Source of the DNA: Prevotella sp.
GTDB taxonomy: Bacteria; Bacteroidota; Bacteroidia; Bacteroidales; Bacteroidaceae
Direction: 5' to 3'
Length of the DNA: 64,000 bases
Assembly: GCA_017478025.1 (NCBI GenBank)
Contig: JAFVGZ010000028.1
Location: forward strand, 1 to 64,000
Shown: piece after piece, positions 1 to 64,000 of the stretch
How positions within the stretch are numbered: the stretch's first letter is position 1
Layout: each line of letters starts with the position of its first letter
Translations under genes and position numbers: made by a program
Notes under the pieces: model-generated
Databases searched by the model: none
Seen by the model: only the letters and a program-made list of their open reading frames with translations
What the model was told of the DNA's origin: nothing

Positions 1-30
1 GTAACATCATGTGGAACAAAGGTTTAGAAA

Positions 31-220
31 GGTGAAGGTGAGAAAGTTCACATTCACTTCACCTTCACTGCCTTCATAACCAAAACAACTTATTTTGGTC
101 TCTAAAAGAGCCTCTATTACATCGTGATAGCATAGCATTCATGCCTCAAAACAACTTGTTTTGTTTTTCCTACTTCGCAAAAAATGAAGGTCAAGTGAAG
201 GTGCCTTAGTCCACCTTCAC
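31..220. repeat. Paired hairpins and palindromes upstream of rplC
   Basis: No gene is visible in the first 260 bases. Two hairpins share one stem sequence: GTGAAGGTGA (32-41) pairs with TCACCTTCAC (59-68), and GTGAAGGTG (195-203) pairs with CACCTTCAC (212-220). Between them are two near-identical palindromes, CAAAACAACTTATTTTG (81-97) and CAAAACAACTTGTTTTG (147-163); the second is perfect around its central C. The order hairpin, palindrome, palindrome, hairpin is roughly symmetric. It could be a small repeat element or an end-of-transcript structure for a gene to the left. The function is unknown. Confidence 0.7.
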
Positions 221-306
221 GGTTCCCGACGGGTTTCAAAAGGGATGCGAGATACTTGTCGTTATGTTAAAAAAATGTAATTCTATTAACAAAACCTATA
301 TTTCTA

Positions 307-338
307 CTTGTGTAGTATATAAAAAATGTGTACCTTTG
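307..338 (+). promoter_or_regulatory. Promoter for the rplC ribosomal operon
   Basis: CTTG at 307-310, then 20 nt, then TACCTTTG at 331-338, fits the Bacteroidetes sigma consensus TTTG-N(19-21)-TAnnTTTG. Transcription would start near 344, giving a leader of about 160 nt before rplC. Confidence 0.8.
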
Positions 339-343
339 CACCC

Positions 344-504
344 GCAAAAAGGTGAAGATTGCGCTGGCTTGACTATCAACTCACTGAAAAAGAACGCCTT
401 AGACTCTATTGGAGGAGAGTTTTATGTGCGGTCTCTTTTGTGTGTCTGCCTGCTGAGAATTATCACATATACATATTTTATATATATAACACAGTTAAAT
501 TGAA
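344..504 (+). promoter_or_regulatory. 5' leader of the rplC operon
   Basis: About 160 nt of untranslated leader lies between the predicted start of transcription and rplC. A short stem ACTCT (403-407)/AGAGT (416-420) encloses a GGAGG-containing loop. A ribosomal-protein autoregulatory structure, as L4 provides in enterobacteria, is plausible here by position only; no known motif is recognised. Confidence 0.4.
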
Positions 505-1119
505 ATGCCAGGATTAATTGGAAGAAAAATCGGAATGACATCCGTTTTCAGTGCCGACGGTAAGAATACACCGTGCACTGTTATCGAAGCTGGTCCTTGT
601 GTCGTAACCCAGGTGAAGACCGTCGAGAAGGACGGTTACGCCGCTCTGCAGCTTGGCTTCGGCGAGCGTAAGGAGAAGCGCACCAACAAGGCGCAGATGG
701 GAGCCTTCAAGAAGGCAGGCACAACGCCTAAGCAGTACTTGGCCGAGTTCAAGTTCGACGAGGAACACAACCTCGGAGACACTCTGACTTCAGAAATCTT
801 TGCAGAGGGTGACTTCGTTGACGTAGTCGGTACCTCTAAGGGTAAGGGTTTCCAGGGTGTCGTAAAGCGTCACGGTTTCGGTGGCGTAGGTCAGTCAACA
901 CACGGTCAGGATGACCGCCTTCGTAAGCCAGGTTCTATCGGTGCCTGCTCTTACCCTGCAAAGGTGTTTAAGGGTATGCGCATGGGTGGACACATGGGCA
1001 ACGAGCGCGTTACAACACAGAACTTGAGAGTTATTAAGGTTATCCCCGAGAGCAACCTCGTCATCGTGAAGGGCTCTGTGGCAGGATACAATGGTTCAAC
1101 AGTATTAATCAAGAAGTAG
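505..1119 (+). CDS. rplC: 50S ribosomal protein L3 (uL3)
   Basis: L3 binds near the 3' end of 23S rRNA, reaches toward the peptidyl transferase centre and is an early assembly protein. The 204 residues are close to the usual 205-215. The N-terminal [10 protein letters not shown] (residues 3-12) and the [17 protein letters not shown] stretch are family signatures. At the place where enterobacterial L3 has a PrmB-methylated Gln (GSIGQNQ) this protein reads [11 protein letters not shown], so that modification site is absent. It is the first gene of the operon, and rpsJ (S10), the usual gene before it, is not in the 500 bases upstream. Confidence 0.98.
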
Positions 1120-1128
1120 TAAGGAAAG

Positions 1129-1758
1129 ATGGAAGTAAATGTATTAGACATACAGGGCAAGGAGACAGGACGCAAGGCAGTCCTCAACGATGCTATCTAC
1201 GCTATCGAGCCTAACGACCACGTTCTCTACCTTGATGTGAAGCAGTATCTTGCTAACCAGCGCCAGGGCACGGCGAAGTCAAAGGAGCGCAGCGAGCTCT
1301 CCGGTTCTACACGCAAGCTGGGCCGTCAGAAGGGCGGCGGCGGCGCACGTCGCGGTGATATCAACTCACCGGTTCTCGTAGGCGGCGCACGCGTCTTCGG
1401 TCCTAAGCCACGCGACTACAGCTTTAAGCTGAACCTGAAGACGAAGAAGCTGGCTCGCAAGAGCGCTCTGAGCTACAAGGCACAGGAGCAGGGCATCATC
1501 GTAGTGGAGGACTTCAGCATCGAGACACCAAAGACAAAGCAGATCCTCGCTATAGAGAAGGCTCTTGGCGTGGAGGGCAAGAAGGTGCTCATCGTAACGG
1601 CTGAGGAGAACCAGAATATATTCAAGTCTGCACGCAACCTCCAGAAGACAGAGGTGATGGGCGCTGCAAACATCAACGCCTACAAGGTGCTCAACGCTGA
1701 CGTACTTGTATTGGCTGAGAATGCAGTGAAGGTGATAGACTCAGTGTTAACCAAATAA
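1129..1758 (+). CDS. rplD: 50S ribosomal protein L4 (uL4)
   Basis: L4 is a 23S rRNA-binding protein whose long loop lines the polypeptide exit tunnel; in enterobacteria it also represses its own operon. The 209 residues match the family. The tunnel loop is visible at about residues 42-90, with the basic glycine-rich [14 protein letters not shown] at 64-77. The gene follows rplC after 9 nt and is surely co-transcribed. Confidence 0.98.
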
Positions 1759-1782
1759 ACTTAAGAAGGAGAAATAAGAATT

Positions 1783-2076
1783 ATGGCATTTATCATTAAG
1801 CCCATTGTCACCGAGAAGATGACAAAGATTACTGAGAAGCGGCCAAACCGCTACGGCTTCATCGTAAAGCCCGAGGCCAACAAGCTCCAGATTAAGCAGG
1901 AGGTAGAGGCACGCTATGGTGTGAGCGTCGAGGACGTGAACACGATGAACTATGCCGGCAAGCGCTCTGCGCGCTACACTAAGGCCGGTCTCATCCGCGG
2001 TCAGAAGAACGCCTTCAAGAAGGCTATCGTAACTCTGAAGGAGGGTGAAGAAATTGATTTATACAGCAATTTATAA
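1783..2076 (+). CDS. rplW: 50S ribosomal protein L23 (uL23)
   Basis: L23 sits at the tunnel exit and is the docking site for trigger factor and SRP. The 97 residues are the usual size. It begins MAFIIKPIVTEKM, the common IxPxxTEK start of the family. Its place between rplD and rplB is the standard S10-operon order. An AAGGAG stretch lies about 15 nt before the start. Confidence 0.98.
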   Translation: MAFIIKPIVTEKMTKITEKRPNRYGFIVKPEANKLQIKQEVEARYGVSVEDVNTMNYAGKRSARYTKAGLIRGQKNAFKKAIVTLKEGEEIDLYSNL

Positions 2077-2084
2077 TATAAGAA

Positions 2085-2912
2085 ATGGCAGTACGTAAAT
2101 TAAAACCAGTTACCCCTGGTCAAAGACACAAAGTTATTGGCACGTTCGAGGATATTACTGCATCCGTGCCAGAGAAGTCTCTCGTTTACGGTAAGCGTTC
2201 TACCGGCGGTCGAAACAACACCGGTAAGATGACCGTCCGCTACATGGGTGGCGGCCACAAGAGGAAGTTCCGTCTCATCGACTTCAAGCGAGAGAAAGAT
2301 GGTGTTCCAGCTGTAGTAAAGACAATAGAGTATGATCCGAACCGCTCGGCTCGCATCGCTCTGCTGTTCTATGCTGATGGTGAAAAACGTTACATTATCG
2401 CTCCAAACGGACTGAAGGTGGGTGCCACGCTGATGTCTGGCGCAGAGGCAGTGCCCGAGGTGGGTAATGCTCTCCCACTGGCCAACATCCCTGTGGGTAC
2501 CGTAATCCACAACATCGAGCTGCGCCCCGGACAGGGAGCACTCCTCGTTCGTTCGGCTGGTAATTTCGCTCAGTTGACTTCTCGTGAAGGCAGTTACTGT
2601 GTAATCAAACTCCCTTCAGGCGAGACCCGCAAGGTCCTCTCTGCCTGCAAGGCTACAGTCGGTGCTGTAGGCAACTCAGACCACGCTCTGGAGCAGTCCG
2701 GTAAGGCCGGTCGCTCACGCTGGCTCGGACGTCGTCCACACAACCGCGGTGTTGTTATGAACCCAGTAGATCACCCAATGGGTGGTGGTGAAGGACGTCA
2801 GTCAGGCGGACACCCACGCTCACGCAAGGGACTCTACGCAAAGGGCCTGAAGACTCGCTCACCAAAGAAGCAGTCTAACAAGTACATCATCGAGAGAGCT
2901 AACAAGAAGTAA
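2085..2912 (+). CDS. rplB: 50S ribosomal protein L2 (uL2)
   Basis: L2 joins the subunits and supports peptidyl transfer. At 275 residues it is full length. The conserved [20 protein letters not shown] segment is at residues 215-234, with the functionally important His at 230. Basic N- and C-terminal tails contact rRNA. It starts 8 nt after rplW. Confidence 0.99.
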
Positions 2913-2942
2913 CCCACACAACAAATCAAAAGAACTGAAATT

Positions 2943-3209
2943 ATGAGTCGTTCATTAAAAAAAGGTCCATACATCAACGTCTCTCTGGAGAAGAAGATTC
3001 TCGCCATGAATGAGAGCGGAAAGAAGAATGTCGTAAAGACATGGGCCAGAGCTTCTGTAATCTCACCTGACTTCGTGGGTCACACAGTAGCTGTACACAA
3101 CGGTAACAAATTCATCCCTGTCTATGTGACGGAGAACATGGTGGGCCACAAGCTCGGTGAGTTCTCTCCAACACGTCGTTTCGGTGGTCACGCAGGCCAG
3201 AAGAAATAA
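2943..3209 (+). CDS. rpsS: 30S ribosomal protein S19 (uS19)
   Basis: S19 is a head protein of the small subunit, bound with S13 near the A site. The 88 residues and the [11 protein letters not shown] start are typical, as is the C-terminal [14 protein letters not shown]. It follows rplB by 30 nt in the usual order. Confidence 0.98.
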
Positions 3210-3249
3210 GACGGGCACCCCTAACCATTAAGCAAAGAAAAGAAAACAA

Positions 3250-3654
3250 ATGGGAGCTAGAAAACATAATATGGCCGAAGAATTGAAGAAGGCCAAAAAG
3301 AACCTCTACTTCGCTAAGCTCGTAGGCGTTCCTTCCTCTCCTCGCAAGATGCGCTACGTCGTTGACATGGTGCGTGGCATGGAAGTGAACCGTGCACTTG
3401 GCGTATTGCGTTTCTCCAAGAAGCAGGCAGCTGCCGACGTGGAGAAACTCCTCCGTTCTGCTATTGCCAACTGGGAGGTAAAGACCGGTCGCAAGGCAGA
3501 GGACGGTGAGCTGTATATCTCTAAGGTCTTCGTGGACGAAGGCGTGACAATGAAGCGTATGCGCCCTGCACCACAGGGTCGCGGTTATCGCATCCGCAAG
3601 CGTTCTAACCACGTGACCATTTTCGTTGACACCAAAACTAATGAAGAAAACTAA
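3250..3654 (+). CDS. rplV: 50S ribosomal protein L22 (uL22)
   Basis: L22 spans the large subunit with a beta-hairpin that narrows the exit tunnel. The 134 residues include a Bacteroidetes-type N-terminal extension ([18 protein letters not shown]) before the core that begins at about residue 19. The hairpin tip, the site of macrolide-resistance changes in other bacteria, is around the [18 protein letters not shown] stretch. The first ATG at 3250 is preferred because this extension is typical of the phylum. Confidence 0.97.
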
Positions 3655-3664
3655 GTAAGGAAGA

Positions 3665-4402
3665 ATGGGACAGAAAGTTAATCCAATAGCAAATCGCCTC
3701 GGCATTGTCCGTGGCTGGGATTCAAACTGGTTCGGTGGAAAGAGCTTCGGAGAGAACCTCGTTGAGGATCAGAAAATCCGTAAGTATCTGAACGAGCGTC
3801 TCGCTAAGGCAAGCGTAAGCCGCATCGTCATCGAACGCACTTTGAAGCGTGTCACCATCACTATCTGCACTTCCCGTCCGGGTATCGTCATTGGTAAGGG
3901 TGGTAAGGATGTTGACGTCCTGAAGGAAGAGCTGAAGAAGCTCTACAAGAAGGAGATACAGGTCAACATCTATGAAATAAAGAAGCCGGAACTGGACGCA
4001 AACCTCGTTGCTGAATCTATCGCTCGCCAGGTAGAGGGCAAGGTGGCATATCGTCGCGCCATCAAGATGGCTATCCAGAACACTATGCGCGCTGGTGCCG
4101 AGGGCATCAAGGTGCAGATCTCAGGACGTCTGAACGGCGCCGAGATTGCCCGTTCGGAGATGCTGAAGGAAGGCCGCACACCGCTCCACACATTCCGTGC
4201 TGACATCGATTACTGCAAGACTGAGGCACTCACAAAGGTAGGTATCCTTGGCATCAAGGTATGGATCTGCCGCGGTGAGGTGTACGGCAAGCGTGACCTC
4301 GCACCTAACTTCGCACAGGAGTCTAAGGGTGGCAGCCGTGCTCCGCAGATGGGTCGCCGTGAAGGCCGTGGCGGTAACCGTAAGAGAAACAATAACCGTT
4401 AA
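3665..4402 (+). CDS. rpsC: 30S ribosomal protein S3 (uS3)
   Basis: S3 forms part of the mRNA entry channel and its helicase activity. The 245 residues contain the KH domain with the GxxG-type loop [15 protein letters not shown] at about residues 68-82. The C-terminal tail is rich in Arg, Gly and Asn ([17 protein letters not shown]). It starts 10 nt after rplV. Confidence 0.98.
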
Positions 4403-4419
4403 AAAAGAGAATCGCTACT

Positions 4420-4848
4420 ATGTTACAGCCAAAAAGAGTAAAATATAGAAGACCGCAAGATGGTCGTGGCAATAAAGGCAACGCACACCGCGGTACGCAG
4501 CTGGCCTTCGGTTCATTCGGCATCAAGACTCTTGAGCCAAAATGGATTGATAGCCGCCAGATTGAGGCTGCCCGTGTGGCCATCAACCGATATATGAACC
4601 GTGAAGGTCAGGTATGGATCCGCATCTTCCCAGACAAACCAATCACCCGCAAGCCGGCTGACGTGCGTATGGGTAAAGGTAAGGGTGATCCTGCCGGATG
4701 GGTAGCTCCGGTAACACCAGGACGCATCCTCTTTGAAGTAGAGGGCGTGCCCTTTGATGTGGCTAAGGAAGCACTGAGACTCGGTGCACAGAAACTACCA
4801 GTGAAAACAAAGTTTGTTGTACGTCGTGACTACGATAAAAACGCTTAA
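4420..4848 (+). CDS. rplP: 50S ribosomal protein L16 (uL16)
   Basis: L16 positions the A-site tRNA and is a late assembly protein. The 142 residues start [11 protein letters not shown] and contain the family segment [20 protein letters not shown]. It follows rpsC by 17 nt and runs into rpmC after 3 nt. Confidence 0.98.
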
Positions 4849-4851
4849 ACT

Positions 4852-5046
4852 ATGAAGATTAAAGAAGTAAAAAGTCTCGATGCCAAAGAATTGGCAGAGA
4901 AGTTGGAGAATGCCAAGGCAGCTCTCGACACTATGAAGCTGAACCATCAGATCTCTCCCCTCGAGAATCCATCACAGATTAAGGCTGCTCGTCGTGACAT
5001 CGCACGTATGATGACAGAACTCCGTTCACGTGAACTTAACAAATAA
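4852..5046 (+). CDS. rpmC: 50S ribosomal protein L29 (uL29)
   Basis: L29 is a small two-helix protein beside L23 at the tunnel exit. The 64 residues start [18 protein letters not shown] and end with the typical [15 protein letters not shown]. Gaps of 3 and 2 nt to its neighbours suggest translational coupling. Confidence 0.98.
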
Positions 5047-5048
5047 TA

Positions 5049-5315
5049 ATGGTCCAGATGGAAATGCGTAATTTAAGAAAGACAAGACAGGGTGTTGTGA
5101 CAAGCAACAAGATGGATAAAACCATTGTTATTGCGTCAAAGTTCAAGGAGAAGCACCCGATCTATGGTAAGTTTGTGCAGAAGACTAAGAAGTATCATGC
5201 ACATGACGAGAAGAATGAGGCCAATGTAGGTGATACAGTCCTCATTATGGAGACACGTCCACTCTCTAAGACTAAGAGATGGAGATTAGTATCAATAATT
5301 GAAAAAGCTAAGTAA
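5049..5315 (+). CDS. rpsQ: 30S ribosomal protein S17 (uS17)
   Basis: S17 is a primary 16S rRNA-binding protein of the OB-fold type. The protein reads [25 protein letters not shown] and so on for 88 residues. The ATG at 5058 (MEMRNLRK) is an equally good start, because homologues usually begin METRNLRK. It lies 2 nt after rpmC. Confidence 0.97.
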
Positions 5316-5317
5316 AG

Positions 5318-5683
5318 ATGATACAGGCAGAATCAAGACTTACAGTATGTGACAACAGCGGTGCCCGCGAGGCTCTCTGCATCCGCGTGCTGGGCGGCAC
5401 ACGCCGCCGCTACGCAAGCGTCGGAGACGTTATCGTGGTTGCTGTGAAGAATGTCATCGCATCAAGCGATCTTAAGAAAGGTGCAGTATCTAAGGCTCTC
5501 ATCGTTCGCACAAAGAAGGAAATACGTCGTGCCGATGGTTCATACATCCGTTTCGACGACAATGCCTGTGTACTCCTCAACAATGCCGGCGAGCTGCGCG
5601 GCAGCCGTATCTTCGGCCCCGTAGCACGCGAACTCCGTGCAGTGAATATGAAGGTGGTCTCTTTGGCTCCTGAGGTACTTTAG
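5318..5683 (+). CDS. rplN: 50S ribosomal protein L14 (uL14)
   Basis: L14 lies at the subunit interface and binds the silencing factor RsfS. At 121 residues it is full length, starting [16 protein letters not shown] and ending [17 protein letters not shown], both highly conserved. It lies 2 nt after rpsQ. Confidence 0.99.
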
Positions 5684-5714
5684 TTATCACAACCACTAAA
5701 CAGTATTTAAGAAA

Positions 5715-6032
5715 ATGAGTAAGTTACATATCAAGAAAGACGACACCGTAATTGTTCTCGCCGGAAGAGACAAGGGCAAGAAGGGTAAGGTGCAGAAGGT
5801 CCTGGTGAAGGAAGAGCGCGCCATCGTGGAGGGCATCAACATGGTCTCTAAGAGCCAGAAGCCCTCAGCACAGAACCCACAGGGCGGTATCGTAAAGCAG
5901 GAGGCTCCTATCCACATCTCAAACCTGAGCCTCATTGATCCTAAGAGCGGAAAGCCTACTCGCGTTGCCATCAAGCACGAGGGTAAGAACGTTATCCGTA
6001 TCGCTAAAAAGTCAGGGGAGGAAATCAAGTAA
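5715..6032 (+). CDS. rplX: 50S ribosomal protein L24 (uL24)
   Basis: L24 is an assembly initiator with a KOW motif, visible at residues 6-33 ([20 protein letters not shown]). The 105 residues are normal. Its stop codon overlaps the rplE start by one base (TAATG), so the two are probably translationally coupled. Confidence 0.98.
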
Positions 6033-6577
6033 TGGATACAGCACAGTTAAAGAAAGTTTATAAGGAGACTATCGCTCCTCAGCTGCAGAAGCAGTTCAAC
6101 TATAGCTCTGCTATGCAGGTGCCAGAGTTGAAGAAGATTACTGTCAACATGGGTCTCGGCGACGCTACCCAGGACAAGAAAATCATCGACGTAGCCATCA
6201 ATGAGATTACGGCTATCACCGGTCAGAAGGCCGTTGCCACATACTCAAAGAAGGATATCGCAAACTTCAAGCTGCGTAAGAAGATGCCTATCGGCGTTAT
6301 GGTAACACTGCGTCGCGAGCGCATGTATGAGTTCCTTGAGAGACTCGTGCGCATCGCTCTGCCTCGTATCCGTGACTTCAAGGGTATCCAGTCAAAGCTC
6401 GATGGCCGCGGTAACTACACCCTCGGCATTCAGGAGCAGATTATCTTCCCTGAGATAAACATCGACTCTATTGACCGCATACAGGGTATGAACATCACGT
6501 TTGTCACAACAGCCAAGACCGACGAAGAGGGCTTCGCCCTGCTCAAGGCCTTCGGTCTGCCATTCAAGAACGCTTAA
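6032..6577 (+). CDS. rplE: 50S ribosomal protein L5 (uL5)
   Basis: L5 binds 5S rRNA in the central protuberance and contacts P-site tRNA. The 181 residues carry the family stretch [16 protein letters not shown] and the C-terminal [19 protein letters not shown]. Its ATG shares one base with the rplX stop. Confidence 0.98.
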
Positions 6578-6596
6578 CAGATAAAGAAGAAAGACT

Positions 6597-6899
6597 ATGG
6601 CAAAAGAATCAATGAAAGCCCGCGAGGTGAAGCGCGCTAAACTCGTTGCACGCTATGCTGAGAAGCGCGCTGCCCTGAAGAAGACCATCGCTACATCTGA
6701 TGATGCCGCTGAGCGTTATGAGGCAGCCCGTGCACTCCAGGCAATCCCAAAGAACGCTAACCCTATCCGCCTGCACAACCGCTGCAAGGTGACGGGACGT
6801 CCAAAGGGATACATCCGCCAGTTCGGTATCTCACGTATTCAGTTCCGCGAGATGGCTTCTGCAGGACTCATTCCAGGAGTAAAGAAGGCAAGCTGGTAA
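6597..6899 (+). CDS. rpsN: 30S ribosomal protein S14 (uS14), zinc-free form
   Basis: S14 is a head protein of the small subunit. The 100-residue form lacks the CxxC zinc knuckles of the short S14 type; the only Cys is in [12 protein letters not shown]. It ends [13 protein letters not shown], the classic C-terminus. Confidence 0.98.
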
Positions 6900-6987
6900 A
6901 AAGCGAGACAAGAGTTTAAGCTCAACTCAAGCATACATTTATTTAATATTGTCGGGAGCGTCCCGATTAATTAAACACTTATATAAA

Positions 6988-7383
6988 ATGACAGATTCAA
7001 TAGCAGATTATCTGACAAGACTCAGAAACGCAATCATGGCTAATCACCGTGTTGTAGAAGTTCCTGCGTCAAACCTGAAGAAGGAAATCACTAAGATTCT
7101 CTTCGAGAAGGGTTACATCTTGAACTACAAGTTCATTGATGACGGTCCTCAGGGTTCCATCAAAGTAGCGCTGAAGTATGACCCCGTCACCAAGAAGAAC
7201 GCTATCAAGAGTTTGAAGCGCGTATCCACACCAGGTCTCAGACAGTACACTGGTTACAAGGACATGCCGAGAGTTATTAACGGATTGGGCATAGCAATAC
7301 TGTCCACATCTAAAGGTGTAATGACAGACAAAGAGGCCAAGGAGCTGAAGATCGGCGGCGAGGTTCTTTGCTACATTTATTAA
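6988..7383 (+). CDS. rpsH: 30S ribosomal protein S8 (uS8)
   Basis: S8 is a central-domain 16S rRNA-binding protein that represses the spc operon in E. coli. I chose the ATG at 6988, giving MTDSIADYLTRLRNAI and 131 residues, because homologues start MTDPIADYLTR. The frame stays open upstream to a TTG at 6949, but that adds residues with no counterpart in the family. The 88-nt gap after rpsN is the longest in this part of the operon. Confidence 0.97.
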   Translation: MTDSIADYLTRLRNAIMANHRVVEVPASNLKKEITKILFEKGYILNYKFIDDGPQGSIKVALKYDPVTKKNAIKSLKRVSTPGLRQYTGYKDMPRVINGLGIAILSTSKGVMTDKEAKELKIGGEVLCYIY

Positions 7384-7398
7384 TTGGAGGATTTTATT

Positions 7399-7965
7399 AT
7401 GTCAAGAATAGGTAAACTGCCAATTAGTATCCCTGCAGGTGTCCAAGTAACTCCAAACGGAAACACGCTGGTTGTAAAAGGACCTAAGGGAGAATTGTCT
7501 CAGGAGATCAATCCTGCCATCAAAGTGAATATCAGCGATGGTCAGATAACATTTGAAATAGACGAGAAAAGCGAGGTTGACGAGAAGCAGAAGCAGGCCT
7601 TCCACGGTCTCTATCGCTCATTGGTCAACAATATGGTTGTCGGTGTAAGCGAAGGCTACAAGAAGGTTCTTGAGCTCGTGGGTGTCGGCTACCGTGTGTC
7701 AAACAAGGGCAACATCATCGAGTTCTCACTTGGCTACACTCACCCCATCTTCCTCGAACTCCCTAAGGAGGTGAAGGTAGAGACAAAGTCTGAGCGTAAC
7801 CAGAACCCGCTGCTCATCTTGGAGTGCTGCGACAAGCAGCTCATCGGACTCATTTGTGCAAAGATCCGTTCTTTCCGTAAGCCAGAGCCTTATAAGGGTA
7901 AGGGTATCCTGTTCCAGGGCGAGGTTATCCGCAGAAAGTCTGGTAAGTCGGCTTCGGCTAAGTAA
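7399..7965 (+). CDS. rplF: 50S ribosomal protein L6 (uL6)
   Basis: L6 lies near the sarcin-ricin loop and the factor-binding site. I chose the ATG at 7399 (MSRIGKLPISIPAGV, 188 residues). A TTG at 7384 is in frame, but it lies before a real Shine-Dalgarno GGAGG at 7386-7390 that suits the later start. The C-terminal PEPYKGKGI signature is present. Confidence 0.97.
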   Translation: MSRIGKLPISIPAGVQVTPNGNTLVVKGPKGELSQEINPAIKVNISDGQITFEIDEKSEVDEKQKQAFHGLYRSLVNNMVVGVSEGYKKVLELVGVGYRVSNKGNIIEFSLGYTHPIFLELPKEVKVETKSERNQNPLLILECCDKQLIGLICAKIRSFRKPEPYKGKGILFQGEVIRRKSGKSASAK

Positions 7966-7989
7966 TAATCCTTAAAACACTTAACGATT

Positions 7990-8334
7990 ATGACAACAAA
8001 GAAAGTAGAAAGACGAATCAAAATCAAGTATAGAGTTCGTAAGAATGTCAACGGTACCGCAGAGCGTCCACGTCTCTCCGTGTTCCGTTCTAACAAGCAA
8101 ATATACGTTCAGGTAATCAATGATGTTACCGGTACCACTCTCGTTTCTGCCAGCTCAAAGGGTCTTGAGGCTATGCCAAAGATTGAGCAGGCACAGAAGG
8201 TAGGTGCTCAGCTGGCTGAGAAAGCAAAGGCTGCAGGCATCACCAGCGTAGTGTTTGACCGTAACGGCTACCTCTATCACGGACGTGTGAAGGCTCTGGC
8301 CGACGCAGCTCGTGAGGGTGGTCTTAACTTCTAA
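7990..8334 (+). CDS. rplR: 50S ribosomal protein L18 (uL18)
   Basis: L18 binds 5S rRNA in the central protuberance. The 114 residues include [18 protein letters not shown] and end [10 protein letters not shown], a typical C-terminus (usually REGGLxF). It starts 24 nt after rplF. Confidence 0.98.
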
Positions 8335-8348
8335 ACGATTATATAGCA

Positions 8349-8852
8349 ATGGAGAAAGTAAGAACAAATACTGAAGAATTGAAAGAAAAGCTGGTTGCTG
8401 TCAACCGTGTTACAAAGGTAACAAAGGGTGGACGCACCTTCACATTCGCTGCTATTGTCGTTGTAGGTGACGGTAATGGTACTATCGGTTGGGGACTGGG
8501 CAAGGCTGGTGAAGTACAGCAGGCCATCGCCAAGGGTACTGAGGCAGCTAAGAAGAACCTCGTGAAGGTTCCTGTACTCAAAGGCACTATCCCTCACGAG
8601 ATGGAAGTATCCTTTGGTGGCGCACAAGTATTCCTCAAGCCAGCTGCTGCCGGTACCGGAATGGTATGTGGTGGTGCTATGCGTGCCGTGCTCGAGAGCT
8701 GCGGCGTGAACGATGTGCTCGCTAAGTCAAAGGGCTCTTCTAACCCACACAACCTGGTGAAGGCTACTATCAAGGCACTGTCAATGATGCGCGATGCTTA
8801 TACCGTAGCACATGACCGTGGCGTCAGCATGAACAAAGTGTTTAACGGATAA
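8349..8852 (+). CDS. rpsE: 30S ribosomal protein S5 (uS5)
   Basis: S5 is a decoding-fidelity protein at the mRNA entry. The 167 residues contain the double-stranded RNA-binding fold with [16 protein letters not shown] and the glycine-rich [17 protein letters not shown]. Length and order are normal for the phylum. Confidence 0.98.
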
Positions 8853-8875
8853 AAGTAAGAAGGAGAAATACGAAA

Positions 8876-9052
8876 ATGGCAACAATAAAGATTAAGCAGA
8901 TTAGAAGCCGCATCGGTGCTTCTGCCGACCAGAAGAGTACACTTCTTGCACTGGGTCTCCGTAAGATCTCACAGGTAATTGAGAAGGAGGATACTCCTGA
9001 TATCCGTGGCATGATACGCAAGGTACACCACCTGGTGACCGTAGTAGAGTAA
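8876..9052 (+). CDS. rpmD: 50S ribosomal protein L30 (uL30)
   Basis: Reading from the ATG at 8876 gives 58 residues, [20 protein letters not shown] through HHLVTVVE and a TAA at 9050-9052. The [10 protein letters not shown] start and the LGLRKI and RKVHHLV stretches identify L30. It lies between rpsE and rplO, its expected place, after an AAGGAG at 8860-8865. Confidence 0.98.
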
Positions 9053-9082
9053 TAACAAAACACATTAAACACTGAAACGATT

Positions 9083-9529
9083 ATGAAATTGAATAATTTG
9101 CAGCCAGCAGCTGGTTCAACCCATTCACGTCGTCGTATCGGTCGCGGACCTGGTTCAGGTCTGGGTGGTACCTCTACTCGTGGTCACAAGGGTGCAAAAG
9201 CACGCTCAGGCTATAAGAGAAAGATCGGATTCGAAGGCGGTCAGATGCCTCTGCAGCGTCGTCTGCCTAAGTTCGGCTTTAAGAACATCAACCACAAGGA
9301 GTACTTCGCAGTCAACCTCTCTACGCTCCAGAAGCTCGCTGAGCGCAAGGGCTATACAGAGATTGGCGTTGAGCAGCTCGTCGAGGCAGGTCTCACTAAC
9401 GGTAAGGAACTCGTAAAGATTCTTGCTAACGGTGAACTGAAGGCGAAGCTCACAGTGAAGGCCAATGCATTCTCCAAGACCGCTGAAGAGGCTATCAAGG
9501 CTGCCGGCGGCGAGGTAGTAGTGCTGTAA
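9083..9529 (+). CDS. rplO: 50S ribosomal protein L15 (uL15)
   Basis: L15 is a late-assembling large-subunit protein with a long basic N-terminal arm, seen here as RRRIGRGPGSGLGGTSTRGH (residues 16-35). The 148 residues are standard. It ends 33 nt before secY, the usual neighbour. Confidence 0.98.
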   Translation: MKLNNLQPAAGSTHSRRRIGRGPGSGLGGTSTRGHKGAKARSGYKRKIGFEGGQMPLQRRLPKFGFKNINHKEYFAVNLSTLQKLAERKGYTEIGVEQLVEAGLTNGKELVKILANGELKAKLTVKANAFSKTAEEAIKAAGGEVVVL

Positions 9530-9562
9530 CAACTTCTTTGACGTTTTAATACACAACGAGAA

Positions 9563-10903
9563 ATGAAGAAATTTATTGAGACACTGAAGAACTGCTGGAA
9601 GGTAGAGGACCTGCGCATCAGGCTTCTCATCACTATCCTCTTCGTCGCCATCTATCGCTTCGGCTCTTTCGTGGTGCTGCCAGGTGTCAATCCGGCAAAC
9701 CTTGAGAAGCTGCAGCAGCAGACGGCAGGAGGTCTGATGTCACTTCTGGATATGTTCTCCGGTGGCGCATTCTCCAACGCATCAATCTTTGCATTGGGTA
9801 TAATGCCTTACATCTCTGCCTCCATCGTGATGCAGCTGGTGGCTATTGCTGTGCCCTCGTTCCAGAAGATGCAGCGTGAGGGTGAGAGCGGACGTAAGAA
9901 GATTATGCAGTACACGCGCTACCTGACAGTGGCCATTCTGCTCTTCCAAGCTCCGTCCTACCTCATGAACCTTAAGATGCAGTCTCCGGGCGCTCTCGCT
10001 ACGGGACTCTCATGGACTGAGTTCATGATTCCTGCCACCATCATACTGGCAGCAGGTTCTATGTTTATCCTCTGGCTCGGTGAGCGTATCACCGACAAGG
10101 GTGTGGGCAACGGAATCTCGCTCATCATTATGATTGGTATCATAGCACGTCTGCCACAGTCTTTCGTGCAGGAGGTAGGTAGCCGCTTCACTGCTATCAC
10201 AGGCGGTGGTCTGGTGATGTTCATTGCTGAGATTCTCATCCTCTATGCTGTAGTATGCGCCGCAATACTGCTGGTACAGGGTACTCGCAAGGTGCCTGTA
10301 CAGTATGCAAAGAAACTTGTAGGCAATACACAGGTAGCAGGTGCACGTCAGTACATCCCTCTCAAGCTGTTCGCGGCTAATGTGATGCCTATCATCTTTG
10401 CACAGGCTTTGATGTTTATACCATTGGCAATAGTGCAGTATAGCAGCGACAACCTCGGTTGGTTTGCACGCTCTCTGCTGGACAACCGCTCCGTGCTGTA
10501 TAATATAGTATATGTATTCCTCATCGTGGCATTCACTTACTTCTATACAGCTATCACCCTCAACCCGACACAGATGGCTGAGGATATGAAGCGCAACAAC
10601 GGCTTCATACCTGGAGTAAAGCCCGGTAAGCCTACTGCTGACTACATCGAGGAGATTATGTCACGCCTCACACTGCCTGGATCACTGTTCATCGCGTTCA
10701 TCGCTATCATGCCAGCATTGGCAGGATTGCTGAACGTGCAGCAGGGTTTCTCACAGTTCTTTGGCGGTACGTCACTCCTCATCCTTGTCGGTGTGGTGAT
10801 AGACACCCTGCAGCAGATAGAGTCACATCTGATGATGCGCCACTATGATGGCCTGCTCAACTCAGGACGCACACGTCCACAGAATGGGGTAAGTGCATAT
10901 TAA
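9563..10903 (+). CDS. secY: Sec translocon channel subunit SecY
   Basis: SecY is the inner-membrane protein-conducting channel that passes unfolded proteins with SecE, SecG and SecA. The 446 residues form ten hydrophobic membrane spans. The plug region follows the first span (LMSLLDMFSGGAFSNASIFA), and the cytosolic loop ends in the family motif VPVQYAKKLVG. Its stop overlaps the map start by one base (TAATG), implying coupling. Confidence 0.98.
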   Translation: MKKFIETLKNCWKVEDLRIRLLITILFVAIYRFGSFVVLPGVNPANLEKLQQQTAGGLMSLLDMFSGGAFSNASIFALGIMPYISASIVMQLVAIAVPSFQKMQREGESGRKKIMQYTRYLTVAILLFQAPSYLMNLKMQSPGALATGLSWTEFMIPATIILAAGSMFILWLGERITDKGVGNGISLIIMIGIIARLPQSFVQEVGSRFTAITGGGLVMFIAEILILYAVVCAAILLVQGTRKVPVQYAKKLVGNTQVAGARQYIPLKLFAANVMPIIFAQALMFIPLAIVQYSSDNLGWFARSLLDNRSVLYNIVYVFLIVAFTYFYTAITLNPTQMAEDMKRNNGFIPGVKPGKPTADYIEEIMSRLTLPGSLFIAFIAIMPALAGLLNVQQGFSQFFGGTSLLILVGVVIDTLQQIESHLMMRHYDGLLNSGRTRPQNGVSAY

Positions 10904-11697
10904 TGGCAATATATCTAAAGACAGAAGACGAGATAGAACTCATGCGCGCTGCCAATCAGCTGGTTGGCAGCACGCTTGGTGAACTCTCCCGCCACATCGC
11001 TCCGGGTGTCTCTACGGCAAAACTGAATAAGATTGCAGACGAGTTCATCCGCGATCATGGTGCCGAGCCAACCTTCCTCGGTTTTCCTAATCCCTATGGG
11101 GCACCGTTCCCTGCCAGCATCTGTTGCTCTGTCAACGGTTGCGTGGTTCACGGCATACCCACAGAGGAGCAGATACTGAAGGAGGGTGACATCATATCTG
11201 TTGACTGCGGCACGTTGCTTAACGGCTTTAATGGCGACTCTGCTTACACCTTCCCAGTCGGGGAGATAAGCGATGAGGTTAGGCAACTGTTGCGTGTCAC
11301 ACGTGAGAGTCTGTATATCGGCATATCAAAGGCGGTGCATGGCAATCACGTAGGTGACATTGGTCAGGCGGTTCAGGACCACTGCGAGGCACACGGCTAC
11401 GGTGTGGTACGTGAGCTCTGCGGTCACGGTATCGGAAAAAAGATGCACGAAGACCCACAGGTGCCGAACTACGGTAAGCGAGGCAACGGCCCAAAACTGA
11501 AGGCTGGTATGTGTATTGCCATAGAGCCGATGATTACTATGGGTAATCGAAACATCGGTCTCTTGCCTGATAAATGGTCTGTTGTAACACGCGATAATAA
11601 GCCTGCAGCACACTACGAGCACACCATAGCCATCCGCAAAGGCGAGGCAGAGATACTGTCATCGTTCGAGGAAATAGAGAAGACGGTGCATATTTGA
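10903..11697 (+). CDS. map: Methionine aminopeptidase, type I
   Basis: The enzyme removes the initiator Met from new proteins. All five metal ligands of the family are visible: Asp101 (SVDCG), Asp112 (FNGDSAYTF), His175 (GHGIG), Glu208 (AIEPM) and Glu239 (YEHT). His83 (VVHGIP) fits the substrate-side His. The 264 residues make a type I enzyme without an N-terminal zinc extension. It is coupled to secY and shares its transcript with the ribosomal genes. Confidence 0.97.
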   Translation: MAIYLKTEDEIELMRAANQLVGSTLGELSRHIAPGVSTAKLNKIADEFIRDHGAEPTFLGFPNPYGAPFPASICCSVNGCVVHGIPTEEQILKEGDIISVDCGTLLNGFNGDSAYTFPVGEISDEVRQLLRVTRESLYIGISKAVHGNHVGDIGQAVQDHCEAHGYGVVRELCGHGIGKKMHEDPQVPNYGKRGNGPKLKAGMCIAIEPMITMGNRNIGLLPDKWSVVTRDNKPAAHYEHTIAIRKGEAEILSSFEEIEKTVHI

Positions 11698-11746
11698 AAC
11701 ATCCCGCACGCAAAAGTTTAATACATACACCTTTTATATATAATAA

Positions 11747-11965
11747 ATGGCAAAGCAATCTGCTATAGAACAGGACGGAACAATTAAAGAGGCACTCAGC
11801 AATGCCATGTTCCGCGTAGAACTGGAGAACGGAGTGGAAATCATCGCCCACATCTCGGGTAAGATGCGTATGCACTACATCAAGATCCTTCCGGGTGATA
11901 AGGTAAAGGTAGAGATGAGCCCCTATGACCTTACAAAGGGACGCATCTGTTTCCGATACAAATAA
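11747..11965 (+). CDS. infA: Translation initiation factor IF-1
   Basis: IF-1 is a 72-residue OB-fold factor that blocks the A site during initiation. The [20 protein letters not shown] start and the [21 protein letters not shown] stretch are family-typical. It sits between map and rpmJ, as in many spc operons. Confidence 0.98.
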
Positions 11966-12066
11966 TATGTTTTCCTTTCGTCTCCTGTCTCGGCTCACAT
12001 AGCTGTTTCCGTGTAGGATGAATATACGAATAATTCAAGTACTTATATACAAATTATAGAAACAAG

Positions 12067-12183
12067 ATGAAGACAAGAGCATCACTGAAGAAGCGTACTC
12101 CCGACTGCGTCATCGTTCGTCGTAAGGGTCGTCTCTTCTTAATCAACAAGAAGAACCCAAAGTTCAAGCTTCGTCAGGGATAA
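12067..12183 (+). CDS. rpmJ: 50S ribosomal protein L36 (bL36), zinc-poor form
   Basis: The ATG at 12067 opens 38 codons: [14 protein letters not shown], then [10 protein letters not shown], ending KFKLRQG with TAA at 12181-12183. L36 helps final packing of 23S rRNA. Classical L36 has a CxxC...C...H zinc ribbon; here only one Cys (residue 14) remains, so zinc binding is probably lost, as in many members of the phylum. It is the last gene before the second promoter of the cluster. Confidence 0.97.
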
Positions 12184-12256
12184 CCGGAGAGCAAGAACCC
12201 TTTTGCGGTTAAAAAACATTAAAAGTTAAGAATCGGTGCGCCCAAATGTTAAATTA

Positions 12257-12288
12257 TTTCGGCGTGTAGGGTAAATTGTGTACCTTTG
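12257..12288 (+). promoter_or_regulatory. Promoter for the rpsM-rplQ operon
   Basis: TTTC at 12257-12260, then 20 nt, then TACCTTTG at 12281-12288, is a close match to the Bacteroidetes promoter form. It divides the ribosomal cluster into two transcription units. Confidence 0.8.
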
Positions 12289-12293
12289 CACCT

Positions 12294-12417
12294 CCGTTTT
12301 GGCAGATGTTGTGTAAACATCGCCCGAACGTTGTCTGTTCTTAAAGGTCAGACATTGGCAGAGATATGCATATTAGGTTAATTAACTAAGGTATTTTTTC
12401 ATTCATTACAAACATTT
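12294..12417 (+). promoter_or_regulatory. 5' leader of the rpsM operon
   Basis: About 120 nt of leader carries two hairpins: GATGTT (12305-12310) with AACATC (12316-12321), and TGTCTG (12332-12337) with CAGACA (12349-12354). Position before rpsM-rpsK-rpsD suggests autoregulation by a ribosomal protein such as S4, as is known for alpha operons elsewhere. This is inference; a covariance search would settle whether it matches a known ribosomal leader. Confidence 0.5.
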
Positions 12418-12798
12418 ATGGCAATAAGAATTGTTGGAGTAGATTTGCCCCAGAACAAGCGTGGCGAAATCGCATTGACCTACATCTATGGTATAGGTCG
12501 AAGTAGTTCAGCAAAGATATTGGACAAGGCAGGCGTCAGCCGCGACACGAAGGTGTGCGATTGGACAGACGACGAGGCCGCCAAGATCCGTGAAATTATC
12601 GGCGCTGAATTCAAAGTTGAAGGTGATCTCCGCAGTGAGATCCAGTTGAACATCAAGCGTCTGATGGATATAGGCTGCTATCGTGGTGTCCGTCATCGTA
12701 ATGGTCTTCCTGTTCGTGGTCAGAGCACTAAGAACAACGCCCGCACTCGCAAGGGTAGAAAGAAGACTGTTGCTAACAAGAAGAAGGCCACAAAGTAA
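12418..12798 (+). CDS. rpsM: 30S ribosomal protein S13 (uS13)
   Basis: S13 forms the inter-subunit bridge with L5 and contacts P-site tRNA. The 126 residues carry the [13 protein letters not shown] motif and a C-terminal basic tail ([21 protein letters not shown]). It is the first gene of the second transcription unit. Confidence 0.98.
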
Positions 12799-12845
12799 TT
12801 CATCATTAGTAGTGCATAGTGCATAATTAGACAAGTAAAAGAATT

Positions 12846-13235
12846 ATGGCAAAGAAACAAGCAACAAACAAGAAGAGAAACGTTAAGGTTGACGCAGTTG
12901 GTCAGCTTCACGTTCACAGTTCTTTCAATAATATTATCGTAACGCTTGCTAACTCTGACGGTCAGGTTATCTCTTGGTCTTCAGCCGGCAAGATGGGTTT
13001 CCGTGGTTCAAAGAAGAACACTCCTTATGCAGCTCAGATGGCAGCAGAGGATTGCGCAAAGGTTGCATTCGACCTTGGTCTGCGCAAGGTAAAGGCATAC
13101 GTAAAGGGTCCCGGTAACGGTCGTGAGTCTGCTATCCGTGCCTGCCACAACAGTGGTATTGAGGTAACGGAGATTGTTGACGTAACACCACTGCCACACA
13201 ATGGCTGCCGTCCTCCTAAGCGTCGCCGTGTATAA
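12846..13235 (+). CDS. rpsK: 30S ribosomal protein S11 (uS11)
   Basis: S11 lines the platform near the E site. The 129 residues include the conserved [20 protein letters not shown] and the C-terminal [17 protein letters not shown]. It starts 48 nt after rpsM. Confidence 0.98.
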
Positions 13236-13282
13236 TACCCGCATTCATTACATTATTTTTTATATATTATTTATTTTAGCAA

Positions 13283-13888
13283 ATGGCTAGATACACAGGT
13301 CCGAAATCAAGAATTGACCGTAGGTTTGGCGAAGCCATCCTCGGCAAAGAGAAAGTTTTGTCCAAGAGAAACTTCGCTCCTGGACAGCATGGCAACAACC
13401 GTCGCCGCAAGACGTCGGAGTATGGTGTCATGTTGGCAGAGAAGCAAAAGGCCAAGTACACATACGGTGTACTGGAGCGCCAGTTCCGTAATCTGTTTGA
13501 GAAGGCTGCTAAGGCTGACGGCATCACCGGTGAGGTACTGCTGCAGTTGCTGGAGAGCCGTCTCGACAACGTGGTTTACCGCCTCGGCATCGCACCCACC
13601 CGTCGTGCAGCTCGTCAGCTTGTTGGTCACAAGCACATCACTGTCAATGGTGATGTAGTTAACATTCCTTCTTTTCAGGTAAAGCCCGGCATGGTTGTCG
13701 GTGTGCGTGAGAAGTCAAAGTCACTCGAAGTGATTGACGAAGCTCTCGCTGGTTACAACCACAGCAAGTTTGCTTGGATGGAGTGGGACAACGCCACAAA
13801 GAGCGGCAAGTTCCTGCATCGTCCTGACCGTGCAGACATCCCAGAGAATATCAAGGAACAGTTAATCGTTGAGTTGTACTCTAAATAA
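13283..13888 (+). CDS. rpsD: 30S ribosomal protein S4 (uS4)
   Basis: S4 starts small-subunit assembly at the 5' domain of 16S rRNA and lines the mRNA entry. The 201 residues lack the four-Cys zinc finger at the N-terminus and so are the zinc-free type. The S4 RNA-binding domain is at about residues 90-150 ([20 protein letters not shown]). In other bacteria S4 regulates this operon. Confidence 0.98.
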
Positions 13889-13899
13889 TCATTAAATTA

Positions 13900-14892
13900 A
13901 TGGCGATATTAGCATTTCAAAAACCCGACAAAGTCGTGATGCTGGAATCAACGGATCGTTTCGGCAAGTTCGAATTCCGTCCGTTGGAGCCTGGCTTCGG
14001 TGTTACCATCGGTAACGCTCTGCGCCGCATCCTTCTTTCATCCCTCGAGGGCTTTGCCATCAACACTATCCGCATTGATGGCGTTGAGCAGGAGTTCTCT
14101 TCTGTACCCGGAGTGAAGGAAGACGTGACTAACATCATCTTGAACTTGAAGCAAGTTAGATTCAAGCAAGTAGTAGAAGAATTCGAGAATGAGAAAGTTA
14201 CTATCAATGTCGAGAACGCTACGGAGTTCAAGGCAGGCGATATCAACAAGTATCTGACTGGATTTGAAGTGTTAAACCCCGAATTGGTGATTTGTCATTT
14301 AGACTCTAAGGCATCCATGCAGCTTACCATTACCATCAACAAGGGACGTGGCTACGTGCCTGCTGATGAGAACCGTGAGTTCTGCACCGATGTCAATTCA
14401 ATCGCCATCGATTCTATCTACACCCCTATCCGCAATGTGAAGTTCAGCGTTGAGCCTACCCGTGTCGAGCAGAAGACCGACTACGACAAGCTCATCCTCG
14501 AAATCACTACGGACGGTTCCATCCACCCGAAGGATGCCCTCAAGGAGGCCGCTAAGATCCTCATCTATCACTTTATGCTCTTCTCCGATGAGAAGATTCA
14601 GTTTGAGGATACCGGCATTGATGTCAACCAGGACTTCGACGAGGAGATTCTCCACATGCGCCAGTTGCTCAAGACTCGCCTTGTGGATATGAACCTCTCT
14701 GTTCGTGCCCTCAACTGTCTGAAGGCTGCCGACGTTGATACGCTCGGCGATCTCGTGCAGTACAACAAGACAGACCTCCTCAAGTTCCGCAACTTCGGCA
14801 AGAAATCGCTGTCAGAGCTTGATGATTTGCTCGATAGTCTGAATCTGTCGTTTGGAACTGACATTTCCAGGTACAAACTTAATCAGGATTAA
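13900..14892 (+). CDS. rpoA: RNA polymerase alpha subunit
   Basis: Alpha dimerises and nucleates assembly of RNA polymerase. The 330 residues show the N-terminal dimer and assembly domain (about 1-230, with [13 protein letters not shown] near residue 40) and a C-terminal domain from about 255 with the helix-hairpin-helix region [20 protein letters not shown] and [12 protein letters not shown]. It begins 11 nt after rpsD. Confidence 0.99.
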
Positions 14893-14924
14893 TCCATCCT
14901 GGTTACAAAAACAAAAACAGTCAA

Positions 14925-15443
14925 ATGAGACACAATAAGAAATTCAACCATCTCGGTCGTACTGCATCTCACCGTTCTGCCATGCTTGCAAACATGGCTA
15001 TCTCGCTGATCATGCACAAAAGAATCACTACGACCGTAGCCAAGGCTAAGGCCTTGAAGAAGTATGTAGAGCCCCTCATCACCCGTGCAAAGGAGGATAC
15101 CACCAACAACCGTCGTGTTGTATTCTCATACTTGCAGGACAAGTTTGCCATCAAAGAGCTCTTCTCTGTTATCAGCGAGAAGGTAGGCGACCGTCCCGGT
15201 GGTTACACACGTATCATCAAGCTCGGTCATCGTCAGGGTGACGCAGCAGAAATCTGCTTCATTGAGCTTGTTGACTTCGACGAGGCAATGGCAAAGGCTC
15301 CTAAGGCTGCTAAGCGCACCCGTCGTGGTGGTAAGAAGGCTGCTGCCGCTGAGACCGCTGCTCCTGCAGCTGAAGAGGCAATGGCAGAGACAGCCGCTCC
15401 TGCCGCTGAAGAGCCAGCAGCAGAGGAGGCAAAGGCTGAATAA
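14925..15443 (+). CDS. rplQ: 50S ribosomal protein L17 (bL17) with Ala/Glu-rich tail
   Basis: L17 sits near the tunnel exit. The core, [17 protein letters not shown] to about residue 120, is standard. It is followed by about 50 residues of Ala, Glu and Pro in short repeats ([20 protein letters not shown]). Extended L17 tails occur in this phylum; the tail is probably disordered and its role is unknown. It is the last gene of the operon, with a terminator 30 nt later. Confidence 0.97.
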
Positions 15444-15473
15444 GTCACTAAAACATCTACGTATTACAATAGA

Positions 15474-15508
15474 AAAGCCCCATTGCAACTCTGCTTTGGG
15501 GCTTTTTT
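15474..15508 (+). terminator. Terminator after rplQ
   Basis: AAAGCCCC (15474-15481) pairs with GGGGCTTT (15498-15505), and the run of T continues to 15508. It is a textbook intrinsic terminator closing the ribosomal operon. Confidence 0.93.
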
Positions 15509-15553
15509 CTGTATCACTACGGGCAAATCAATAGAACCTACCTTATATAGTAT

Positions 15554-16180
15554 ATGTCACGTTTCCTCCCTCATCCCTCCGAGCAGGGCAACACCTGGAC
15601 CCATCTCATCGGTGTCGTCTTTGCCCTCTCCTCCATCTGGATGGTATGGCCTGCGGTCTATAAAGGCTGGCAGTGGGCCTTCGGTGTCATATTCTTCATC
15701 GTCGGCATGTTCCTCATGTTCCTCTGCAGCACCCTTTACCACTGGTGGTGGCCGGGCAAGGGCAAGAATGTGCTGCGTAAGCTCGACCATATCTCCATCT
15801 ACGTCATGATAGCCTGCTCCTATACGCCCATCTGCGTTTCTGTCGTGGGCGGATGGATAGGGTGGACCGTATTCGGACTGCAATGGGCTGTCGTCATCGG
15901 CGGCGTGTTCTACAAGGTCTTCGCCATGGGCAAATATCCGCGTCTCTCGCTTGCCTTATACCTCTTCATGGGGTGGAGCGTGCTGCTGGTCATTAAGCCC
16001 GTCTTCGAGCGCCTCTCCCTGCCTGCTATGCTCTGCATCGTGGCAGAGGGCATACTCTATACCGTAGGCACTTATTTCTTTGCTCACGACCACCGTAAGC
16101 ACTTCCACGCCATCTGGCACGTCTTTGTGCTGCTCGGCGCAATGGCCCACTGGACAGCGGTCCTACTGATAATACTATAA
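15554..16180 (+). CDS. Hemolysin III / TrhA-type membrane protein
   Basis: This is a seven-span inner-membrane protein of the hemolysin III (PAQR-like) family, 208 residues. The putative metal-site residues of the superfamily are present: Ser59 and His63 (CSTLYH), Asp78 (LDHIS), and His185 and His189 (HAIWH), with a further His199. Bacterial members have been linked to membrane fluidity homeostasis; real hemolysis is doubtful. It follows the rplQ terminator and stands alone. Confidence 0.88.
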   Translation: MSRFLPHPSEQGNTWTHLIGVVFALSSIWMVWPAVYKGWQWAFGVIFFIVGMFLMFLCSTLYHWWWPGKGKNVLRKLDHISIYVMIACSYTPICVSVVGGWIGWTVFGLQWAVVIGGVFYKVFAMGKYPRLSLALYLFMGWSVLLVIKPVFERLSLPAMLCIVAEGILYTVGTYFFAHDHRKHFHAIWHVFVLLGAMAHWTAVLLIIL

Positions 16181-16210
16181 CGGAACAGAAATTCGGCAGA
16201 GGGTTTTTTA

Positions 16211-16238
16211 GACAGAAATTATTATAATTATTATAATT
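16211..16238. repeat. Copy of the GACAGAAATT dispersed repeat
   Basis: The 28 bases starting GACAGAAATTATTATAATTA recur at 42969-42996 with one difference, inside the MITE-like element there. This is probably a fragment of the same family. Confidence 0.6.
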
Positions 16239-16300
16239 CCCACTACGGCAACAAGAAGGGTATAAATGGGCGCCCCCACGTATTACATGAACAAGTGGTT

Positions 16301-16382
16301 ATAAATTGTACATTGTACATGGTAAATTGTACATAGTGTGGGTGGCCATAAATTGTACATTGTACATGGTAAATTGTACATA
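16301..16382. repeat. Perfect 35-bp direct repeat of TGTACA type
   Basis: Positions 16301-16335 and 16348-16382 are identical, built from AATTGTACATTGTACATGG units. The same TGTACA words recur at 26775-26925 beside tRNA-Pro. No gene is seen here. Confidence 0.85.
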
Positions 16383-16383
16383 A

Positions 16384-16459
16384 AATTACGCGAATTACAC
16401 GAATCGCCTTGTATGGAGTATCTCATCCGCATGGCTAAATTCGTGTAATTCGCGTAATT
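16384..16459. repeat. Perfect 21-bp inverted repeat
   Basis: The 21 bases at 16384-16404 (AATTACGCGAATTACACGAA and one more) and at 16439-16459 are exact reverse complements around a 34-nt loop. It could be a dispersed palindromic repeat or a transcript-end structure between the + strand gene on the left and the - strand genes on the right. There is no U-tract. Confidence 0.85.
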
Positions 16460-16475
16460 CGTAGTCTAAAATTAT

Positions 16476-16649
16476 CTACAGGTTATAGTAACCGGTTTCA
16501 TTGTCAGTCCATTCCGGGTTGGAATAATCATCATTACTGTCGCCTGTCCTTAGTGTTGGCGCTTGTGCTGGAGAGGCATACTGCATCAGCGCTTGTTGCT
16601 GCAGTTTCACCACGTATATCTGTGGTGTTATGTATATTGTCTTTTTCAT
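16476..16649 (-). CDS. 57-residue peptide downstream of the C10 protease
   Basis: The ATG at 16649 opens 57 codons to TAG at 16476-16478. The protein is MKKTIYITPQIYVVKLQQQA, then LMQYASPAQAP, ending DDYSNPEWTDNETGYYNL. It has a basic start, a short beta-prone stretch and an acidic, aromatic-rich tail, with no classical signal peptide and no membrane span. I recall short Prevotella proteins beginning MKKxYxxP; their function is not known to me. The gene lies 108 bp after the protease stop on the same strand, separated by a strong hairpin, so it may be co-transcribed. Whether it is expressed cannot be told from sequence. Confidence 0.65.
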   Translation of the reverse strand: MKKTIYITPQIYVVKLQQQALMQYASPAQAPTLRTGDSNDDYSNPEWTDNETGYYNL

Positions 16650-16714
16650 TGTATGTGTTTGTTTGGTTAGTAAGTTGGTTAGTAGAATGTATCATTTTGC
16701 GTTTGCAGAACTTT

Positions 16715-16754
16715 GGGTTGGAGCCGCCGCGATAGGTGGCTCCAACCCTTTTTT
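16715..16754 (+). terminator. Strong hairpin between protease and 57-residue ORF
   Basis: GGGTTGGAGCC (16715-16725) pairs exactly with GGCTCCAACCC (16738-16748), followed on the + strand by six T. The U-tract faces the + direction, where no + strand gene precedes it closely. On the - strand it lies just after the protease stop without a U-tract, so it may act as an mRNA-stabilising or processing hairpin. Confidence 0.7.
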
Positions 16755-16757
16755 CGT

Positions 16758-19304
16758 CTATTTCATCCTCGCTCCTGCGGGTGTGAATGAGCCTTGCGGT
16801 GTATCTATCGTCAAGCGTCCGTTCTTCAGCACCTTGCGTACTGCGCCCTGCTGCTCGTCTGTCGCGTCAATGCTTTCAATGCCTGTCGTACCGTCGGTGA
16901 AGAGCAGCGCGCCATAGAGTGATGTCAGTCCTGATGGCGGTGTCAGATATGCCTTGTATTGGCTGCATCGCTGCCTGTCGGTCAGAGTGACCTTATAGAA
17001 TGCCAACCCGCTCTTCGAAGTTAGGTTCTGCATCACGTAGCTTCCTATAGGCACAAATACATCTCCGTTTGCTGTGTTGCCCACCAGCAGCCCGTTGGTG
17101 TGCTGTCCCGTTGGTGTCGTAGGACCGCTGAAATCGTATGTACCTGGCGTACCGCTTACGAGATAAGCCTTGTTAATTTCTATCTTATCTACTGATGTCT
17201 TCACCAACTCATTACCATTGGTGCTTGTCACCTCATACAACGTCAAGCCAACCGGCTTTTTAGCGCTGAACGGCAGACACAACGTGCCCCAGCCTATAGA
17301 CGAAAGTTTGTAGGCGATGTCCAGCTTTGAGGTGCATTTGAAATCTATTTCTTTAGTTAATTCTGTACTTCCTTGATGGGGTATGGCATAATAGGTGTTG
17401 CCAGCAACCAGTGCCTCACCTCCACCAACATGTTGATAATCATAATTGGCAAAGTCGAATACAACATCTTTAGTTTCATGAGCTTCAAAACTTTCAGTAG
17501 CATCTATAATTCCTATACCTGTTAGTTGATTGCCATTTATTAACTTGTAAACCCATGCTCTAAATGACGTGTTCTCAAGTGGAGTGGAGCTATTATTCCA
17601 CAATCTTATGGTGTAAGTTCCGCTGGTTGGTGTTACATATCCGTCATCGCTTACAGTTGGTGTGCCATCTACAATCAGCCCTTCACCTGCTGTAAGTACT
17701 GTCATTGCCGGTATGCTGCTATATCCGTAAGGCAATTGCATAAGTTGCCAATCATTGTTCTCGTCTTTGAATATCGGGTAAACCGTATATTCTCCTGCCG
17801 CCATCTGTGTCGGTATAGTGAAAGACATACTTGCATTCGTATAAAAATAGTTTGGTTCCAGACTCCAGGTAGTTGCCTCGATGTCTGTTGCCTCGCTGCT
17901 CTCATTGTTCACCATCCTCACTCCAACTGTTTGTGATGATGCGATGATTGAGGTGTTTGTTACTTTTGTAAATGTCAATGAGTTGCTACTGCCTGCAGCT
18001 GTGGCGTTTAAATCGAGTGAATATTCATCGCATGTCATTTCAATCTTTTCCAAACTTGAGTTGCCTGGGTCTGGTTTTATGCCTATCACAATGCTCTGGC
18101 TCTGGTCGTATGCTGACCCAGCTACACCACCTCCGGTACCTGTACCATTTGGTGTCAGTGCTTTCACCGTGCCTGCCGTGCCCTGCAGAGGGAAGTAGCC
18201 ATTGTTACTTCCATTCCAACCCCAGTTCAGGTAGAAAAGGTCATTGCCCCCCTCATACTTATATCCGTCACAGACGAATGCATGTCCTGCGCCGGCACTT
18301 GTGCTTCCGCTATACAACACCGGCCTGCCTGCAGCAAGCTCAGCATATATCATCTCTGCCCAGTCATCATTGCTGTAGTATGTGCGCCCTTTATACGAAA
18401 TACTCTTGTCATACTTAAAGTAGTTTACCATTCCCTGTGCAGCTGTAAATGCGGATGCGGATGAACCGCCGGTTGATATTTGGCCGTATCTCATATTTGC
18501 AGCCACTCCGCAGTGGTACATCAGCGTTGCAACGGCTCTTTCGTTCGCATCGCCTGTCCCTTGCTCGTTACCGCTAAACGTATTGTTTGTGTAGCTATTG
18601 TTCATGTTTTCCCAATCGTAGGTGGTGTTCGCGAAATCAGCCTGAAATGTAATTTGGATAAGACCGCCGTCCCATTTCTGAGTGTAGCTATTGCTGCCTG
18701 TGCCGTGGGTGGGGTAGTTGTATTTTTTCATTATCTGCGCCATCGCAGTTGCTACGCAACCTGTGGCGAGTGAACCATCGGTGGTATATGAGTTATTTAA
18801 AATCTTCGGTATCGCCGTGTTGAATGGTGCCACCTGATCCCACGTCGTGGCGCAGAGTGGTGTTATATTCGCTCTTGCTATCGACTTCATGCCCATGCCG
18901 CCTTTTGCCGCTGCGGTGGTGCCGCCGTTCTTTATGGCAGCGCTGATCTGCTGCTCATACTGGCTTAGCCACCATTTCATGTTCTCCGGTGCTGTGGCAT
19001 AGTCAAAGGTGCCGTGGTCTGAGTAGCCCAGTATGGTGCGTGCCGTCTCGTCGCCACCGATGATGACGAAGCCGCCTTGCCCGTTGCTGCCGTTGTTGAA
19101 TACATAGTAATAGGTCTCATTGCCCTGCTGTGCCGTGTAGGCCAGCTGCACGTCTGTTGTTACCGTGCCGCCCTTGGCACCGGCGCTGCGATTAAGGAAT
19201 GCTGCAGCCTTAGCTTGGGCTTCCTCCACGCTAACGGTTTGCTGACCCATAGCAGTCATCACCGCCATCGTCAGCAGTAGTAGTGTCAGTAGATAGTGTT
19301 TCAT
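16758..19304 (-). CDS. C10 family (streptopain-like) secreted cysteine protease
   Basis: A secreted zymogen of 848 residues in the streptopain/interpain family. A signal peptide (residues 1-20, ending TAMG before QQ) is followed by a propeptide to about 145 and the catalytic domain at about 146-410. The nucleophile is Cys183 in LATGCVATAMAQ, the catalytic His is 341 in GAGHAFVCDGY, and the Trp-rich YLNWGWNGSNNGYF follows at 359-371. All are intact, so the enzyme should be active. Residues 415-800 look like beta-rich domains of unknown role. The last 30 residues (VLKNGRLTIDTPQGSFTPAG and on) match a tail shared with two other exported proteins in this window. No inhibitor gene lies next to it. 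The 57-residue ORF follows downstream. Confidence 0.92.
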   Translation of the reverse strand: MKHYLLTLLLLTMAVMTAMGQQTVSVEEAQAKAAAFLNRSAGAKGGTVTTDVQLAYTAQQGNETYYYVFNNGSNGQGGFVIIGGDETARTILGYSDHGTFDYATAPENMKWWLSQYEQQISAAIKNGGTTAAAKGGMGMKSIARANITPLCATTWDQVAPFNTAIPKILNNSYTTDGSLATGCVATAMAQIMKKYNYPTHGTGSNSYTQKWDGGLIQITFQADFANTTYDWENMNNSYTNNTFSGNEQGTGDANERAVATLMYHCGVAANMRYGQISTGGSSASAFTAAQGMVNYFKYDKSISYKGRTYYSNDDWAEMIYAELAAGRPVLYSGSTSAGAGHAFVCDGYKYEGGNDLFYLNWGWNGSNNGYFPLQGTAGTVKALTPNGTGTGGGVAGSAYDQSQSIVIGIKPDPGNSSLEKIEMTCDEYSLDLNATAAGSSNSLTFTKVTNTSIIASSQTVGVRMVNNESSEATDIEATTWSLEPNYFYTNASMSFTIPTQMAAGEYTVYPIFKDENNDWQLMQLPYGYSSIPAMTVLTAGEGLIVDGTPTVSDDGYVTPTSGTYTIRLWNNSSTPLENTSFRAWVYKLINGNQLTGIGIIDATESFEAHETKDVVFDFANYDYQHVGGGEALVAGNTYYAIPHQGSTELTKEIDFKCTSKLDIAYKLSSIGWGTLCLPFSAKKPVGLTLYEVTSTNGNELVKTSVDKIEINKAYLVSGTPGTYDFSGPTTPTGQHTNGLLVGNTANGDVFVPIGSYVMQNLTSKSGLAFYKVTLTDRQRCSQYKAYLTPPSGLTSLYGALLFTDGTTGIESIDATDEQQGAVRKVLKNGRLTIDTPQGSFTPAGARMK

Positions 19305-19484
19305 AGATTTTGTTGGTTTAAAGCCCCCACCATCTCCCCCCAGGGGGGAGCGTTCAACGGAGGAGCATGTTTATAAAATAGTTATTATGTTATTTTTCTT
19401 CGTCTGTACCCGCAGATTCACCCCATTGCGACTAAGCCTCACCTGCCTACGCCCCGTGTTGCTGCTCGCTAATGGTAATCATAA

Positions 19485-19552
19485 CTTGTTAATTCGTTAA
19501 TTTGTTAATTCGTTAATTTGTTAACTTGTTAATTCGTTAATTTGTTAATTTG
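19485..19552. repeat. 8-bp tandem repeat TTAATTCG/TTAATTTG
   Basis: About eight units alternate TTAATTCG and TTAATTTG. The gluQ stop codon (19537-19539) lies inside the array, so the last residues of that protein are repeat-encoded. The same 8-mer recurs at 60681-60717, ending at the glycosyltransferase start. Confidence 0.85.
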
Positions 19553-20619
19553 ACCACGATGTCCTCCTGTGGCACCAGGCCCCATGAGAACAGCGGCAGC
19601 AGTTGCTGCGGTGTCATCGGTGTCGGCTTAGGCTGCAGCCCCGCAAGATGTCCGAGATAGCCTATTATCTCTTGCGCGCGATACTTATATCTTAGTACGC
19701 TCATGTCCAGGCTCTTGTCGCGTTTCGACAGCCGTTGCCCTGCTTCGTTTATCAGCAGGGGGAAGTGGAAATACCTCGGTGCCGGCAGGTCCAGCAGCTT
19801 CGCCAGGAAAGTCTGCTGCGGTGCCGACAGCAATAGGTCCCTGCCTCTCACCACCTCTGTCACGCCTGTCAGCGCATCATCCACCACCACTGCCAGCTGA
19901 TAGGCGTATGCCCCGTCCTTGCGTCTCACCACGAAGTCGCCCACCTGCTCATAGAGGTCCACCGTCAGAGGTCCGTAGTGCCCGTCGGTGATGCTCACCT
20001 TTTTGTGAGGCACCTCGACGCGCAAAGCCCCAGGGCCGGCAGCTCCGGTTTCTCCGGAGTTTCCAATTTCTCCGGAGTTTCCAGTTTCTCCGGAGTTTCC
20101 AGTTTCTCCGGATATTCCAGGGTTTCCGGCAGTTCCGGATAATCTGGTTTTCCCGGGGTAGTTCTCCCTCCCCTTGGGGAGGGCTGGGGTGGAGCTTTCC
20201 CCTTCTGGGAGGGCTGGGGTGGGGCTGGTGGGGCTGGTGGAGCTGGTGGGACTTTCCCTATGTACCACCACGCGTCCGTCGCTTTCGTGTGGAGCCATCG
20301 TAGATAGCAGGTCTGCCCTCGTTCGGTGGCATTCATATATCACTCCCTGCTTGCGCAGCTGTTCCAGATATGCGCTGTATATGTCCGTGCGATTGCTCTG
20401 ATATATCGGTGTGCCATCCCAGTCGAGCCCCAACCACCTCAGGTCATCCATAAGCAACTCGCCATACTCCCTGCGGCAGCGCTGGGGATCCAGGTCCTCT
20501 ATGCGCAGCAACCAGCGTCCGCCGTTGCTCTTGGCTGATAGCCATGACAGCAGCGCGCCAAAGATGTTGCCTAAATGCATCCTGCCCGTAGGCGACGGGG
20601 CAAATCGTCCGATAGTCAT
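19537..20619 (-). CDS. gluQ: Glutamyl-Q tRNA(Asp) synthetase with in-frame repeat insertion
   Basis: GluQRS is a truncated glutamyl-tRNA synthetase paralogue that glutamylates queuosine in tRNA(Asp). The Rossmann catalytic core is clear: APSPTGRMHLGN (residues 8-18, HIGH-type) and RLSKRDKS (296-303, KMSKS-type). The protein is 360 residues, longer than the usual 290-310, because residues about 123-196 are low-complexity: Ser-Thr-Pro runs, then TPALPEGESSTPALPKGREN, then collagen-like GETGNSGETGNSGEIGNSG. This stretch is encoded by the composite repeat at 20041-20232. It sits just after Cys97 (YECHRTR), in the zinc-binding region of homologues, where a second Cys is not seen. The start overlaps the cdd stop by 4 nt (ATGA), so the two are coupled. 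Confidence 0.88.
   Translation of the reverse strand: MTIGRFAPSPTGRMHLGNIFGALLSWLSAKSNGGRWLLRIEDLDPQRCRREYGELLMDDLRWLGLDWDGTPIYQSNRTDIYSAYLEQLRKQGVIYECHRTRADLLSTMAPHESDGRVVVHRESPTSSTSPTSPTPALPEGESSTPALPKGRENYPGKTRLSGTAGNPGISGETGNSGETGNSGEIGNSGETGAAGPGALRVEVPHKKVSITDGHYGPLTVDLYEQVGDFVVRRKDGAYAYQLAVVVDDALTGVTEVVRGRDLLLSAPQQTFLAKLLDLPAPRYFHFPLLINEAGQRLSKRDKSLDMSVLRYKYRAQEIIGYLGHLAGLQPKPTPMTPQQLLPLFSWGLVPQEDIVVKLTN
20041..20232. repeat. Composite repeat inside gluQ
   Basis: Positions 20041-20156 are an array of TCCGG-centred units with 9- and 18-bp periods. Positions 20162-20221 carry two CCCTCCCC/GGGAGGG-type segments ending GGGCTGGGGTGGGG. The same two parts in the same order and orientation fill the gene gaps at 43477-43868, 45087-45252 and 46059-46225. 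Here they are translated on the minus strand without breaking the frame. Confidence 0.88.
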
Positions 20620-21074
20620 AATCTAAATCCCTCAGGCAGCAGTTCTTGCAGCTGCCACTGCTTCATCTCCTTGATATCACCCTCCTCATCGGTGCTGGCG
20701 CACAGTATCCGAAAGTCCGGTACGCAGAACTCTGCCATCACCTGTCTGCACACTCCGCAGGGCGTACACAGGTCTGACCCCTGTCGCTCTGCCGGGGCTC
20801 CCACGATGGCGATAGCCTTGAAATACTTCCTCCAGTCGTGCTCCGCGCCAGTGCCTTGCCTCAGGTCGCCGTCGCTGATAGCCTTCACAAAGGCTGTGCG
20901 CTCAGCGCATATCGACGGCCCGAACGCCGCATTCTCCACATTGCAGCCGGTATATACCCTTCCGTCTGCGCATAGCAACGCCGCCCCCACGCGAAAGCGG
21001 GAGTAAGGGGCGTACGACAACTGTCGGGCTGCCAATGCGCGCCGCACCAATGCGTCATCATCCAATATCATCAT
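20616..21074 (-). CDS. cdd: Cytidine deaminase
   Basis: The enzyme hydrolyses cytidine and deoxycytidine to uridine forms in pyrimidine salvage. The 152 residues are the homotetrameric zinc type. Ligands Cys56 (SICAERT), Cys106 and Cys109 (TPCGVCRQV) and catalytic Glu58 are present, as is the substrate loop NVENAAFG (45-52). The start could equally be the second Met. It is first in a two-gene unit with gluQ. Confidence 0.95.
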   Translation of the reverse strand: MMILDDDALVRRALAARQLSYAPYSRFRVGAALLCADGRVYTGCNVENAAFGPSICAERTAFVKAISDGDLRQGTGAEHDWRKYFKAIAIVGAPAERQGSDLCTPCGVCRQVMAEFCVPDFRILCASTDEEGDIKEMKQWQLQELLPEGFRL

Positions 21075-21145
21075 AGGCGGAAGTGTTTAGGTTTAGGCAC
21101 CCCTCTGTGGGGGGATTTCGTTAGGATAGTCGATAGTCTATGCTG

Positions 21146-21177
21146 CAAAGGTACGATTTAGTTTTTAAATATACAAG
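21146..21177 (-). promoter_or_regulatory. Promoter for cdd-gluQ
   Basis: On the minus strand CTTG (21177-21174), 20 nt and TACCTTTG (21153-21146) match the Bacteroidetes promoter form. The start of transcription would fall about 65 nt before cdd. Confidence 0.75.
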
Positions 21178-21293
21178 AGAAAAGCTCATTTTTTCTATTG
21201 TATATCCAAAGCGGAGTACCTTCTTTCTGTCGTTACACTTGATGAAAGCGTCGCTTCCTCTGCTCTCCTCATGTTTCCATGTGTCAAATTGGG

Positions 21294-21452
21294 ACTGACA
21301 AAATGGCAGTTTCAAACGCCCTGATAATCAGTGCGTTGCAATAGCAGGTCTTTTAGGCGGTAAAAGACCTGCTATTACCGAGTAAAAGACCTACTATTAA
21401 GCGGTAAAAGACCTACTATTAGAACGTAAAAGTTCAACTGACAAAATGGCAG
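21294..21452. repeat. 22-bp tandem array flanked by 16-bp direct repeats
   Basis: GTAAAAGACCTRCTATTA starts at 21360, 21382 and 21404, with a partial unit at 21426; the period is exactly 22 bp and the last four bases of each unit vary. An inverted copy TAGCAGGTCTTTTA (21342-21355) pairs with TAAAAGACCTGCTA (21361-21374) over a 5-nt loop. ACTGACAAAATGGCAG flanks the block on both sides (21294-21309 and 21437-21452). No gene is seen between 21178 and 21691. Confidence 0.88.
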
Positions 21453-21691
21453 AGTTAAAGGCAGAGATTTCGTGGGGCATTATTTTACATGAATTGCAAC
21501 GAATTACCCATTGATCTTCCAATTATTTTCGATTCTCTCTGTTCCTCCCTTTCATCTCCTTTCGTTTTCTTGGATTTTCTTTTAATATTGTCACCTTCCT
21601 TGACTTAAAATAACCTTTGAACCGTTAAAGATACCTTAAAAGTCCAAAAACATAAAAAATCCAACTTTATTGCAAAATAATTTATGCAAAG

Positions 21692-21724
21692 TTGTTGCCG
21701 TAAACGGAAAAATGTGTACCTTTG
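21692..21724 (+). promoter_or_regulatory. Promoter for the AraC-type gene
   Basis: TTG at 21695-21697, 19 nt, then TACCTTTG at 21717-21724. The AraC-type gene starts 28 nt later. I see no separate promoter before the lipoprotein gene at 22280, so this one may serve both. Confidence 0.75.
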
Positions 21725-21751
21725 TCCCCGAAAACTGAAGAACTGTAGCCC

Positions 21752-22096
21752 ATGAGCGCAAGCAAGGAAGGCATACATACGCGTATCCTGTTGTGTTTGG
21801 AGCGTGATCGCTGCTATACAGACAAGGAGCTCACGATGGAAAAAATGAGCCGTATGGTAGGTACGAATATGAGCTATCTCTCCAGTATCATCAATAGGGA
21901 GTTCGGTTGCCGCTTCAAGGAGCTCATCAACCGCTACCGCACCGAAATGGCGCAGCGAGAGATTCTCAGGTACGACGATGCTTCCTATACCACCGGAGAG
22001 AAATGCGGTTTCTCCTCCAGAGCGACATATTATCAGGTGTTCCGTCGCATTACAGGGCTCACGCCGTACCAATACCTGCGAATGGCAAGGAGGTAA
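21752..22096 (+). CDS. Stand-alone AraC-type DNA-binding protein
   Basis: The 114 residues are nearly all AraC/XylS DNA-binding domain, with two helix-turn-helix units: TMEKMSRMVGTNMSYLSSII at about 28-47, and the second around CGFSSRATYYQVFRRITG, followed by the signature LTPYQYLRMARR. There is no sensor or receiver domain, so any signal must come from a partner or from its abundance. It lies 183 bp upstream of the large lipoprotein gene on the same strand and is a candidate regulator of it (inference). Confidence 0.85.
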   Translation: MSASKEGIHTRILLCLERDRCYTDKELTMEKMSRMVGTNMSYLSSIINREFGCRFKELINRYRTEMAQREILRYDDASYTTGEKCGFSSRATYYQVFRRITGLTPYQYLRMARR

Positions 22097-22279
22097 CAGA
22101 ACAGACGTGGGAGTGGAAATGATAACGAAATACACCTTATTAATATATATAAAGGAAAGATTTTAATAAAGCAAAAGAAATTAATTGAACCATTAAAACA
22201 TCTAAAAGACAAAGAGAAGAAAGAAAACTTAACAAAAAAATCAACAAACTTTTATTTAATAACTTATTTTTAAACTTTT

Positions 22280-25200
22280 ATGAGAAAGAAAATTTTTAGT
22301 GCTTTGATGCTTGTAGCGTTCTTTGCTGCTACATCATCAACATTAGTTTCTTGTAAGGATTACGATGAGGAGATCAGCGCTGTCAATACTCGTATTGACA
22401 ACCTCGATGAGGAGCTGAGCGACGACATCGCAGCCCTTGAGACCCAACTGAACACTGCCAAGACTCAGTTGCAGTCAGCAATTGATGCCAACAAGGCTCT
22501 GATTAACAGCCTTACTCAGAAGCATGACGCAGACGTTGCAGCTCTGAATGAAAAGATTGCTGCCAACAATCAGAAGATCGTTGACCTCACAGCTCGCGTT
22601 GCTGCTCTTGAGACCGCAATGACCGCTGCTCAGAATGCAATCAAGAACCTTGAGGACACCAAGGCTGACAAGACAGCTCTGGCTGCTGCTATCGCTGACG
22701 CTGCTGCTACTCACGCAGCTCTCTCTGGCGATATCAAGAAGCTGCAGGACGCAGACAAGGAGATCATCGCTGCTTACAAGGCTGCTGACGACGCTCTCGA
22801 GTCTAAGATTACTGCTGCTTACGAGGCTGCCGACAAGGAGCTCGCTGCTGCTTTCGCTGCTGCTGACCAGAACCTGCAGTTGCAGATCAATGCTAACAAG
22901 GCTGCTATCGAGGCTCTCCAGAAGTTCCAGACTGAGCAGCTCGCTAACAACGATGCACAGCAGACTGCTATCGGCAAGAATGCATCAGATATCGCTGCCC
23001 TCACACAGAAGGAGGCTAAGGATATCAAGGATCTGAATGATGCTCTGGATGCATTCAAGTCTAAGGTTGCTGAGACATACGCTACAAAGACTGCTCTGGC
23101 TGAGGGTATGGAAGATGCTAACAAGAAGATCAATGCTGTTAACGACAAGATTAACCTCCTCAACGTCCTGATCTCTAAGCGTCTCACCTCTGTTGTCTTC
23201 GCTCCTAACAAGTACATCGACGGTGTTGAGTGCATCGACTTCGCTTCTATCAAGTACAAGACTTGGGGTAAGGCTGACGCTGAGAAGAAGAACGAGAAGG
23301 CTGAGTTCCTCCGCGACTTCCCAACAGACGGCAAGTACTCTGGCGACAACGCTGTTGCTAAACCAGACTCATTCCTGATTGACAACGGTACTACAACTGC
23401 TACATACTATGTTAACCCAACAGGTGTTACAACAGAGTGCATCGCTTCTCTGGAGTATCTGCAGAACTATGCTACAAACTACCTCACACGTCAGGACAAC
23501 GTGAAGGACGGCATCAAGCTGAACGTAGCTGGTTACGAGGTTGAAAACGGTAAGCTGATTGTTAAGCTGACTAAGAACGTACAGCAGTCTAAGAACGAGA
23601 ACCAGATCAACAATGGTAACGTTGACTTCACTATCGTTTCTCTGAAGGCTAACATCGCTAAGGATCAGCTCACAGACGGTGAGGAGAGCGCTGCTGTTTA
23701 CTCTGACTGGGCACGCCTCTATGAGGAGACCAGCAAGGTTCGTATCCACCAGAAGGATGTTAAGGAGAATGGTGTAGCTCCACACTTCTATGCATTCTCT
23801 GAGATCTACACTGAGTTCGCTAAGAACACTAACCCAAGCTCTGCTGCAGCTCTCCACTACAAGTACCCATGGGATGCTCTGCATATACTGAAGAAGGTAC
23901 AGTACAACAAGACTCTCAACCTTAACTCATTGGACGATGTATGTGATACAAATGGTAAGCTTGTTGACTACAAGTCTTATGGTCTGAAGTTTGAGCACAA
24001 TGTTGTTGAGTACAACGTGCTGAACGAGAAGGAGACTTCTGACGCTACAGATCAGGCTAAGTACGCTAAGATTACTGTTGACGAGAATGGTAACGACATC
24101 CTTTCTTCTTGCGCTGCTGACGGTACTATCACTGACGGTAAGAACCGTGACGCTATCGGTAAGACTCCTGTTATCCAGGTTGTACTGAAGGATACTGTTA
24201 ACAACCAGGTTGTTGACGTTCGCTTCTATCGCATCCAGTGGGCACGTGAGTCTCTTGAGACCAGAACCTATGATGAGCAGGCATTCAGCTTCGATTGGGG
24301 TTGCGGTAATGTTTACGGCTCTAAGATCATGGAAGCTGAGGTTAACAAGTTCTATGCTTGGGCTAGCGCAGACGGTCAGGGCTTCGACCAGACCACATTC
24401 CACGCTATCTTCGAGTTCGATGGTGTTCTTTATGGCACTGAAGATGCAGCTAAGACATCTGATGGGTCTAAGAAGGTTGGTACAGTTACTGACAACTGGT
24501 CTGCTATGCAGCCAGCTCAGGCTCACAACATTAAGTTCGACTTCGAAGCTTCTGAGAAGCTCACAAAGTCTCTCTATGATGGTACTGCTGTAGTACGCGT
24601 GGGTTACATCGCTGTTAAGGATAGGCTGACTGGTGACGTAGCATTCGTCATCCCAGTTAAGGCTACTATCAATTACCCAGGTCCGAAGATTGCTGCAGGT
24701 GCTAAGTACAACCAGACAGCTTGGGACTTCCAGGGTGGTTCTTCTGAGGCATACTCTCTCGACAACATCAAGAAGTATGTTACATCTAACCCAACTCTGA
24801 CAAACAATCCTATCTATGGTGAGGGTCAGGGCTTCACAGACGCTCAGTTCATCAACAACCTGCTGAACAACTACACTATCAACGGTCAGGCTCCTCAGAC
24901 TGTTAAGGATCTGCTCGTTAACGTTTACAAGGTAGAGAACGATGGCGCTGGTGTACAGAAGGTAGCAGTTGCTGATTCTGTTAAGTTTATCTTCGACAAG
25001 GCTCGTCTCGATATCCTCCCAGGTGAGGCTAAGTGGACTCTCTCTGATGATGCACAGAAACTCTACTACAAGGAAGAATTAGCTGTTGAGATTGTTGGTG
25101 GTACAAAGGTACAGCTCCATGAGGGTGGTACTCCTGGTAAGCACGGTCAGCCAACAGATGGTGCTCTCCTGCTCGTGAACTACACAGCTGATGAGACAAC

Positions 25201-25810
25201 TGACGTTAACACTATCAAGAACGCTGTTCCTGTTAAGCTTGTAGGCACACAGTGCACACTTGATGTTGACATGGATAAGTATCTCGTTCGCTTCGAGAAG
25301 CCTCTGACAACTATCAACAACAACGTTACTCTCGAGGTTAAGGACCAGATCACTACTACCAACATCGCTGGTACTGATTACCCAGGTTCTGTAGCTTCTC
25401 CTGCTATCTCTGGCCTCTTCGGTCTGAAGGAGACATTCGGTCAGTATCGTACCGTTCTCGGTGCAGGTGCTACTCCAGGTCTTGCAGCTTGGTACATCGT
25501 TGGTGAGCCAGTTTATGACATCAACAACGCTAAGACCAACTACAACAAGGATGGTTCTATCGGCACAGAGTGCAAGACTAAGGTTTCAGATATCAAGGAT
25601 AGCGAGGGCAACCAGTACTTCCTGATTGCTATCATTGACTGCGCTGACGGTCAGAAGCACTTCCAGTTCCAGAACCAGAATGGTAACGCTCTGAAGCAGG
25701 CTATCAAGATCCAGTTCGATGTAACTATTCAGACCAAGTGGCTGAAGAACATCAAGTACACCGTAACTGTTACTGTACAGCCTAACACCAACCCTGGTGG
25801 CGCTAAGTAA
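22280..25810 (+). CDS. Large surface lipoprotein with coiled-coil N-terminal region
   Basis: A 1176-residue lipoprotein. The signal peptide ends with lipobox LVSC (Cys at about 26), and the next residues KDYDEE fit the acidic export signal known for surface lipoproteins of this phylum. Residues 30-300 are Ala-, Lys- and Asp-rich heptad repeats (NEKIAANNQKIVDLTARVAA), almost certainly a long coiled coil. Residues 300-1176 are a beta-rich region with no family I can name. Codon choice is narrow (GCT, GTT, AAC, AAG dominate), as in very highly expressed genes. A surface-layer or stalk role is possible but not shown. It is preceded by the AraC-type gene and followed by a terminator. Confidence 0.82.
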   Translation: MRKKIFSALMLVAFFAATSSTLVSCKDYDEEISAVNTRIDNLDEELSDDIAALETQLNTAKTQLQSAIDANKALINSLTQKHDADVAALNEKIAANNQKIVDLTARVAALETAMTAAQNAIKNLEDTKADKTALAAAIADAAATHAALSGDIKKLQDADKEIIAAYKAADDALESKITAAYEAADKELAAAFAAADQNLQLQINANKAAIEALQKFQTEQLANNDAQQTAIGKNASDIAALTQKEAKDIKDLNDALDAFKSKVAETYATKTALAEGMEDANKKINAVNDKINLLNVLISKRLTSVVFAPNKYIDGVECIDFASIKYKTWGKADAEKKNEKAEFLRDFPTDGKYSGDNAVAKPDSFLIDNGTTTATYYVNPTGVTTECIASLEYLQNYATNYLTRQDNVKDGIKLNVAGYEVENGKLIVKLTKNVQQSKNENQINNGNVDFTIVSLKANIAKDQLTDGEESAAVYSDWARLYEETSKVRIHQKDVKENGVAPHFYAFSEIYTEFAKNTNPSSAAALHYKYPWDALHILKKVQYNKTLNLNSLDDVCDTNGKLVDYKSYGLKFEHNVVEYNVLNEKETSDATDQAKYAKITVDENGNDILSSCAADGTITDGKNRDAIGKTPVIQVVLKDTVNNQVVDVRFYRIQWARESLETRTYDEQAFSFDWGCGNVYGSKIMEAEVNKFYAWASADGQGFDQTTFHAIFEFDGVLYGTEDAAKTSDGSKKVGTVTDNWSAMQPAQAHNIKFDFEASEKLTKSLYDGTAVVRVGYIAVKDRLTGDVAFVIPVKATINYPGPKIAAGAKYNQTAWDFQGGSSEAYSLDNIKKYVTSNPTLTNNPIYGEGQGFTDAQFINNLLNNYTINGQAPQTVKDLLVNVYKVENDGAGVQKVAVADSVKFIFDKARLDILPGEAKWTLSDDAQKLYYKEELAVEIVGGTKVQLHEGGTPGKHGQPTDGALLLVNYTADETTDVNTIKNAVPVKLVGTQCTLDVDMDKYLVRFEKPLTTINNNVTLEVKDQITTTNIAGTDYPGSVASPAISGLFGLKETFGQYRTVLGAGATPGLAAWYIVGEPVYDINNAKTNYNKDGSIGTECKTKVSDIKDSEGNQYFLIAIIDCADGQKHFQFQNQNGNALKQAIKIQFDVTIQTKWLKNIKYTVTVTVQPNTNPGGAK

Positions 25811-25842
25811 GCGAAAGCACTACATAATTTAACATAAAAGCC

Positions 25843-25884
25843 GAAGGGCTCAGCGTCAGCAATGGCCTGAGCCCTTCACTTTTG
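25843..25884 (+). terminator. Terminator after the large lipoprotein gene
   Basis: GAAGGGCTCAG (25843-25853) pairs exactly with CTGAGCCCTTC (25867-25877), followed by ACTTTTG. Confidence 0.88.
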
Positions 25885-25888
25885 TTTA

Positions 25889-25956
25889 ATGCATAATGCA
25901 GAATTCTTAATGTATAATGCAGAATTCTTAATGCATAATGCATAGTTCATAATGCA
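25889..25956. repeat. AATGCATAAT-type simple repeat
   Basis: Short units such as AATGCATAATGCAGAATTCTT repeat about three times between the terminator and the next gene. The same words recur at 28339-28431. Confidence 0.75.
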
Positions 25957-25975
25957 TATTTTTTAATTTATAATT

Positions 25976-26554
25976 ATGAGAAGAAACATATTTCTCTTTG
26001 CCCTTGCTATGGTATTGAGCGCAGGCATGTCATCTGTGTTCACATCATGCAAGGAGAAGAGTGCTAAGGAAAAGCTTGACTTGCCAGAGGCACCGCTGAT
26101 AACCCATGAGGATACGGTGCGTGCATTCACAATGGCTGGCGAGTTTATGGAGGCATTGAAAAATAATCAGATTGACTCTGCCTTGAGCATGTTGGTATAT
26201 TATCCTAATGATACGGTCATTCAGTTGCCTGCGGAAATTAGAGCAAGGCTAAAGAAACAGTATGAGCTCTTCCCTGTAAAGGATTACAACATTGAGACCT
26301 CATACTTTGAAGACCAGCTGAATGCACAGGTGACATATAAGTATCGCTTCATGGATCCTCCTGCCAATGATCCTAACTACCCTGTAACCATGAATATAAT
26401 GCTCCAAGTGAAATTCTATCAGGGTGATTACTATCTCAGCCTCTATGAACACAGCGTGATATCACGTGGCTCTAAGACTGAAATGGAGCGCCACGTAGAG
26501 GATGAGATGGAAAAGGCAAAGGAGAAGTGGGCTAAAGATAAAGAGGAGGAATAA
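25976..26554 (+). CDS. Small lipoprotein of unknown function
   Basis: A 192-residue lipoprotein: MRRNIFLFALAMVLSAGMSS, then lipobox FTSC and KEKSAKEK. The mature part is acidic and ends in a charged helix (EMEKAKEKWAKDKEEE). It resembles NTF2-like or DUF-type periplasmic proteins in size, but I do not recognise the family. It stands alone, separated from its neighbours by repeats and terminators. Confidence 0.85.
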   Translation: MRRNIFLFALAMVLSAGMSSVFTSCKEKSAKEKLDLPEAPLITHEDTVRAFTMAGEFMEALKNNQIDSALSMLVYYPNDTVIQLPAEIRARLKKQYELFPVKDYNIETSYFEDQLNAQVTYKYRFMDPPANDPNYPVTMNIMLQVKFYQGDYYLSLYEHSVISRGSKTEMERHVEDEMEKAKEKWAKDKEEE

Positions 26555-26634
26555 ATGCCTCGCTTTGATTCTCCTCTGAGTGAGGAAAGCCTCACCCTGT
26601 CCCTCCCAAAGGGGAAGGGGTATGAATAACAAAA

Positions 26635-26668
26635 ACGGAGCCGGTGAAACAGAAGTTCATCGGCTCCG
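26635..26668 (-). terminator. Bidirectional terminator
   Basis: ACGGAGCCGGTGAA (26635-26648) pairs with TTCATCGGCTCCGT (26655-26668) with one wobble. On the minus strand it is followed by five T, which suits the end of the tRNA-Pro transcript. It can also end the + strand lipoprotein gene. Confidence 0.85.
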
Positions 26669-26700
26669 TTGTATTAGTTGAGCATATAATGTGAAATGTG

Positions 26701-26774
26701 TCGGGATGACCAGACTCGAACTGGCGACCACACGCCCCCCAGACGTGTACGCTAACCAACTGCGCTACATCCCG
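26701..26774 (-). tRNA. tRNA-Pro (anticodon GGG)
   Basis: The minus strand folds as a full cloverleaf: acceptor CGGGATG/CATCCCG, D arm GCGCAGTTGGTTAGCGT, anticodon stem CACGT/GCGTG around loop CTGGGGG (anticodon GGG, reading CCC and CCU), T arm GCCAGTTCGAGTCTGGT, and discriminator A at 26701. CCA is not encoded. Its predicted promoter is 170 bp upstream, with simple repeats between. Confidence 0.96.
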
Positions 26775-26925
26775 TGGTTATGTACTATGTACTATGTACA
26801 ATTTACTATGTACAATTTACAATGTACAATGTACAATTGGCAACTTGCGATGTACTATGTACAAGTTCCGATGTACTATGTACTGTTTGCGATGTACTAT
26901 GTACAATTGACAATTTTACATGTAT
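26775..26925. repeat. TGTACTATGTACAA simple-repeat block
   Basis: Overlapping units TGTACTATGTACAA, TTTACAATGTACAA and similar fill the space between the tRNA and its promoter, so they should form most of the pre-tRNA 5' leader. They are related to the 35-bp repeat at 16301-16382. Confidence 0.8.
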
Positions 26926-26942
26926 CATCTGCAATTGCCGTG

Positions 26943-26974
26943 CAAAGGTATGAAAAATAAACGATACTCGCAAT
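26943..26974 (-). promoter_or_regulatory. Promoter for tRNA-Pro
   Basis: On the minus strand ATTG (26974-26971), 20 nt and TACCTTTG (26950-26943). It diverges from the aroA promoter. Confidence 0.7.
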
Positions 26975-27031
26975 AGGATATTGCACCGATAGTTCTAAAA
27001 AGTGTGAAAATGTAGCTTTTCATTACCTCTG

Positions 27032-27063
27032 TTTGGAGATATTCCTTATAATTTGTACTTTTG
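27032..27063 (+). promoter_or_regulatory. Promoter for aroA, abutting the start codon
   Basis: TTTG at 27032-27035, 20 nt, then TACTTTTG at 27056-27063, an exact match to TTTG-N(19-21)-TAnnTTTG. The aroA ATG is at 27068, only 4 nt past the box, so the mRNA should have no leader or almost none. Confidence 0.85.
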
Positions 27064-27067
27064 CAGT

Positions 27068-28348
27068 ATGCAATATATTGTATATCCTCCAAAAAGTTTG
27101 GATCTTTCCGTTTCTCTTCCTGCATCGAAGAGTATAAGTAACCGGGCATTGATAGCCAATGCACTGTCAGGAAATAGTGATAAACCGTGGAACCTCAGCC
27201 ACTGTGATGACACGGACGTGATGATAGCCGCCTTGAGCGACATGCCATACGAGATAGATATAAAGGGTGCCGGGACAGCAATGCGCTTCCTCACGGCACT
27301 GCTCAGCTCGCGCTCTGACTCAGGAGAGCATGTCATCACGGGTACGGAGCGTATGAAGCATCGTCCTATAGCGGTGCTGGTCGATGCTCTGCGACGCCTT
27401 GGAGCGTCTATAGACTATGTGGCAGAGGAGGGTTTCCCGCCGCTGCGCATCAGGGGACGACAGTTGGAAGGTGGTCATATAGACATCGCTGGCAATGTGT
27501 CGTCGCAGTTCATCTCGGCCCTGCTCCTTGTGGGTCCAGCGATGACGCAGGGACTCACGCTTCATCTGACAGGCAATATCATTTCAAGACCCTACATAGA
27601 GCTGACGATATGCACCATGAAGGAGTTCGGAGCCGATGTAGAGTGGGTTGACGGTGCCACGATAGAGGTAAAGCCGAAGCTGTATGAGCATGTGCCGTTT
27701 GTGATAGAGAATGACTGGACAGCATCCAGTTACTGGTATGAGATACTGGCACTGATGGCGAAGTCTCACGGCGGAGATGCTGCGACAGAGACATCTCGCG
27801 TGGTTTTGCCGGGACTGATGGACAGTTCCAGACAGGGTGACTCGGCGGTGAGATACATTTTCAGTATGCTCGGCGTCAAGACGACCTTTGCCGCTAAGGT
27901 ACAGCTGTCACCCAACACTGTGACACTGACGGCACAGAGACGTGTGCTGCCAAGGCTGGACTTTGACTTTATCAACCAGCCAGACCTGGCGCAGACGGTG
28001 GTAGTGGCGACCGCTCTGCTCGACATTCCGTTCCGCTTCACAGGCCTCCAGACGCTGCGCATCAAGGAGACAGACCGCATAGCAGCGCTGAAGAAAGAGA
28101 TGGAGAAGCTGGGATACATACTGGACGATAGGGACGAGGGTACGCTGATATGGGACGGTTCACGGTGTCAGCCAGACGAGAATCCGGTGATAGACACCTA
28201 TGAGGACCACCGCATGGCAATGGCTTTCGCACCTGCTGCTATTATGTTCCCAGGACTCAGGATTAACGACCCCGGGGTGGTAAGCAAGAGCTATCCTTCC
28301 TTCTGGCATGACCTGAAGGCGGCAGGGTTTACTATTGAGAATTCATAA
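27068..28348 (+). CDS. aroA: 3-phosphoshikimate 1-carboxyvinyltransferase (EPSP synthase)
   Basis: The enzyme joins shikimate 3-phosphate and phosphoenolpyruvate in the shikimate pathway to aromatic amino acids. The start at ATG 27068 gives 426 residues (MQYIVYPPKSLDLSVSLPAS). An in-frame TTG at 27053 is rejected because it precedes the promoter's -7 box. Signatures: Lys21 in LPASKSISNRAL, GAGTAMRFLTALL, and RIKETDRIAALKKEMEKLG near the C-terminus. The loop GAGTAMR in place of GNAGTAMR is common in this phylum. No other aro gene lies nearby. Confidence 0.95.
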   Translation: MQYIVYPPKSLDLSVSLPASKSISNRALIANALSGNSDKPWNLSHCDDTDVMIAALSDMPYEIDIKGAGTAMRFLTALLSSRSDSGEHVITGTERMKHRPIAVLVDALRRLGASIDYVAEEGFPPLRIRGRQLEGGHIDIAGNVSSQFISALLLVGPAMTQGLTLHLTGNIISRPYIELTICTMKEFGADVEWVDGATIEVKPKLYEHVPFVIENDWTASSYWYEILALMAKSHGGDAATETSRVVLPGLMDSSRQGDSAVRYIFSMLGVKTTFAAKVQLSPNTVTLTAQRRVLPRLDFDFINQPDLAQTVVVATALLDIPFRFTGLQTLRIKETDRIAALKKEMEKLGYILDDRDEGTLIWDGSRCQPDENPVIDTYEDHRMAMAFAPAAIMFPGLRINDPGVVSKSYPSFWHDLKAAGFTIENS

Positions 28349-28431
28349 TGCATAATGTTTAATGCATAATTCATAATGCACAATGATTAATGCATAATTC
28401 ATAATGCAGAATGCATAATGCAGAATTTATA
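28339..28431. repeat. AATGCATAAT-type simple repeat after aroA
   Basis: Words such as TTCATAATGCATAATG and AATGCAGAATGCATAATG repeat, starting inside the last aroA codons. It is the same family as 25889-25956. Confidence 0.75.
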
Positions 28432-28461
28432 CTGCGTGATTTAAGTTCTGCGAGTGAAAGA

Positions 28462-28681
28462 ACGCCCCTATAGGAGTAAGCATATATTCCATGTCAGCGC
28501 TTTGGGTATAAATAAATAGGTAATACGCCCTGCAAGTGCAAAAGCTATAGCCTAGGTCAGCGCTCTGGGTATAAATAAGTAGGTAATACGCCCTGCAAGG
28601 GCAAAAGCATATAGCCCAGGGCAGCGCCCTGGGTATGAACGTAATCAGTAATTACGCCCTGTAGGGGCAACAGAACCATAG
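28462..28681. repeat. 63-bp tandem repeat before the PorW/SprE-like gene
   Basis: Units begin at 28462, 28525, 28588 and 28654 (periods 63, 63 and 66); the fourth is partial. Each begins ACGCCCTGCAAGGGCAAAAG and carries a second palindrome; the best copy, CCCAGGGCAGCGCCCTGGG, is a perfect hairpin. The first copy is the most diverged. Units of this look are common between genes in this phylum. The last one runs up to the signal-peptide region of the next gene. Confidence 0.88.
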
Positions 28682-28730
28682 ATTCGATATACAAAAGAGA
28701 GTACCATATATAGTTCTGGCATGTCTGCTG

Positions 28731-31700
28731 ATGATGATTGTCGCGGCGTGTTCTACTAAGAAGAATACTGCTATGACGCGACGTTGGCATGCCTTTACGG
28801 GCCGCTATAATACTTATTATAACGGTACGTTGGCGTATATTGACGGCTCACTGGAGAAGGAGAAGGGCAATCAGGACAACTATACTGAGCAGATACCGCT
28901 CTACACCGTAGGCAATAAGAAGAGCCGCGAACTTGGTAAGGGCAACTTCGAGACTGCCATCACAAAGGCCCAGAAGACGATACAGCTGCACAGCATCAAG
29001 GCCAAGCCCGAGTGGAACAAGGACCGCCGTAAGACGGAAAAGGACATCGAGTGGCTCTCAAGGCGCGAGTACAACCCCTTCCTGTGGCGTGCGTGGATGC
29101 TGATGGGCCGTTCGCAGTTCTATAAAGGCTCCTTTGACGAGGCAGCTGCCACCTTCTCCTATATGTCACGCCTCTACAAAGGGCAGCCGGCGATATACGG
29201 CAAGGCACGGGCGTGGCTCGCAAAATGCTACATAGAGAACGACTGGATGTATGATGCGGAGGATGTGATACGCAATATGCAGCGCGACAGCATAGACTGG
29301 AGAGCGCGCAAGGAGTGGGATTACACGCTCTGTGACTATTACCTGCACACCGGAGAGACGGAGAAGGCCATAGAATACCTGCGCAAGGTGATAAAGCACG
29401 AGATGCGCTCCAAGCAGAGAGCCAGAGAGTATTTCCTGCTGGGACAGCTGCTGGCATCGCAGGGACGGCGTGAGGAGGCGTATGAGGCATTCAGAAAGAC
29501 GGTGAAGCAGAACCCGCCGTATATCCTTGACTTCAATGCCCGTATCGCCATGACAGAGGTGATGGCACAGGGACAGGCAAAGAAGATGATCAGTCGCCTC
29601 AGGAGAATGGCGCGCAATGATAATAACAAGGACTATCTGGACCAGGTGTATTACGCCATAGGCAATATCTATATGGCCGAGAAAGACACCGCCAACGCAA
29701 TATCTGCCTATGAGAAGGGTAATGAGAAGGTCACGCGCTCGGGTATAGAGAAGGGCGTGCTGCTGTTGCATCTGGGTGACATCTATTGGGCAAAGGAGCG
29801 CTATGGCGATGCGCAGCGGTGCTATGGTGAGGCTATTGGACTGTTGGACAAGGACAGGCCGGACTACGAGGAGCTGTCACGACGCTCAAAGATACTTGAT
29901 GAGCTGGCACCATACACAGAGTCTATCCACCTGCAGGACTCTCTGCAGGCATTAGGACGCATGAGCGAACCCGACCGTAATGCCGCCATAGACCGCGTGA
30001 TAGAGGCCCTGAAGAAGAAGGAAAAAGAAGAGGCGGCTAAGGCTTCTGAGGATGCTGTGGCAAAGGCACAGCAGAAGTATGCGCCGCAACAGACACAGAG
30101 CAGGCCGGCTCCCGTTGCCCCGACAACGCAGCAGCCGGGCTCTACGACGTGGTATTTCTACAGCCCGCAGGCCGTCATGCAGGGTAAGCAGGCATTCCAA
30201 CGCCTGTGGGGACGCCGCGAGAACGTGGACGACTGGCAGAGAAACAACAAGACCGTAGTGGCGGTAGGAGCAAGCGAAGAGGAGACCGCCGAGCTGACAG
30301 AGGCGCAGAGAGACTCAATAGCACAGGCTGAAGAACTGAAGGCGAAGGAAGAGGAGAGACTCGATTCGGCTGTCAATGACCCGCATAAGCGTGAGTATTA
30401 CATCGCTCAGATACCGTTCACAGAGGAACAGATAGCGGCGAGCAACGATATAATAAAGGATGCGTTGCTGCATTCCGCAATAATCTTTAAGGACAAACTG
30501 GACAACCTGCCAATGAGTAAGAAGGCGTTTGACAGGCTGCTGACCGATTTCCCAGAGTTTGAACCGAAGGATGAGGTGTTCTATCACATGTTCCTATTGC
30601 ACTCGCGCAGAGGCGAGACGGCAGAGGCACAGGCATACGTGGATACGCTGGCGGCGCTCTATCCGCAGTCGAAACTCACTACTTTGCTTACTGATCAGTA
30701 CTTCGTAGAGAATGCTGTCTATGGCAAACAGATAGAGGATTCCATCTATGGAGCAACATACGAGGCCTTCAAAGCAGACCGTAGCACAGAGGTGTATCGC
30801 AATAATGAACTCTCGGCCTCACGCTTCCCGTTAGGCGAGAATAGAGACCGTTTCATATTCCTTGACGGTCTGACGCGCCTGAACAACGGCGATCCTGACT
30901 CATGTCTGCATGCTATGGAGAGGATTGTGAAGGAGTATCCGAAGAGCGTTGTCAGCGAAATGGCAGGCATGATTGTCAACGGCGTGAAGGAGGGCAGGCG
31001 CTTAAGGGGCGCTAAATTCGATTTAACGGGCGTCTGGGACCGTAGAACGATGGTGATGGAGAACCGTGACACCACCGACGCACAACGCCTCTCAGACGAG
31101 AGAAATACGAATTTCCTCTTTATAATGGCATATCCACCAGACTCTATTGACGAGAATAAACTGCTCTTCCAGGTGGCACGCTTCAACTTTACGAACTTCC
31201 TGGGACGTGCCTTTGACATGACAATAGAGGATGCGGCAGGACTGCACCACCTCACCATCAGCGGCTTCAGAAACTATGACGAGGCCCGGCAGTACTCGCT
31301 CATCCTGCTGCAACAGGAGGGCGTGAGGGCAGTGATGGGTAAGGCAAGACCGATAGTCATATCAGAAGAGAACCTGCAGATGCTCGGCACAAGGTACAGT
31401 TACAATGAGTATGACGAGTTCTTTGATGAGCACTTCTCGTCACTGAAGGTGCTGAGACCTGAGATGCTCTATGAGCCGGTAATCGTATCAGAGGCAGAAC
31501 AGGAGGCTAAGAGGGCGTCGGCACGTGCTGCCAAAGATGAGCGTGAGGCTGAGCGTCGGGCTATGAAGACCGAGGATGACCCGGTAACACCGGCGCTGCC
31601 TACAGAGGAAGTGGCTCCGGGTGGAGCTATGCCAACGACTCCGCAGTCAGAAGAAGAGGCAGAATTGGAGGAAGAAAGGACTATTCCGATAGCCATTGAA

Positions 31701-32258
31701 ATCCCTGAGACACCAGAAAACACTGAGATTCAGGTGGCTCCGGAATCTCCAGAAGTTCAGGACACTCCGGTTATTCCGGGCGAGATGACCATTCCTGCGA
31801 CTCCGGCTACTTCGGAAAATGGTACAGAGATAACCATCCCGGCTGCTCCTACAGCGCCTGCTGCACAGGAGAATCAGAATGAGATAACCATCCCGGCTGC
31901 TCCGGAATCTCCGGTTATTCCGGATTATCCGGCAACTCCGGTAACCCCAGCAACTCCGAAAAATAGTACAGAGATAACCATCCCGGTGGCTCCTACAGCG
32001 CCTGCAGCACAGGAGAATCAGAATGAGATAACCATCCCGGTGGCTCCTGCAGCGCCTGCAGCACAGGAGAATCAGAATGAGATAACCATCCCGGTAACTC
32101 CAGAATCTCAGGCTACTCCGGATAATTCAGAAGAGGTAATCATCATCGATGACTCTGGCAAGAAGGGCGAAGACGAGGAGATAGAGATTATCATAGAGGA
32201 TGAAAAACCCTCAACTGACGCCCTGGAGGATGAGTATTACGAGCTGGACGGCTTCTGA
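28731..32258 (+). CDS. PorW/SprE-like TPR outer-membrane lipoprotein
   Basis: Probably the Bacteroidales form of PorW/SprE, a TPR lipoprotein needed by the type IX secretion system (family-level recognition). The motif CSTKKNTAMTRRWH...RYNTYYNG after the lipid Cys is typical. Residues 100-400 are TPR helices (WRAWMLMGRSQFYKGSFDEA). The middle has charged coiled coil, and residues about 980-1140 are Pro-rich repeats (EITIPVAPTAPAAQENQN) grown from 9-bp and longer repeats. The start is a problem. The first ATG (28731) leaves only MMIVAAC before the lipid Cys. The frame is open upstream to 28665 and encodes a better signal peptide (QKRVPYIVLACLLMM before IVAAC) but has no ATG, GTG or TTG. Translation may use ATA at 28689 or a CTG, or the start may have been lost to the adjacent 63-bp repeat. 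Confidence 0.78.
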   Translation: MMIVAACSTKKNTAMTRRWHAFTGRYNTYYNGTLAYIDGSLEKEKGNQDNYTEQIPLYTVGNKKSRELGKGNFETAITKAQKTIQLHSIKAKPEWNKDRRKTEKDIEWLSRREYNPFLWRAWMLMGRSQFYKGSFDEAAATFSYMSRLYKGQPAIYGKARAWLAKCYIENDWMYDAEDVIRNMQRDSIDWRARKEWDYTLCDYYLHTGETEKAIEYLRKVIKHEMRSKQRAREYFLLGQLLASQGRREEAYEAFRKTVKQNPPYILDFNARIAMTEVMAQGQAKKMISRLRRMARNDNNKDYLDQVYYAIGNIYMAEKDTANAISAYEKGNEKVTRSGIEKGVLLLHLGDIYWAKERYGDAQRCYGEAIGLLDKDRPDYEELSRRSKILDELAPYTESIHLQDSLQALGRMSEPDRNAAIDRVIEALKKKEKEEAAKASEDAVAKAQQKYAPQQTQSRPAPVAPTTQQPGSTTWYFYSPQAVMQGKQAFQRLWGRRENVDDWQRNNKTVVAVGASEEETAELTEAQRDSIAQAEELKAKEEERLDSAVNDPHKREYYIAQIPFTEEQIAASNDIIKDALLHSAIIFKDKLDNLPMSKKAFDRLLTDFPEFEPKDEVFYHMFLLHSRRGETAEAQAYVDTLAALYPQSKLTTLLTDQYFVENAVYGKQIEDSIYGATYEAFKADRSTEVYRNNELSASRFPLGENRDRFIFLDGLTRLNNGDPDSCLHAMERIVKEYPKSVVSEMAGMIVNGVKEGRRLRGAKFDLTGVWDRRTMVMENRDTTDAQRLSDERNTNFLFIMAYPPDSIDENKLLFQVARFNFTNFLGRAFDMTIEDAAGLHHLTISGFRNYDEARQYSLILLQQEGVRAVMGKARPIVISEENLQMLGTRYSYNEYDEFFDEHFSSLKVLRPEMLYEPVIVSEAEQEAKRASARAAKDEREAERRAMKTEDDPVTPALPTEEVAPGGAMPTTPQSEEEAELEEERTIPIAIEIPETPENTEIQVAPESPEVQDTPVIPGEMTIPATPATSENGTEITIPAAPTAPAAQENQNEITIPAAPESPVIPDYPATPVTPATPKNSTEITIPVAPTAPAAQENQNEITIPVAPAAPAAQENQNEITIPVTPESQATPDNSEEVIIIDDSGKKGEDEEIEIIIEDEKPSTDALEDEYYELDGF
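31690..32135 (+). repeat. In-frame repeats in the PorW/SprE-like C-terminus
   Basis: Nine-base units of TCCGG/TCCAG type encode xxP triplets (APESPEVQDTPVIPG and similar). They alternate with longer units around GAGATAACCATCCCGG, seen near 31825, 31884, 31975, 32029 and 32079. Frame is kept because the basic units are multiples of three. Confidence 0.8.
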
Positions 32259-32416
32259 TGACTCTTCATGGCACGGTTGTTGCAATAATGATAAACGAGT
32301 GTATTAAACTATTTATCAAGTAAACAGTATGGTGGAAATAAATAGAAGCCACCATAATAGTATTAACCTACGGCGGGAAGACATGTCGCCTCGCCATTAA
32401 TTAAACAGTAAAGACA

Positions 32417-32731
32417 ATGGAAGTAACAATCACAAGTGAGAACTTTGCTTCTCTTAAAGGCGGCGAATTGCCTCTCGTAGTAGATTTCTGGGCAGAGTGG
32501 TGTGGACCGTGTAAGATGATTTCGCCTATCATCTCTCAGCTGGCCGATGAGTATGAAGGCCGCATGGTAGTTGGCAAATGTAATGTAGAAGAGTGTGAGG
32601 AGATTGCTGCCGAGTATGGCATCCGCAACATTCCTACCATCCTGTTCTTCAAGAATGGTCAGATGGTTGACAAGTTCGTAGGCGCTGCCAGCAAGCCAAA
32701 GCTTCAGGAAAAGTTTGAGGCTAACCTGTAA
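32417..32731 (+). CDS. trxA: Thioredoxin
   Basis: A 104-residue cytoplasmic disulfide reductant. The active site WCGPCK is at residues 28-33, the cis-Pro is 73 (RNIPTI), and the C-terminal GAASKPKLQEKFEANL helix is standard. There is no signal peptide. The 158-nt upstream gap holds a hairpin GGTGG/CCACC (32331-32354) but no clear promoter box. It converges with the HAD gene. Confidence 0.96.
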   Translation: MEVTITSENFASLKGGELPLVVDFWAEWCGPCKMISPIISQLADEYEGRMVVGKCNVEECEEIAAEYGIRNIPTILFFKNGQMVDKFVGAASKPKLQEKFEANL

Positions 32732-32763
32732 TCAGACGCTTAGAAAGGCTTTAAGCACTGAGT

Positions 32764-33579
32764 TTAGTCTGTAATCAGGTTTCTAAAGTGATTTAATGCG
32801 GCTGCAATGCCGTCATCGTTATTCGAGGAGGTGATATAGTCTGCAAAGGCTTTCACCTCCTCTTCTGCGTTTGACATTGCCACTCCGATGCCTGCATAGC
32901 GCAGCATTCCGATGTCATTGAATGAGTCTCCGAACGCCATCAGCTCCTCGCGTTGCAGCCCTAAGAGCGGCAAAAGCGCCTCTAAAGCGAGGCCTTTGTC
33001 TATGCGCGGCGGCAGACATTCTATGAAATAAGGTGTGGAATGCAGTATGTTCAGTCTGCCTTTGAAGGCTTGTTGCAGAGCCGTCTCCCATTGTCTGACA
33101 GTCTCAGGAGCCCCTACCATGAGACATTTGTTGATGGGGTGGGGGGCATCGGTAGCAAAATGATTTACTTTCAGTGCCTCCATCTTGTTGTTACGGCATG
33201 AGATGCGCACGTAGGGGTTGTCCGGTTGCTCCGTGTATATGTGGCTGTCGTGGTATGTCATCAGCGTCAGCCCAGTCTTTTCCTGCCACTGTTGCAGTTC
33301 AGGAAGCACTGTGCTGTCCAGTTGTTGTTCTACGAATACACGCCCGGTGGCGCACTCTTCCACGTGTGCACCGTTGTAGCATATCAGCAATCCTCCGTAT
33401 TGTGACAGCTGTAGCTGCTTTGCCAGTGGGCGCATGCCGTAGGGAGGTCGCCCTGAGGCAAGACAAAGCCTCACACCGTGACGCTGTGCCTGCATGAGGC
33501 TACGCATGGTGTGAGGCGTTATAATCTTCTCGTCGTTTGTCAGTGTACCGTCGAGATCTAATGCGATGAGGCGTATCAT
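32764..33579 (-). CDS. HAD-superfamily phosphatase (Cof type)
   Basis: A 271-residue HAD hydrolase of class IIB, likely acting on small phosphorylated metabolites such as sugar phosphates or nucleotide-like substrates. Motif I is DLDGTL (residues 8-13), motif II is CLASGRP near residue 40, motif III is the Lys in RIDKGLALEALL, and motif IV is FGDSFNDIGML. The cap lies between motifs II and III. It is 57 nt after the TPR gene on the same strand, so it may be the last gene of the TonB operon transcript. Confidence 0.9.
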   Translation of the reverse strand: MIRLIALDLDGTLTNDEKIITPHTMRSLMQAQRHGVRLCLASGRPPYGMRPLAKQLQLSQYGGLLICYNGAHVEECATGRVFVEQQLDSTVLPELQQWQEKTGLTLMTYHDSHIYTEQPDNPYVRISCRNNKMEALKVNHFATDAPHPINKCLMVGAPETVRQWETALQQAFKGRLNILHSTPYFIECLPPRIDKGLALEALLPLLGLQREELMAFGDSFNDIGMLRYAGIGVAMSNAEEEVKAFADYITSSNNDDGIAAALNHFRNLITD

Positions 33580-33636
33580 AAGCCGTTTGTCACATCCCGC
33601 TGAGGGCGTTGAGGGGTGTAGAGCGGGGTGGGGGAC

Positions 33637-35067
33637 TTACTTGAGGCTGAGGATAGCCTTGGCGTTCTCGTTCTCTGGGTCAATCTCGATTACCTTGGCA
33701 GCAACCTCCTTGGCCTTCTCCATATTGTCTGCTACGTGTACGTAGTAGGCTGTAGCGGCGTTATATGCATTGATGAGCATCTTTGTCTCGCCTGCTGAAC
33801 GTCCGCTCTTGGCTGCCATGATGTTAGCAAACTCAATGTAGTGTGGACCTGCGAGCTTCAGCTGAGCCTTCTGGTCGATGGCCAGAGAGAATGGCATCTG
33901 CGCACGCTTGTTGGCTACATAGGCTGCATTGTCAGGATATTTCTGTCCCAGAGCGGCGTAGAGAGCATCGGCCTTGTCGTAGGCTGCCTGCTTCTGTGCT
34001 GCAGGAGTCTTGTCGTCTGCCAGTTGGTCAGCATAGAGTTCGGCAACGCTCTCCTCGAGAGAGAATGAAGACTGTGGGTGAGCCTGAATGTATTTGTTCA
34101 GGTATTCCTCTGCCTTTGCATAGTCAGAAACCTTCTTGTAGCAGTCAGAAATCTTCTTGTTGACCTCCAGTTTCTCGTCAGCCTTTACGTTGTCAGCCTT
34201 CAACATCTGCTCATAGATGCCGATAGCCTCCTGAGGCTTGCCTGCTCCCTCCAGTGCGCGACCGTAGTAACCATAGTCGAAAGAGGAGATCTTTGCAGAG
34301 TCAGAAGCATTGAAGAGTCTGTCACCTGCAGCGATGGCAGCGTCAAAGTCCTTCTTCTCGGTGTTGTTGAACATCATCAGACGGTTGAAGCTGGCATTGC
34401 GTGCAAACTTGTTGTGGCCCTGTGTAGCGATGCTGAGTGACTTGTCAAAGTTCTGAGAGAGGAACAGATTCGTTGCATAGTCAGAAATCTGATAGTCCTT
34501 CATGTCGTTGATGTTAACCTTGTCATAGTACTTTATGGCGAGGTCCATCTTGCCTGCATCAGAGTAAATCTCTGCTGCAATGAGATCTACAGGGTAGTCT
34601 GGGCGCTGCTGGCGCAGTGTCTCCAGGGCGTTTACAGCGTCCTGAGGAGATGCCTTGCTCATCATCTGAGCATAGCGACGGTAGCCGTTAGGGTTCTTTG
34701 GGTCGGCATACATAGCCTGCTGGAACTGTGTGGCAGCCTCGCCTGCATCGTCCTGAGCCACGGCGATGTTGCCTAGAAGGATGTAGCCCTCGGCAGACTT
34801 GCCGTTTGCCTTGACAGCCATAGCAGCATATTTCTTCGCATTCTCATAGTCTTTCTCTGCGAGATATGCCTTACCGACGCTTGCCAGCTTGGCAGCATCC
34901 TTCTTGAATTCCTTTGCGAGGGTAGAAATCTGCTTGTCCTTATCGGATGCACCGCTCTTGATGATTGCGATGACTTGATCCTTTACCTCGTCCTTCTCTA
35001 CTTGTGCAATGGTTGGAGCTGCGATGAATGTCAGCAGTGCTCCGACTAAAATGTGCTTAATCTTCAT
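33637..35067 (-). CDS. Periplasmic TPR protein of the TonB-ExbBD operon
   Basis: A 476-residue exported protein: signal peptide MKIKHILVGALLTFIAAPTIAQ, then a run of tetratricopeptide helices (GKSAEGYILLGNIAVAQDDAGEA, DYAKAEEYLNKYIQAHPQSS). It is the last of the six-gene exbB-exbD-exbD-tonB-binding-protein-TPR set commonly seen in this phylum. TPR domains bind other proteins, so it may organise the complex in the periplasm (inference). Confidence 0.88.
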   Translation of the reverse strand: MKIKHILVGALLTFIAAPTIAQVEKDEVKDQVIAIIKSGASDKDKQISTLAKEFKKDAAKLASVGKAYLAEKDYENAKKYAAMAVKANGKSAEGYILLGNIAVAQDDAGEAATQFQQAMYADPKNPNGYRRYAQMMSKASPQDAVNALETLRQQRPDYPVDLIAAEIYSDAGKMDLAIKYYDKVNINDMKDYQISDYATNLFLSQNFDKSLSIATQGHNKFARNASFNRLMMFNNTEKKDFDAAIAAGDRLFNASDSAKISSFDYGYYGRALEGAGKPQEAIGIYEQMLKADNVKADEKLEVNKKISDCYKKVSDYAKAEEYLNKYIQAHPQSSFSLEESVAELYADQLADDKTPAAQKQAAYDKADALYAALGQKYPDNAAYVANKRAQMPFSLAIDQKAQLKLAGPHYIEFANIMAAKSGRSAGETKMLINAYNAATAYYVHVADNMEKAKEVAAKVIEIDPENENAKAILSLK

Positions 35068-35153
35068 ATTGTATTGCTTTTTTGGTTTTGCTACTTTTGG
35101 TTGTTTGTTTGCAGCCTGCTTACGCTATTATGACGTATCTCTGGCTGATATGT

Positions 35154-36110
35154 TTAATCTGTGACATGCACACTGCGTACTGTCAGGTTGCCATAGGCGG
35201 GCAGCAGGCCTGCCTTGAGTATTATCATCTGGCCCTTGTCTTGCGAGATGATAAAGTTTTTGAAGCCAGTGGGCAGTCCCATGTGAGTGTCGTTCAGCAG
35301 TATGTACAGTGTCCTTACCAGTGGGTAGTTACCGTTATAGAAGTAGTATTGGTATGGCTTCCATGAGTTTGCGACGTTTGCCACATCGAGGCTTGTTACT
35401 GCCATAGGGCGTATTTCCTTTCTGAATGTGAGGTTTGTGCTGTCGCGTTTGTCGTTCAGCCAGTTGCTTCCTATGATGCCGATGGCGTTAGGATCTTCCT
35501 CCACGGCCGCTACAACCTGCGCTGTAGAATCTACGGCATAGACATTCGGTGAGGTTATAGGCTTGCCTCCCAGTATGCTGTCCTCCACGTAGTGCACCGT
35601 TGCGGAGCGTTTGTTGTCAAACACTACGGTGATTTCTCCGCGTTTTGAGTTGGGGTATATCTGGTCCCAGCGTGTCACTTCGCCGGTCAGTATGCGTCTT
35701 ATATCTTTCACACTGATGCATGAGTCAGTGTTCTGTTTATTCTGTATCAATGCCAGACCATCGTAAGCGAACTTGATGCTCTGTGGGAATTGCTTGCGGT
35801 CTTTCAGACTCTGCAGCTCTTCGGGTTTGAAATCGCGTGATGTGATGGCCATCCACACGGAGTCTTGCAGCAGCAGATTGATGGCTTCTGACTCGCTGGT
35901 GTATATCGGTGTGAGGTGGGCATCAGGGTATGTATGCTCAAAGACGTCACGCTCTTCGTCGATGATGGGACTAAAACTTTCGTCAGAAGCGAATGAAATC
36001 GCTCCTGACGAATAAGTGTCGGTTCTACCGCTTTTATTCTCGCTCATGCAAGAATAAAAGCCGGTAGTGAGTATTAATCCTACTATAAGGTAAGATATCT
36101 TTTTTGTCAT
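35154..36110 (-). CDS. PstS-like substrate-binding lipoprotein
   Basis: A 318-residue protein of the phosphate-binding (PstS-like, periplasmic binding protein class II) fold. The signal ends at lipobox FYSC (Cys21). The SSGAISFASDESFSP start, ITSRDFKPEE and the closing ILLNDTHMGLPTGFKNFIIS correspond to the two lobes. It lies between tonB and the TPR gene with no ABC transporter genes nearby, which argues for a role with the TonB complex, not in phosphate import. Confidence 0.88.
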   Translation of the reverse strand: MTKKISYLIVGLILTTGFYSCMSENKSGRTDTYSSGAISFASDESFSPIIDEERDVFEHTYPDAHLTPIYTSESEAINLLLQDSVWMAITSRDFKPEELQSLKDRKQFPQSIKFAYDGLALIQNKQNTDSCISVKDIRRILTGEVTRWDQIYPNSKRGEITVVFDNKRSATVHYVEDSILGGKPITSPNVYAVDSTAQVVAAVEEDPNAIGIIGSNWLNDKRDSTNLTFRKEIRPMAVTSLDVANVANSWKPYQYYFYNGNYPLVRTLYILLNDTHMGLPTGFKNFIISQDKGQMIILKAGLLPAYGNLTVRSVHVTD

Positions 36111-36148
36111 TTACGTAATAGAGTTATTACTGCTTTGGTTTTTAGTGT

Positions 36149-36985
36149 TTACTGCAGGCGGAATGTCACAGGCAGTGTATATTTCACACGCACTGCAGAA
36201 CCGTTCTGCTTACCAGGAATCCACTTCGGCATGCTTGAAACGACGCGCATAGCCTCCTTGTCGAGTGATGGGTCAACTGACTTCGCGATGCGTACATCAG
36301 TGATAGAACCGTCTCTCTCAACGACGAAGGTACAGATTACACGTCCCTGGATGCCGTTCTCCTCAGCAATAACAGGATACTTGATGTGTGATGAGAGGTA
36401 CTGCATGAGTGCGCCGTTACCGCCAGGATAAGATGGCATCTGCTCAACAACGTCGAACACTTTGTTCTCTTCCTCCTTTGGCTTAACGGGCTCTGTAGCG
36501 ATGACCTCCTTAGCCTTCAGCACTTCGCCTGACTCATCGTTACCCTTTACGTCAAAGGTACCGATGGCAGCCTTAGAGCTCATGAGCTCGTCCTGAGTCT
36601 TCAGCTCGTCCTCTGGCTTTACTTCATCATCCTTCTTGATGACAGGAGCGGTGAACTTCACAGAGCTCTTTACCTTCTCTACGACGCGCTGCACCTGTTC
36701 CTGCTTCACAACTTCCTTACGTTCAACCTTGGCTTCCTTCTTCTGCTCTAGAGCAGAGAGCTCGGTCACCTGGTCCATTGCTGCTCTTCTTGCTGCTGCC
36801 TCATCTGCGATATTCTTCAGCGTGAGACCTATCTGACATGCGATAGCGAGCAAGATAACAGACAGAATAGCTATTACGTTACGGCGTCCTGTGCCTTTTC
36901 TCAGCACGTAGGCTCCGTACGTCTGGTTACGGTTCTCAAACACGAGATCGGTCCATGAACCAGATATAAGATCTATTTTTGCCAT
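36149..36985 (-). CDS. tonB: TonB protein
   Basis: TonB carries proton-motive energy from ExbB-ExbD to outer-membrane receptors. The 278 residues have a cytoplasmic start (GSWTDLVFENRNQTYGAYVL, usual in this phylum), one membrane helix at about 36-55, a Lys/Glu-rich linker with several EVK and KPKEEE blocks, and a C-terminal TonB domain from about 185 (GRVICTFVVERDGSITDVRI ... LPVTFRLQ). It follows the two exbD genes. Confidence 0.93.
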   Translation of the reverse strand: MAKIDLISGSWTDLVFENRNQTYGAYVLRKGTGRRNVIAILSVILLAIACQIGLTLKNIADEAAARRAAMDQVTELSALEQKKEAKVERKEVVKQEQVQRVVEKVKSSVKFTAPVIKKDDEVKPEDELKTQDELMSSKAAIGTFDVKGNDESGEVLKAKEVIATEPVKPKEEENKVFDVVEQMPSYPGGNGALMQYLSSHIKYPVIAEENGIQGRVICTFVVERDGSITDVRIAKSVDPSLDKEAMRVVSSMPKWIPGKQNGSAVRVKYTLPVTFRLQ

Positions 36986-37062
36986 TGTTTGTTACTTTTT
37001 AATTGTTAGAGTGTCCTTTTCTTTGCGCCCCTGGTGTTGTGTTCCTGTGGCGCTATGGTTGA

Positions 37063-37695
37063 TTACTCGATGTTGCGCTCCTTCAGAAGCTTCTTATCAT
37101 CATCTGTAATCTTGTCAAGGACATACTTACCAATGCTGCATATCTGCATCTCATCGAGAGCATCAACCACATTCTTATAGGTTGACTTATCAGTAGCCTT
37201 AATGATGATGGTCATTGTCTGGATCTTTCCTGTAGGCAGGTCACCGGCCTTAATCTTAGAAAGCTCCTTGGCATAAACGGTGTCAGCCAATTCTTCTTTC
37301 TTCAGATCCAGCTCAGCCTTTGCCTTCATCACCTGCAAAACGGGCTGCGTATTATCCTCTGTTACGTGGGTCTGGAGCACCTTACGTATGCCGTTCTTGC
37401 CCCATGTTGTCTCTTTCAGACATGTTGGGTCGTCATACTTTGGCAGTCCCTCTACGTAATAGATTTTATTGTTGCTTGCAACGTAAACGGTGATGGTGTA
37501 GGAAGCCTTTGTCACTGACTTATCCTCATCCTGCATGTTCTTATCATTTGACGGCATACTCAGCTCCATTGACTGAGGCTTAGCCAGAGAGGTACAGAGC
37601 ATGAAGAATGTGATAAGAAGCATCATCATATCAACCATAGGCGTGAAGTCCACGCGTACGTTTATTTTCTTTTGCTTGCTTTCTTTCTTTGCCAT
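37063..37695 (-). CDS. ExbD-family biopolymer transport protein (second copy)
   Basis: A 210-residue ExbD/TolR protein with one membrane helix. The proton-path Asp is 22 in FTPMVDMMMLLITFFML. The periplasmic domain is longer than E. coli ExbD (141 residues). It lies 3 nt after the first exbD; the two may form a mixed dimer, since paired exbD genes are usual here. It ends 77 nt before tonB. Confidence 0.92.
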   Translation of the reverse strand: MAKKESKQKKINVRVDFTPMVDMMMLLITFFMLCTSLAKPQSMELSMPSNDKNMQDEDKSVTKASYTITVYVASNNKIYYVEGLPKYDDPTCLKETTWGKNGIRKVLQTHVTEDNTQPVLQVMKAKAELDLKKEELADTVYAKELSKIKAGDLPTGKIQTMTIIIKATDKSTYKNVVDALDEMQICSIGKYVLDKITDDDKKLLKERNIE

Positions 37696-37698
37696 TGC

Positions 37699-38322
37699 TT
37701 AATCCTCCCCTGTCTTTAAGGATGTGATAAGGTAGTAACGGTTCTGATCCATGTCCTGCAACTCAGACATCACTTTCTTGATTTTCTCGTATGGAGTGTC
37801 TGAATCAGCCTTGATAGCGATCTTGATCTCATCAGTGTTATCAACTACAGACGTAACCCACTCTTGGAACTGGCTCTTCTTTTCGCCTGTCTCGGTAGAG
37901 TCTGTGGGAATGCCGGCCTTGTCGCCTGTGATTGCTTCAGTCATCTTATCGTTAGGCAGATTAAGATACTGCTTCAGCAGCGCCAGGTCCATGCCCCACA
38001 TAGGGTCTGTCTGGAATTTCTTCATCTCCTGGGCAGTCAGTCCGAGGTTGAACTTGCTATCCATGTCCTGGATAACAGTCATCACGTCGTTCTGGTTGTC
38101 CATGCTCATAAACACCTTGCCGTTTTTATCGACAACGATGTTCAGGACGTTCATCTCCGGAATCTTGACCTCCGAGACAGACATTGGCTGGTTTACCTTC
38201 ACCGGCTCATTCTTCACGAACGTAGATGTCAACATGAAGAAGGTCAGCAAAAGCACCATCACGTCTGACATAGGTGTCATGTCAATCCAGACGTCGCTTT
38301 TCTTAATTTTTAGCTTACCCAT
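37699..38322 (-). CDS. ExbD-family biopolymer transport protein (first copy)
   Basis: A 207-residue ExbD/TolR protein. The membrane Asp is 20 in MTPMSDVMVLLLTFFML. The periplasmic part carries an insertion rich in Asp, Lys and Thr at about 120-150 (GDKAGIPTDSTETGEKKSQF). It lies 31 nt after exbB and 3 nt before the second exbD. Confidence 0.92.
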   Translation of the reverse strand: MGKLKIKKSDVWIDMTPMSDVMVLLLTFFMLTSTFVKNEPVKVNQPMSVSEVKIPEMNVLNIVVDKNGKVFMSMDNQNDVMTVIQDMDSKFNLGLTAQEMKKFQTDPMWGMDLALLKQYLNLPNDKMTEAITGDKAGIPTDSTETGEKKSQFQEWVTSVVDNTDEIKIAIKADSDTPYEKIKKVMSELQDMDQNRYYLITSLKTGED

Positions 38323-38353
38323 AAACGAATAAAAATTAAAGGGTTAGTAAAAA

Positions 38354-39181
38354 TTAAGCTTCTGGGTGCTTGTCTTCGTATGTGTGTGCGATGGTGTAAC
38401 CAATCTCGTCCATTGCAAAGGTCAGCTTATCAATCCTGTTGGTGAAGTAGTTATAAGCAACTACTGATACCCAAGATGTTGCGATACCTGATGCAGTGTT
38501 CACAAGGGCCTCAGAGATACCGGTAGAAAGTGCCATTGAGTCGGCGCCGCCACCAGCTGCCAGAGCTGCGAACGAACGTATCATACCAAGCACGGTTCCG
38601 AACAGAGCGGTCAGTGTACCCAGTGTTACGATGGTTGCGATGATTGGGAGGTTCATCGTCATGGTAGGCATCTCCAGAGCTGTTGCCTCTTCGTGAGCGT
38701 TCTGGATAGCTGCAACCTTCTCCTTCAGCTTGATAGGAGCTGACTCCATCTCGCGATAAGACTTCAGGTCAGCCAGAACTACGTTGGCTACTGAACCACC
38801 CTGCTTGTTGCAAAGGTCTTCTGCCTTAGCGATGTCACCGTCCTTGAGAGCCTTCTTGATGTTCTCAGTGAACTTTGTTACGTTGCCCTTACCAGCGCAA
38901 GCAGAGATAGCGAGTACGCGCTCTACAGACATTGCGATAACGGTACAGAGGAGGCCGAGGATGATTGGCACAACCCATCCGCCTTTATAGACGGTACCGA
39001 GCATGTTCAGAGGATGTCCTTCTGGATCACCGTTGGCAAAGTTTGCAGGATTGCCAAGGAAGAACAGGTAGAAACAAACACCTACTGCGAAAGCGCAGAT
39101 GATAATGATGATTGCGTGTCTTACACCCTGGAAGCCCTGAGACTTCTTCTTAGGTGCGGCTGTTTTTTGTGTAGCTGCCAT
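38354..39181 (-). CDS. exbB: ExbB/TolQ/MotA-family proton channel protein
   Basis: ExbB forms the inner-membrane pentamer around ExbD. The 275 residues have three membrane helices: about 21-42 (AIIIIICAFAVGVCFYLFFLG), 72-90, and the pair around the family box TLGTLTALFGTVLGMIRSFA near residue 195. It is the first gene of the operon. Confidence 0.93.
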   Translation of the reverse strand: MAATQKTAAPKKKSQGFQGVRHAIIIIICAFAVGVCFYLFFLGNPANFANGDPEGHPLNMLGTVYKGGWVVPIILGLLCTVIAMSVERVLAISACAGKGNVTKFTENIKKALKDGDIAKAEDLCNKQGGSVANVVLADLKSYREMESAPIKLKEKVAAIQNAHEEATALEMPTMTMNLPIIATIVTLGTLTALFGTVLGMIRSFAALAAGGGADSMALSTGISEALVNTASGIATSWVSVVAYNYFTNRIDKLTFAMDEIGYTIAHTYEDKHPEA

Positions 39182-39288
39182 AATTTTTTTTAGTTAGATG
39201 AATATTAAAAAGTTAGTTAAAAAATATAAATATCAGTCCAGATACTAGGGTTAACGGGCGCAATCCGCCCATGATAGATTTCAGAAGG

Positions 39289-39296
39289 CAAAGGTA
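39289..39296 (-). promoter_or_regulatory. Possible -7 box for exbB operon
   Basis: The minus strand reads TACCTTTG (39296-39289), about 108 nt before exbB. I see no good TTTG-like box at the right distance, so support is partial. Confidence 0.5.
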
Positions 39297-39421
39297 ACAA
39301 AAATCATTGAACTACGAGCGAGTTTAAGAACTTTTAACGAAAAATAGTCGCCTTTTTCCTCTTTTCTTAGGGACTTACAGGCCTTTTACGCTTGTTTTTG
39401 CACCTTATTTATATATACGCA

Positions 39422-39458
39422 CGCGGGAGAGTACATTTTTCTGTTGTACTCTCCCGCG
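39422..39458 (-). terminator. Hairpin after the aminotransferase gene
   Basis: CGCGGGAGAGTACA (39422-39435) pairs exactly with TGTACTCTCCCGCG (39445-39458), a 14-bp stem with a 9-nt loop. On the minus strand it is 20 nt past the aminotransferase stop. It has no long U-tract but is the strongest hairpin in this gap. Confidence 0.7.
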
Positions 39459-39477
39459 CTCGTCATGCTTCTCCTTC

Positions 39478-40671
39478 TTACTTCAGCTTTGCGCAGCATT
39501 CCTTGATGCGTCGCATTGCTTCGCGTATGTTGTCGTCGCTTGTGGCGTAGCTCATTCTGAAGCACTCGGGGTCACCGAAGGCATCTCCGCCCACTGTTGC
39601 CACGTGTCCCACCTCGAGCAGGTACATGGCGAAGTCGTTAGTGTCCTTGATGGTGCGCTCGCCGTCGCTCTTTCCGAGGTAGCTCTTGCACTTCGGGAAC
39701 ACGTAGAATGCTCCGTCTGGCACGTTCACCTCCAGTCCGGGCACCTCTCTTACGAGGTTCACGATGAGGTCGCGGCGTCTCTCAAAGGCCTGGCGCATCT
39801 CCTCCACACAGTCCTGTGAGGCGAGGTATGCTGCTGCAGCGGCTTTCTGTGACACTGAGCAGGGGCCTGATGTGTATTGTCCCTGCAGCTTGTTACAGCC
39901 TTTCACAATCCATTCCGGAGCTGCCATATATCCTATGCGCCAGCCGGTCATGGCGTATGCCTTGCTGACACCGTTGATGATGATGCTCTGCTCCTTCATG
40001 CCGGGGAACTGTGCTATGGACTCGTGCTTGCCCACATAGTTGATGTGCTCGTATATCTCGTCTGCCAGCACATACACCTCAGGGTGCTTCAGCAGCACGT
40101 CGCTGAGTGCCTTCAGCTCGTCTTTGCTATATACGGAACCAGTAGGATTGCTTGGCGAGCAGAGGATGAGCATGCGTGTCTTTGGTGTGATGGCAGCCTC
40201 CAGCTGTGCTGGGGTGATCTTGAAGTTCTGGTCAAAGCCTGCCGGGATGTGCACGGGTGTGCCTCCTGCCAGCAGCACCATCTGTGGGTAGCTCACCCAG
40301 TATGGTGTGGGGACTATCACCTCGTCGCCGTCATCCACGAGTGCCATTACGGCATTGCAGACAGCTTGCTTGGCGCCGTTGCTCACCAGTATCTCGCTGG
40401 TGCTATAGTCCAGGCCGTTTTCCTTCTTCAACTTTGCTACAATAGCCTCGCGCAGGTCTGCATAACCAGGCACGGGGGAGTACTTAGACCAGTTGTCGTC
40501 AATAGCCTGCTTGGCCGAGGTCTTGATATGGTCGGGGGTGTTAAAGTCCGGTTCCCCGACGCTCAGGTTGATGACGTCAATGCCCTGTGCCTTCATCTCG
40601 CCGCTCTTCTGCGACATAGCGAGGGTGGCAGAGGGTGCCAGTCTGTTCAATCTGTTTGAAAGATGTCCCAT
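39478..40671 (-). CDS. aspC: Class I PLP-dependent aminotransferase (aspartate aminotransferase type)
   Basis: A 397-residue aminotransferase, most likely aspartate or broad-range amino-acid aminotransferase of the Ib type. Cofactor and substrate residues are visible: GAKQA at 99-103, Asn175 (SPSNPTG), Asp204 (LADEIY), the PLP Lys237 (NGVSKAYAMTGWR) and Arg245 nearby. Specificity between aspartate and other amino acids cannot be read from sequence alone. It stands alone with its own promoter. Confidence 0.9.
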   Translation of the reverse strand: MGHLSNRLNRLAPSATLAMSQKSGEMKAQGIDVINLSVGEPDFNTPDHIKTSAKQAIDDNWSKYSPVPGYADLREAIVAKLKKENGLDYSTSEILVSNGAKQAVCNAVMALVDDGDEVIVPTPYWVSYPQMVLLAGGTPVHIPAGFDQNFKITPAQLEAAITPKTRMLILCSPSNPTGSVYSKDELKALSDVLLKHPEVYVLADEIYEHINYVGKHESIAQFPGMKEQSIIINGVSKAYAMTGWRIGYMAAPEWIVKGCNKLQGQYTSGPCSVSQKAAAAAYLASQDCVEEMRQAFERRRDLIVNLVREVPGLEVNVPDGAFYVFPKCKSYLGKSDGERTIKDTNDFAMYLLEVGHVATVGGDAFGDPECFRMSYATSDDNIREAMRRIKECCAKLK

Positions 40672-40710
40672 TTTTTGATGTTTTGTTTGCTATTTATGCG
40701 TTTGCGGGTG

Positions 40711-40740
40711 CAAAATTACTAAAAATCCTACAATTACAAA
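40711..40740 (-). promoter_or_regulatory. Promoter for the aminotransferase gene
   Basis: On the minus strand TTTG (40740-40737), 18 nt and TAATTTTG (40718-40711); the spacer is 1 nt short of consensus. Confidence 0.65.
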
Positions 40741-40760
40741 AACATTTTGCATTTTTTTTA

Positions 40761-40879
40761 GTGAAGAGTGAAGAGTGAAGAGTGAAGAATCGAGAGTGAA
40801 GAGTGAAGAATCGAGAGTGAAGAGTGAAGAATGAAGAGTGAAGAATGAAGAGTGAAGAGTGAAGAATGAAGAATCATGA
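40761..40879. repeat. 7-bp tandem repeat (GTGAAGA)n, 17 units
   Basis: Seventeen heptamers in exact register: GTGAAGA with variants ATCGAGA and ATGAAGA. It lies between the lptF-like stop and the aminotransferase promoter. Arrays of this sort are prone to copy-number change. Short copies recur at 47306-47326. Confidence 0.92.
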
Positions 40880-40958
40880 GATAGAAGGAGATAGAGGACT
40901 ATACTCTTATTATTCATGTGTAATCCGTTCAAACAAAAGAATGAAGAGCGGGAGTAAA

Positions 40959-40989
40959 TTCTTCACTCTTCACTCTTCATTCTTCACTC
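40959..40989. repeat. Inverted (TCTTCAC)n partner
   Basis: TTCTTCACTCTTCACTCTTC and following bases are the reverse complement of the 17-unit array and end 2 nt before the stop codon of the LptF/LptG-type gene. The pair could fold into a long hairpin at the 3' end of its mRNA. Confidence 0.85.
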
Positions 40990-40990
40990 T

Positions 40991-42880
40991 TTACATTTCC
41001 ATGATTCGCTTTATCATCACGTCGTTGAGGTATCTTATCTGCTTTGTGTCCTTATACAGTCTCATCCTGAAGCGCCACATCCTGAGGTACAGCACCACTC
41101 CGAGGGGCACTATGATAGCGGCGGCGATGTTCATCCAGCGATGGTCGAAGGGTCGCGTATGGGCTTTCTCCGATATGACGGGATACCTGTTGATGTATGA
41201 CAATATATACTTGTCGCGTGTGTTGCCCAGATCCTCCAGTATGCTCTCCATCTCTGCCGCAATGCTCTCCACCTCGTGGTCGGGCTGATATACGAAGAAT
41301 ACCTTGATCGGGTTCGGCAACCTCTTCAGGTGGTGTGAGTGCGAGTATGCTCTCAGACTGTCCGTCAGTGCGTTCAGCCTCAGTATGTCGCGCTGATAGT
41401 CTGGGTCGTTGATGATGACCTCCTTGCCATCCACATGGCGTTTCAGCCTCATGCCGAAGAGCTTGATGAAGAATGTTCTGTAGGCATCCATGTTGAATAC
41501 CACAGAGTCTTTGTTCGCCTTATACGTCACGAAGACCGCCAACGGTATGAGCACCGACGGTGCCAGACCCTTGCCGAAGGCTATGGACCACGACGCCTGC
41601 TTTGCCATGCGGAATCCGCTGTTGTCTAATATATAAAAGAGGATAAAGACCAGCACGGCCACTATGACTGGCACTCCTAGTCCGCCCTTACGTATGATGG
41701 CGCCCAGCGGAGCGCCGATGAAGAAGAAGATGAGGCACGTCAGCGACAGCGTTATCTTGTTGAGCATCTCTATCTTATACTCTCTCTCCATCCTGTTCAC
41801 GTCCTCTGCCAGGTATCCCGCGAACTCCAGGTCCATGGTTGCGCCGCCCAACCTCATCTTTATCCTGCGCAGCATCTCCTGTTGCCTGTCCGGTGACAGT
41901 CGCAGGTATGTGCTGTCGATGTTGTTCTGCTCCAGTCCGGCAGCCTTCACGGCCTTCAGCGAGTCGCGCTTTGATATCTTCGGTGTTGGGAAGAAAGCAA
42001 ATCTTAGCCTCTCTGCCACGCTGTGTCCGGCGCTGTCACCCACGGCGTGCAGCGAGTCTATGCGATATGCTAACTCGCTCATACTCATGGAGGTAGCCTG
42101 GCGCGATATGCCTGATGACTCTGCCATATTAAAGCCGTTGTCAAAGTCCAGCAGTATCACCTTGTGGGCGAATGACTCCCTGCGGTACGGCACATTGGCA
42201 TTGCCGGCCAGCTCCTGCGACCGCATGTTCTCAAACCACTCTCCGTCATACAGCGTCAGCAGCAGGTGCTTGCGGTCTTCCGTTGACTGCAGGCGTCCTG
42301 AGTCGGCCAGGATGATGGCGGCATCCTCATAACTCTGCGTCATCCTATATATCATGATGCCATAGAGCATACCTTTCTCCATGTCCTTGTGTTGCACGTA
42401 GAGGTTGCAGTTCGGTATGCCTGAGTAGAAGATCTCCTCTGGTATCTCCAGCTCCGGGCTCTTCTGCTTCATGCTCAGCAGCAGCTGCTTCAGGTTCACG
42501 TTTGCCTGTGGGCCTATGTTGTTCTGGAAATAGAATGATGAGAGTGAAATGATGGCTGTTGCCACTATCAGCGCCCTCATTGCTTTCAGCAGCGATATGC
42601 CCGATGCCTTGATGGCTGTCAGCTCACTGCTCTCACCCAGGTTACCCATAGTGATGAGCGATGCCAGCAGCACCGCCAGCGGCAGCGCCGTGGGCACCAG
42701 CATCAGCGCCATATACCAAAAGAACTGTGCCAACACCTCCAGCGACAGTCCCTTACCGATAAGGTCTGCCACATACTTCCACAGGAACTGCATCATCAGC
42801 ACAAAGAGACTGATGAAAAACGTTCCCGCGAACAGCGCCAGAAACTGCCGCAGCATGAATATGTCAAGCTTCTTGATCAA
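40991..42880 (-). CDS. LptF/LptG-family permease
   Basis: A 629-residue inner-membrane protein of the YjgP/YjgQ family. LptF and LptG pull lipopolysaccharide from the inner membrane with LptB2. There are three N-terminal membrane spans (LALFAGTFFISLFVLMMQFL at 14-33; MALMLVPTALPLAVLLASLI at about 57-76; and one near 103), a long periplasmic beta-jellyroll, three spans at about 385-460, then an unusual C-terminal part with another span near 600. The start is TTG at 42880 (LIKKLDIFMLRQF), chosen because homologues start with KKLDIxI; the next ATG is at 42856. F versus G cannot be decided. Confidence 0.88.
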   Translation of the reverse strand: MIKKLDIFMLRQFLALFAGTFFISLFVLMMQFLWKYVADLIGKGLSLEVLAQFFWYMALMLVPTALPLAVLLASLITMGNLGESSELTAIKASGISLLKAMRALIVATAIISLSSFYFQNNIGPQANVNLKQLLLSMKQKSPELEIPEEIFYSGIPNCNLYVQHKDMEKGMLYGIMIYRMTQSYEDAAIILADSGRLQSTEDRKHLLLTLYDGEWFENMRSQELAGNANVPYRRESFAHKVILLDFDNGFNMAESSGISRQATSMSMSELAYRIDSLHAVGDSAGHSVAERLRFAFFPTPKISKRDSLKAVKAAGLEQNNIDSTYLRLSPDRQQEMLRRIKMRLGGATMDLEFAGYLAEDVNRMEREYKIEMLNKITLSLTCLIFFFIGAPLGAIIRKGGLGVPVIVAVLVFILFYILDNSGFRMAKQASWSIAFGKGLAPSVLIPLAVFVTYKANKDSVVFNMDAYRTFFIKLFGMRLKRHVDGKEVIINDPDYQRDILRLNALTDSLRAYSHSHHLKRLPNPIKVFFVYQPDHEVESIAAEMESILEDLGNTRDKYILSYINRYPVISEKAHTRPFDHRWMNIAAAIIVPLGVVLYLRMWRFRMRLYKDTKQIRYLNDVMIKRIMEM

Positions 42881-42920
42881 ATTAATGTTCTAGTTGAAAG
42901 AAATTAGATGGTGGCTTTTT

Positions 42921-43195
42921 GAAAGAAATTGGAATAATAGGAATAATGGCTGGCGCGATGTTGTTTTGGACAGAAATTATTATAATTAGTATAATTTGCC
43001 ATGCGGACAATGTACGCCCCTGTTACCGGCTTTCATGCTCCAGCTTAATTATACTAATTCTTCGCTCATTTCTTTCTTTTCATAAGTGCTCAGGTGAGCA
43101 GAGCTCGGAGTCTAATAATTTCTGTCTGAAAAACATCTTCATTTCTGTCTTTCTTCGTCCGCATGGTTATTATTCTTATTATTCTAATTTCTTTC
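42921..43195. mobile_element. MITE-like element with 27-bp inverted ends
   Basis: GAAAGAAATTGGAATAATAG and following bases (42921-42947) match the reverse complement of 43169-43195 at 25 of 27 positions. Inside are GGACAGAAATTATTATAATT (42968-42987) and inverted relatives near 43045-43062 and 43109-43125. No transposase is encoded. Fragments of the same family lie at 16211-16238 and 46784-46859. It fills the 390-base gap between two genes, where I see no CDS. Confidence 0.7.
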
Positions 43196-43270
43196 AATTA
43201 CTTTCCTTATTTCAGTCTTTTTTATTTCTGTTTTCTTCAATTTTTAGCGGTTTCATCGGGAATTTCCGCC

Positions 43271-43459
43271 TCACTTGTGTCTGTTGGCGCGTTGCTCTCG
43301 GTATTTTGCTTTTTGCTTTGCCGAGCCGCTGCCGTGAGCACCGGTGATGTACTTTTTCTTCTTGGCTTTTGTCTTCACCTTGCCCTCGGTGGGGTCCTTG
43401 CGTTCCCCACCGCGGCCAAAGTTTATGCCATTCATTAGAATATCTTCGAAGTCACTCAT
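43271..43459 (-). CDS. Small basic protein of unknown function
   Basis: A 62-residue, strongly basic protein starting MSDFEDILMNGINFGRGGER and ending KQKAKYREQRANRHK. There is no signal peptide or membrane span. Composition and charge suggest a nucleic-acid or ribosome partner, but I do not recognise a family. The acidic start and patterned basic tail look like real coding sequence. It is downstream of the composite repeat at 43477-43868. Confidence 0.5.
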   Translation of the reverse strand: MSDFEDILMNGINFGRGGERKDPTEGKVKTKAKKKKYITGAHGSGSAKQKAKYREQRANRHK

Positions 43460-43476
43460 TGTTGATAGGATGTTTA

Positions 43477-43868
43477 CCGGGGGGCGGGTTATCCGGAGGG
43501 TCTGGTCTTTCCGGGTTTTCCGGTTTTCCCGGATATTCCGGATAATCCGGATAATCCGGATATTCCGGTTTTCCCGGTTTAGTTCTCCCTCCCCTTGAGG
43601 GAGGGCTGGGGTGGGGCTTCCGTTTTCCTCGGGGCTTCCGGTGGTTTAGTTATCCCTCCCCTTGGGGGAGGGCTGGGGTGGGGCTTCCGTTTTCCTCGGG
43701 GCTTCCGGTGGTTTAGTTCTCCCTCCCCTTGGGGGAGGGCTGGGGTGGGGCTTCCGTTTTCCTCGGGGGCTTCCAGTAGTTTAGTTCTCCCTCCCCTTGG
43801 GGAGGGCTGGGGTGGGGCTTCGGGGTGGGGCTTCTCCCTCCCCTTGGGGGAGGGTCGGGGAGAGGTTT
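43477..43868. repeat. Composite repeat downstream of the AICAR transformylase gene
   Basis: A TCCGG array (43477-43578) is followed by four tandem copies of a 67-68-bp unit; CCCTCCCC starts at 43587, 43654, 43721 and 43789. A fifth, shorter copy starts at 43836. Each holds CCCTCCCC-TT-GGGGGAGGG, a hairpin, then GCTGGGGTGGGGC. It ends at the stop codon of the gene on its right. No gene is seen in the 409-base gap. Confidence 0.92.
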
Positions 43869-45050
43869 TTAATGGTGGAACAGTCTCACTCCGGTGAAGG
43901 CCATTGTGATGCCGTACTTGTCGCAGGTGTCTATGACATTGTCGTCTCTCACGGAGCCGCCGGCCTGTGCTATATACTCCACGCCGCTCTTGTGCGCGCG
44001 TTCTATATTATCTCCGAATGGGAAGAAGGCATCCGATCCGAGTGCCACCTTCGTGTTCTGTGCTATCCACGCCTTCTTCTCCTCGCGTGTCAGGGGTTCG
44101 GGCTTCTCGGTGAAGAACTGCTGCCATGTGCCTTCGGCCAGCACGTCCTCATAGTCGTCGCTGATATAAACGTCGATAGTGTTGTCGCGGTCAGCGCGGC
44201 GTATGCTGTCCTTGAATGGCAGCGCCATCACCTTCGGACACTGTCTCAGCCACCAGATGTCGGCCTTGTTGCCTGCCAGTCGTGTGCAGTGTATGCGGCT
44301 CTGCTGTCCTGCACCGATGCCGATGGCCTGTCCGTCCTTCACATAGCACACGCTGTTGCTCTGGGTATATTTCAGTGTGATGAGGGCTATCATCAGGTCG
44401 CGCTTCGCCTCGTCGGTGAACGTCTTGTTCTTCGTCGGGATATTCTCAAAGAGTGCCGGGTCATTGAGGCGCACCTCGTTGCGGCCCTGCTCAAAGGTGA
44501 TGCCGAAGCACTGTTTCGTCTCCACCGGTGCGGGGCGATATGCGGGGTCTATCTTTATCACGTTGTATGTTCCCTTCCTCTTCTCACGGAGTATCTGGAG
44601 CGCCTCGTCGCTGTATGACGGAGCTATCACGCCGTCGCTCACCTCACGCTTTATCAGCGTCGCCGTAGCTGCGTCACACTCGTCAGAAAGCGCGATGAAA
44701 TCGCCATAACTTGACATTCTGTCGGCACCGCGGGCACGTGCATAAGCACATGCTATAGGTGTCAGCGGCAGCTTCACATCGTCAACGAAATAGATCTTCT
44801 TCAGCGTGTCGCTCAGTGGCAGTCCCACAGCCGCTCCGGCAGGACTCACATGCTTGAAGCTGGCGGCAGCGGGCAGTCCCGTCGCCTCCTTCAGCTCCTT
44901 CACCAGTTGCCAGGAGTTCAGGGCGTCGAGGAAGTTGATATATCCCGGACGGCCGTTAAGCACTTCGAGGGGCAGCTCGCCCTCGGTGATGTAAATACGT
45001 GATGGCTTCTGATTAGGGTTACAGCCATACTTCAGTTGTAGTTCCTTCAT
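43869..45050 (-). CDS. Stand-alone AICAR transformylase
   Basis: Phosphoribosylaminoimidazolecarboxamide formyltransferase, the penultimate step of IMP synthesis. The 393 residues correspond to the AICARFT half of PurH only; the IMP cyclohydrolase (MGS-like) domain is missing. The family's catalytic Lys-His is K66-H67 in SFKHVSPAG. RLAGNKADIWWLRQCPKV and SDAFFPFGDNIERAH match the substrate- and folate-binding regions. A separate cyclohydrolase or full PurH must exist elsewhere. Composite repeats lie on both sides. Confidence 0.9.
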   Translation of the reverse strand: MKELQLKYGCNPNQKPSRIYITEGELPLEVLNGRPGYINFLDALNSWQLVKELKEATGLPAAASFKHVSPAGAAVGLPLSDTLKKIYFVDDVKLPLTPIACAYARARGADRMSSYGDFIALSDECDAATATLIKREVSDGVIAPSYSDEALQILREKRKGTYNVIKIDPAYRPAPVETKQCFGITFEQGRNEVRLNDPALFENIPTKNKTFTDEAKRDLMIALITLKYTQSNSVCYVKDGQAIGIGAGQQSRIHCTRLAGNKADIWWLRQCPKVMALPFKDSIRRADRDNTIDVYISDDYEDVLAEGTWQQFFTEKPEPLTREEKKAWIAQNTKVALGSDAFFPFGDNIERAHKSGVEYIAQAGGSVRDDNVIDTCDKYGITMAFTGVRLFHH

Positions 45051-45086
45051 ATATGTGTTTTTTTTCGATGAAATCGAGGATTTTGG

Positions 45087-45252
45087 AAGTTCCGGGTTAT
45101 CCGGGTTATCCGGGTTATCCGGGTTATCCGGTCTTTCCCGGCTTTCCCGGCTTTTCCGGTTTTTCCGGATATTCCGGAGATTCCGGATTATCCGGATATT
45201 CCGGTTTTCCCGGGGGTTAGCTCTCCCTCCCCCTGGGGGAGGGTTGGGGAGA
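45087..45252. repeat. Composite repeat between four-helix-bundle and AICAR transformylase genes
   Basis: The array at 45087-45215 begins with 9-bp units TCCGGGTTA in perfect tandem (45091-45127), then diverges to TTCCGGAGA and TATTCCGG types. The hairpin CCCTCCCC/GGGGGAGGG follows at 45224-45243. The hairpin half encodes the last residues of the gene on its right. Confidence 0.92.
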
Positions 45253-46029
45253 GGTATCCTTTATTCTTTCTTCTAACTCTTTTATCATTGCCTCTTGGCG
45301 GGATGTTGTTGCTTTCAACTCGTTGATTGTTGCTTCTTGTTGGCTGATTGTTGTTTTCAACTCGTTGATTGTTGCTTCTTGTTGGCTGATTGTTGCTTTC
45401 AGTTCGTTGATGGTGGCTTCTTGTCCGTTGATGATTTCTTTCTGTGTCTGCCGCTGTTCCAGTCTGGCGGCGGTCATGCGTTCTCTGATGCCGCCTTCTG
45501 TGGTAAACTCTCTGTCTCTCTGCTCTATGTATTTTGTCAATGCCGCATCTACTTGATGGCAGAGGCAGATGGCCATGTTTGCCAATTCTTCGTCATCGAG
45601 CTTCGGCAGCAGGTCGCGGTAGTCCTCGTATTTGCTGTGTTCCTTGCAGAAGGTGTGCAGCCGGTCGAAGCGTTCGTTGTTGCCAAACCACTCATGCTTC
45701 CCACACCGTTTGAGGTAGTCCTGGTAGTCTTCTTGCAGTTCTCTGTTGCTGCCGCGCGCCACTCCCAGCAGCTTCAGTTCCGACTCCATTGATGTCTGTC
45801 CGTCGCTGCATCCTTCGGCGATGTTCTGTTTGGCGCTGCGTGCCGCTTGCACCATCTGGTCCACGGTTCTGTCGCCGTGTGACGGCAGGTAACGCTGGCA
45901 GAAGAGCCGCGTCAGCTGATAGAGAACGTCGCTGCGCTGATAGAATCGCAGGGCGGTATATACCACTGGCTTGCGCAAGACGCTCGCCGTGCCGTCGGCG
46001 TAGTGTCGGATGTTGGGAGGGACAGGCAT
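45217..46029 (-). CDS. Four-helix-bundle protein with repeat-derived tail
   Basis: A 270-residue protein. Residues 20-165 fit the four-helix-bundle family (S23-type; [19 protein letters not shown] is its hallmark segment), with the suffix domain. Residues 175-258 are a coiled coil of near-identical repeats ([14 protein letters not shown], four copies of about 14 residues). The last residues [12 protein letters not shown] are encoded by the CCCTCCCC hairpin repeat, which also supplies the stop. Related bundle proteins bind nucleic acid, and one group (Avd) serves diversity-generating retroelements, but no reverse transcriptase is present here. The true function is unknown. Confidence 0.82.
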
Positions 46030-46058
46030 TGTTGTGATTTTTTTTATGGGGTTTCGCG

Positions 46059-46225
46059 GTTTCCCGGATATTCCGGGTTTTCCGGGTTTTCCGGAGATTC
46101 CGGAGATTCCGGAGATTCCGGATAATCCGGTTTTCCCGGGGTTTAGCTCTCCCTCCCCTTGGGGAGGGGCGGGGTGGGGCTTCGGGTTTAGCTCTCCCTC
46201 CCCTTGGGGGAGGGTCGGGGAGAGG
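46059..46225. repeat. Composite repeat before the four-helix-bundle gene
   Basis: A TCCGG array (46059-46140, with 9-bp units such as GGAGATTCC) is followed by two CCCTCCCC hairpins (from 46151 and 46197). It ends at the stop of the ribonucleotide-reductase-tail-like gene. Confidence 0.9.
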
Positions 46226-46687
46226 TTACTCGCAATACTTCTTTAGCGCTCTCACCACTCCGTTGGTCCAGGTGTCTATGCCGTGGTCCATCTCGAGCGA
46301 TGAGACGAGTTTTATCACGTTCTCTATCGGCATGCCGTATCTCAGCACGCCGCTGATGAGCTTCGCATAGTTCCAGTATATGGGGTTGAACTTCTCGTTC
46401 AGGCCCTCCACCGTCGTCTTATATCCGCGGCGGTTCTCAAACTGGAAGTCATATCTCTTCGTGCCGTCGCTGTTGACGTGCTTGATGATCTTGCCGTTCA
46501 TCACGTTCTTCGGCAGTATGATGCCGTCGTCGTCGTCCTGCAGACCGGTGAAGATCTCATACGGCTTGCCGTTCATCAGTCCCACCAGAGCTACCCATTT
46601 CTCCTTTGCGTTCTGAAAACGCACCACGTCGCACTCCAATACCTCAGGCCTCACATGCTGCTCAAGGTTGTTCTGTTCTTCTGCCAT
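46226..46687 (-). CDS. Stand-alone homologue of the class II ribonucleotide reductase C-terminal domain
   Basis: From the ATG at 46687 ([20 protein letters not shown]) the protein has 153 residues. [20 protein letters not shown] and [13 protein letters not shown] resemble the tail of adenosylcobalamin-dependent ribonucleotide reductases (TSCPD-like region), but no catalytic barrel is attached. It may be a regulatory or accessory subunit made separately (inference). The frame is open upstream to 46738, but the promoter box at 46734-46727 lies inside that stretch, so a start at 46708 or 46687 is required. Confidence 0.7.
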
Positions 46688-46726
46688 AACTCGTTCTTTT
46701 GAGTACATTAATTTATTATCTGCGCG

Positions 46727-46758
46727 CAAAGGTAACATTTTTTTCTGATATGGACAAT
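46727..46758 (-). promoter_or_regulatory. Promoter for the ribonucleotide-reductase-tail-like gene
   Basis: On the minus strand ATTG (46758-46755), 20 nt and TACCTTTG (46734-46727). Confidence 0.75.
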
Positions 46759-46783
46759 TGATTTTGAAAGAAATTAGAGACTT

Positions 46784-46859
46784 TGAAAGAAATTAGAAAA
46801 ATTAGAATAATGTCATGCGTACAGAGGGGGATGGACAGAAATGATGATAATTTCTGTCC
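46784..46859. repeat. Partial copy of the MITE-like family
   Basis: GAAAGAAATTAGAAAAATTA and AGAATAATGTCATGCG (from 46784) resemble the end at 42921. GGACAGAAAT (46833-46842) pairs exactly with ATTTCTGTCC (46850-46859). The wider 46860-46980 stretch shows no gene. Confidence 0.7.
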
Positions 46860-46980
46860 CAAACCCATCAGGCTGATTTCTATCCATGAATGTTGCATAA
46901 GTCCTATGCATAATTATGCAACAACTCCCTATGGAAAAAGCTCTAAAAAATCGCGAAAAGTCATTCTGAGAGGCGGTGAA

Positions 46981-47079
46981 GACCCTCCGCAGGGTCGCCG
47001 AGTAACTTTTAGGCCCTTAAAGTTACTCCGGAACACCCTCAAAGTTACTCCCCGACACCCTCAAAGTTACTCGCGCATA
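46981..47079. repeat. 22-bp tandem array, CCCTCAAAGTTACTC type
   Basis: CCCTTAAAGTTACTC starts at 47014, and CCCTCAAAGTTACTC at 47036 and 47058: three units, period exactly 22. An inverted copy GAGTAACTTT (47000-47009) pairs with AAAGTTACTC (47019-47028) over 9 nt. A separate small hairpin GACCCT/AGGGTC lies at 46981-46996. Confidence 0.88.
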
Positions 47080-47305
47080 GGGTTGAAATTCTCCTATCCT
47101 GCGGCTCTGTTGTTCTATTCTTCCTCTTCAAAAAGCTGCATTTTAACACTCCAAAAACTAACGTCCACACTGTTAGTGTGTTACGAGAATTCCTCGTTTT
47201 AACGTTTATACGCGAGCGGCAGATTTTTCGTGGAAAATATGCGCCTGTAGAGCACGAATAATTATGCGAAATCTGCATAAATGTTGTTTTTGTCCTATCT
47301 TTTAA

Positions 47306-47440
47306 GTGAAGAGTGAAGAGTGAAGATTTAGTCCTCGCCCGCGATACCGCGTATGCGGCAATGATATAGCATGAGGAGCCCCACCCCGGCCCTCCCCTGT
47401 AGGAGGGGGAGAGGGAGATGAGGGATGAGGGATGAGGGGG
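47306..47440. repeat. GTGAAGA units and an inverted CCCTCCCC copy
   Basis: Three GTGAAGA units at 47306-47326 match the array at 40761. At 47375-47417 GAGCCCCACCCCGGCCCTCC and onward is the CCCTCCCC hairpin element in the opposite orientation to the copies at 43-46 kb, followed by GGGATGA runs. No gene is seen from 47080 to 47588. Confidence 0.75.
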
Positions 47441-47588
47441 AGTAGTGGTGAGGGGCGCCTTTCATGCTTATTATCTTAATAAATGTCTAAATGGACACTA
47501 CACTGTTAATTTGTGTTGCATTTGTCATCGTAAATCGTTAATGGGTGTTAAATTACGTGTGCATTTGTTCCACTTTCTTTGCTTAAAT

Positions 47589-47619
47589 TTTGCAAAAACT
47601 CGGAGATATATTAATTTTG
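47589..47619 (+). promoter_or_regulatory. Promoter for the giant surface-protein gene
   Basis: TTTG at 47589-47592, 19 nt, then TAATTTTG at 47612-47619, an exact consensus match. It implies an mRNA leader of about 305 nt. Confidence 0.82.
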
Positions 47620-47624
47620 TACGC

Positions 47625-47930
47625 GATAACGCGCAATTTCTAATGAGCTAATTGCACCCTGTCCTCACGGATGACGTCGGGCAGGCAACGACATAAGACA
47701 CGATCACAATTATAAACAGATGCAGTCCAGAGTTGCTGGACAAGGATAAAACGAAGGAGGTGAAAATGAGAGAAAGAGTTGTAAGAATATATCTGAGAGA
47801 TGAAGAGAATACTAATCTAAGATAACAAAAGAAAAGACGGGTTGTTTGTAAACATCCGTATATTGAATTCGAATTTTTTTTTATTTCATTTATTTATTCA
47901 CTTAATTATTAACCAAACCAACAAACGCTT
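47625..47930 (+). promoter_or_regulatory. Long 5' leader of the giant surface-protein gene
   Basis: The leader holds a hairpin GTCCAG (47725-47730)/CTGGAC (47736-47741), then a strong Shine-Dalgarno AAGGAGGTGA (47754-47763), a 19-codon ORF (47766-47825), and an imperfect hairpin around GGTTGTTTGTAAACATCC (about 47849-47866). The A/T-rich stretch before ATG 47931 is typical for well-expressed genes in the phylum. Regulation by RNA structure or leader translation is possible. Confidence 0.55.
47766..47825 (+). CDS. Candidate 19-codon leader peptide
   Basis: The ATG at 47766 opens MRERVVRIYLRDEENTNLR with TAA at 47823-47825. It is preceded by AAGGAGGTGA with 5 nt between GGAGG and ATG, close to ideal spacing. 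Strong Shine-Dalgarno sites are rare in this phylum, which is what draws attention here. It has five Arg codons, four of them AGA. It ends 105 nt before the giant gene. It may be a regulatory leader ORF or chance. Confidence 0.4.
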   Translation: MRERVVRIYLRDEENTNLR

Positions 47931-50900
47931 ATGAAACAAAAATTATTTTTGTTGAGCTTGTTAGTCGCTTGTGTGACGACTGTGCTGGCGTGGACTGGAG
48001 GTACTGATAACGACAATCAGTGGTGGCAGGACAATAACTACTCCGCCAGTGATCAGGTTGAGAATCAGTATGCTGTCAAGACCACTTGGACGATTCCCAT
48101 TCCCGGCACTTCTTCCGTCAACAGTAATTGGTCAGACGATGTCCTTTATTTGGACTGGGATAAGTATGACCTAAACAAGAATGCGATTAAGGAGCTCTTG
48201 AATGCGTCAAAAGAGACTCTGCCAGAGGAGACACAAAATGCTCTGCAGGCAATCTATGATGACGCAGTGATTTATGAGAAGCGTGTCAACAAGGATTGGC
48301 ACTCTGCTGCTTTTGGATCGTATGGGTCGATTGAGCACGCCCAGCACGTTAACAGTGGCTCTGATTTTTACTATTACCTTGCTTACCACTACACTGACAT
48401 TAAGGCTTCTTGGGATAACACGATTGACCAAGCGGCAGATGCCCTTAATGTTCAGTATCAGGTAGCTAAGTCTCTTGTTGCTGCTGTTGCTGTTAAGGCA
48501 CAGTATGATGAGGTTGCCGCAGATGTTAAGAATCTCTACGGTAAGGATAACAACCTTGCACCTTATCAAGCGCTCAGTAGTGCTGCATCAAATTTGGCGA
48601 GCAAGATTGATGCAAGTAAGGCTTTGACCTCTCCGACTTTGGCACAGGCCAATGAACTTGATCAGGCTACTGCTGCTTTGCAAAATGCTTTGAAGTTGAA
48701 CGAGAAGGCTAAGGCCGATTACGATGCTATCTTCAAGAACTATAAGGATGTTCTCGCCGAGGCTAATGCTGTAATCGCTGACGGCCAGTTGGAGGATCCT
48801 TATAAGACAAACCTCCAGAATGCCATCAACGCTGCTCAGACAGCTCTTGCTGATCAGGTAACAGCTGCTGAGGGCAAGAAGTACAACAAGGTGACTGGCA
48901 CAGAAGGCCAGGGCATCAACCTTGCTACTGAGACCGCAAAGCTTCAGGCTGCCATCAACGATGCTGTGCTTGGCGCATCCAAGCCAAGCGCTATCCTGGC
49001 AAAAGACTGGACATACAACCAGCCTCTGCCTATTGGAGCTACTGCTGCTTCTTACGACCTCGATTGGACTAAGTATGAAGCTGCAGTGACTGAGCTTAAT
49101 GCCATTACTTCTTCTGACATCGCCAACCTGGCTGCTGCCGCACAGCAGATAGCTACTGCCTATACAGCCAAGAAGACTCAGGTTGCGGAAGAGTGGACAG
49201 CTAAAGCTTTTGACGATTCGTTCACTACCTACACCAAGGCTAACCAGTGGAAGTACAACCAGACCGTTTGGCAGCGCAGCATCGACGCTGATGTTGCTGC
49301 CATAGAGCGTGCAATCTCAATTGCCAACGTGCTGAAGAATTTCGGAGTTCAGTACACTGCTCTGAAGAATTTCTCTGCTGACAAGGTGTTTGCAGGCGAT
49401 TATGCAACAGAGTATGGAAATGCAAAAACCCAAGGTCAGGCTTATGCTGACATGACTCAGGCAGAGCTCGTTGCATTGCTGAATAACGCTGGCGTTGATG
49501 ATGTAGTAACTATAAATAATGTACGCGCGAACATTAATGGTATTGTCAATGCTCTGACTGAAGAGGGTATCGATGCCCAGACCGCTGGCGAGTTCCTGAA
49601 GCTTGTCATCGATCAGGCTACGATTGCCAAAAACCAGATGGACGGTACTGCTACTGCCCAGAAGGAGGCAAAGGCAGCTCTTGAAACAGCCATTACAACT
49701 GCTCAGGGCGTCCTCACTAAGGTTCAGACTCCAGACTACAAAACATTCGAGTCTTCAAAGGACATCGTAGCAGCTGCCAACGTTCTGGCAACAGCACTGT
49801 CTAATGCAAAGTACAAGTATGATGGCGTATCAGATCCTGTAGGTGTGCCTATCAACTATACAGGTGACGCTGCATGGGTATATGCTACACCAGAGCATAT
49901 CGGTACCAAGATCCTTCCAGCAGCTGCTGGCGAGGAGGCTTACACACTTGAATGGGCTGAGTATGAGGATGCACAGACTGCTCTTAAGAACTTCGTAGCA
50001 GACAATGCTGCTGACGTTCAGTCTGCTGTTACAGCCCTCTCTGATGCCTTCGAGGCAAAGGAGGACAAGGCTAAGTCACAGTGGACCGTACAGCAGGCTT
50101 GGTTAGATGAGTCAACTGCTGGCTATCCAACTCCAGGCGCTGGCTATCCATTCGCTACCAACTGGTCTTACAACCAGGATTCATGGCAGAGTGGTATCAA
50201 CGCTGACGTTGTGACCATGAAGCAGGCTCTTCGTGTTGCCAAGGCTCTTGACGGCATGAAGAAGACCATCGACGTTGCTGAGGCTCTCGACGCTAAGAGC
50301 ATCGTTGGCGACTTCAAGGACGCTATTGCTAACACTCTGACTGCTGCCAATGCCCTCTACACTGCCAACAAATCACTTCCTTCTATCGAGGAGGCTGTTA
50401 TTGACCAGGCTCTCGCTGCTACTGCTCAGCTGCAGAATGCCCTCGCTGCTAACAACGAGGAGATTCAGGACGTGCTGACAGCTGCCAACCTGCTGAAGGC
50501 TAACATCTATGCTGCTCAGGCCCTGATCGACAAGAACATGGTTGCTGATGCAGACAAGCCAGGTCTTCAGGCTCAGATTGACGCTGCTCAGGGTGTTCTT
50601 GACAAGGTTAAGCCTGCAGATCCTGCAAATGCTGACTTCAGCACTGTTAACAACGCTGCTGACGTAACAGCTACTTACATGGCTCTGCTTAACTATGTTA
50701 GCGACACCAAGACTGGCGACTCTCACAAGCCAACTACAGCATCTTACGACTGGACCTACTCACTGCCTCTGAGCCTCGGCGAGGAGAGCGCTGCAGGTCT
50801 GCCTCTCGACTGGACACGTTACGACGCTGCCGTGACTCGTCTGACAGCTGCTCAGGCTTCTGCTGATGCTGTTCAGGATGCTACTTTCCGTGCTATCGTG

Positions 50901-53900
50901 AACAAGATTCTGGCTGGTTACGCTGGTAAGAAGAATCGCGCAATGGCAGACTGGGAGACCAAGGCTGCTTGGGACGGCGCTACTGCATACGCTAAGAACT
51001 GGTCTTACAACCAGGAGACTTGGAACGCACAGATTGATGCTGACGCTGCTAAGATAGAGCAGTTCGTATCATTCGTTGAGTCTGCTAACGCTCTCTACAA
51101 CCTCATTGGCGACGACAACAACAACGCTAAGAAGCTCTCTGCTTCTACCGAGATTCTCGGTGCTTACAAGACAAGCCTTGACGCTGCTATCACTCTGGGC
51201 GAGAACGTATATAATCAGCTGGTAACATCCAACGTCAACTATGCTGACGCTGGCCACACTGGCTCTTCTTACGATGTTCTTAAGGGTGAAGTCACCGCTG
51301 AGGCTATCAGCAACTTGAATGTTGCAACTGCACAGCTGCAGAGCGTAATCGGTGCTAACATTGAGGAGACCGAGGACGTTATGGCTGCTGCTGAAGTTCT
51401 GAAGCACGCTATCACAGCTGCTCTGACTGCTGCTGATAACGTAGAGGACATTGAAGGTGGTGTTGAGTTCAAGAAGGCTATTCAGGACCTCGTTAATGAC
51501 GCTCCTAACTATCAGAAGCTCTATGACAACGCGAAGGCATCTAAATTCACAGAGGCTGGCTTCGAGGTTGTAAACGCTGAGACTCTGATTGCTGCTGCCA
51601 ACGCACTGAAGGAGACTGTCAACACTAAAGTTGGACAGTATCTGCACGGTATCACCAACGTAACTCCTGTTGCAGGTGAGGAGTGGATCTATGCTACTCC
51701 TATCCGCGTAGGTGACAACCAGGATCCAGCTCCACGTGAGGTTGACGGACTCGGTGATCCAAAGCTTGACGCTGACGGTCTGCCATACACCAAGTATCTG
51801 CTTGACTGGACAGAGTATGATGAGCAGAAGGCTATCCTCACTGCTAAGACCAGTGATGATGCTAACCTGCAGAATTTGATCAACGACCTCGCTACTGCAA
51901 TTCAGCAGTCTGAGGAAAAGGCTAAGGTACAGTGGGCTAACACTCCTGCATGGGAGGGTACAAACCAGAAGTACGTTAACCAGTTCCAGTACAACCAGAC
52001 AATGTGGCAGGAGGGTATCAAGCATAGCGTAGCCCAGATTAAGGACCAGATCGCACTGATTGATGCTTTGAACACTCTCTATAATGTTAAGGTAGCAGGC
52101 ACCGATCAGCTCGCTGCTAACAACATGCCACAGGCTAATGACATCAAGAAGTATCTCTCTGACGCTCTCACTGAGGCTAATGCTCTCTACTCTGACATTC
52201 TGACAACTGCTAAGTTTGACGCTGCTGCTCTGCAGGACGTTCAGGTAGCTACTCAGAAGGTTAATGACGCTCTTGAGCTCGTTAAGGAAGAGACTAAGGA
52301 CATCAAGACTGCTCAGGCTCTGCTGAAAGATGCTCTCAACGCTGCAAATGCCGCTAAGGAAACTGTAGAGGATGTTGATGGTGGTATTACTTATAAGACC
52401 AACATCCAGGAGGCTATCAACAAGGCACAGAAGTTCTGGGATCAGTCAAGTGCTAATGACTTCCTGTCATCTGCAGATCCTACATACGCTATCAAGTTTG
52501 CCAAGACTCTGACTGATGCTATCCGCGACCTGAACAAGGCTGTTCGTGATAACATTATCCAGTACCGTGCAAGCATTGATAACGTTGCTCCAGCAGATGG
52601 TTGGGTATATGCTCAGCCACTCCGTATCGGTAAGGAGAAGGATCCAGCTGCTCGCGACGGTGAGGGTAAGACTGCTTACACTCTGAAGTGGGAAGAGTAT
52701 GACAAGGCTGTAGCTAAACTCGTTGAGGTTCAGGCTACTCTTGAGGACGCTGCCTTCAAGGATGGTATCTTTGCTGAAACTCTGACAAAGTACCAGAACA
52801 AGAAGACCACCGCTGATGACCAGTGGATCAACAAGGAAGGCTGGAGTGGTATCAACGATAAGTATATCAACCAGTACCAGCACAACGAGACCACTTGGAA
52901 CCAGGGCATCCAGAACGATGCAGAGAAGATTGAGAAGTTTGCCGCTATGGCACAGGCCCTCAATGCTCTCTACCTGGCTAAGGAGGAAGCTAAGGCTAAG
53001 TACATTCCAGCTGCTGACAACAAGAACGTTGTAGCTTCTTATGCAACTGCTATGCAGCAGTACTATGACGCAGCTGACGCAACTTACACTAAGTATGTTG
53101 AGTACAAGGACGTAACTCTCTATGACATTCAGGTTGTTAAGTCAGCAACATCAATGCTGAACGCAATTATCGCTGGCAACCTCAATGAGAGAGAGCGCAT
53201 CGACAATCTCCGCCCACTGCTCTGGACTACTATTAATGGGGAGGCTAAAGACGCACTGGATAAGATTAAGGATGACGTTCGTATCGCTACAGGTGCTTAC
53301 ATGGAGCCATACAACGATCTGAAGAAAGCCAAAGACGATGCAACTGTTGTATTCCAGAATGCTAACAAGCATCTCTACAACAACTTCAATGACGCTATTG
53401 AAATCAGTCAGGCTCGCCGCGACCTCATCTTCGCTATGATCAAGCAGACTGGTCTGTATCAGGATTCAGTACGTCTCGTGAAGGATTCTCTCCAGATCAT
53501 CATCAACAATGCGGACTCTACTGTTCTCGTTGTTAACAAGCATAACACAATCACAACCGAGCTGCAGAGCGAGATTGCTCACGCAGAGGCTATGATTGCT
53601 AAGACTGCTAATACTGACATCACAACTCCTGAGCTCTATGCTGAGATCAACAAGCTGAAACGCATATACTGCACTGCATTCCTGCTTGACCTCGACAGCC
53701 TCAAGGCTGCTATCGCTGACGCACAGAAGTTCTATGACGGTACAGCAGAGTACAGCACTTACCCAGGCATCGAGGCAGCTCGTGAAGAAGTTAAGAATGC
53801 TATCGGTGAAGCTCAGACATTCCTGACCGATGCTGAGGCCAAGAATGCAAGCCAGCTCTCTACAACAGAGCCTTACGATCCATTCTTCACAGACTTCAAG

Positions 53901-56900
53901 GCATTCAACACCTATAACACTGTAGATGTTCCTGCTGCTACTGATAAGCTGAACAAGGAGCACATGGCTCAGAACCTGGCTGCTCTGAAGGCTGCTAGTG
54001 ACACCATCACTAACTACCTCAACGACCAGCCTGTCGTAGCTCTCTATGCTCAGTCACTGCAGGCTTCTATCTTGGAGGCTTCACTGGCTATCAACAAGTA
54101 TGAGCCTCTGAAGGAGAACAAGGATGTATTCAGCAACTTCAGCGAACAGGACAAGATCACTGACGCTATCGTTACTACAATACACCACCTTAACGAGTTC
54201 AGCGCTAAGAACGAGCAGGCTATTGCTGAGGCAGAGGCAGTACGTACTAAGCTGACTACCAAGATTGCTGATGCTACTACCCTGAAGGGTGAGCTGACCG
54301 ATGCTACTTCTAAGAACAACCTGCAGACAGCTATCGAGACTGCTCAGGGTCTCGTGAACGACAAGAATGCTTCACCTGAGGCAATGACCAACGGTGTAAC
54401 AGCTCTTGACCTTGCTATGAAGACTGCACGCTGGACTGATGATATCGCTCGTCTGTCAGCTGCTATTCTGGACAAGGAGCAGGAGGCACAGAAGCTTGTG
54501 GATGTGGATGCACAGGACATTATGGCTATGTACATCAACAAGGCTCAGAGCATGCTCAACAAGCTCCAGGCAAGTGTTTATACTGAGATCACAACTACTC
54601 AGGTAACTGATATGATTGCTGAGTTGGCTGACGGCCTCAAGAGGGCTCAGACCTACAACAACGGTGAGATGCTGCCTGACCTGATCGCAATGGCTGCTCC
54701 TTACGAGAGCCTGATCAAGACTGAGTATGACGCTGCTGTTTCAGCTAACACTAATGCTGCAACTCTCTCTTATGAGGCAGTTAAGGCAGCTGGTGATGCT
54801 CTTGCAAAGGCTACTTCTCAGGCTAAGACTTACACCGATGCTAAGAATCAGCTCCAGACCGCTATCGACGAGGCTAAGCTCGCAGAGGAGCAGTCAGCTG
54901 ACTACAAGCAGGCTGTTAAGGATGCTGAGACTGCAGTTGCTGCAGAGTTTACAAAGGTTGATGCAGATCTGACAACGATCGTCAACAAGATGGACGCTGC
55001 TTACAACACTCTGAAGTCTCTGATGGATAACGACCGCTGGTCACACCAGGCTCTGGGTGGCAAGATGATCGTTCAGCCTTGGTTCTCTAACAAGCCAAAC
55101 CCAGGTCAGCGTCAGTACATCAAGCTCGCAGGTAAATATACTAGCGTTGACGCTGATGTAGCTAACAATGCTGTTGACCTCTTCCTGACTAACGTACAGG
55201 GCACTGTAGGTACACGTACATTTGACTGGCTGCCATTCTCTGTTGAGAGTGACTACAAGGCAAGTGGTGTGAACCTGACAAGCGAAGGCGTTGATGACCT
55301 CAACAACTTCAAGAAGTATGGTTGGAGCTATGATGAGCACTACAATGATATCATCATCAGGGCTGGTGCCATCTACTCTTCTGGTGACGGCTTCGTAGAT
55401 TCTAACCTTGCAACCTACGGCCCATACACTTGGACTAACGTTTGGAACCAGAATGATATCGATATCCTTGACAAGGATGCTGACGGCATCTACTACGGTC
55501 GTTACTACACATTCAAGTGGAGTGAGACCAACGAGGGTGGCGTATATCGCGTTCCAACAACTCTGCAGATCTATGACGATTCTAATGATGACTTCAAGGT
55601 TGATGACATCCAGACTTACATCTCTAAGCCAAATCAGGATGGTACCTACTTCATCAATTCCGACATCACTCTCGCACGTGACAAGGGCTATGATGACCAG
55701 GGCACAGCATTCAACTATGAGAACGGTACAGCTGTCCTGACCGGACGTTGGCACCGCGTACAGTTCATCGATGAGAATCAGTATCTCTTCCACAAGGCCG
55801 CTCAGGAGGCTGCTGACTGGTTCAACAACAACGAGGATCTCCGTCACTACAGCACTGCTGCTCTTGCTGAGCTGCGTCAGGCTGTCGAGACAAAGGATAA
55901 CCGTTGGGAGTTCAACACCAAGCGCATTGAGGAGGCTCTGAAGAAGGCTAAGGATAGCTACGACAAGGTCAACATGCTCATAGGCGACAGCATCTATGGT
56001 GTTATCGCTGCTGGTGACAATGCTGACGTACAGCACACTTACACTGTAACAGGTGCTCCTGGCGACGCTATCGACGCTAAGATCATTGCTCAGACTAAGG
56101 ACTGGACTAAGGATGACTCACAGTACTGGACCATCATCTCTAATGGCGACATTATAGGTGCTGACTCTACTGCAACTATTACCGTTCAGTTCAACCCAGG
56201 TAACAACTATCCTGCTGACTACCGTGAGTATCAGGCAATCCTTGACGTGAAGGTAGGTAACCTGAACTATCAGGACGAGGGTAAGGATTCACTCCAGCAG
56301 AACCTCTACGGTTCTAACCCAATCCTCTCTCTCAAGGAGAACACTCTGCTCAAGACTCACAGCTTGAACCTGCATCGTAAGGACAGCATCACCTACGACC
56401 TCTACGGACGTGGATTTGCTTGGAACTATGAGAAGACTAAGCTCACCGCTAACTACTTCTCTAAGACAGGTTTGCTGCTTGAGACAAGTGAGGCTACTGC
56501 TACATTCGCTAAGAAGGAGTTCACATGCTATGCTAAGGATAATGACCTCGATCAGACTAAGGTTACAATCGGATTCTATCCAGTTGACCTCGGTGATGAT
56601 GTTTACAAGGTTGTTCTCACCGATAGCATCAATGACACTGACGACATCGTCTTCACTGTAAATGCATGCAAGAGTGAGATTACATTCGATCCTGCTACTG
56701 TAACTGATGTTAATCAGAACAGCATCAAGCTCGAGAAGATGGCTGACAAGACTGAGGCTTACTTCTATCCAGCTGATGGTGAGACTTACTTCTTCCCAAT
56801 CGCTATCTCTAACTTCGACGGCGTAAATGCTAACACGAAGGTAGTGAACGAGGACGGCGTAATCTCTATCACAACTGAAAAGTTGGGTGCTGACGGTCTT

Positions 56901-57656
56901 GTTGAGGAGCACCTGAGACACGATGTACAGATCACTATCGACAACCGTGATTACTTCACTGTTGAGACTGCTACAACTGAGATTAACGGTACAAGCAAGA
57001 ACATCTTCGTGATTTCTGTTAAGACCAATAAGCTCGAGCAGGGTACTCTCGATGATGGTCAGCACGACGGTCTGCTCCAGATTATCTGGCAGGATCAGGA
57101 TACTATCAAGATCCACCTCAACCAGACTCTGCCTTGGTTCAGCGCTCCAGAGACAGCTACTGAGCTTGGCCCAATCGTTGACTCTGTTGATGGCAACATC
57201 GAATGGGAGTTCACAGAGGATGGCGACAAGATCTGGTACGTTGACGTGAACGATGTAGAGAACTACTACAGCTTCAACACCAACTTCAATGCTTACACTA
57301 ACACTGACTGGTTCATTGTTAATCCATCAATCAACTATCAGACAACTGAACAGCCAGGTACACGTAAGTATCGTCTGAAGATCACTTATAACCCACACGA
57401 GGTTAACACTGTTTACACAGACGTTCTGACTCTGAACATCTTCGACACCAAGCGTAACGTGATTGTTGCTACTACATCTATCAACCTTAAGGGTGATCCA
57501 GTCGCTTCTATCAAGGGCAGCGCTGGTGCAACAGCTGTTGAAAACGCAGAGGTTGTAGAGAAGGCAAAGAAGGACGGTAAGTACTTCAAGGACGGTAAGC
57601 TCATTATCGTCAAGGGCAACCAGGAGTTCGAAGCTACTGGTGCACAGACAAAGTAA
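47931..57656 (+). CDS. Giant secreted surface protein with about 300-residue modules
   Basis: A 3241-residue exported protein. The signal peptide is MKQKLFLLSLLVACVTTVLA. Five modules of about 290-310 residues start near residues 358, 648, 940, 1251 and 1557. Each opens with WxYxxPLxxG (WTYNQPLPIG, WIYATPIRVG, WVYAQPLRIG), then LDWTxYDxA. About 100 residues on comes NWSYNQxxWNxxIDADxxxI. A degenerate copy lies near residue 50. Most of each module is helical and Ala/Asn/Asp-rich, like FIVAR-type repeats of adhesins. Residues about 1650-2350 are further helical repeats, and 2370-3200 are beta-rich. The last 30 residues (KKDGKYFKDGKLIIVKGNQE and on) carry the C-terminal motif shared with two other proteins here. 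Codon use is very narrow. A fibrous adhesin or surface coat is likely; the exact role is unknown. Confidence 0.9.
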   Translation: MKQKLFLLSLLVACVTTVLAWTGGTDNDNQWWQDNNYSASDQVENQYAVKTTWTIPIPGTSSVNSNWSDDVLYLDWDKYDLNKNAIKELLNASKETLPEETQNALQAIYDDAVIYEKRVNKDWHSAAFGSYGSIEHAQHVNSGSDFYYYLAYHYTDIKASWDNTIDQAADALNVQYQVAKSLVAAVAVKAQYDEVAADVKNLYGKDNNLAPYQALSSAASNLASKIDASKALTSPTLAQANELDQATAALQNALKLNEKAKADYDAIFKNYKDVLAEANAVIADGQLEDPYKTNLQNAINAAQTALADQVTAAEGKKYNKVTGTEGQGINLATETAKLQAAINDAVLGASKPSAILAKDWTYNQPLPIGATAASYDLDWTKYEAAVTELNAITSSDIANLAAAAQQIATAYTAKKTQVAEEWTAKAFDDSFTTYTKANQWKYNQTVWQRSIDADVAAIERAISIANVLKNFGVQYTALKNFSADKVFAGDYATEYGNAKTQGQAYADMTQAELVALLNNAGVDDVVTINNVRANINGIVNALTEEGIDAQTAGEFLKLVIDQATIAKNQMDGTATAQKEAKAALETAITTAQGVLTKVQTPDYKTFESSKDIVAAANVLATALSNAKYKYDGVSDPVGVPINYTGDAAWVYATPEHIGTKILPAAAGEEAYTLEWAEYEDAQTALKNFVADNAADVQSAVTALSDAFEAKEDKAKSQWTVQQAWLDESTAGYPTPGAGYPFATNWSYNQDSWQSGINADVVTMKQALRVAKALDGMKKTIDVAEALDAKSIVGDFKDAIANTLTAANALYTANKSLPSIEEAVIDQALAATAQLQNALAANNEEIQDVLTAANLLKANIYAAQALIDKNMVADADKPGLQAQIDAAQGVLDKVKPADPANADFSTVNNAADVTATYMALLNYVSDTKTGDSHKPTTASYDWTYSLPLSLGEESAAGLPLDWTRYDAAVTRLTAAQASADAVQDATFRAIVNKILAGYAGKKNRAMADWETKAAWDGATAYAKNWSYNQETWNAQIDADAAKIEQFVSFVESANALYNLIGDDNNNAKKLSASTEILGAYKTSLDAAITLGENVYNQLVTSNVNYADAGHTGSSYDVLKGEVTAEAISNLNVATAQLQSVIGANIEETEDVMAAAEVLKHAITAALTAADNVEDIEGGVEFKKAIQDLVNDAPNYQKLYDNAKASKFTEAGFEVVNAETLIAAANALKETVNTKVGQYLHGITNVTPVAGEEWIYATPIRVGDNQDPAPREVDGLGDPKLDADGLPYTKYLLDWTEYDEQKAILTAKTSDDANLQNLINDLATAIQQSEEKAKVQWANTPAWEGTNQKYVNQFQYNQTMWQEGIKHSVAQIKDQIALIDALNTLYNVKVAGTDQLAANNMPQANDIKKYLSDALTEANALYSDILTTAKFDAAALQDVQVATQKVNDALELVKEETKDIKTAQALLKDALNAANAAKETVEDVDGGITYKTNIQEAINKAQKFWDQSSANDFLSSADPTYAIKFAKTLTDAIRDLNKAVRDNIIQYRASIDNVAPADGWVYAQPLRIGKEKDPAARDGEGKTAYTLKWEEYDKAVAKLVEVQATLEDAAFKDGIFAETLTKYQNKKTTADDQWINKEGWSGINDKYINQYQHNETTWNQGIQNDAEKIEKFAAMAQALNALYLAKEEAKAKYIPAADNKNVVASYATAMQQYYDAADATYTKYVEYKDVTLYDIQVVKSATSMLNAIIAGNLNERERIDNLRPLLWTTINGEAKDALDKIKDDVRIATGAYMEPYNDLKKAKDDATVVFQNANKHLYNNFNDAIEISQARRDLIFAMIKQTGLYQDSVRLVKDSLQIIINNADSTVLVVNKHNTITTELQSEIAHAEAMIAKTANTDITTPELYAEINKLKRIYCTAFLLDLDSLKAAIADAQKFYDGTAEYSTYPGIEAAREEVKNAIGEAQTFLTDAEAKNASQLSTTEPYDPFFTDFKAFNTYNTVDVPAATDKLNKEHMAQNLAALKAASDTITNYLNDQPVVALYAQSLQASILEASLAINKYEPLKENKDVFSNFSEQDKITDAIVTTIHHLNEFSAKNEQAIAEAEAVRTKLTTKIADATTLKGELTDATSKNNLQTAIETAQGLVNDKNASPEAMTNGVTALDLAMKTARWTDDIARLSAAILDKEQEAQKLVDVDAQDIMAMYINKAQSMLNKLQASVYTEITTTQVTDMIAELADGLKRAQTYNNGEMLPDLIAMAAPYESLIKTEYDAAVSANTNAATLSYEAVKAAGDALAKATSQAKTYTDAKNQLQTAIDEAKLAEEQSADYKQAVKDAETAVAAEFTKVDADLTTIVNKMDAAYNTLKSLMDNDRWSHQALGGKMIVQPWFSNKPNPGQRQYIKLAGKYTSVDADVANNAVDLFLTNVQGTVGTRTFDWLPFSVESDYKASGVNLTSEGVDDLNNFKKYGWSYDEHYNDIIIRAGAIYSSGDGFVDSNLATYGPYTWTNVWNQNDIDILDKDADGIYYGRYYTFKWSETNEGGVYRVPTTLQIYDDSNDDFKVDDIQTYISKPNQDGTYFINSDITLARDKGYDDQGTAFNYENGTAVLTGRWHRVQFIDENQYLFHKAAQEAADWFNNNEDLRHYSTAALAELRQAVETKDNRWEFNTKRIEEALKKAKDSYDKVNMLIGDSIYGVIAAGDNADVQHTYTVTGAPGDAIDAKIIAQTKDWTKDDSQYWTIISNGDIIGADSTATITVQFNPGNNYPADYREYQAILDVKVGNLNYQDEGKDSLQQNLYGSNPILSLKENTLLKTHSLNLHRKDSITYDLYGRGFAWNYEKTKLTANYFSKTGLLLETSEATATFAKKEFTCYAKDNDLDQTKVTIGFYPVDLGDDVYKVVLTDSINDTDDIVFTVNACKSEITFDPATVTDVNQNSIKLEKMADKTEAYFYPADGETYFFPIAISNFDGVNANTKVVNEDGVISITTEKLGADGLVEEHLRHDVQITIDNRDYFTVETATTEINGTSKNIFVISVKTNKLEQGTLDDGQHDGLLQIIWQDQDTIKIHLNQTLPWFSAPETATELGPIVDSVDGNIEWEFTEDGDKIWYVDVNDVENYYSFNTNFNAYTNTDWFIVNPSINYQTTEQPGTRKYRLKITYNPHEVNTVYTDVLTLNIFDTKRNVIVATTSINLKGDPVASIKGSAGATAVENAEVVEKAKKDGKYFKDGKLIIVKGNQEFEATGAQTK

Positions 57657-57692
57657 TTACTGAACAGAAATTGCTAAACATATATTAAAAAG

Positions 57693-57726
57693 GAGGAGCA
57701 TCCACAATGGGTGCTCCTCTTTTTTT
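57693..57726 (+). terminator. Terminator after the giant gene
   Basis: GAGGAGCATCC (57693-57703) pairs with GGGTGCTCCTC (57709-57719) with one wobble, followed by seven T. Confidence 0.93.
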
Positions 57727-57793
57727 GTGTGTAAGCCCCCTGTCCCACCAACTATCCCCCCAAGAACTTGTCATAAACATGAATTGCCAACCT

Positions 57794-57859
57794 TTGGTAA
57801 TCATGTTACCAAGCCTTGGTAACCGGTTTACCAAGCCTTGGTAATCCAATTACCACAGT
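57794..57859. repeat. 22-bp array of palindromic TTGGTAA/TTACCAA units
   Basis: Units start at 57794, 57816 and 57838, exactly 22 bp apart. Each is TTGGTAA, five variable bases, then TTACCAA (TTACCAC in the last), then GCC in the first two. A decayed half-unit GCGGTAATGCC follows. The array ends about 50 bp before the promoter of the next gene. Confidence 0.88.
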
Positions 57860-57907
57860 GCGGTAATGCCGACATAGACTCTTCGATGCCACTTTTTTGC
57901 AGAATTA

Positions 57908-57939
57908 TTTGGCGGTTTCGAGAAAAGTTAGTAACTTTG
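57908..57939 (+). promoter_or_regulatory. Promoter for the BspA-like gene
   Basis: TTTG at 57908-57911, 20 nt, then TAACTTTG at 57932-57939. The start codon is about 85 nt downstream. Confidence 0.82.
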
Positions 57940-58026
57940 CCCCAAATGGCGGATTATGCCATATTTTGCACCTAAACAAACATTTACAATACATAAATAA
58001 TAATTAACCATAAACAATTAAGAAGT

Positions 58027-60552
58027 ATGAAACAAAAATTTACTTATCTGCTTTCCCTGATGCTTATGTGCATCCTCGGGGTAAGTAATGTTGTGGCAGA
58101 AACTGCAGTCTTTTCTGCCTCCACGATGACGGGACAGGCCTCTGGTACTGCCGGTAGTACCGTTGCCAACAATATCTGGTATGGCAATGGAACGGACCTT
58201 GCTGCAGGATTTACAATCCAGATTACAAGCAACCTCGGAAAAGCTTATACTGCTCAGGACCCAAGTAATGGCAATTTCAGTCAGGGTAAGTCGTTCAAGA
58301 ATTCTAATGGTGCTCAGAACACTATTACTCTTCCTACTGGCTATACCGCTACTTCAGTCAAGTTCTATGTGACCGCAAATGCGGATGATGATGCAAAATT
58401 AAGTGAGATTAACGGAACATCTTGTAATGATGCAGTCACTTCACATAAAGACGGTACTAACCCTACTGTAATAACCAAGAGCTTTGCTGATCCAGTAAAT
58501 ACGTTTACCTTTACTTTCTCAACAAAGCAGGTGATGTTTGTCGCAGAGGTCACATATACTGCACCTACTAATGATCCTCCAAGTTTCACAACTGATCTTC
58601 AGAGCAGTTATGATGTAACAGTAGGCAGAAGTGTAACTCTGTCTGTTAGTGCGAAGGGTGCTACATCTTACCAGTGGTATAGCAATGTAAGCAACTCTTC
58701 AACAGGTGGCACAGCCATCAGCGGCGCTACCACAGATAGCTACACGTATGCACCTGAGGTGGCAGGAACATCTTATTTCTATTGCGTAGTCACAAATGCC
58801 AACGGCAGCAAGACTTCTACTGTTGCCGCAGTTACCGCTGGCGAATGGAAGCCAATCACAACCAAGCGTAACTGGCTCTTCACACAGCAGAGCAAGTATG
58901 CTGCTGATCAGGCAGCTGCTACAGATCTGTGGGGCGGATACAGCAGCAGTAACAAGCGCTATGCCAACGCACGCGCTCTTGCTGAAGAGGAGCTGAGCGG
59001 CAATGACGGTCCGCTCTTTGGATTGGCAGGAATCTATTTCACTGCTCCGAGTGGCAAGCTGCTGCTTGGTGGCAAGGATGACAATTCAAGAAGTATGCAG
59101 ACCAATGGTAATGGTATCTCCATGACTATCCCACAGTGTAATGTGAAGGATAGAATCACATTGCGCTGGAGTGCTTCCGGCAGTGACAAGAATGTGACAA
59201 TTACTTACGGCAATCAGACAATCAGCTGCAATGGAATAAACCGCAATAACACAGGTACTCTCATTGCAGATGCGGCTGGCGACGTGACAATAGGTATCCC
59301 TAACAGCGTACGTCTCTTTGAGGTAACAGTTACTCCTTACTTCGCTGTTACAGACTTTGAGCTGAGCACTGATGAGGTTTCTGTAGAGGAGTATGAGAAC
59401 GTAAGTGTTTCTGCAAAGAACTTCACTCCTGCTAACTACACTGATGGCACTATGGAGTGGACTACCTCTGATGCTGCTGTGGCTACAGTAAACAATGGTG
59501 TGATTACAGGTGTCAAGGCTGGTACTGCTACCATCACCGCTACATCTGTTGACGGTCCGTCAAAGACTGTTGAGGTAACAGTGACACCTTGCGCTCCAAA
59601 GAACCTGTCTATCGAGATGACATCCAACTCTGACGCTACTGCTCCAAAGGTAGAGAGCGGCAAGAACTATACACTCACCGCAAAGGTGCAGGGCTATGGC
59701 CTCACATACCAGTGGGCAAGCAAGGCTACCGAGAAGGGTTCATACGCTAACATCAACGGCGCTACCGCACAGACCTACGAGGCTACTGCCGTAGAGCTCG
59801 GCTCTAAGTTCTATAAGGTTACTATCACCAATGCCCAGGGTTCTGCAGTGGCAGAGTATGAGGTGAAGACCGTAGTGCCTCTCGAGGCATTCACCATCGC
59901 CAACGAAGACGGCACCGGTGGCGTCAACTATAAGGCCCTCGATTCTGACGACCCAGAGGTACGCATTGTTTATCAGATCGCAAGAGCTGACGAGCCTGTT
60001 GAACTCGAAATCGCTGACTCTGTAGAGTATGCTGGAGTGACATACGCTGTTACCGTTGTTGGTGAAGAGGCATTCGTAAATGATATGACAGTGGTAGGAC
60101 TCGAAACATCTCCTGTACTGAGAGAGATTGGTGCACGCGCATTCATGGCTTGCGTCAACCTCGCTGACGTGGAGCTGGCTGAAGGTCTGGAGATTATCGG
60201 TGACGCAGCATTCGCAGGCTGCACCAAACTCCCAGTAATCTTCATCCCAAGCACTGTACAGTACGTAGGCTTCAAGGCATTCGCTGACTGCACAAGCCTC
60301 ACCGACATCTTCTATGACGGCACAAAGGCTGAATGGAACGCTCTGCCAAACATCGGTATGGCCGGCATCGCTAAGTCTGTCACCATCCACTTCAACGATG
60401 GCGAGACAGAGAACGGTAAGGGCAACATCGTTGGCATCAACAATGCAAACGCTGACGAGGCTCAGAAGAACGGAAAGTTCTTCGAGAACGGAGAGCTCGT
60501 AATCTACAAGAACGGTAAGGCATTCACCGCTGCCGGCGCAGAGAAGAAGTAA
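58027..60552 (+). CDS. Secreted protein with Ig-like and BspA-type leucine-rich repeats
   Basis: An 841-residue exported protein. The signal peptide is about residues 1-24 (LLSLMLMCILGVSNVVAE). A beta-rich region follows, then an Ig-like segment near 190-270 (VGRSVTLSVSAKGATSYQWY), a Big2-type domain near 440-520 (TWTTSDAAVATVNNG-like; ITGVKAGTATITA is diagnostic), another Ig-like domain near 530-620, and three or four BspA-type LRR_5 repeats at 680-780 (LREIGARAFMACVNL, LEIIGDAAFAGCTKL, VQYVGFKAFADCTSL). The C-terminal tail KNGKFFENGELVIYKNGKAF matches the shared motif. The role is likely adhesion or binding to host or plant material. Confidence 0.9.
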   Translation: MKQKFTYLLSLMLMCILGVSNVVAETAVFSASTMTGQASGTAGSTVANNIWYGNGTDLAAGFTIQITSNLGKAYTAQDPSNGNFSQGKSFKNSNGAQNTITLPTGYTATSVKFYVTANADDDAKLSEINGTSCNDAVTSHKDGTNPTVITKSFADPVNTFTFTFSTKQVMFVAEVTYTAPTNDPPSFTTDLQSSYDVTVGRSVTLSVSAKGATSYQWYSNVSNSSTGGTAISGATTDSYTYAPEVAGTSYFYCVVTNANGSKTSTVAAVTAGEWKPITTKRNWLFTQQSKYAADQAAATDLWGGYSSSNKRYANARALAEEELSGNDGPLFGLAGIYFTAPSGKLLLGGKDDNSRSMQTNGNGISMTIPQCNVKDRITLRWSASGSDKNVTITYGNQTISCNGINRNNTGTLIADAAGDVTIGIPNSVRLFEVTVTPYFAVTDFELSTDEVSVEEYENVSVSAKNFTPANYTDGTMEWTTSDAAVATVNNGVITGVKAGTATITATSVDGPSKTVEVTVTPCAPKNLSIEMTSNSDATAPKVESGKNYTLTAKVQGYGLTYQWASKATEKGSYANINGATAQTYEATAVELGSKFYKVTITNAQGSAVAEYEVKTVVPLEAFTIANEDGTGGVNYKALDSDDPEVRIVYQIARADEPVELEIADSVEYAGVTYAVTVVGEEAFVNDMTVVGLETSPVLREIGARAFMACVNLADVELAEGLEIIGDAAFAGCTKLPVIFIPSTVQYVGFKAFADCTSLTDIFYDGTKAEWNALPNIGMAGIAKSVTIHFNDGETENGKGNIVGINNANADEAQKNGKFFENGELVIYKNGKAFTAAGAEKK

Positions 60553-60571
60553 TGTATATATCCTAAATACC

Positions 60572-60603
60572 AAAAAAGGCACCCGCCTCGGGTGCCTTTT
60601 TTT
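60572..60603 (+). terminator. Terminator after the BspA-like gene
   Basis: AAAAAGGCACCCG (60573-60585) and CGGGTGCCTTTTT (from 60589) form a perfect stem ending in a T run. Confidence 0.95.
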
Positions 60604-60629
60604 GGTTAAGGTTGTGATTTAGAGCTTTC

Positions 60630-60717
60630 GTTATATCGTTATACCGTTATGTCGATATATCGTTATACCGTTATGTCGATATACCGATAATTCGTTAATT
60701 CGTTAATTCGTTAATTC
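60630..60717. repeat. Simple repeats up to the glycosyltransferase start
   Basis: Units CGTTATACCGTTATGTCGATATAT repeat in decayed form to about 60680, then TTAATTCG 8-mers run to 60717. The GTG start codon (60718-60720) is made from the last repeat unit. The 8-mers match the array at 19485. Confidence 0.8.
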
Positions 60718-62163
60718 GTGAGGCTTCTCATTCTCAGTACATACGAACATACTGGTGGGGCGGCGATAGCTGCGTCACGGTTGCTGCATGCCCTGCAGGG
60801 GCAGGGTGTGGAGGCTACGATGTTATGCCGGCGTAACATCCGTGTGGGATGGCTGCGTTGCCTGTGTCCGCCGTTGGCACGTGCGCTGGAGAAACAATCG
60901 TGGACAAGCATCGCGGAACGTGCGGTGATATGGGCCAGCAACGGTTTTACGAAGAAAGACCTGTGGGCTACGGACATCGCGCTCTTCGGTCAGGACATCA
61001 CCACGACACGCGAATACCGTGAGGCCGATGCGGTGCTGATACATTGGGTGAACCAAGGGTTCCTGTCACTCAGCACCATCGAGAAGATAGCCCGTAGCGG
61101 CAAACGCGTCGTATGGACCATGCATGATGAGTGGCCATTAGAAGGCGTGGAACACTATACGAGCCCCACATCGCCCGTTGCTGCCACATCGTCAGCTACT
61201 CCCACTTCCCCCACATCGAGCATTGCCACCATTCACCCCACTAACCCCATCAACAACCTCTTAACCCAATGGGTCTTGCGCCGTAAAGCGGAGATATATC
61301 GCAGCGGTAGAATCTCGTTTGTCACTTGCAGCGAGTGGCTCAAGAACATCTCTGAGAAGAAAACACTTGCCGAAGGTCTGCGTATCGTCAGCATCCCCAA
61401 TCCCATAGATTCCCGCCTCTTTGCGCCGTTGACAGAAGGGCAGCGCAAAGAAGCCGCCAAAACACTGGGACTGCCGCAGGGCAAGAAGCTGGTGCTCTTC
61501 GTAGCACAAAAGGTAGATGATGAGCGCAAAGGCATAAGATACCTTGATGAGGCGGTGAAGATATTGACGGGGAACCAGGGTAATCCGGAGAATCCGGCAG
61601 TTCCGGATAGTCCGGATTATCCGGATAAACCGGAAAATCCGAAGATTTCGGAAATTCCGGGAGATTTCGCTATTATCGCGCCTGGGCGAGACATACCATA
61701 TATAACTAATGTAGAGGACATGGCGCGGCTCTATGCCTGCGTCGATGTCTTTGTGACGCCGTCCCTCTCAGACAATCTGCCCAACACTATCATGGAGGCT
61801 ATGTCCTGCGGCACACCGTGCGTGGGCTTTGATGTAGGTGGCATACCAGAGATGATAGACCACAAAGAGAACGGATACGTGGCGCGTTACAAGGATGCGC
61901 AGGACTTGGCAGAGGGCATACGCTACGTCATAGCAAAGGAAAATCATGCCCGCCTATCAAGGGCAGCGCGCAACAAAGTGATGCTATGCTACAGTGAGGA
62001 GGCTGTGGCAAGCAAGTATCTGACGGAGATAAACAGAGAAATCGGAGGCGTTGTGCCCGAGAAATACAGAGAAACCAAAGGCTTTATGCCGGAGACAGAC
62101 AGAGGAAAAGGAGGCTTAGGAGAGACTGGAAACAAAGAGAAGTCAGGGAGAAAAGAATGCTGA
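60718..62163 (+). CDS. GT4-type glycosyltransferase with in-frame repeat insertions
   Basis: A 481-residue glycosyltransferase of the GT-B fold, family 4 type. It starts at GTG 60718 (MRLLILSTYEHTGGAAIAAS); the glycine-rich GGAAIAASRLL follows the first strand. The donor-binding region is SDNLPNTIMEAMSCGTPCVG near residue 360. Two low-complexity stretches break the fold: Ser-Thr-Pro runs at about residues 145-178, and nine xPx triplets (NPE NPA VPD SPD YPD KPE) at 289-315, encoded by a 9-bp TCCGG array. The C-terminal 40 residues are charged and may be another addition. It overlaps the next gene by 7 nt, so they form one unit, probably for a surface glycan. Confidence 0.88.
   Translation: MRLLILSTYEHTGGAAIAASRLLHALQGQGVEATMLCRRNIRVGWLRCLCPPLARALEKQSWTSIAERAVIWASNGFTKKDLWATDIALFGQDITTTREYREADAVLIHWVNQGFLSLSTIEKIARSGKRVVWTMHDEWPLEGVEHYTSPTSPVAATSSATPTSPTSSIATIHPTNPINNLLTQWVLRRKAEIYRSGRISFVTCSEWLKNISEKKTLAEGLRIVSIPNPIDSRLFAPLTEGQRKEAAKTLGLPQGKKLVLFVAQKVDDERKGIRYLDEAVKILTGNQGNPENPAVPDSPDYPDKPENPKISEIPGDFAIIAPGRDIPYITNVEDMARLYACVDVFVTPSLSDNLPNTIMEAMSCGTPCVGFDVGGIPEMIDHKENGYVARYKDAQDLAEGIRYVIAKENHARLSRAARNKVMLCYSEEAVASKYLTEINREIGGVVPEKYRETKGFMPETDRGKGGLGETGNKEKSGRKEC
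61582..61662 (+). repeat. Nine 9-bp TCCGG units inside the glycosyltransferase gene
   Basis: Nine consecutive 9-bp units (AATCCGGAG, AATCCGGCA, GTTCCGGAT and so on) run from 61582 to 61662. Each adds exactly three codons, so the reading frame is kept. Confidence 0.92.
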
Positions 62164-63596
62164 AATCTATCATAAACATATTCTATATCCGCTATGGTGA
62201 GCGGCGCGGTATGCTTGCGGCGTGTTTGATGTTCGTCATGCTCAATGTCCTGAACGTGGCGCGCCATTGGAATAACCTCACCGTGGTGGGCCTGAAATAC
62301 CATGATTTCATCAAGGGCTGGCACCTCTCGGGCTTCGATCCCATCACCTACGGAGTCATCAGCGACTGGACTATAGGATATAACATCTACCGTCATCCGC
62401 TGCTGCCATATTATATGTGGCCTCTGAGCATGCTCAACAAAGGGCTGAAGGCGGTGACCGGCATGGACTGGGCAATCGTACTGACTGCTATGCTGCTTGT
62501 ATTCTGCGCCACATACGCCTTTCTCTTCCTGTGGCGCATACACAAGGATGTGATAGGTGTGACCAGCAGAGAGGGCTATCTGCTCACTGTGCTCACATTC
62601 TCAATGGCATACGTGATGCTCGCCACGATGGTGCCTGACCACTTCGTGATGTCCCTGTTCTGGTTGACGCTGACGCTGTATATCTGTGGTCTGAAGCTGA
62701 AAAGAGGCAGCGCCCTGAATATGTGGCAGACTATAGTGCTGTTCTTTATGACTGCCGGCGTGTCGCTCAACAATGGGCTGAAGGTCTTTCTGGCAGCCTT
62801 GGTGACCCGCAAATACAGGTTCTTTGAGTGGCGTTTTCTGCTGTTTGCCGTTGTGTTGCCTTCAGCATTGATATGGGGTAGTGCGCGGCTGACGTACAAA
62901 GAGATGGTATGGCCAAAGGAGATGGCACGCAAGGCAAAGTCCGAACAGGTGCGCAAGACCAAGGCCGAGAAGCTCAGGGCAACTGTGGCTGACACGATAA
63001 AGTCCCATGACAGCGTGTCGATAGAGAAGGCATTCCAGGCAGCAGTGAAGAAACAGAAGGAGAAAGAGCAGCGCCGCAGACAGATGAGTGCCGTGGTGAG
63101 ACACACGGGAAAGCCCATCGCCAAGGGTGAGTTCATGCGCTGGACCGATGCTACGACATCGCGAATGGATGTGGCAGTGGAGAGTCTCTTCGGTGAGGGT
63201 ATCATGATACACGAGAAGTATCTGTTAGGCGACGTGTTGGTAAACCGCCCTGTCATAGTGCATTACCGCAACTGGGGCAACTACATCGTGGAGGCGTTGC
63301 TGTTCACCTTATTTATAATAGGACTCTGGTGTGGGCGCAAGAAGCAGTTCCTTTGGACCGCAATGTCGTTCCTGATGCTGGACCTGCTGCTTCACATGGT
63401 GCTGGGATTTGGCATCAATGAGATGTTCATCATGTCGGCTCACTATCTCTTTGTATTGCCGATAGCAATGGCGTACCTGCTCAAGGCGCTGCCCAAACTG
63501 CATCGACGGCGCCTGGTGATGCTACTCGCACCAGTGACGCTATACCTCATAGCGTGGAATGTCACGCTGATTGTGGAGTACCTTTACTGGGATTAA
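62157..63596 (+). CDS. Multi-pass membrane protein (DUF6080-like)
   Basis: A 479-residue protein with about ten membrane spans, resembling the Bacteroidales DUF6080 group (recognition by overall pattern, moderate certainty). Conserved-looking residues include GWHLSGFDPITYGVISDW and IYRHPLLPYYMWPLS in the first periplasmic loop. A charged cytosolic loop at about 255-320 is rich in Lys, Arg and Gln. The pattern of a mannosyltransferase-like GT-C enzyme cannot be excluded. It overlaps the glycosyltransferase by 7 nt and has a paralogue directly downstream. Confidence 0.82.
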   Translation: MLKSIINIFYIRYGERRGMLAACLMFVMLNVLNVARHWNNLTVVGLKYHDFIKGWHLSGFDPITYGVISDWTIGYNIYRHPLLPYYMWPLSMLNKGLKAVTGMDWAIVLTAMLLVFCATYAFLFLWRIHKDVIGVTSREGYLLTVLTFSMAYVMLATMVPDHFVMSLFWLTLTLYICGLKLKRGSALNMWQTIVLFFMTAGVSLNNGLKVFLAALVTRKYRFFEWRFLLFAVVLPSALIWGSARLTYKEMVWPKEMARKAKSEQVRKTKAEKLRATVADTIKSHDSVSIEKAFQAAVKKQKEKEQRRRQMSAVVRHTGKPIAKGEFMRWTDATTSRMDVAVESLFGEGIMIHEKYLLGDVLVNRPVIVHYRNWGNYIVEALLFTLFIIGLWCGRKKQFLWTAMSFLMLDLLLHMVLGFGINEMFIMSAHYLFVLPIAMAYLLKALPKLHRRRLVMLLAPVTLYLIAWNVTLIVEYLYWD

Positions 63597-63644
63597 TGGA
63601 TGAGGGTTGATGGATGAGGGTTGATGAATTAGAGTATTTACATC

Positions 63645-64000
63645 ATGAGAAATATTAACAGAAGTAAAAAAATAGAGACTCTGACGGTGTTGCTGATGGG
63701 CTTGTTGCTCTTCGGGGGCCTTAATGTGCTGATGGTTCTGACTGCTCCTGCGGCATGGACAGACACTCATTTCGGTGCTTGGACGGCTTTTCATAAAGGT
63801 TTTCACTGGTCGGGGTTTGACCAGTGCACCTATATCGTGACGACTCAGTGGCGTCCCATGTATGTGCATTTGCGTCATCCTATACTGGCATACATGCTGT
63901 GGCCGCTGTCTGGGTTGAATGATTGGCTGACGGAAGTGACGGGCGTGAACTGTACTATATACATTCTCGGCGTGGTTTGGACTTGCCTGAGCATGCTGGC
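63645..64000 (+). CDS. Paralogue of the preceding membrane protein, cut by the window edge
   Basis: The ATG at 63645 opens MRNINRSKKIETLTVLLMGL and stays open to the window end (118 full codons). It repeats the layout of the gene before it: FHKGFHWSGFDQCTYIVTTQ against IKGWHLSGFDPITYGVISDW, and LRHPILAYMLWPLSGLNDWL against YRHPLLPYYMWPLSMLNKGL. It is a tandem duplicate of the same family; the C-terminus is outside the window. A short GATGAGGGTT repeat (63599-63622) lies between the two. Confidence 0.85.
   Translation, partial: MRNINRSKKIETLTVLLMGLLLFGGLNVLMVLTAPAAWTDTHFGAWTAFHKGFHWSGFDQCTYIVTTQWRPMYVHLRHPILAYMLWPLSGLNDWLTEVTGVNCTIYILGVVWTCLSML

Follow-up and report, generated by a model that had tools for sequence, protein, structure and literature searches.

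A hairpin-minisatellite repeat in frame within the glutamyl-Q tRNA(Asp) synthetase gene of a Prevotella species

Can a repeat that lies between genes also settle inside the reading frame of a conserved enzyme and leave that enzyme in use? The question is raised by a stretch of 64,000 nucleotides from a Prevotella sp. assembly (GCA_017478025.1, contig JAFVGZ010000028.1; hereafter the window), in which gluQ, the gene for glutamyl-Q tRNA(Asp) synthetase (GluQRS), bears a repetitive insert. Most in-frame selfish repeats known so far come from Rickettsia or are REPs of scattered species, and the general interest of such cases is that selfish DNA can supply new stretches to working proteins.

The gluQ insert and the zinc site

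gluQ lies at 19537..20619 on the minus strand and encodes 360 residues. Its product scores 285.6 bits against the NCBIfam model TIGR03838 (cut-off 276.7) and is thus a GluQRS. Alignment with relatives that have no insert delimits an inserted segment, in frame, of residues 123-196 (SPTSSTSP...GETGAAGP), encoded at 20032..20253 on the minus strand. The original prediction, which gave 20041..20232, had the right location but fell slightly short of the true segment. Its estimate of about 74 added residues equals the length of the segment, but these residues replace about 11 others, so that the net gain is about 63; measured from anchor to anchor, the loop has 134 residues against 71 in an ordinary enzyme.

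Read on the plus strand, the segment holds three kinds of repeat. A 9-bp array with a TCCGG core and four further bases (20044..20156; TRF and array scan) gives a Gly-X-Y peptide in the minus-strand reading. Two G+C hairpin units occupy 20162..20226, as seen by pattern match and as a 30-bp TRF unit present twice: CCCTCCCCTTGGGGAGGG at 20166-20183, a pattern with a mean of 0.00 matches in 100 shuffles, and a degenerate second unit. At the far end is a short 9-bp repeat of the GGTGGGGCT type (SPTSSTSPTSPT on the minus strand; 20218..20253). The corresponding TRF calls are an 18-bp unit in 4.3 copies at 20044-20120, the 30-bp unit at 20169-20226 and a 9-bp unit at 20218-20250. The predicted order, array then hairpin, is that of the plus strand, whereas in the mRNA the hairpin precedes the array. 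In the protein, a collagen-like stretch at residues 155-195 stays under the Pfam cut-off.

Three intergenic composites of the window, all on the plus strand, resemble the insert: an array followed by several hairpin units at 43492..43870, an array followed by a hairpin at 45091..45254 and an array followed by two hairpins at 46063..46226. Local alignment of 20041-20232 with them gives scores of 131 (z 27), 126 (z 35) and 130 (z 31), respectively, against 300 dinucleotide shuffles per composite with means of 21.5-23.9 and standard deviations of 3.0-3.9; alignments with the opposite strand score 26-32. Array and hairpin come in the same order and on the same strand in the insert and in the intergenic copies. 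The insert is real and its likeness to the intergenic copies is not due to chance, which bears out the proposal that an intergenic element lies in frame inside gluQ.

The body of the enzyme appears ordinary. HLGN at residues 15-18 and RLSKR at 296-300, which we take to be the HIGH-like and KMSKS-like motifs of GluQRS, are intact, as had been noted at the outset; across the 56 GluQRS sequences of the model alignment H15, G17, N18 and R296-R300 are invariant and L16 almost so. The zinc site is a different matter. We presume the zinc site of E. coli GluQRS to consist of the CxC...YxGxC residues, and the enzyme of the window does not show this arrangement. C97, opposite chain residue 101 of 1nzj, is kept as the one zinc-ligand Cys; R99 replaces the second (chain residue 103), and the Y-x-G-x-C stretch is gone, VHRE and the insert standing in its place, so that three of the four ligand positions are lost. 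By alignment the insert takes the place of the second half of the zinc knuckle, in agreement with the predicted position at the zinc-binding region and with the single remaining Cys. The TIGR03838 model accepts the protein despite the lost site. Compared with E. coli GluQRS (1nzj, 4a91), then, fold and catalytic motifs are the same, but the zinc site is lost and the loop consists of 74 residues of repeat-derived peptide. A structure model, a check that had been proposed, predicts the insert to be a low-complexity, disordered loop on an ordinary GluQRS body. QueA is encoded in the same genome. An 8-bp TAATTTGT array lies directly 3' of gluQ, at 19482-19552.

The explanation that we favour, and hold with good confidence as a whole, is that a composite repeat entered gluQ, replaced the zinc loop, was tolerated and has turned over fast.

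Other host genes and the reading frame

The gluQ insertion is not isolated: in at least eight other genes of the same genome that have a family assignment, the composite or its array sits in frame. On contig C41 the composite is found in frame in MnmG, MetH (at two places), MutS, a histidine-phosphatase family protein and a cyclomaltodextrinase-type protein, while a pullulanase holds two composites and one array in frame and a heptosyltransferase-family protein holds the composite reversed, twice, also in frame. UvrA, on contig C15, contains an array and such a hairpin in frame, besides other repeats; its score of 681 bits falls short of the 729.8 cut-off, and its ORF is cut by the end of the stretch. 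The hairpin alone, reversed, occurs in a helicase C-terminal domain, an ABC-2 permease, an Eco57I-type methylase ORF and an ORF that matches no family. An array of the TCCGG type, free of any hairpin, lies in frame at 61584..61634 (plus strand) in a glycosyltransferase ORF (60718-62163). By eye, hairpins are often intergenic, close 3' of stop codons, in many of the 20 stretches inspected. Core enzymes with in-frame repeats in this one Prevotella-family genome thus include MutS, UvrA, MetH, MnmG and GluQRS.

Several of these genes hold further repeats. Beside its in-frame array, NPENPAVPDSPDYPDKPENP, the glycosyltransferase ORF (plus strand) has another stretch rich in Ser, Pro and Thr. UvrA (L133, 2-2800, plus strand) has more in-frame repeats, with the block TGDVGVLA(R/C)DKK...SSLFTL present three times. 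In MnmG (L178, 177-2516, plus strand) a second in-frame repeat, EELRVGSEELRVKSEE, resembles the 7-bp AGTGAAG repeat at 40760-40872 of the window. The pullulanase (L068, 8727-11069, minus strand) contains the peptide ATVPVGSPTG twice, and a hairpin, CCCGTCGGAGAGCCGACGGG, adjoins one array.

Among these other hosts, absence of the insert from relatives was checked for MutS and pullulanase. In MutS the insert makes up residues 621-672, a position that corresponds to the interval from residue 603 to residue 608 in the E. coli chain. Judged by match pattern it is absent from all seven matches obtained in the ten genomes searched, and the junction sequences were inspected for six of these seven relatives (L152 being left out). 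The MutS of genome G001 (L147) has a short array-like stretch at the loop that holds the composite here. Residues 372-420 of the pullulanase are bridged by 15-18 bases in four of the six matching genomes; G022 (L161) shows a different repetitive loop at the composite site, and the match of G060 is only partial there. The assembly of Prevotellaceae bacterium UBA2718, 71% complete, gave no match for either protein.

The build of the element makes it easy to read through. Hairpin cores measure 16-20 bp with arms of 8 bp, are of the CCCTCCCC-n-GGGGAGGG type and are joined to the 9-bp array. The hairpin consensus is free of stops in all six frames and the length of the array unit is divisible by three, so that the gluQ mRNA stays readable. 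Since 20041-20232 is itself stop-free in all three coding-strand frames, the in-frame position is less restrictive than it seems. Even so, the ten forward composites in family-assigned genes (MnmG, MetH twice, MutS, the histidine phosphatase, the cyclomaltodextrinase, pullulanase twice, GluQRS and UvrA) all read in one frame, as S-P-x-P-x-x-P or close to it; for independent copies the chance would be about 5 in 100,000, but the copies are related. Reversed copies read in two frames and hairpin-less arrays in others, for example PETPEKPE in UvrA. This preference for one frame could stem from selection for a mild peptide, or from copies having passed from one gene to another.

Could the gluQ loop instead be a hypervariable one, grown in place by replication slippage, that resembles the intergenic copies through shared composition? 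Long or repetitive loops do occur in GluQRS enzymes with an intact zinc motif (L107, with GTIGTIDTIGTIKTI, and L117), and the loops of the G001 MutS and the G022 pullulanase are further repetitive ones at composite sites. Yet slippage sits poorly with an array and a hairpin that match the intergenic copies in order, in strand and at z 27-35 against shuffles, and with the recurrence of the same composite at unrelated sites in unrelated genes. We regard this alternative as unlikely.

GluQRS in relatives and selection on gluQ

GluQRS is patchily distributed in the genus, a profile survey finding it above the cut-off in 60 of 398 genomes. Of these, 58 are identified individually, and the remaining two are taken to be the window genome and G008, whose matches are split; both pass the family cut-off. 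We compared 61 loci, the 60 of the genus and G053 from another family of the order. Loops were measured in 54, five that had no anchor were inspected whole and are ordinary, and L125 and L130 were inspected separately. An ordinary loop is present in 55 of the 61 loci, 48 of them measured and spanning 70-98 residues between anchors. The comparison with relatives that had been suggested therefore shows most to have no insert. The zinc motif of the same 55 loci is complete or almost complete: L130 is without the last Cys of the motif, and L125 and L127 carry His for Tyr.

The form of zinc-less gluQ described above is confined to two loci, those of the window genome (loop 134) and of UBA2718 (G194; loop 93), whose product scores 288.4 bits against TIGR03838. 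It is through UBA2718 that the window genome is assigned to Prevotellaceae. The UBA2718 insert is at the same site but has 33 residues against 74 and a different sequence, with a hairpin and an array of its own. The two genes share the ECHRTR motif, the flanks VHRE and ALRVEVPH and their neighbour genes. A second group lacking the zinc site comprises G008, G205, G395 and G158. Only G008 in this group has a long insert (loop 148), of other sequence; the loops of G205, G395 and G158 (80, 69 and 67) are of ordinary length and altered sequence, and two of these three resemble translated hairpins by eye. In a tree of 59 of the 61 loci, which leaves out L113 and L132 as having no ORF by the rule used, each zinc-less group has support of 100/100 and the two stand apart. 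A single group of all six is not rejected (p-AU 0.268), so that the zinc site may have been lost once or twice; this slightly lowers our confidence in the wider idea put forward below.

That an insert is found in two species and in a gene under selection might suggest an old, selected domain with a function of its own, such as a collagen-like binding tail. Against this, neither length nor sequence has been kept (33 versus 74 residues), no other of the 61 loci has the insert and the same peptide turns up in enzymes of unrelated function; a conserved insert common to all close relatives, which the original prediction had named as the sign of such a domain, is not what UBA2718 shows. We think the domain reading quite improbable, somewhat more so than slippage.

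Entry of the repeat as a composite, the reading we prefer, can be followed further because UBA2718 is close enough for selection on, and turnover of, one insert to be measured. From the 281 codons outside the insert, YN00 gives dN 0.049, dS 0.633 and dN/dS 0.077 between the two gluQ genes, and NG86 gives dN 0.057, dS 0.489 and dN/dS 0.116; the parts on either side of the insert agree, and the neighbour cdd has a dN/dS of 0.127 (YN00). Neither gluQ contains a frameshift or a stop, and both keep the catalytic motifs. Since both copies compared are without the zinc site, the selection would act on the zinc-less, insert-bearing form, and this enzyme is very probably still in use. The suggestions that the enzyme may still work and that the element can be tolerated in coding sequence thus gain support from the pattern of substitution. 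Loss of three of the four zinc-ligand positions could in principle mark a gene in decay, with the insert as another symptom, but dN/dS values of 0.077-0.116 at a dS of about 0.5-0.6, together with the intact frames and motifs of both species, make decay most improbable. An error of assembly or binning, conceivable in an assembly of 43 contigs that is 84.7% complete, is scarcely credible when the separate UBA2718 record shows the same site, flanks and zinc loss and the frame is intact.

In the favoured course of events, a G+C-rich hairpin joined to a 9-bp TCCGG-type array would have arrived in gluQ in the common ancestor of UBA2718 and the present species, as the shared site, flanks and zinc-ligand losses indicate. 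The element now sits in, and by alignment has replaced, the loop bearing the last two zinc ligands, and GluQRS would have been used on without its zinc knuckle, as the dN/dS values imply. If the two inserts go back to one insertion, array length and hairpin units must have changed fast afterwards. Because the insertion seems older than the split from UBA2718, a recent date is improbable. Elsewhere in the genome, selection presumably retains only those insertions that fall in tolerant loops. The pair offers a natural experiment on the size of foreign loop that a synthetase tolerates and on its need for the zinc knuckle.

Close to gluQ, the cdd genes of the window (20616-21074) and of UBA2718 (L170, 2245-2823, plus strand) differ in a variable inner stretch. 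UBA2718 cdd ends in a hairpin peptide, SPTSPTSPTPALPKGRET, that is absent from the window cdd and has a close variant inside the window gluQ. No clear target duplication is visible by eye when the 3' ends of the two cdd genes are compared, and the GluQ and MutS relatives are too distant for exact empty sites.

Known repeat systems and the spread of the element

Rickettsia palindromic elements (RPEs) are described as stem-loops of 105-146 bp with terminal inverted repeats, located in intergenic DNA as well as in frame inside many conserved genes that are unrelated to one another, at the same site in orthologues of related species; one tested protein, Gmk, kept its activity with the insert (PMC2229807, PMC10969869, PMC3767692). 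As with RPEs, the same repeat is here both intergenic and in frame in several unrelated conserved genes. Compared by description, the Prevotellaceae element differs in joining a short hairpin to a 9-bp minisatellite of variable length, and it is not a single palindrome of ~105-146 bp with terminal inverted repeats. In Porphyromonas gingivalis the BrickBuilt MITE joins a minisatellite to inverted-repeat parts in several copies, but is described as having a 23-nt unit and as always intergenic (PMC4596501), unlike the 9-bp unit seen here, which also lies inside genes. Going by these accounts, the element behaves as RPEs do and resembles BrickBuilt in part of its build, with neither the build of the one nor the location of the other.

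GTAG/CGTC REPs are small hairpins reported mostly directly 3' of genes, some being in frame inside genes, with uvrA and tRNA synthetases among the hosts; the CGTC repeats are known from Bacteroidetes among other phyla and have no dedicated transposase, association with a Y1/RAYT transposase being given for the GTAG type only (PMC3733652). The joined minisatellite sets the present element apart from REPs as described there. Within 9 bases of the hairpin foot, CGTC is found at 9 of 59 cores against 4.8% of random places, about three times background, and GTAG at one of 59, the gluQ copy. A GTAG/CGTC tag is not a general feature of these hairpins. A subset may nevertheless be tied to CGTC REPs, which is conceivable because CGTC is commoner than background. 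The Y1/RAYT transposase family PF01797 has no match in the window's own genome (84.7% complete), against matches in 5 of 14 control genomes, and a search for viral contigs found none.

In-frame palindromes are already known; what we judge to be new is a hairpin joined to a minisatellite, in frame, in Prevotellaceae. The literature searched, which covers few subscription papers, yielded no paper on in-frame repeats in Prevotella. We put forward only tentatively, as somewhat less than an even chance, the wider idea that some Prevotellaceae carry hairpin-minisatellite repeats transparent to coding (a stop-free hairpin, a unit length divisible by three), which spread chiefly to near chromosomal neighbours and keep rewriting loops of core enzymes; in GluQRS they would have removed the zinc knuckle, possibly in two lineages, from an enzyme that remained under selection. 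If this is true, a genomic parasite is reshaping the proteome of these bacteria, and comparison of sister species would allow the rate to be measured. For annotators, collagen-like matches in such proteins would be translated repeats.

The distribution of copies is uneven. A pattern of three TCCGG units has 100 overlapping matches in the window's own genome, 94 of them on C41 and C42, although these two contigs account for 15% of the assembly. Arrays are bunched on C41 (159,744-247,223) and C42 (the window); hairpins are scattered over many contigs. New copies may thus go mainly to nearby places on the chromosome. Replichore polarity was considered for the switch in array strand on C41 (190.7-195.6 kb) and rejected, the GC skew being weak and most copies following gene direction. 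Across the genus the TCCGG repeat is patchy: four-unit arrays occur in 21 of 120 genomes, the window genome included, with 61 matches there, 79 in G060, 52 in G129 and few in most others. In G123 (L142, 70-1959, plus strand) an in-frame SGLSGISG array parts two ketoacyl-synthase-like regions of one ORF, which may have arisen when neighbouring genes fused across the repeat.
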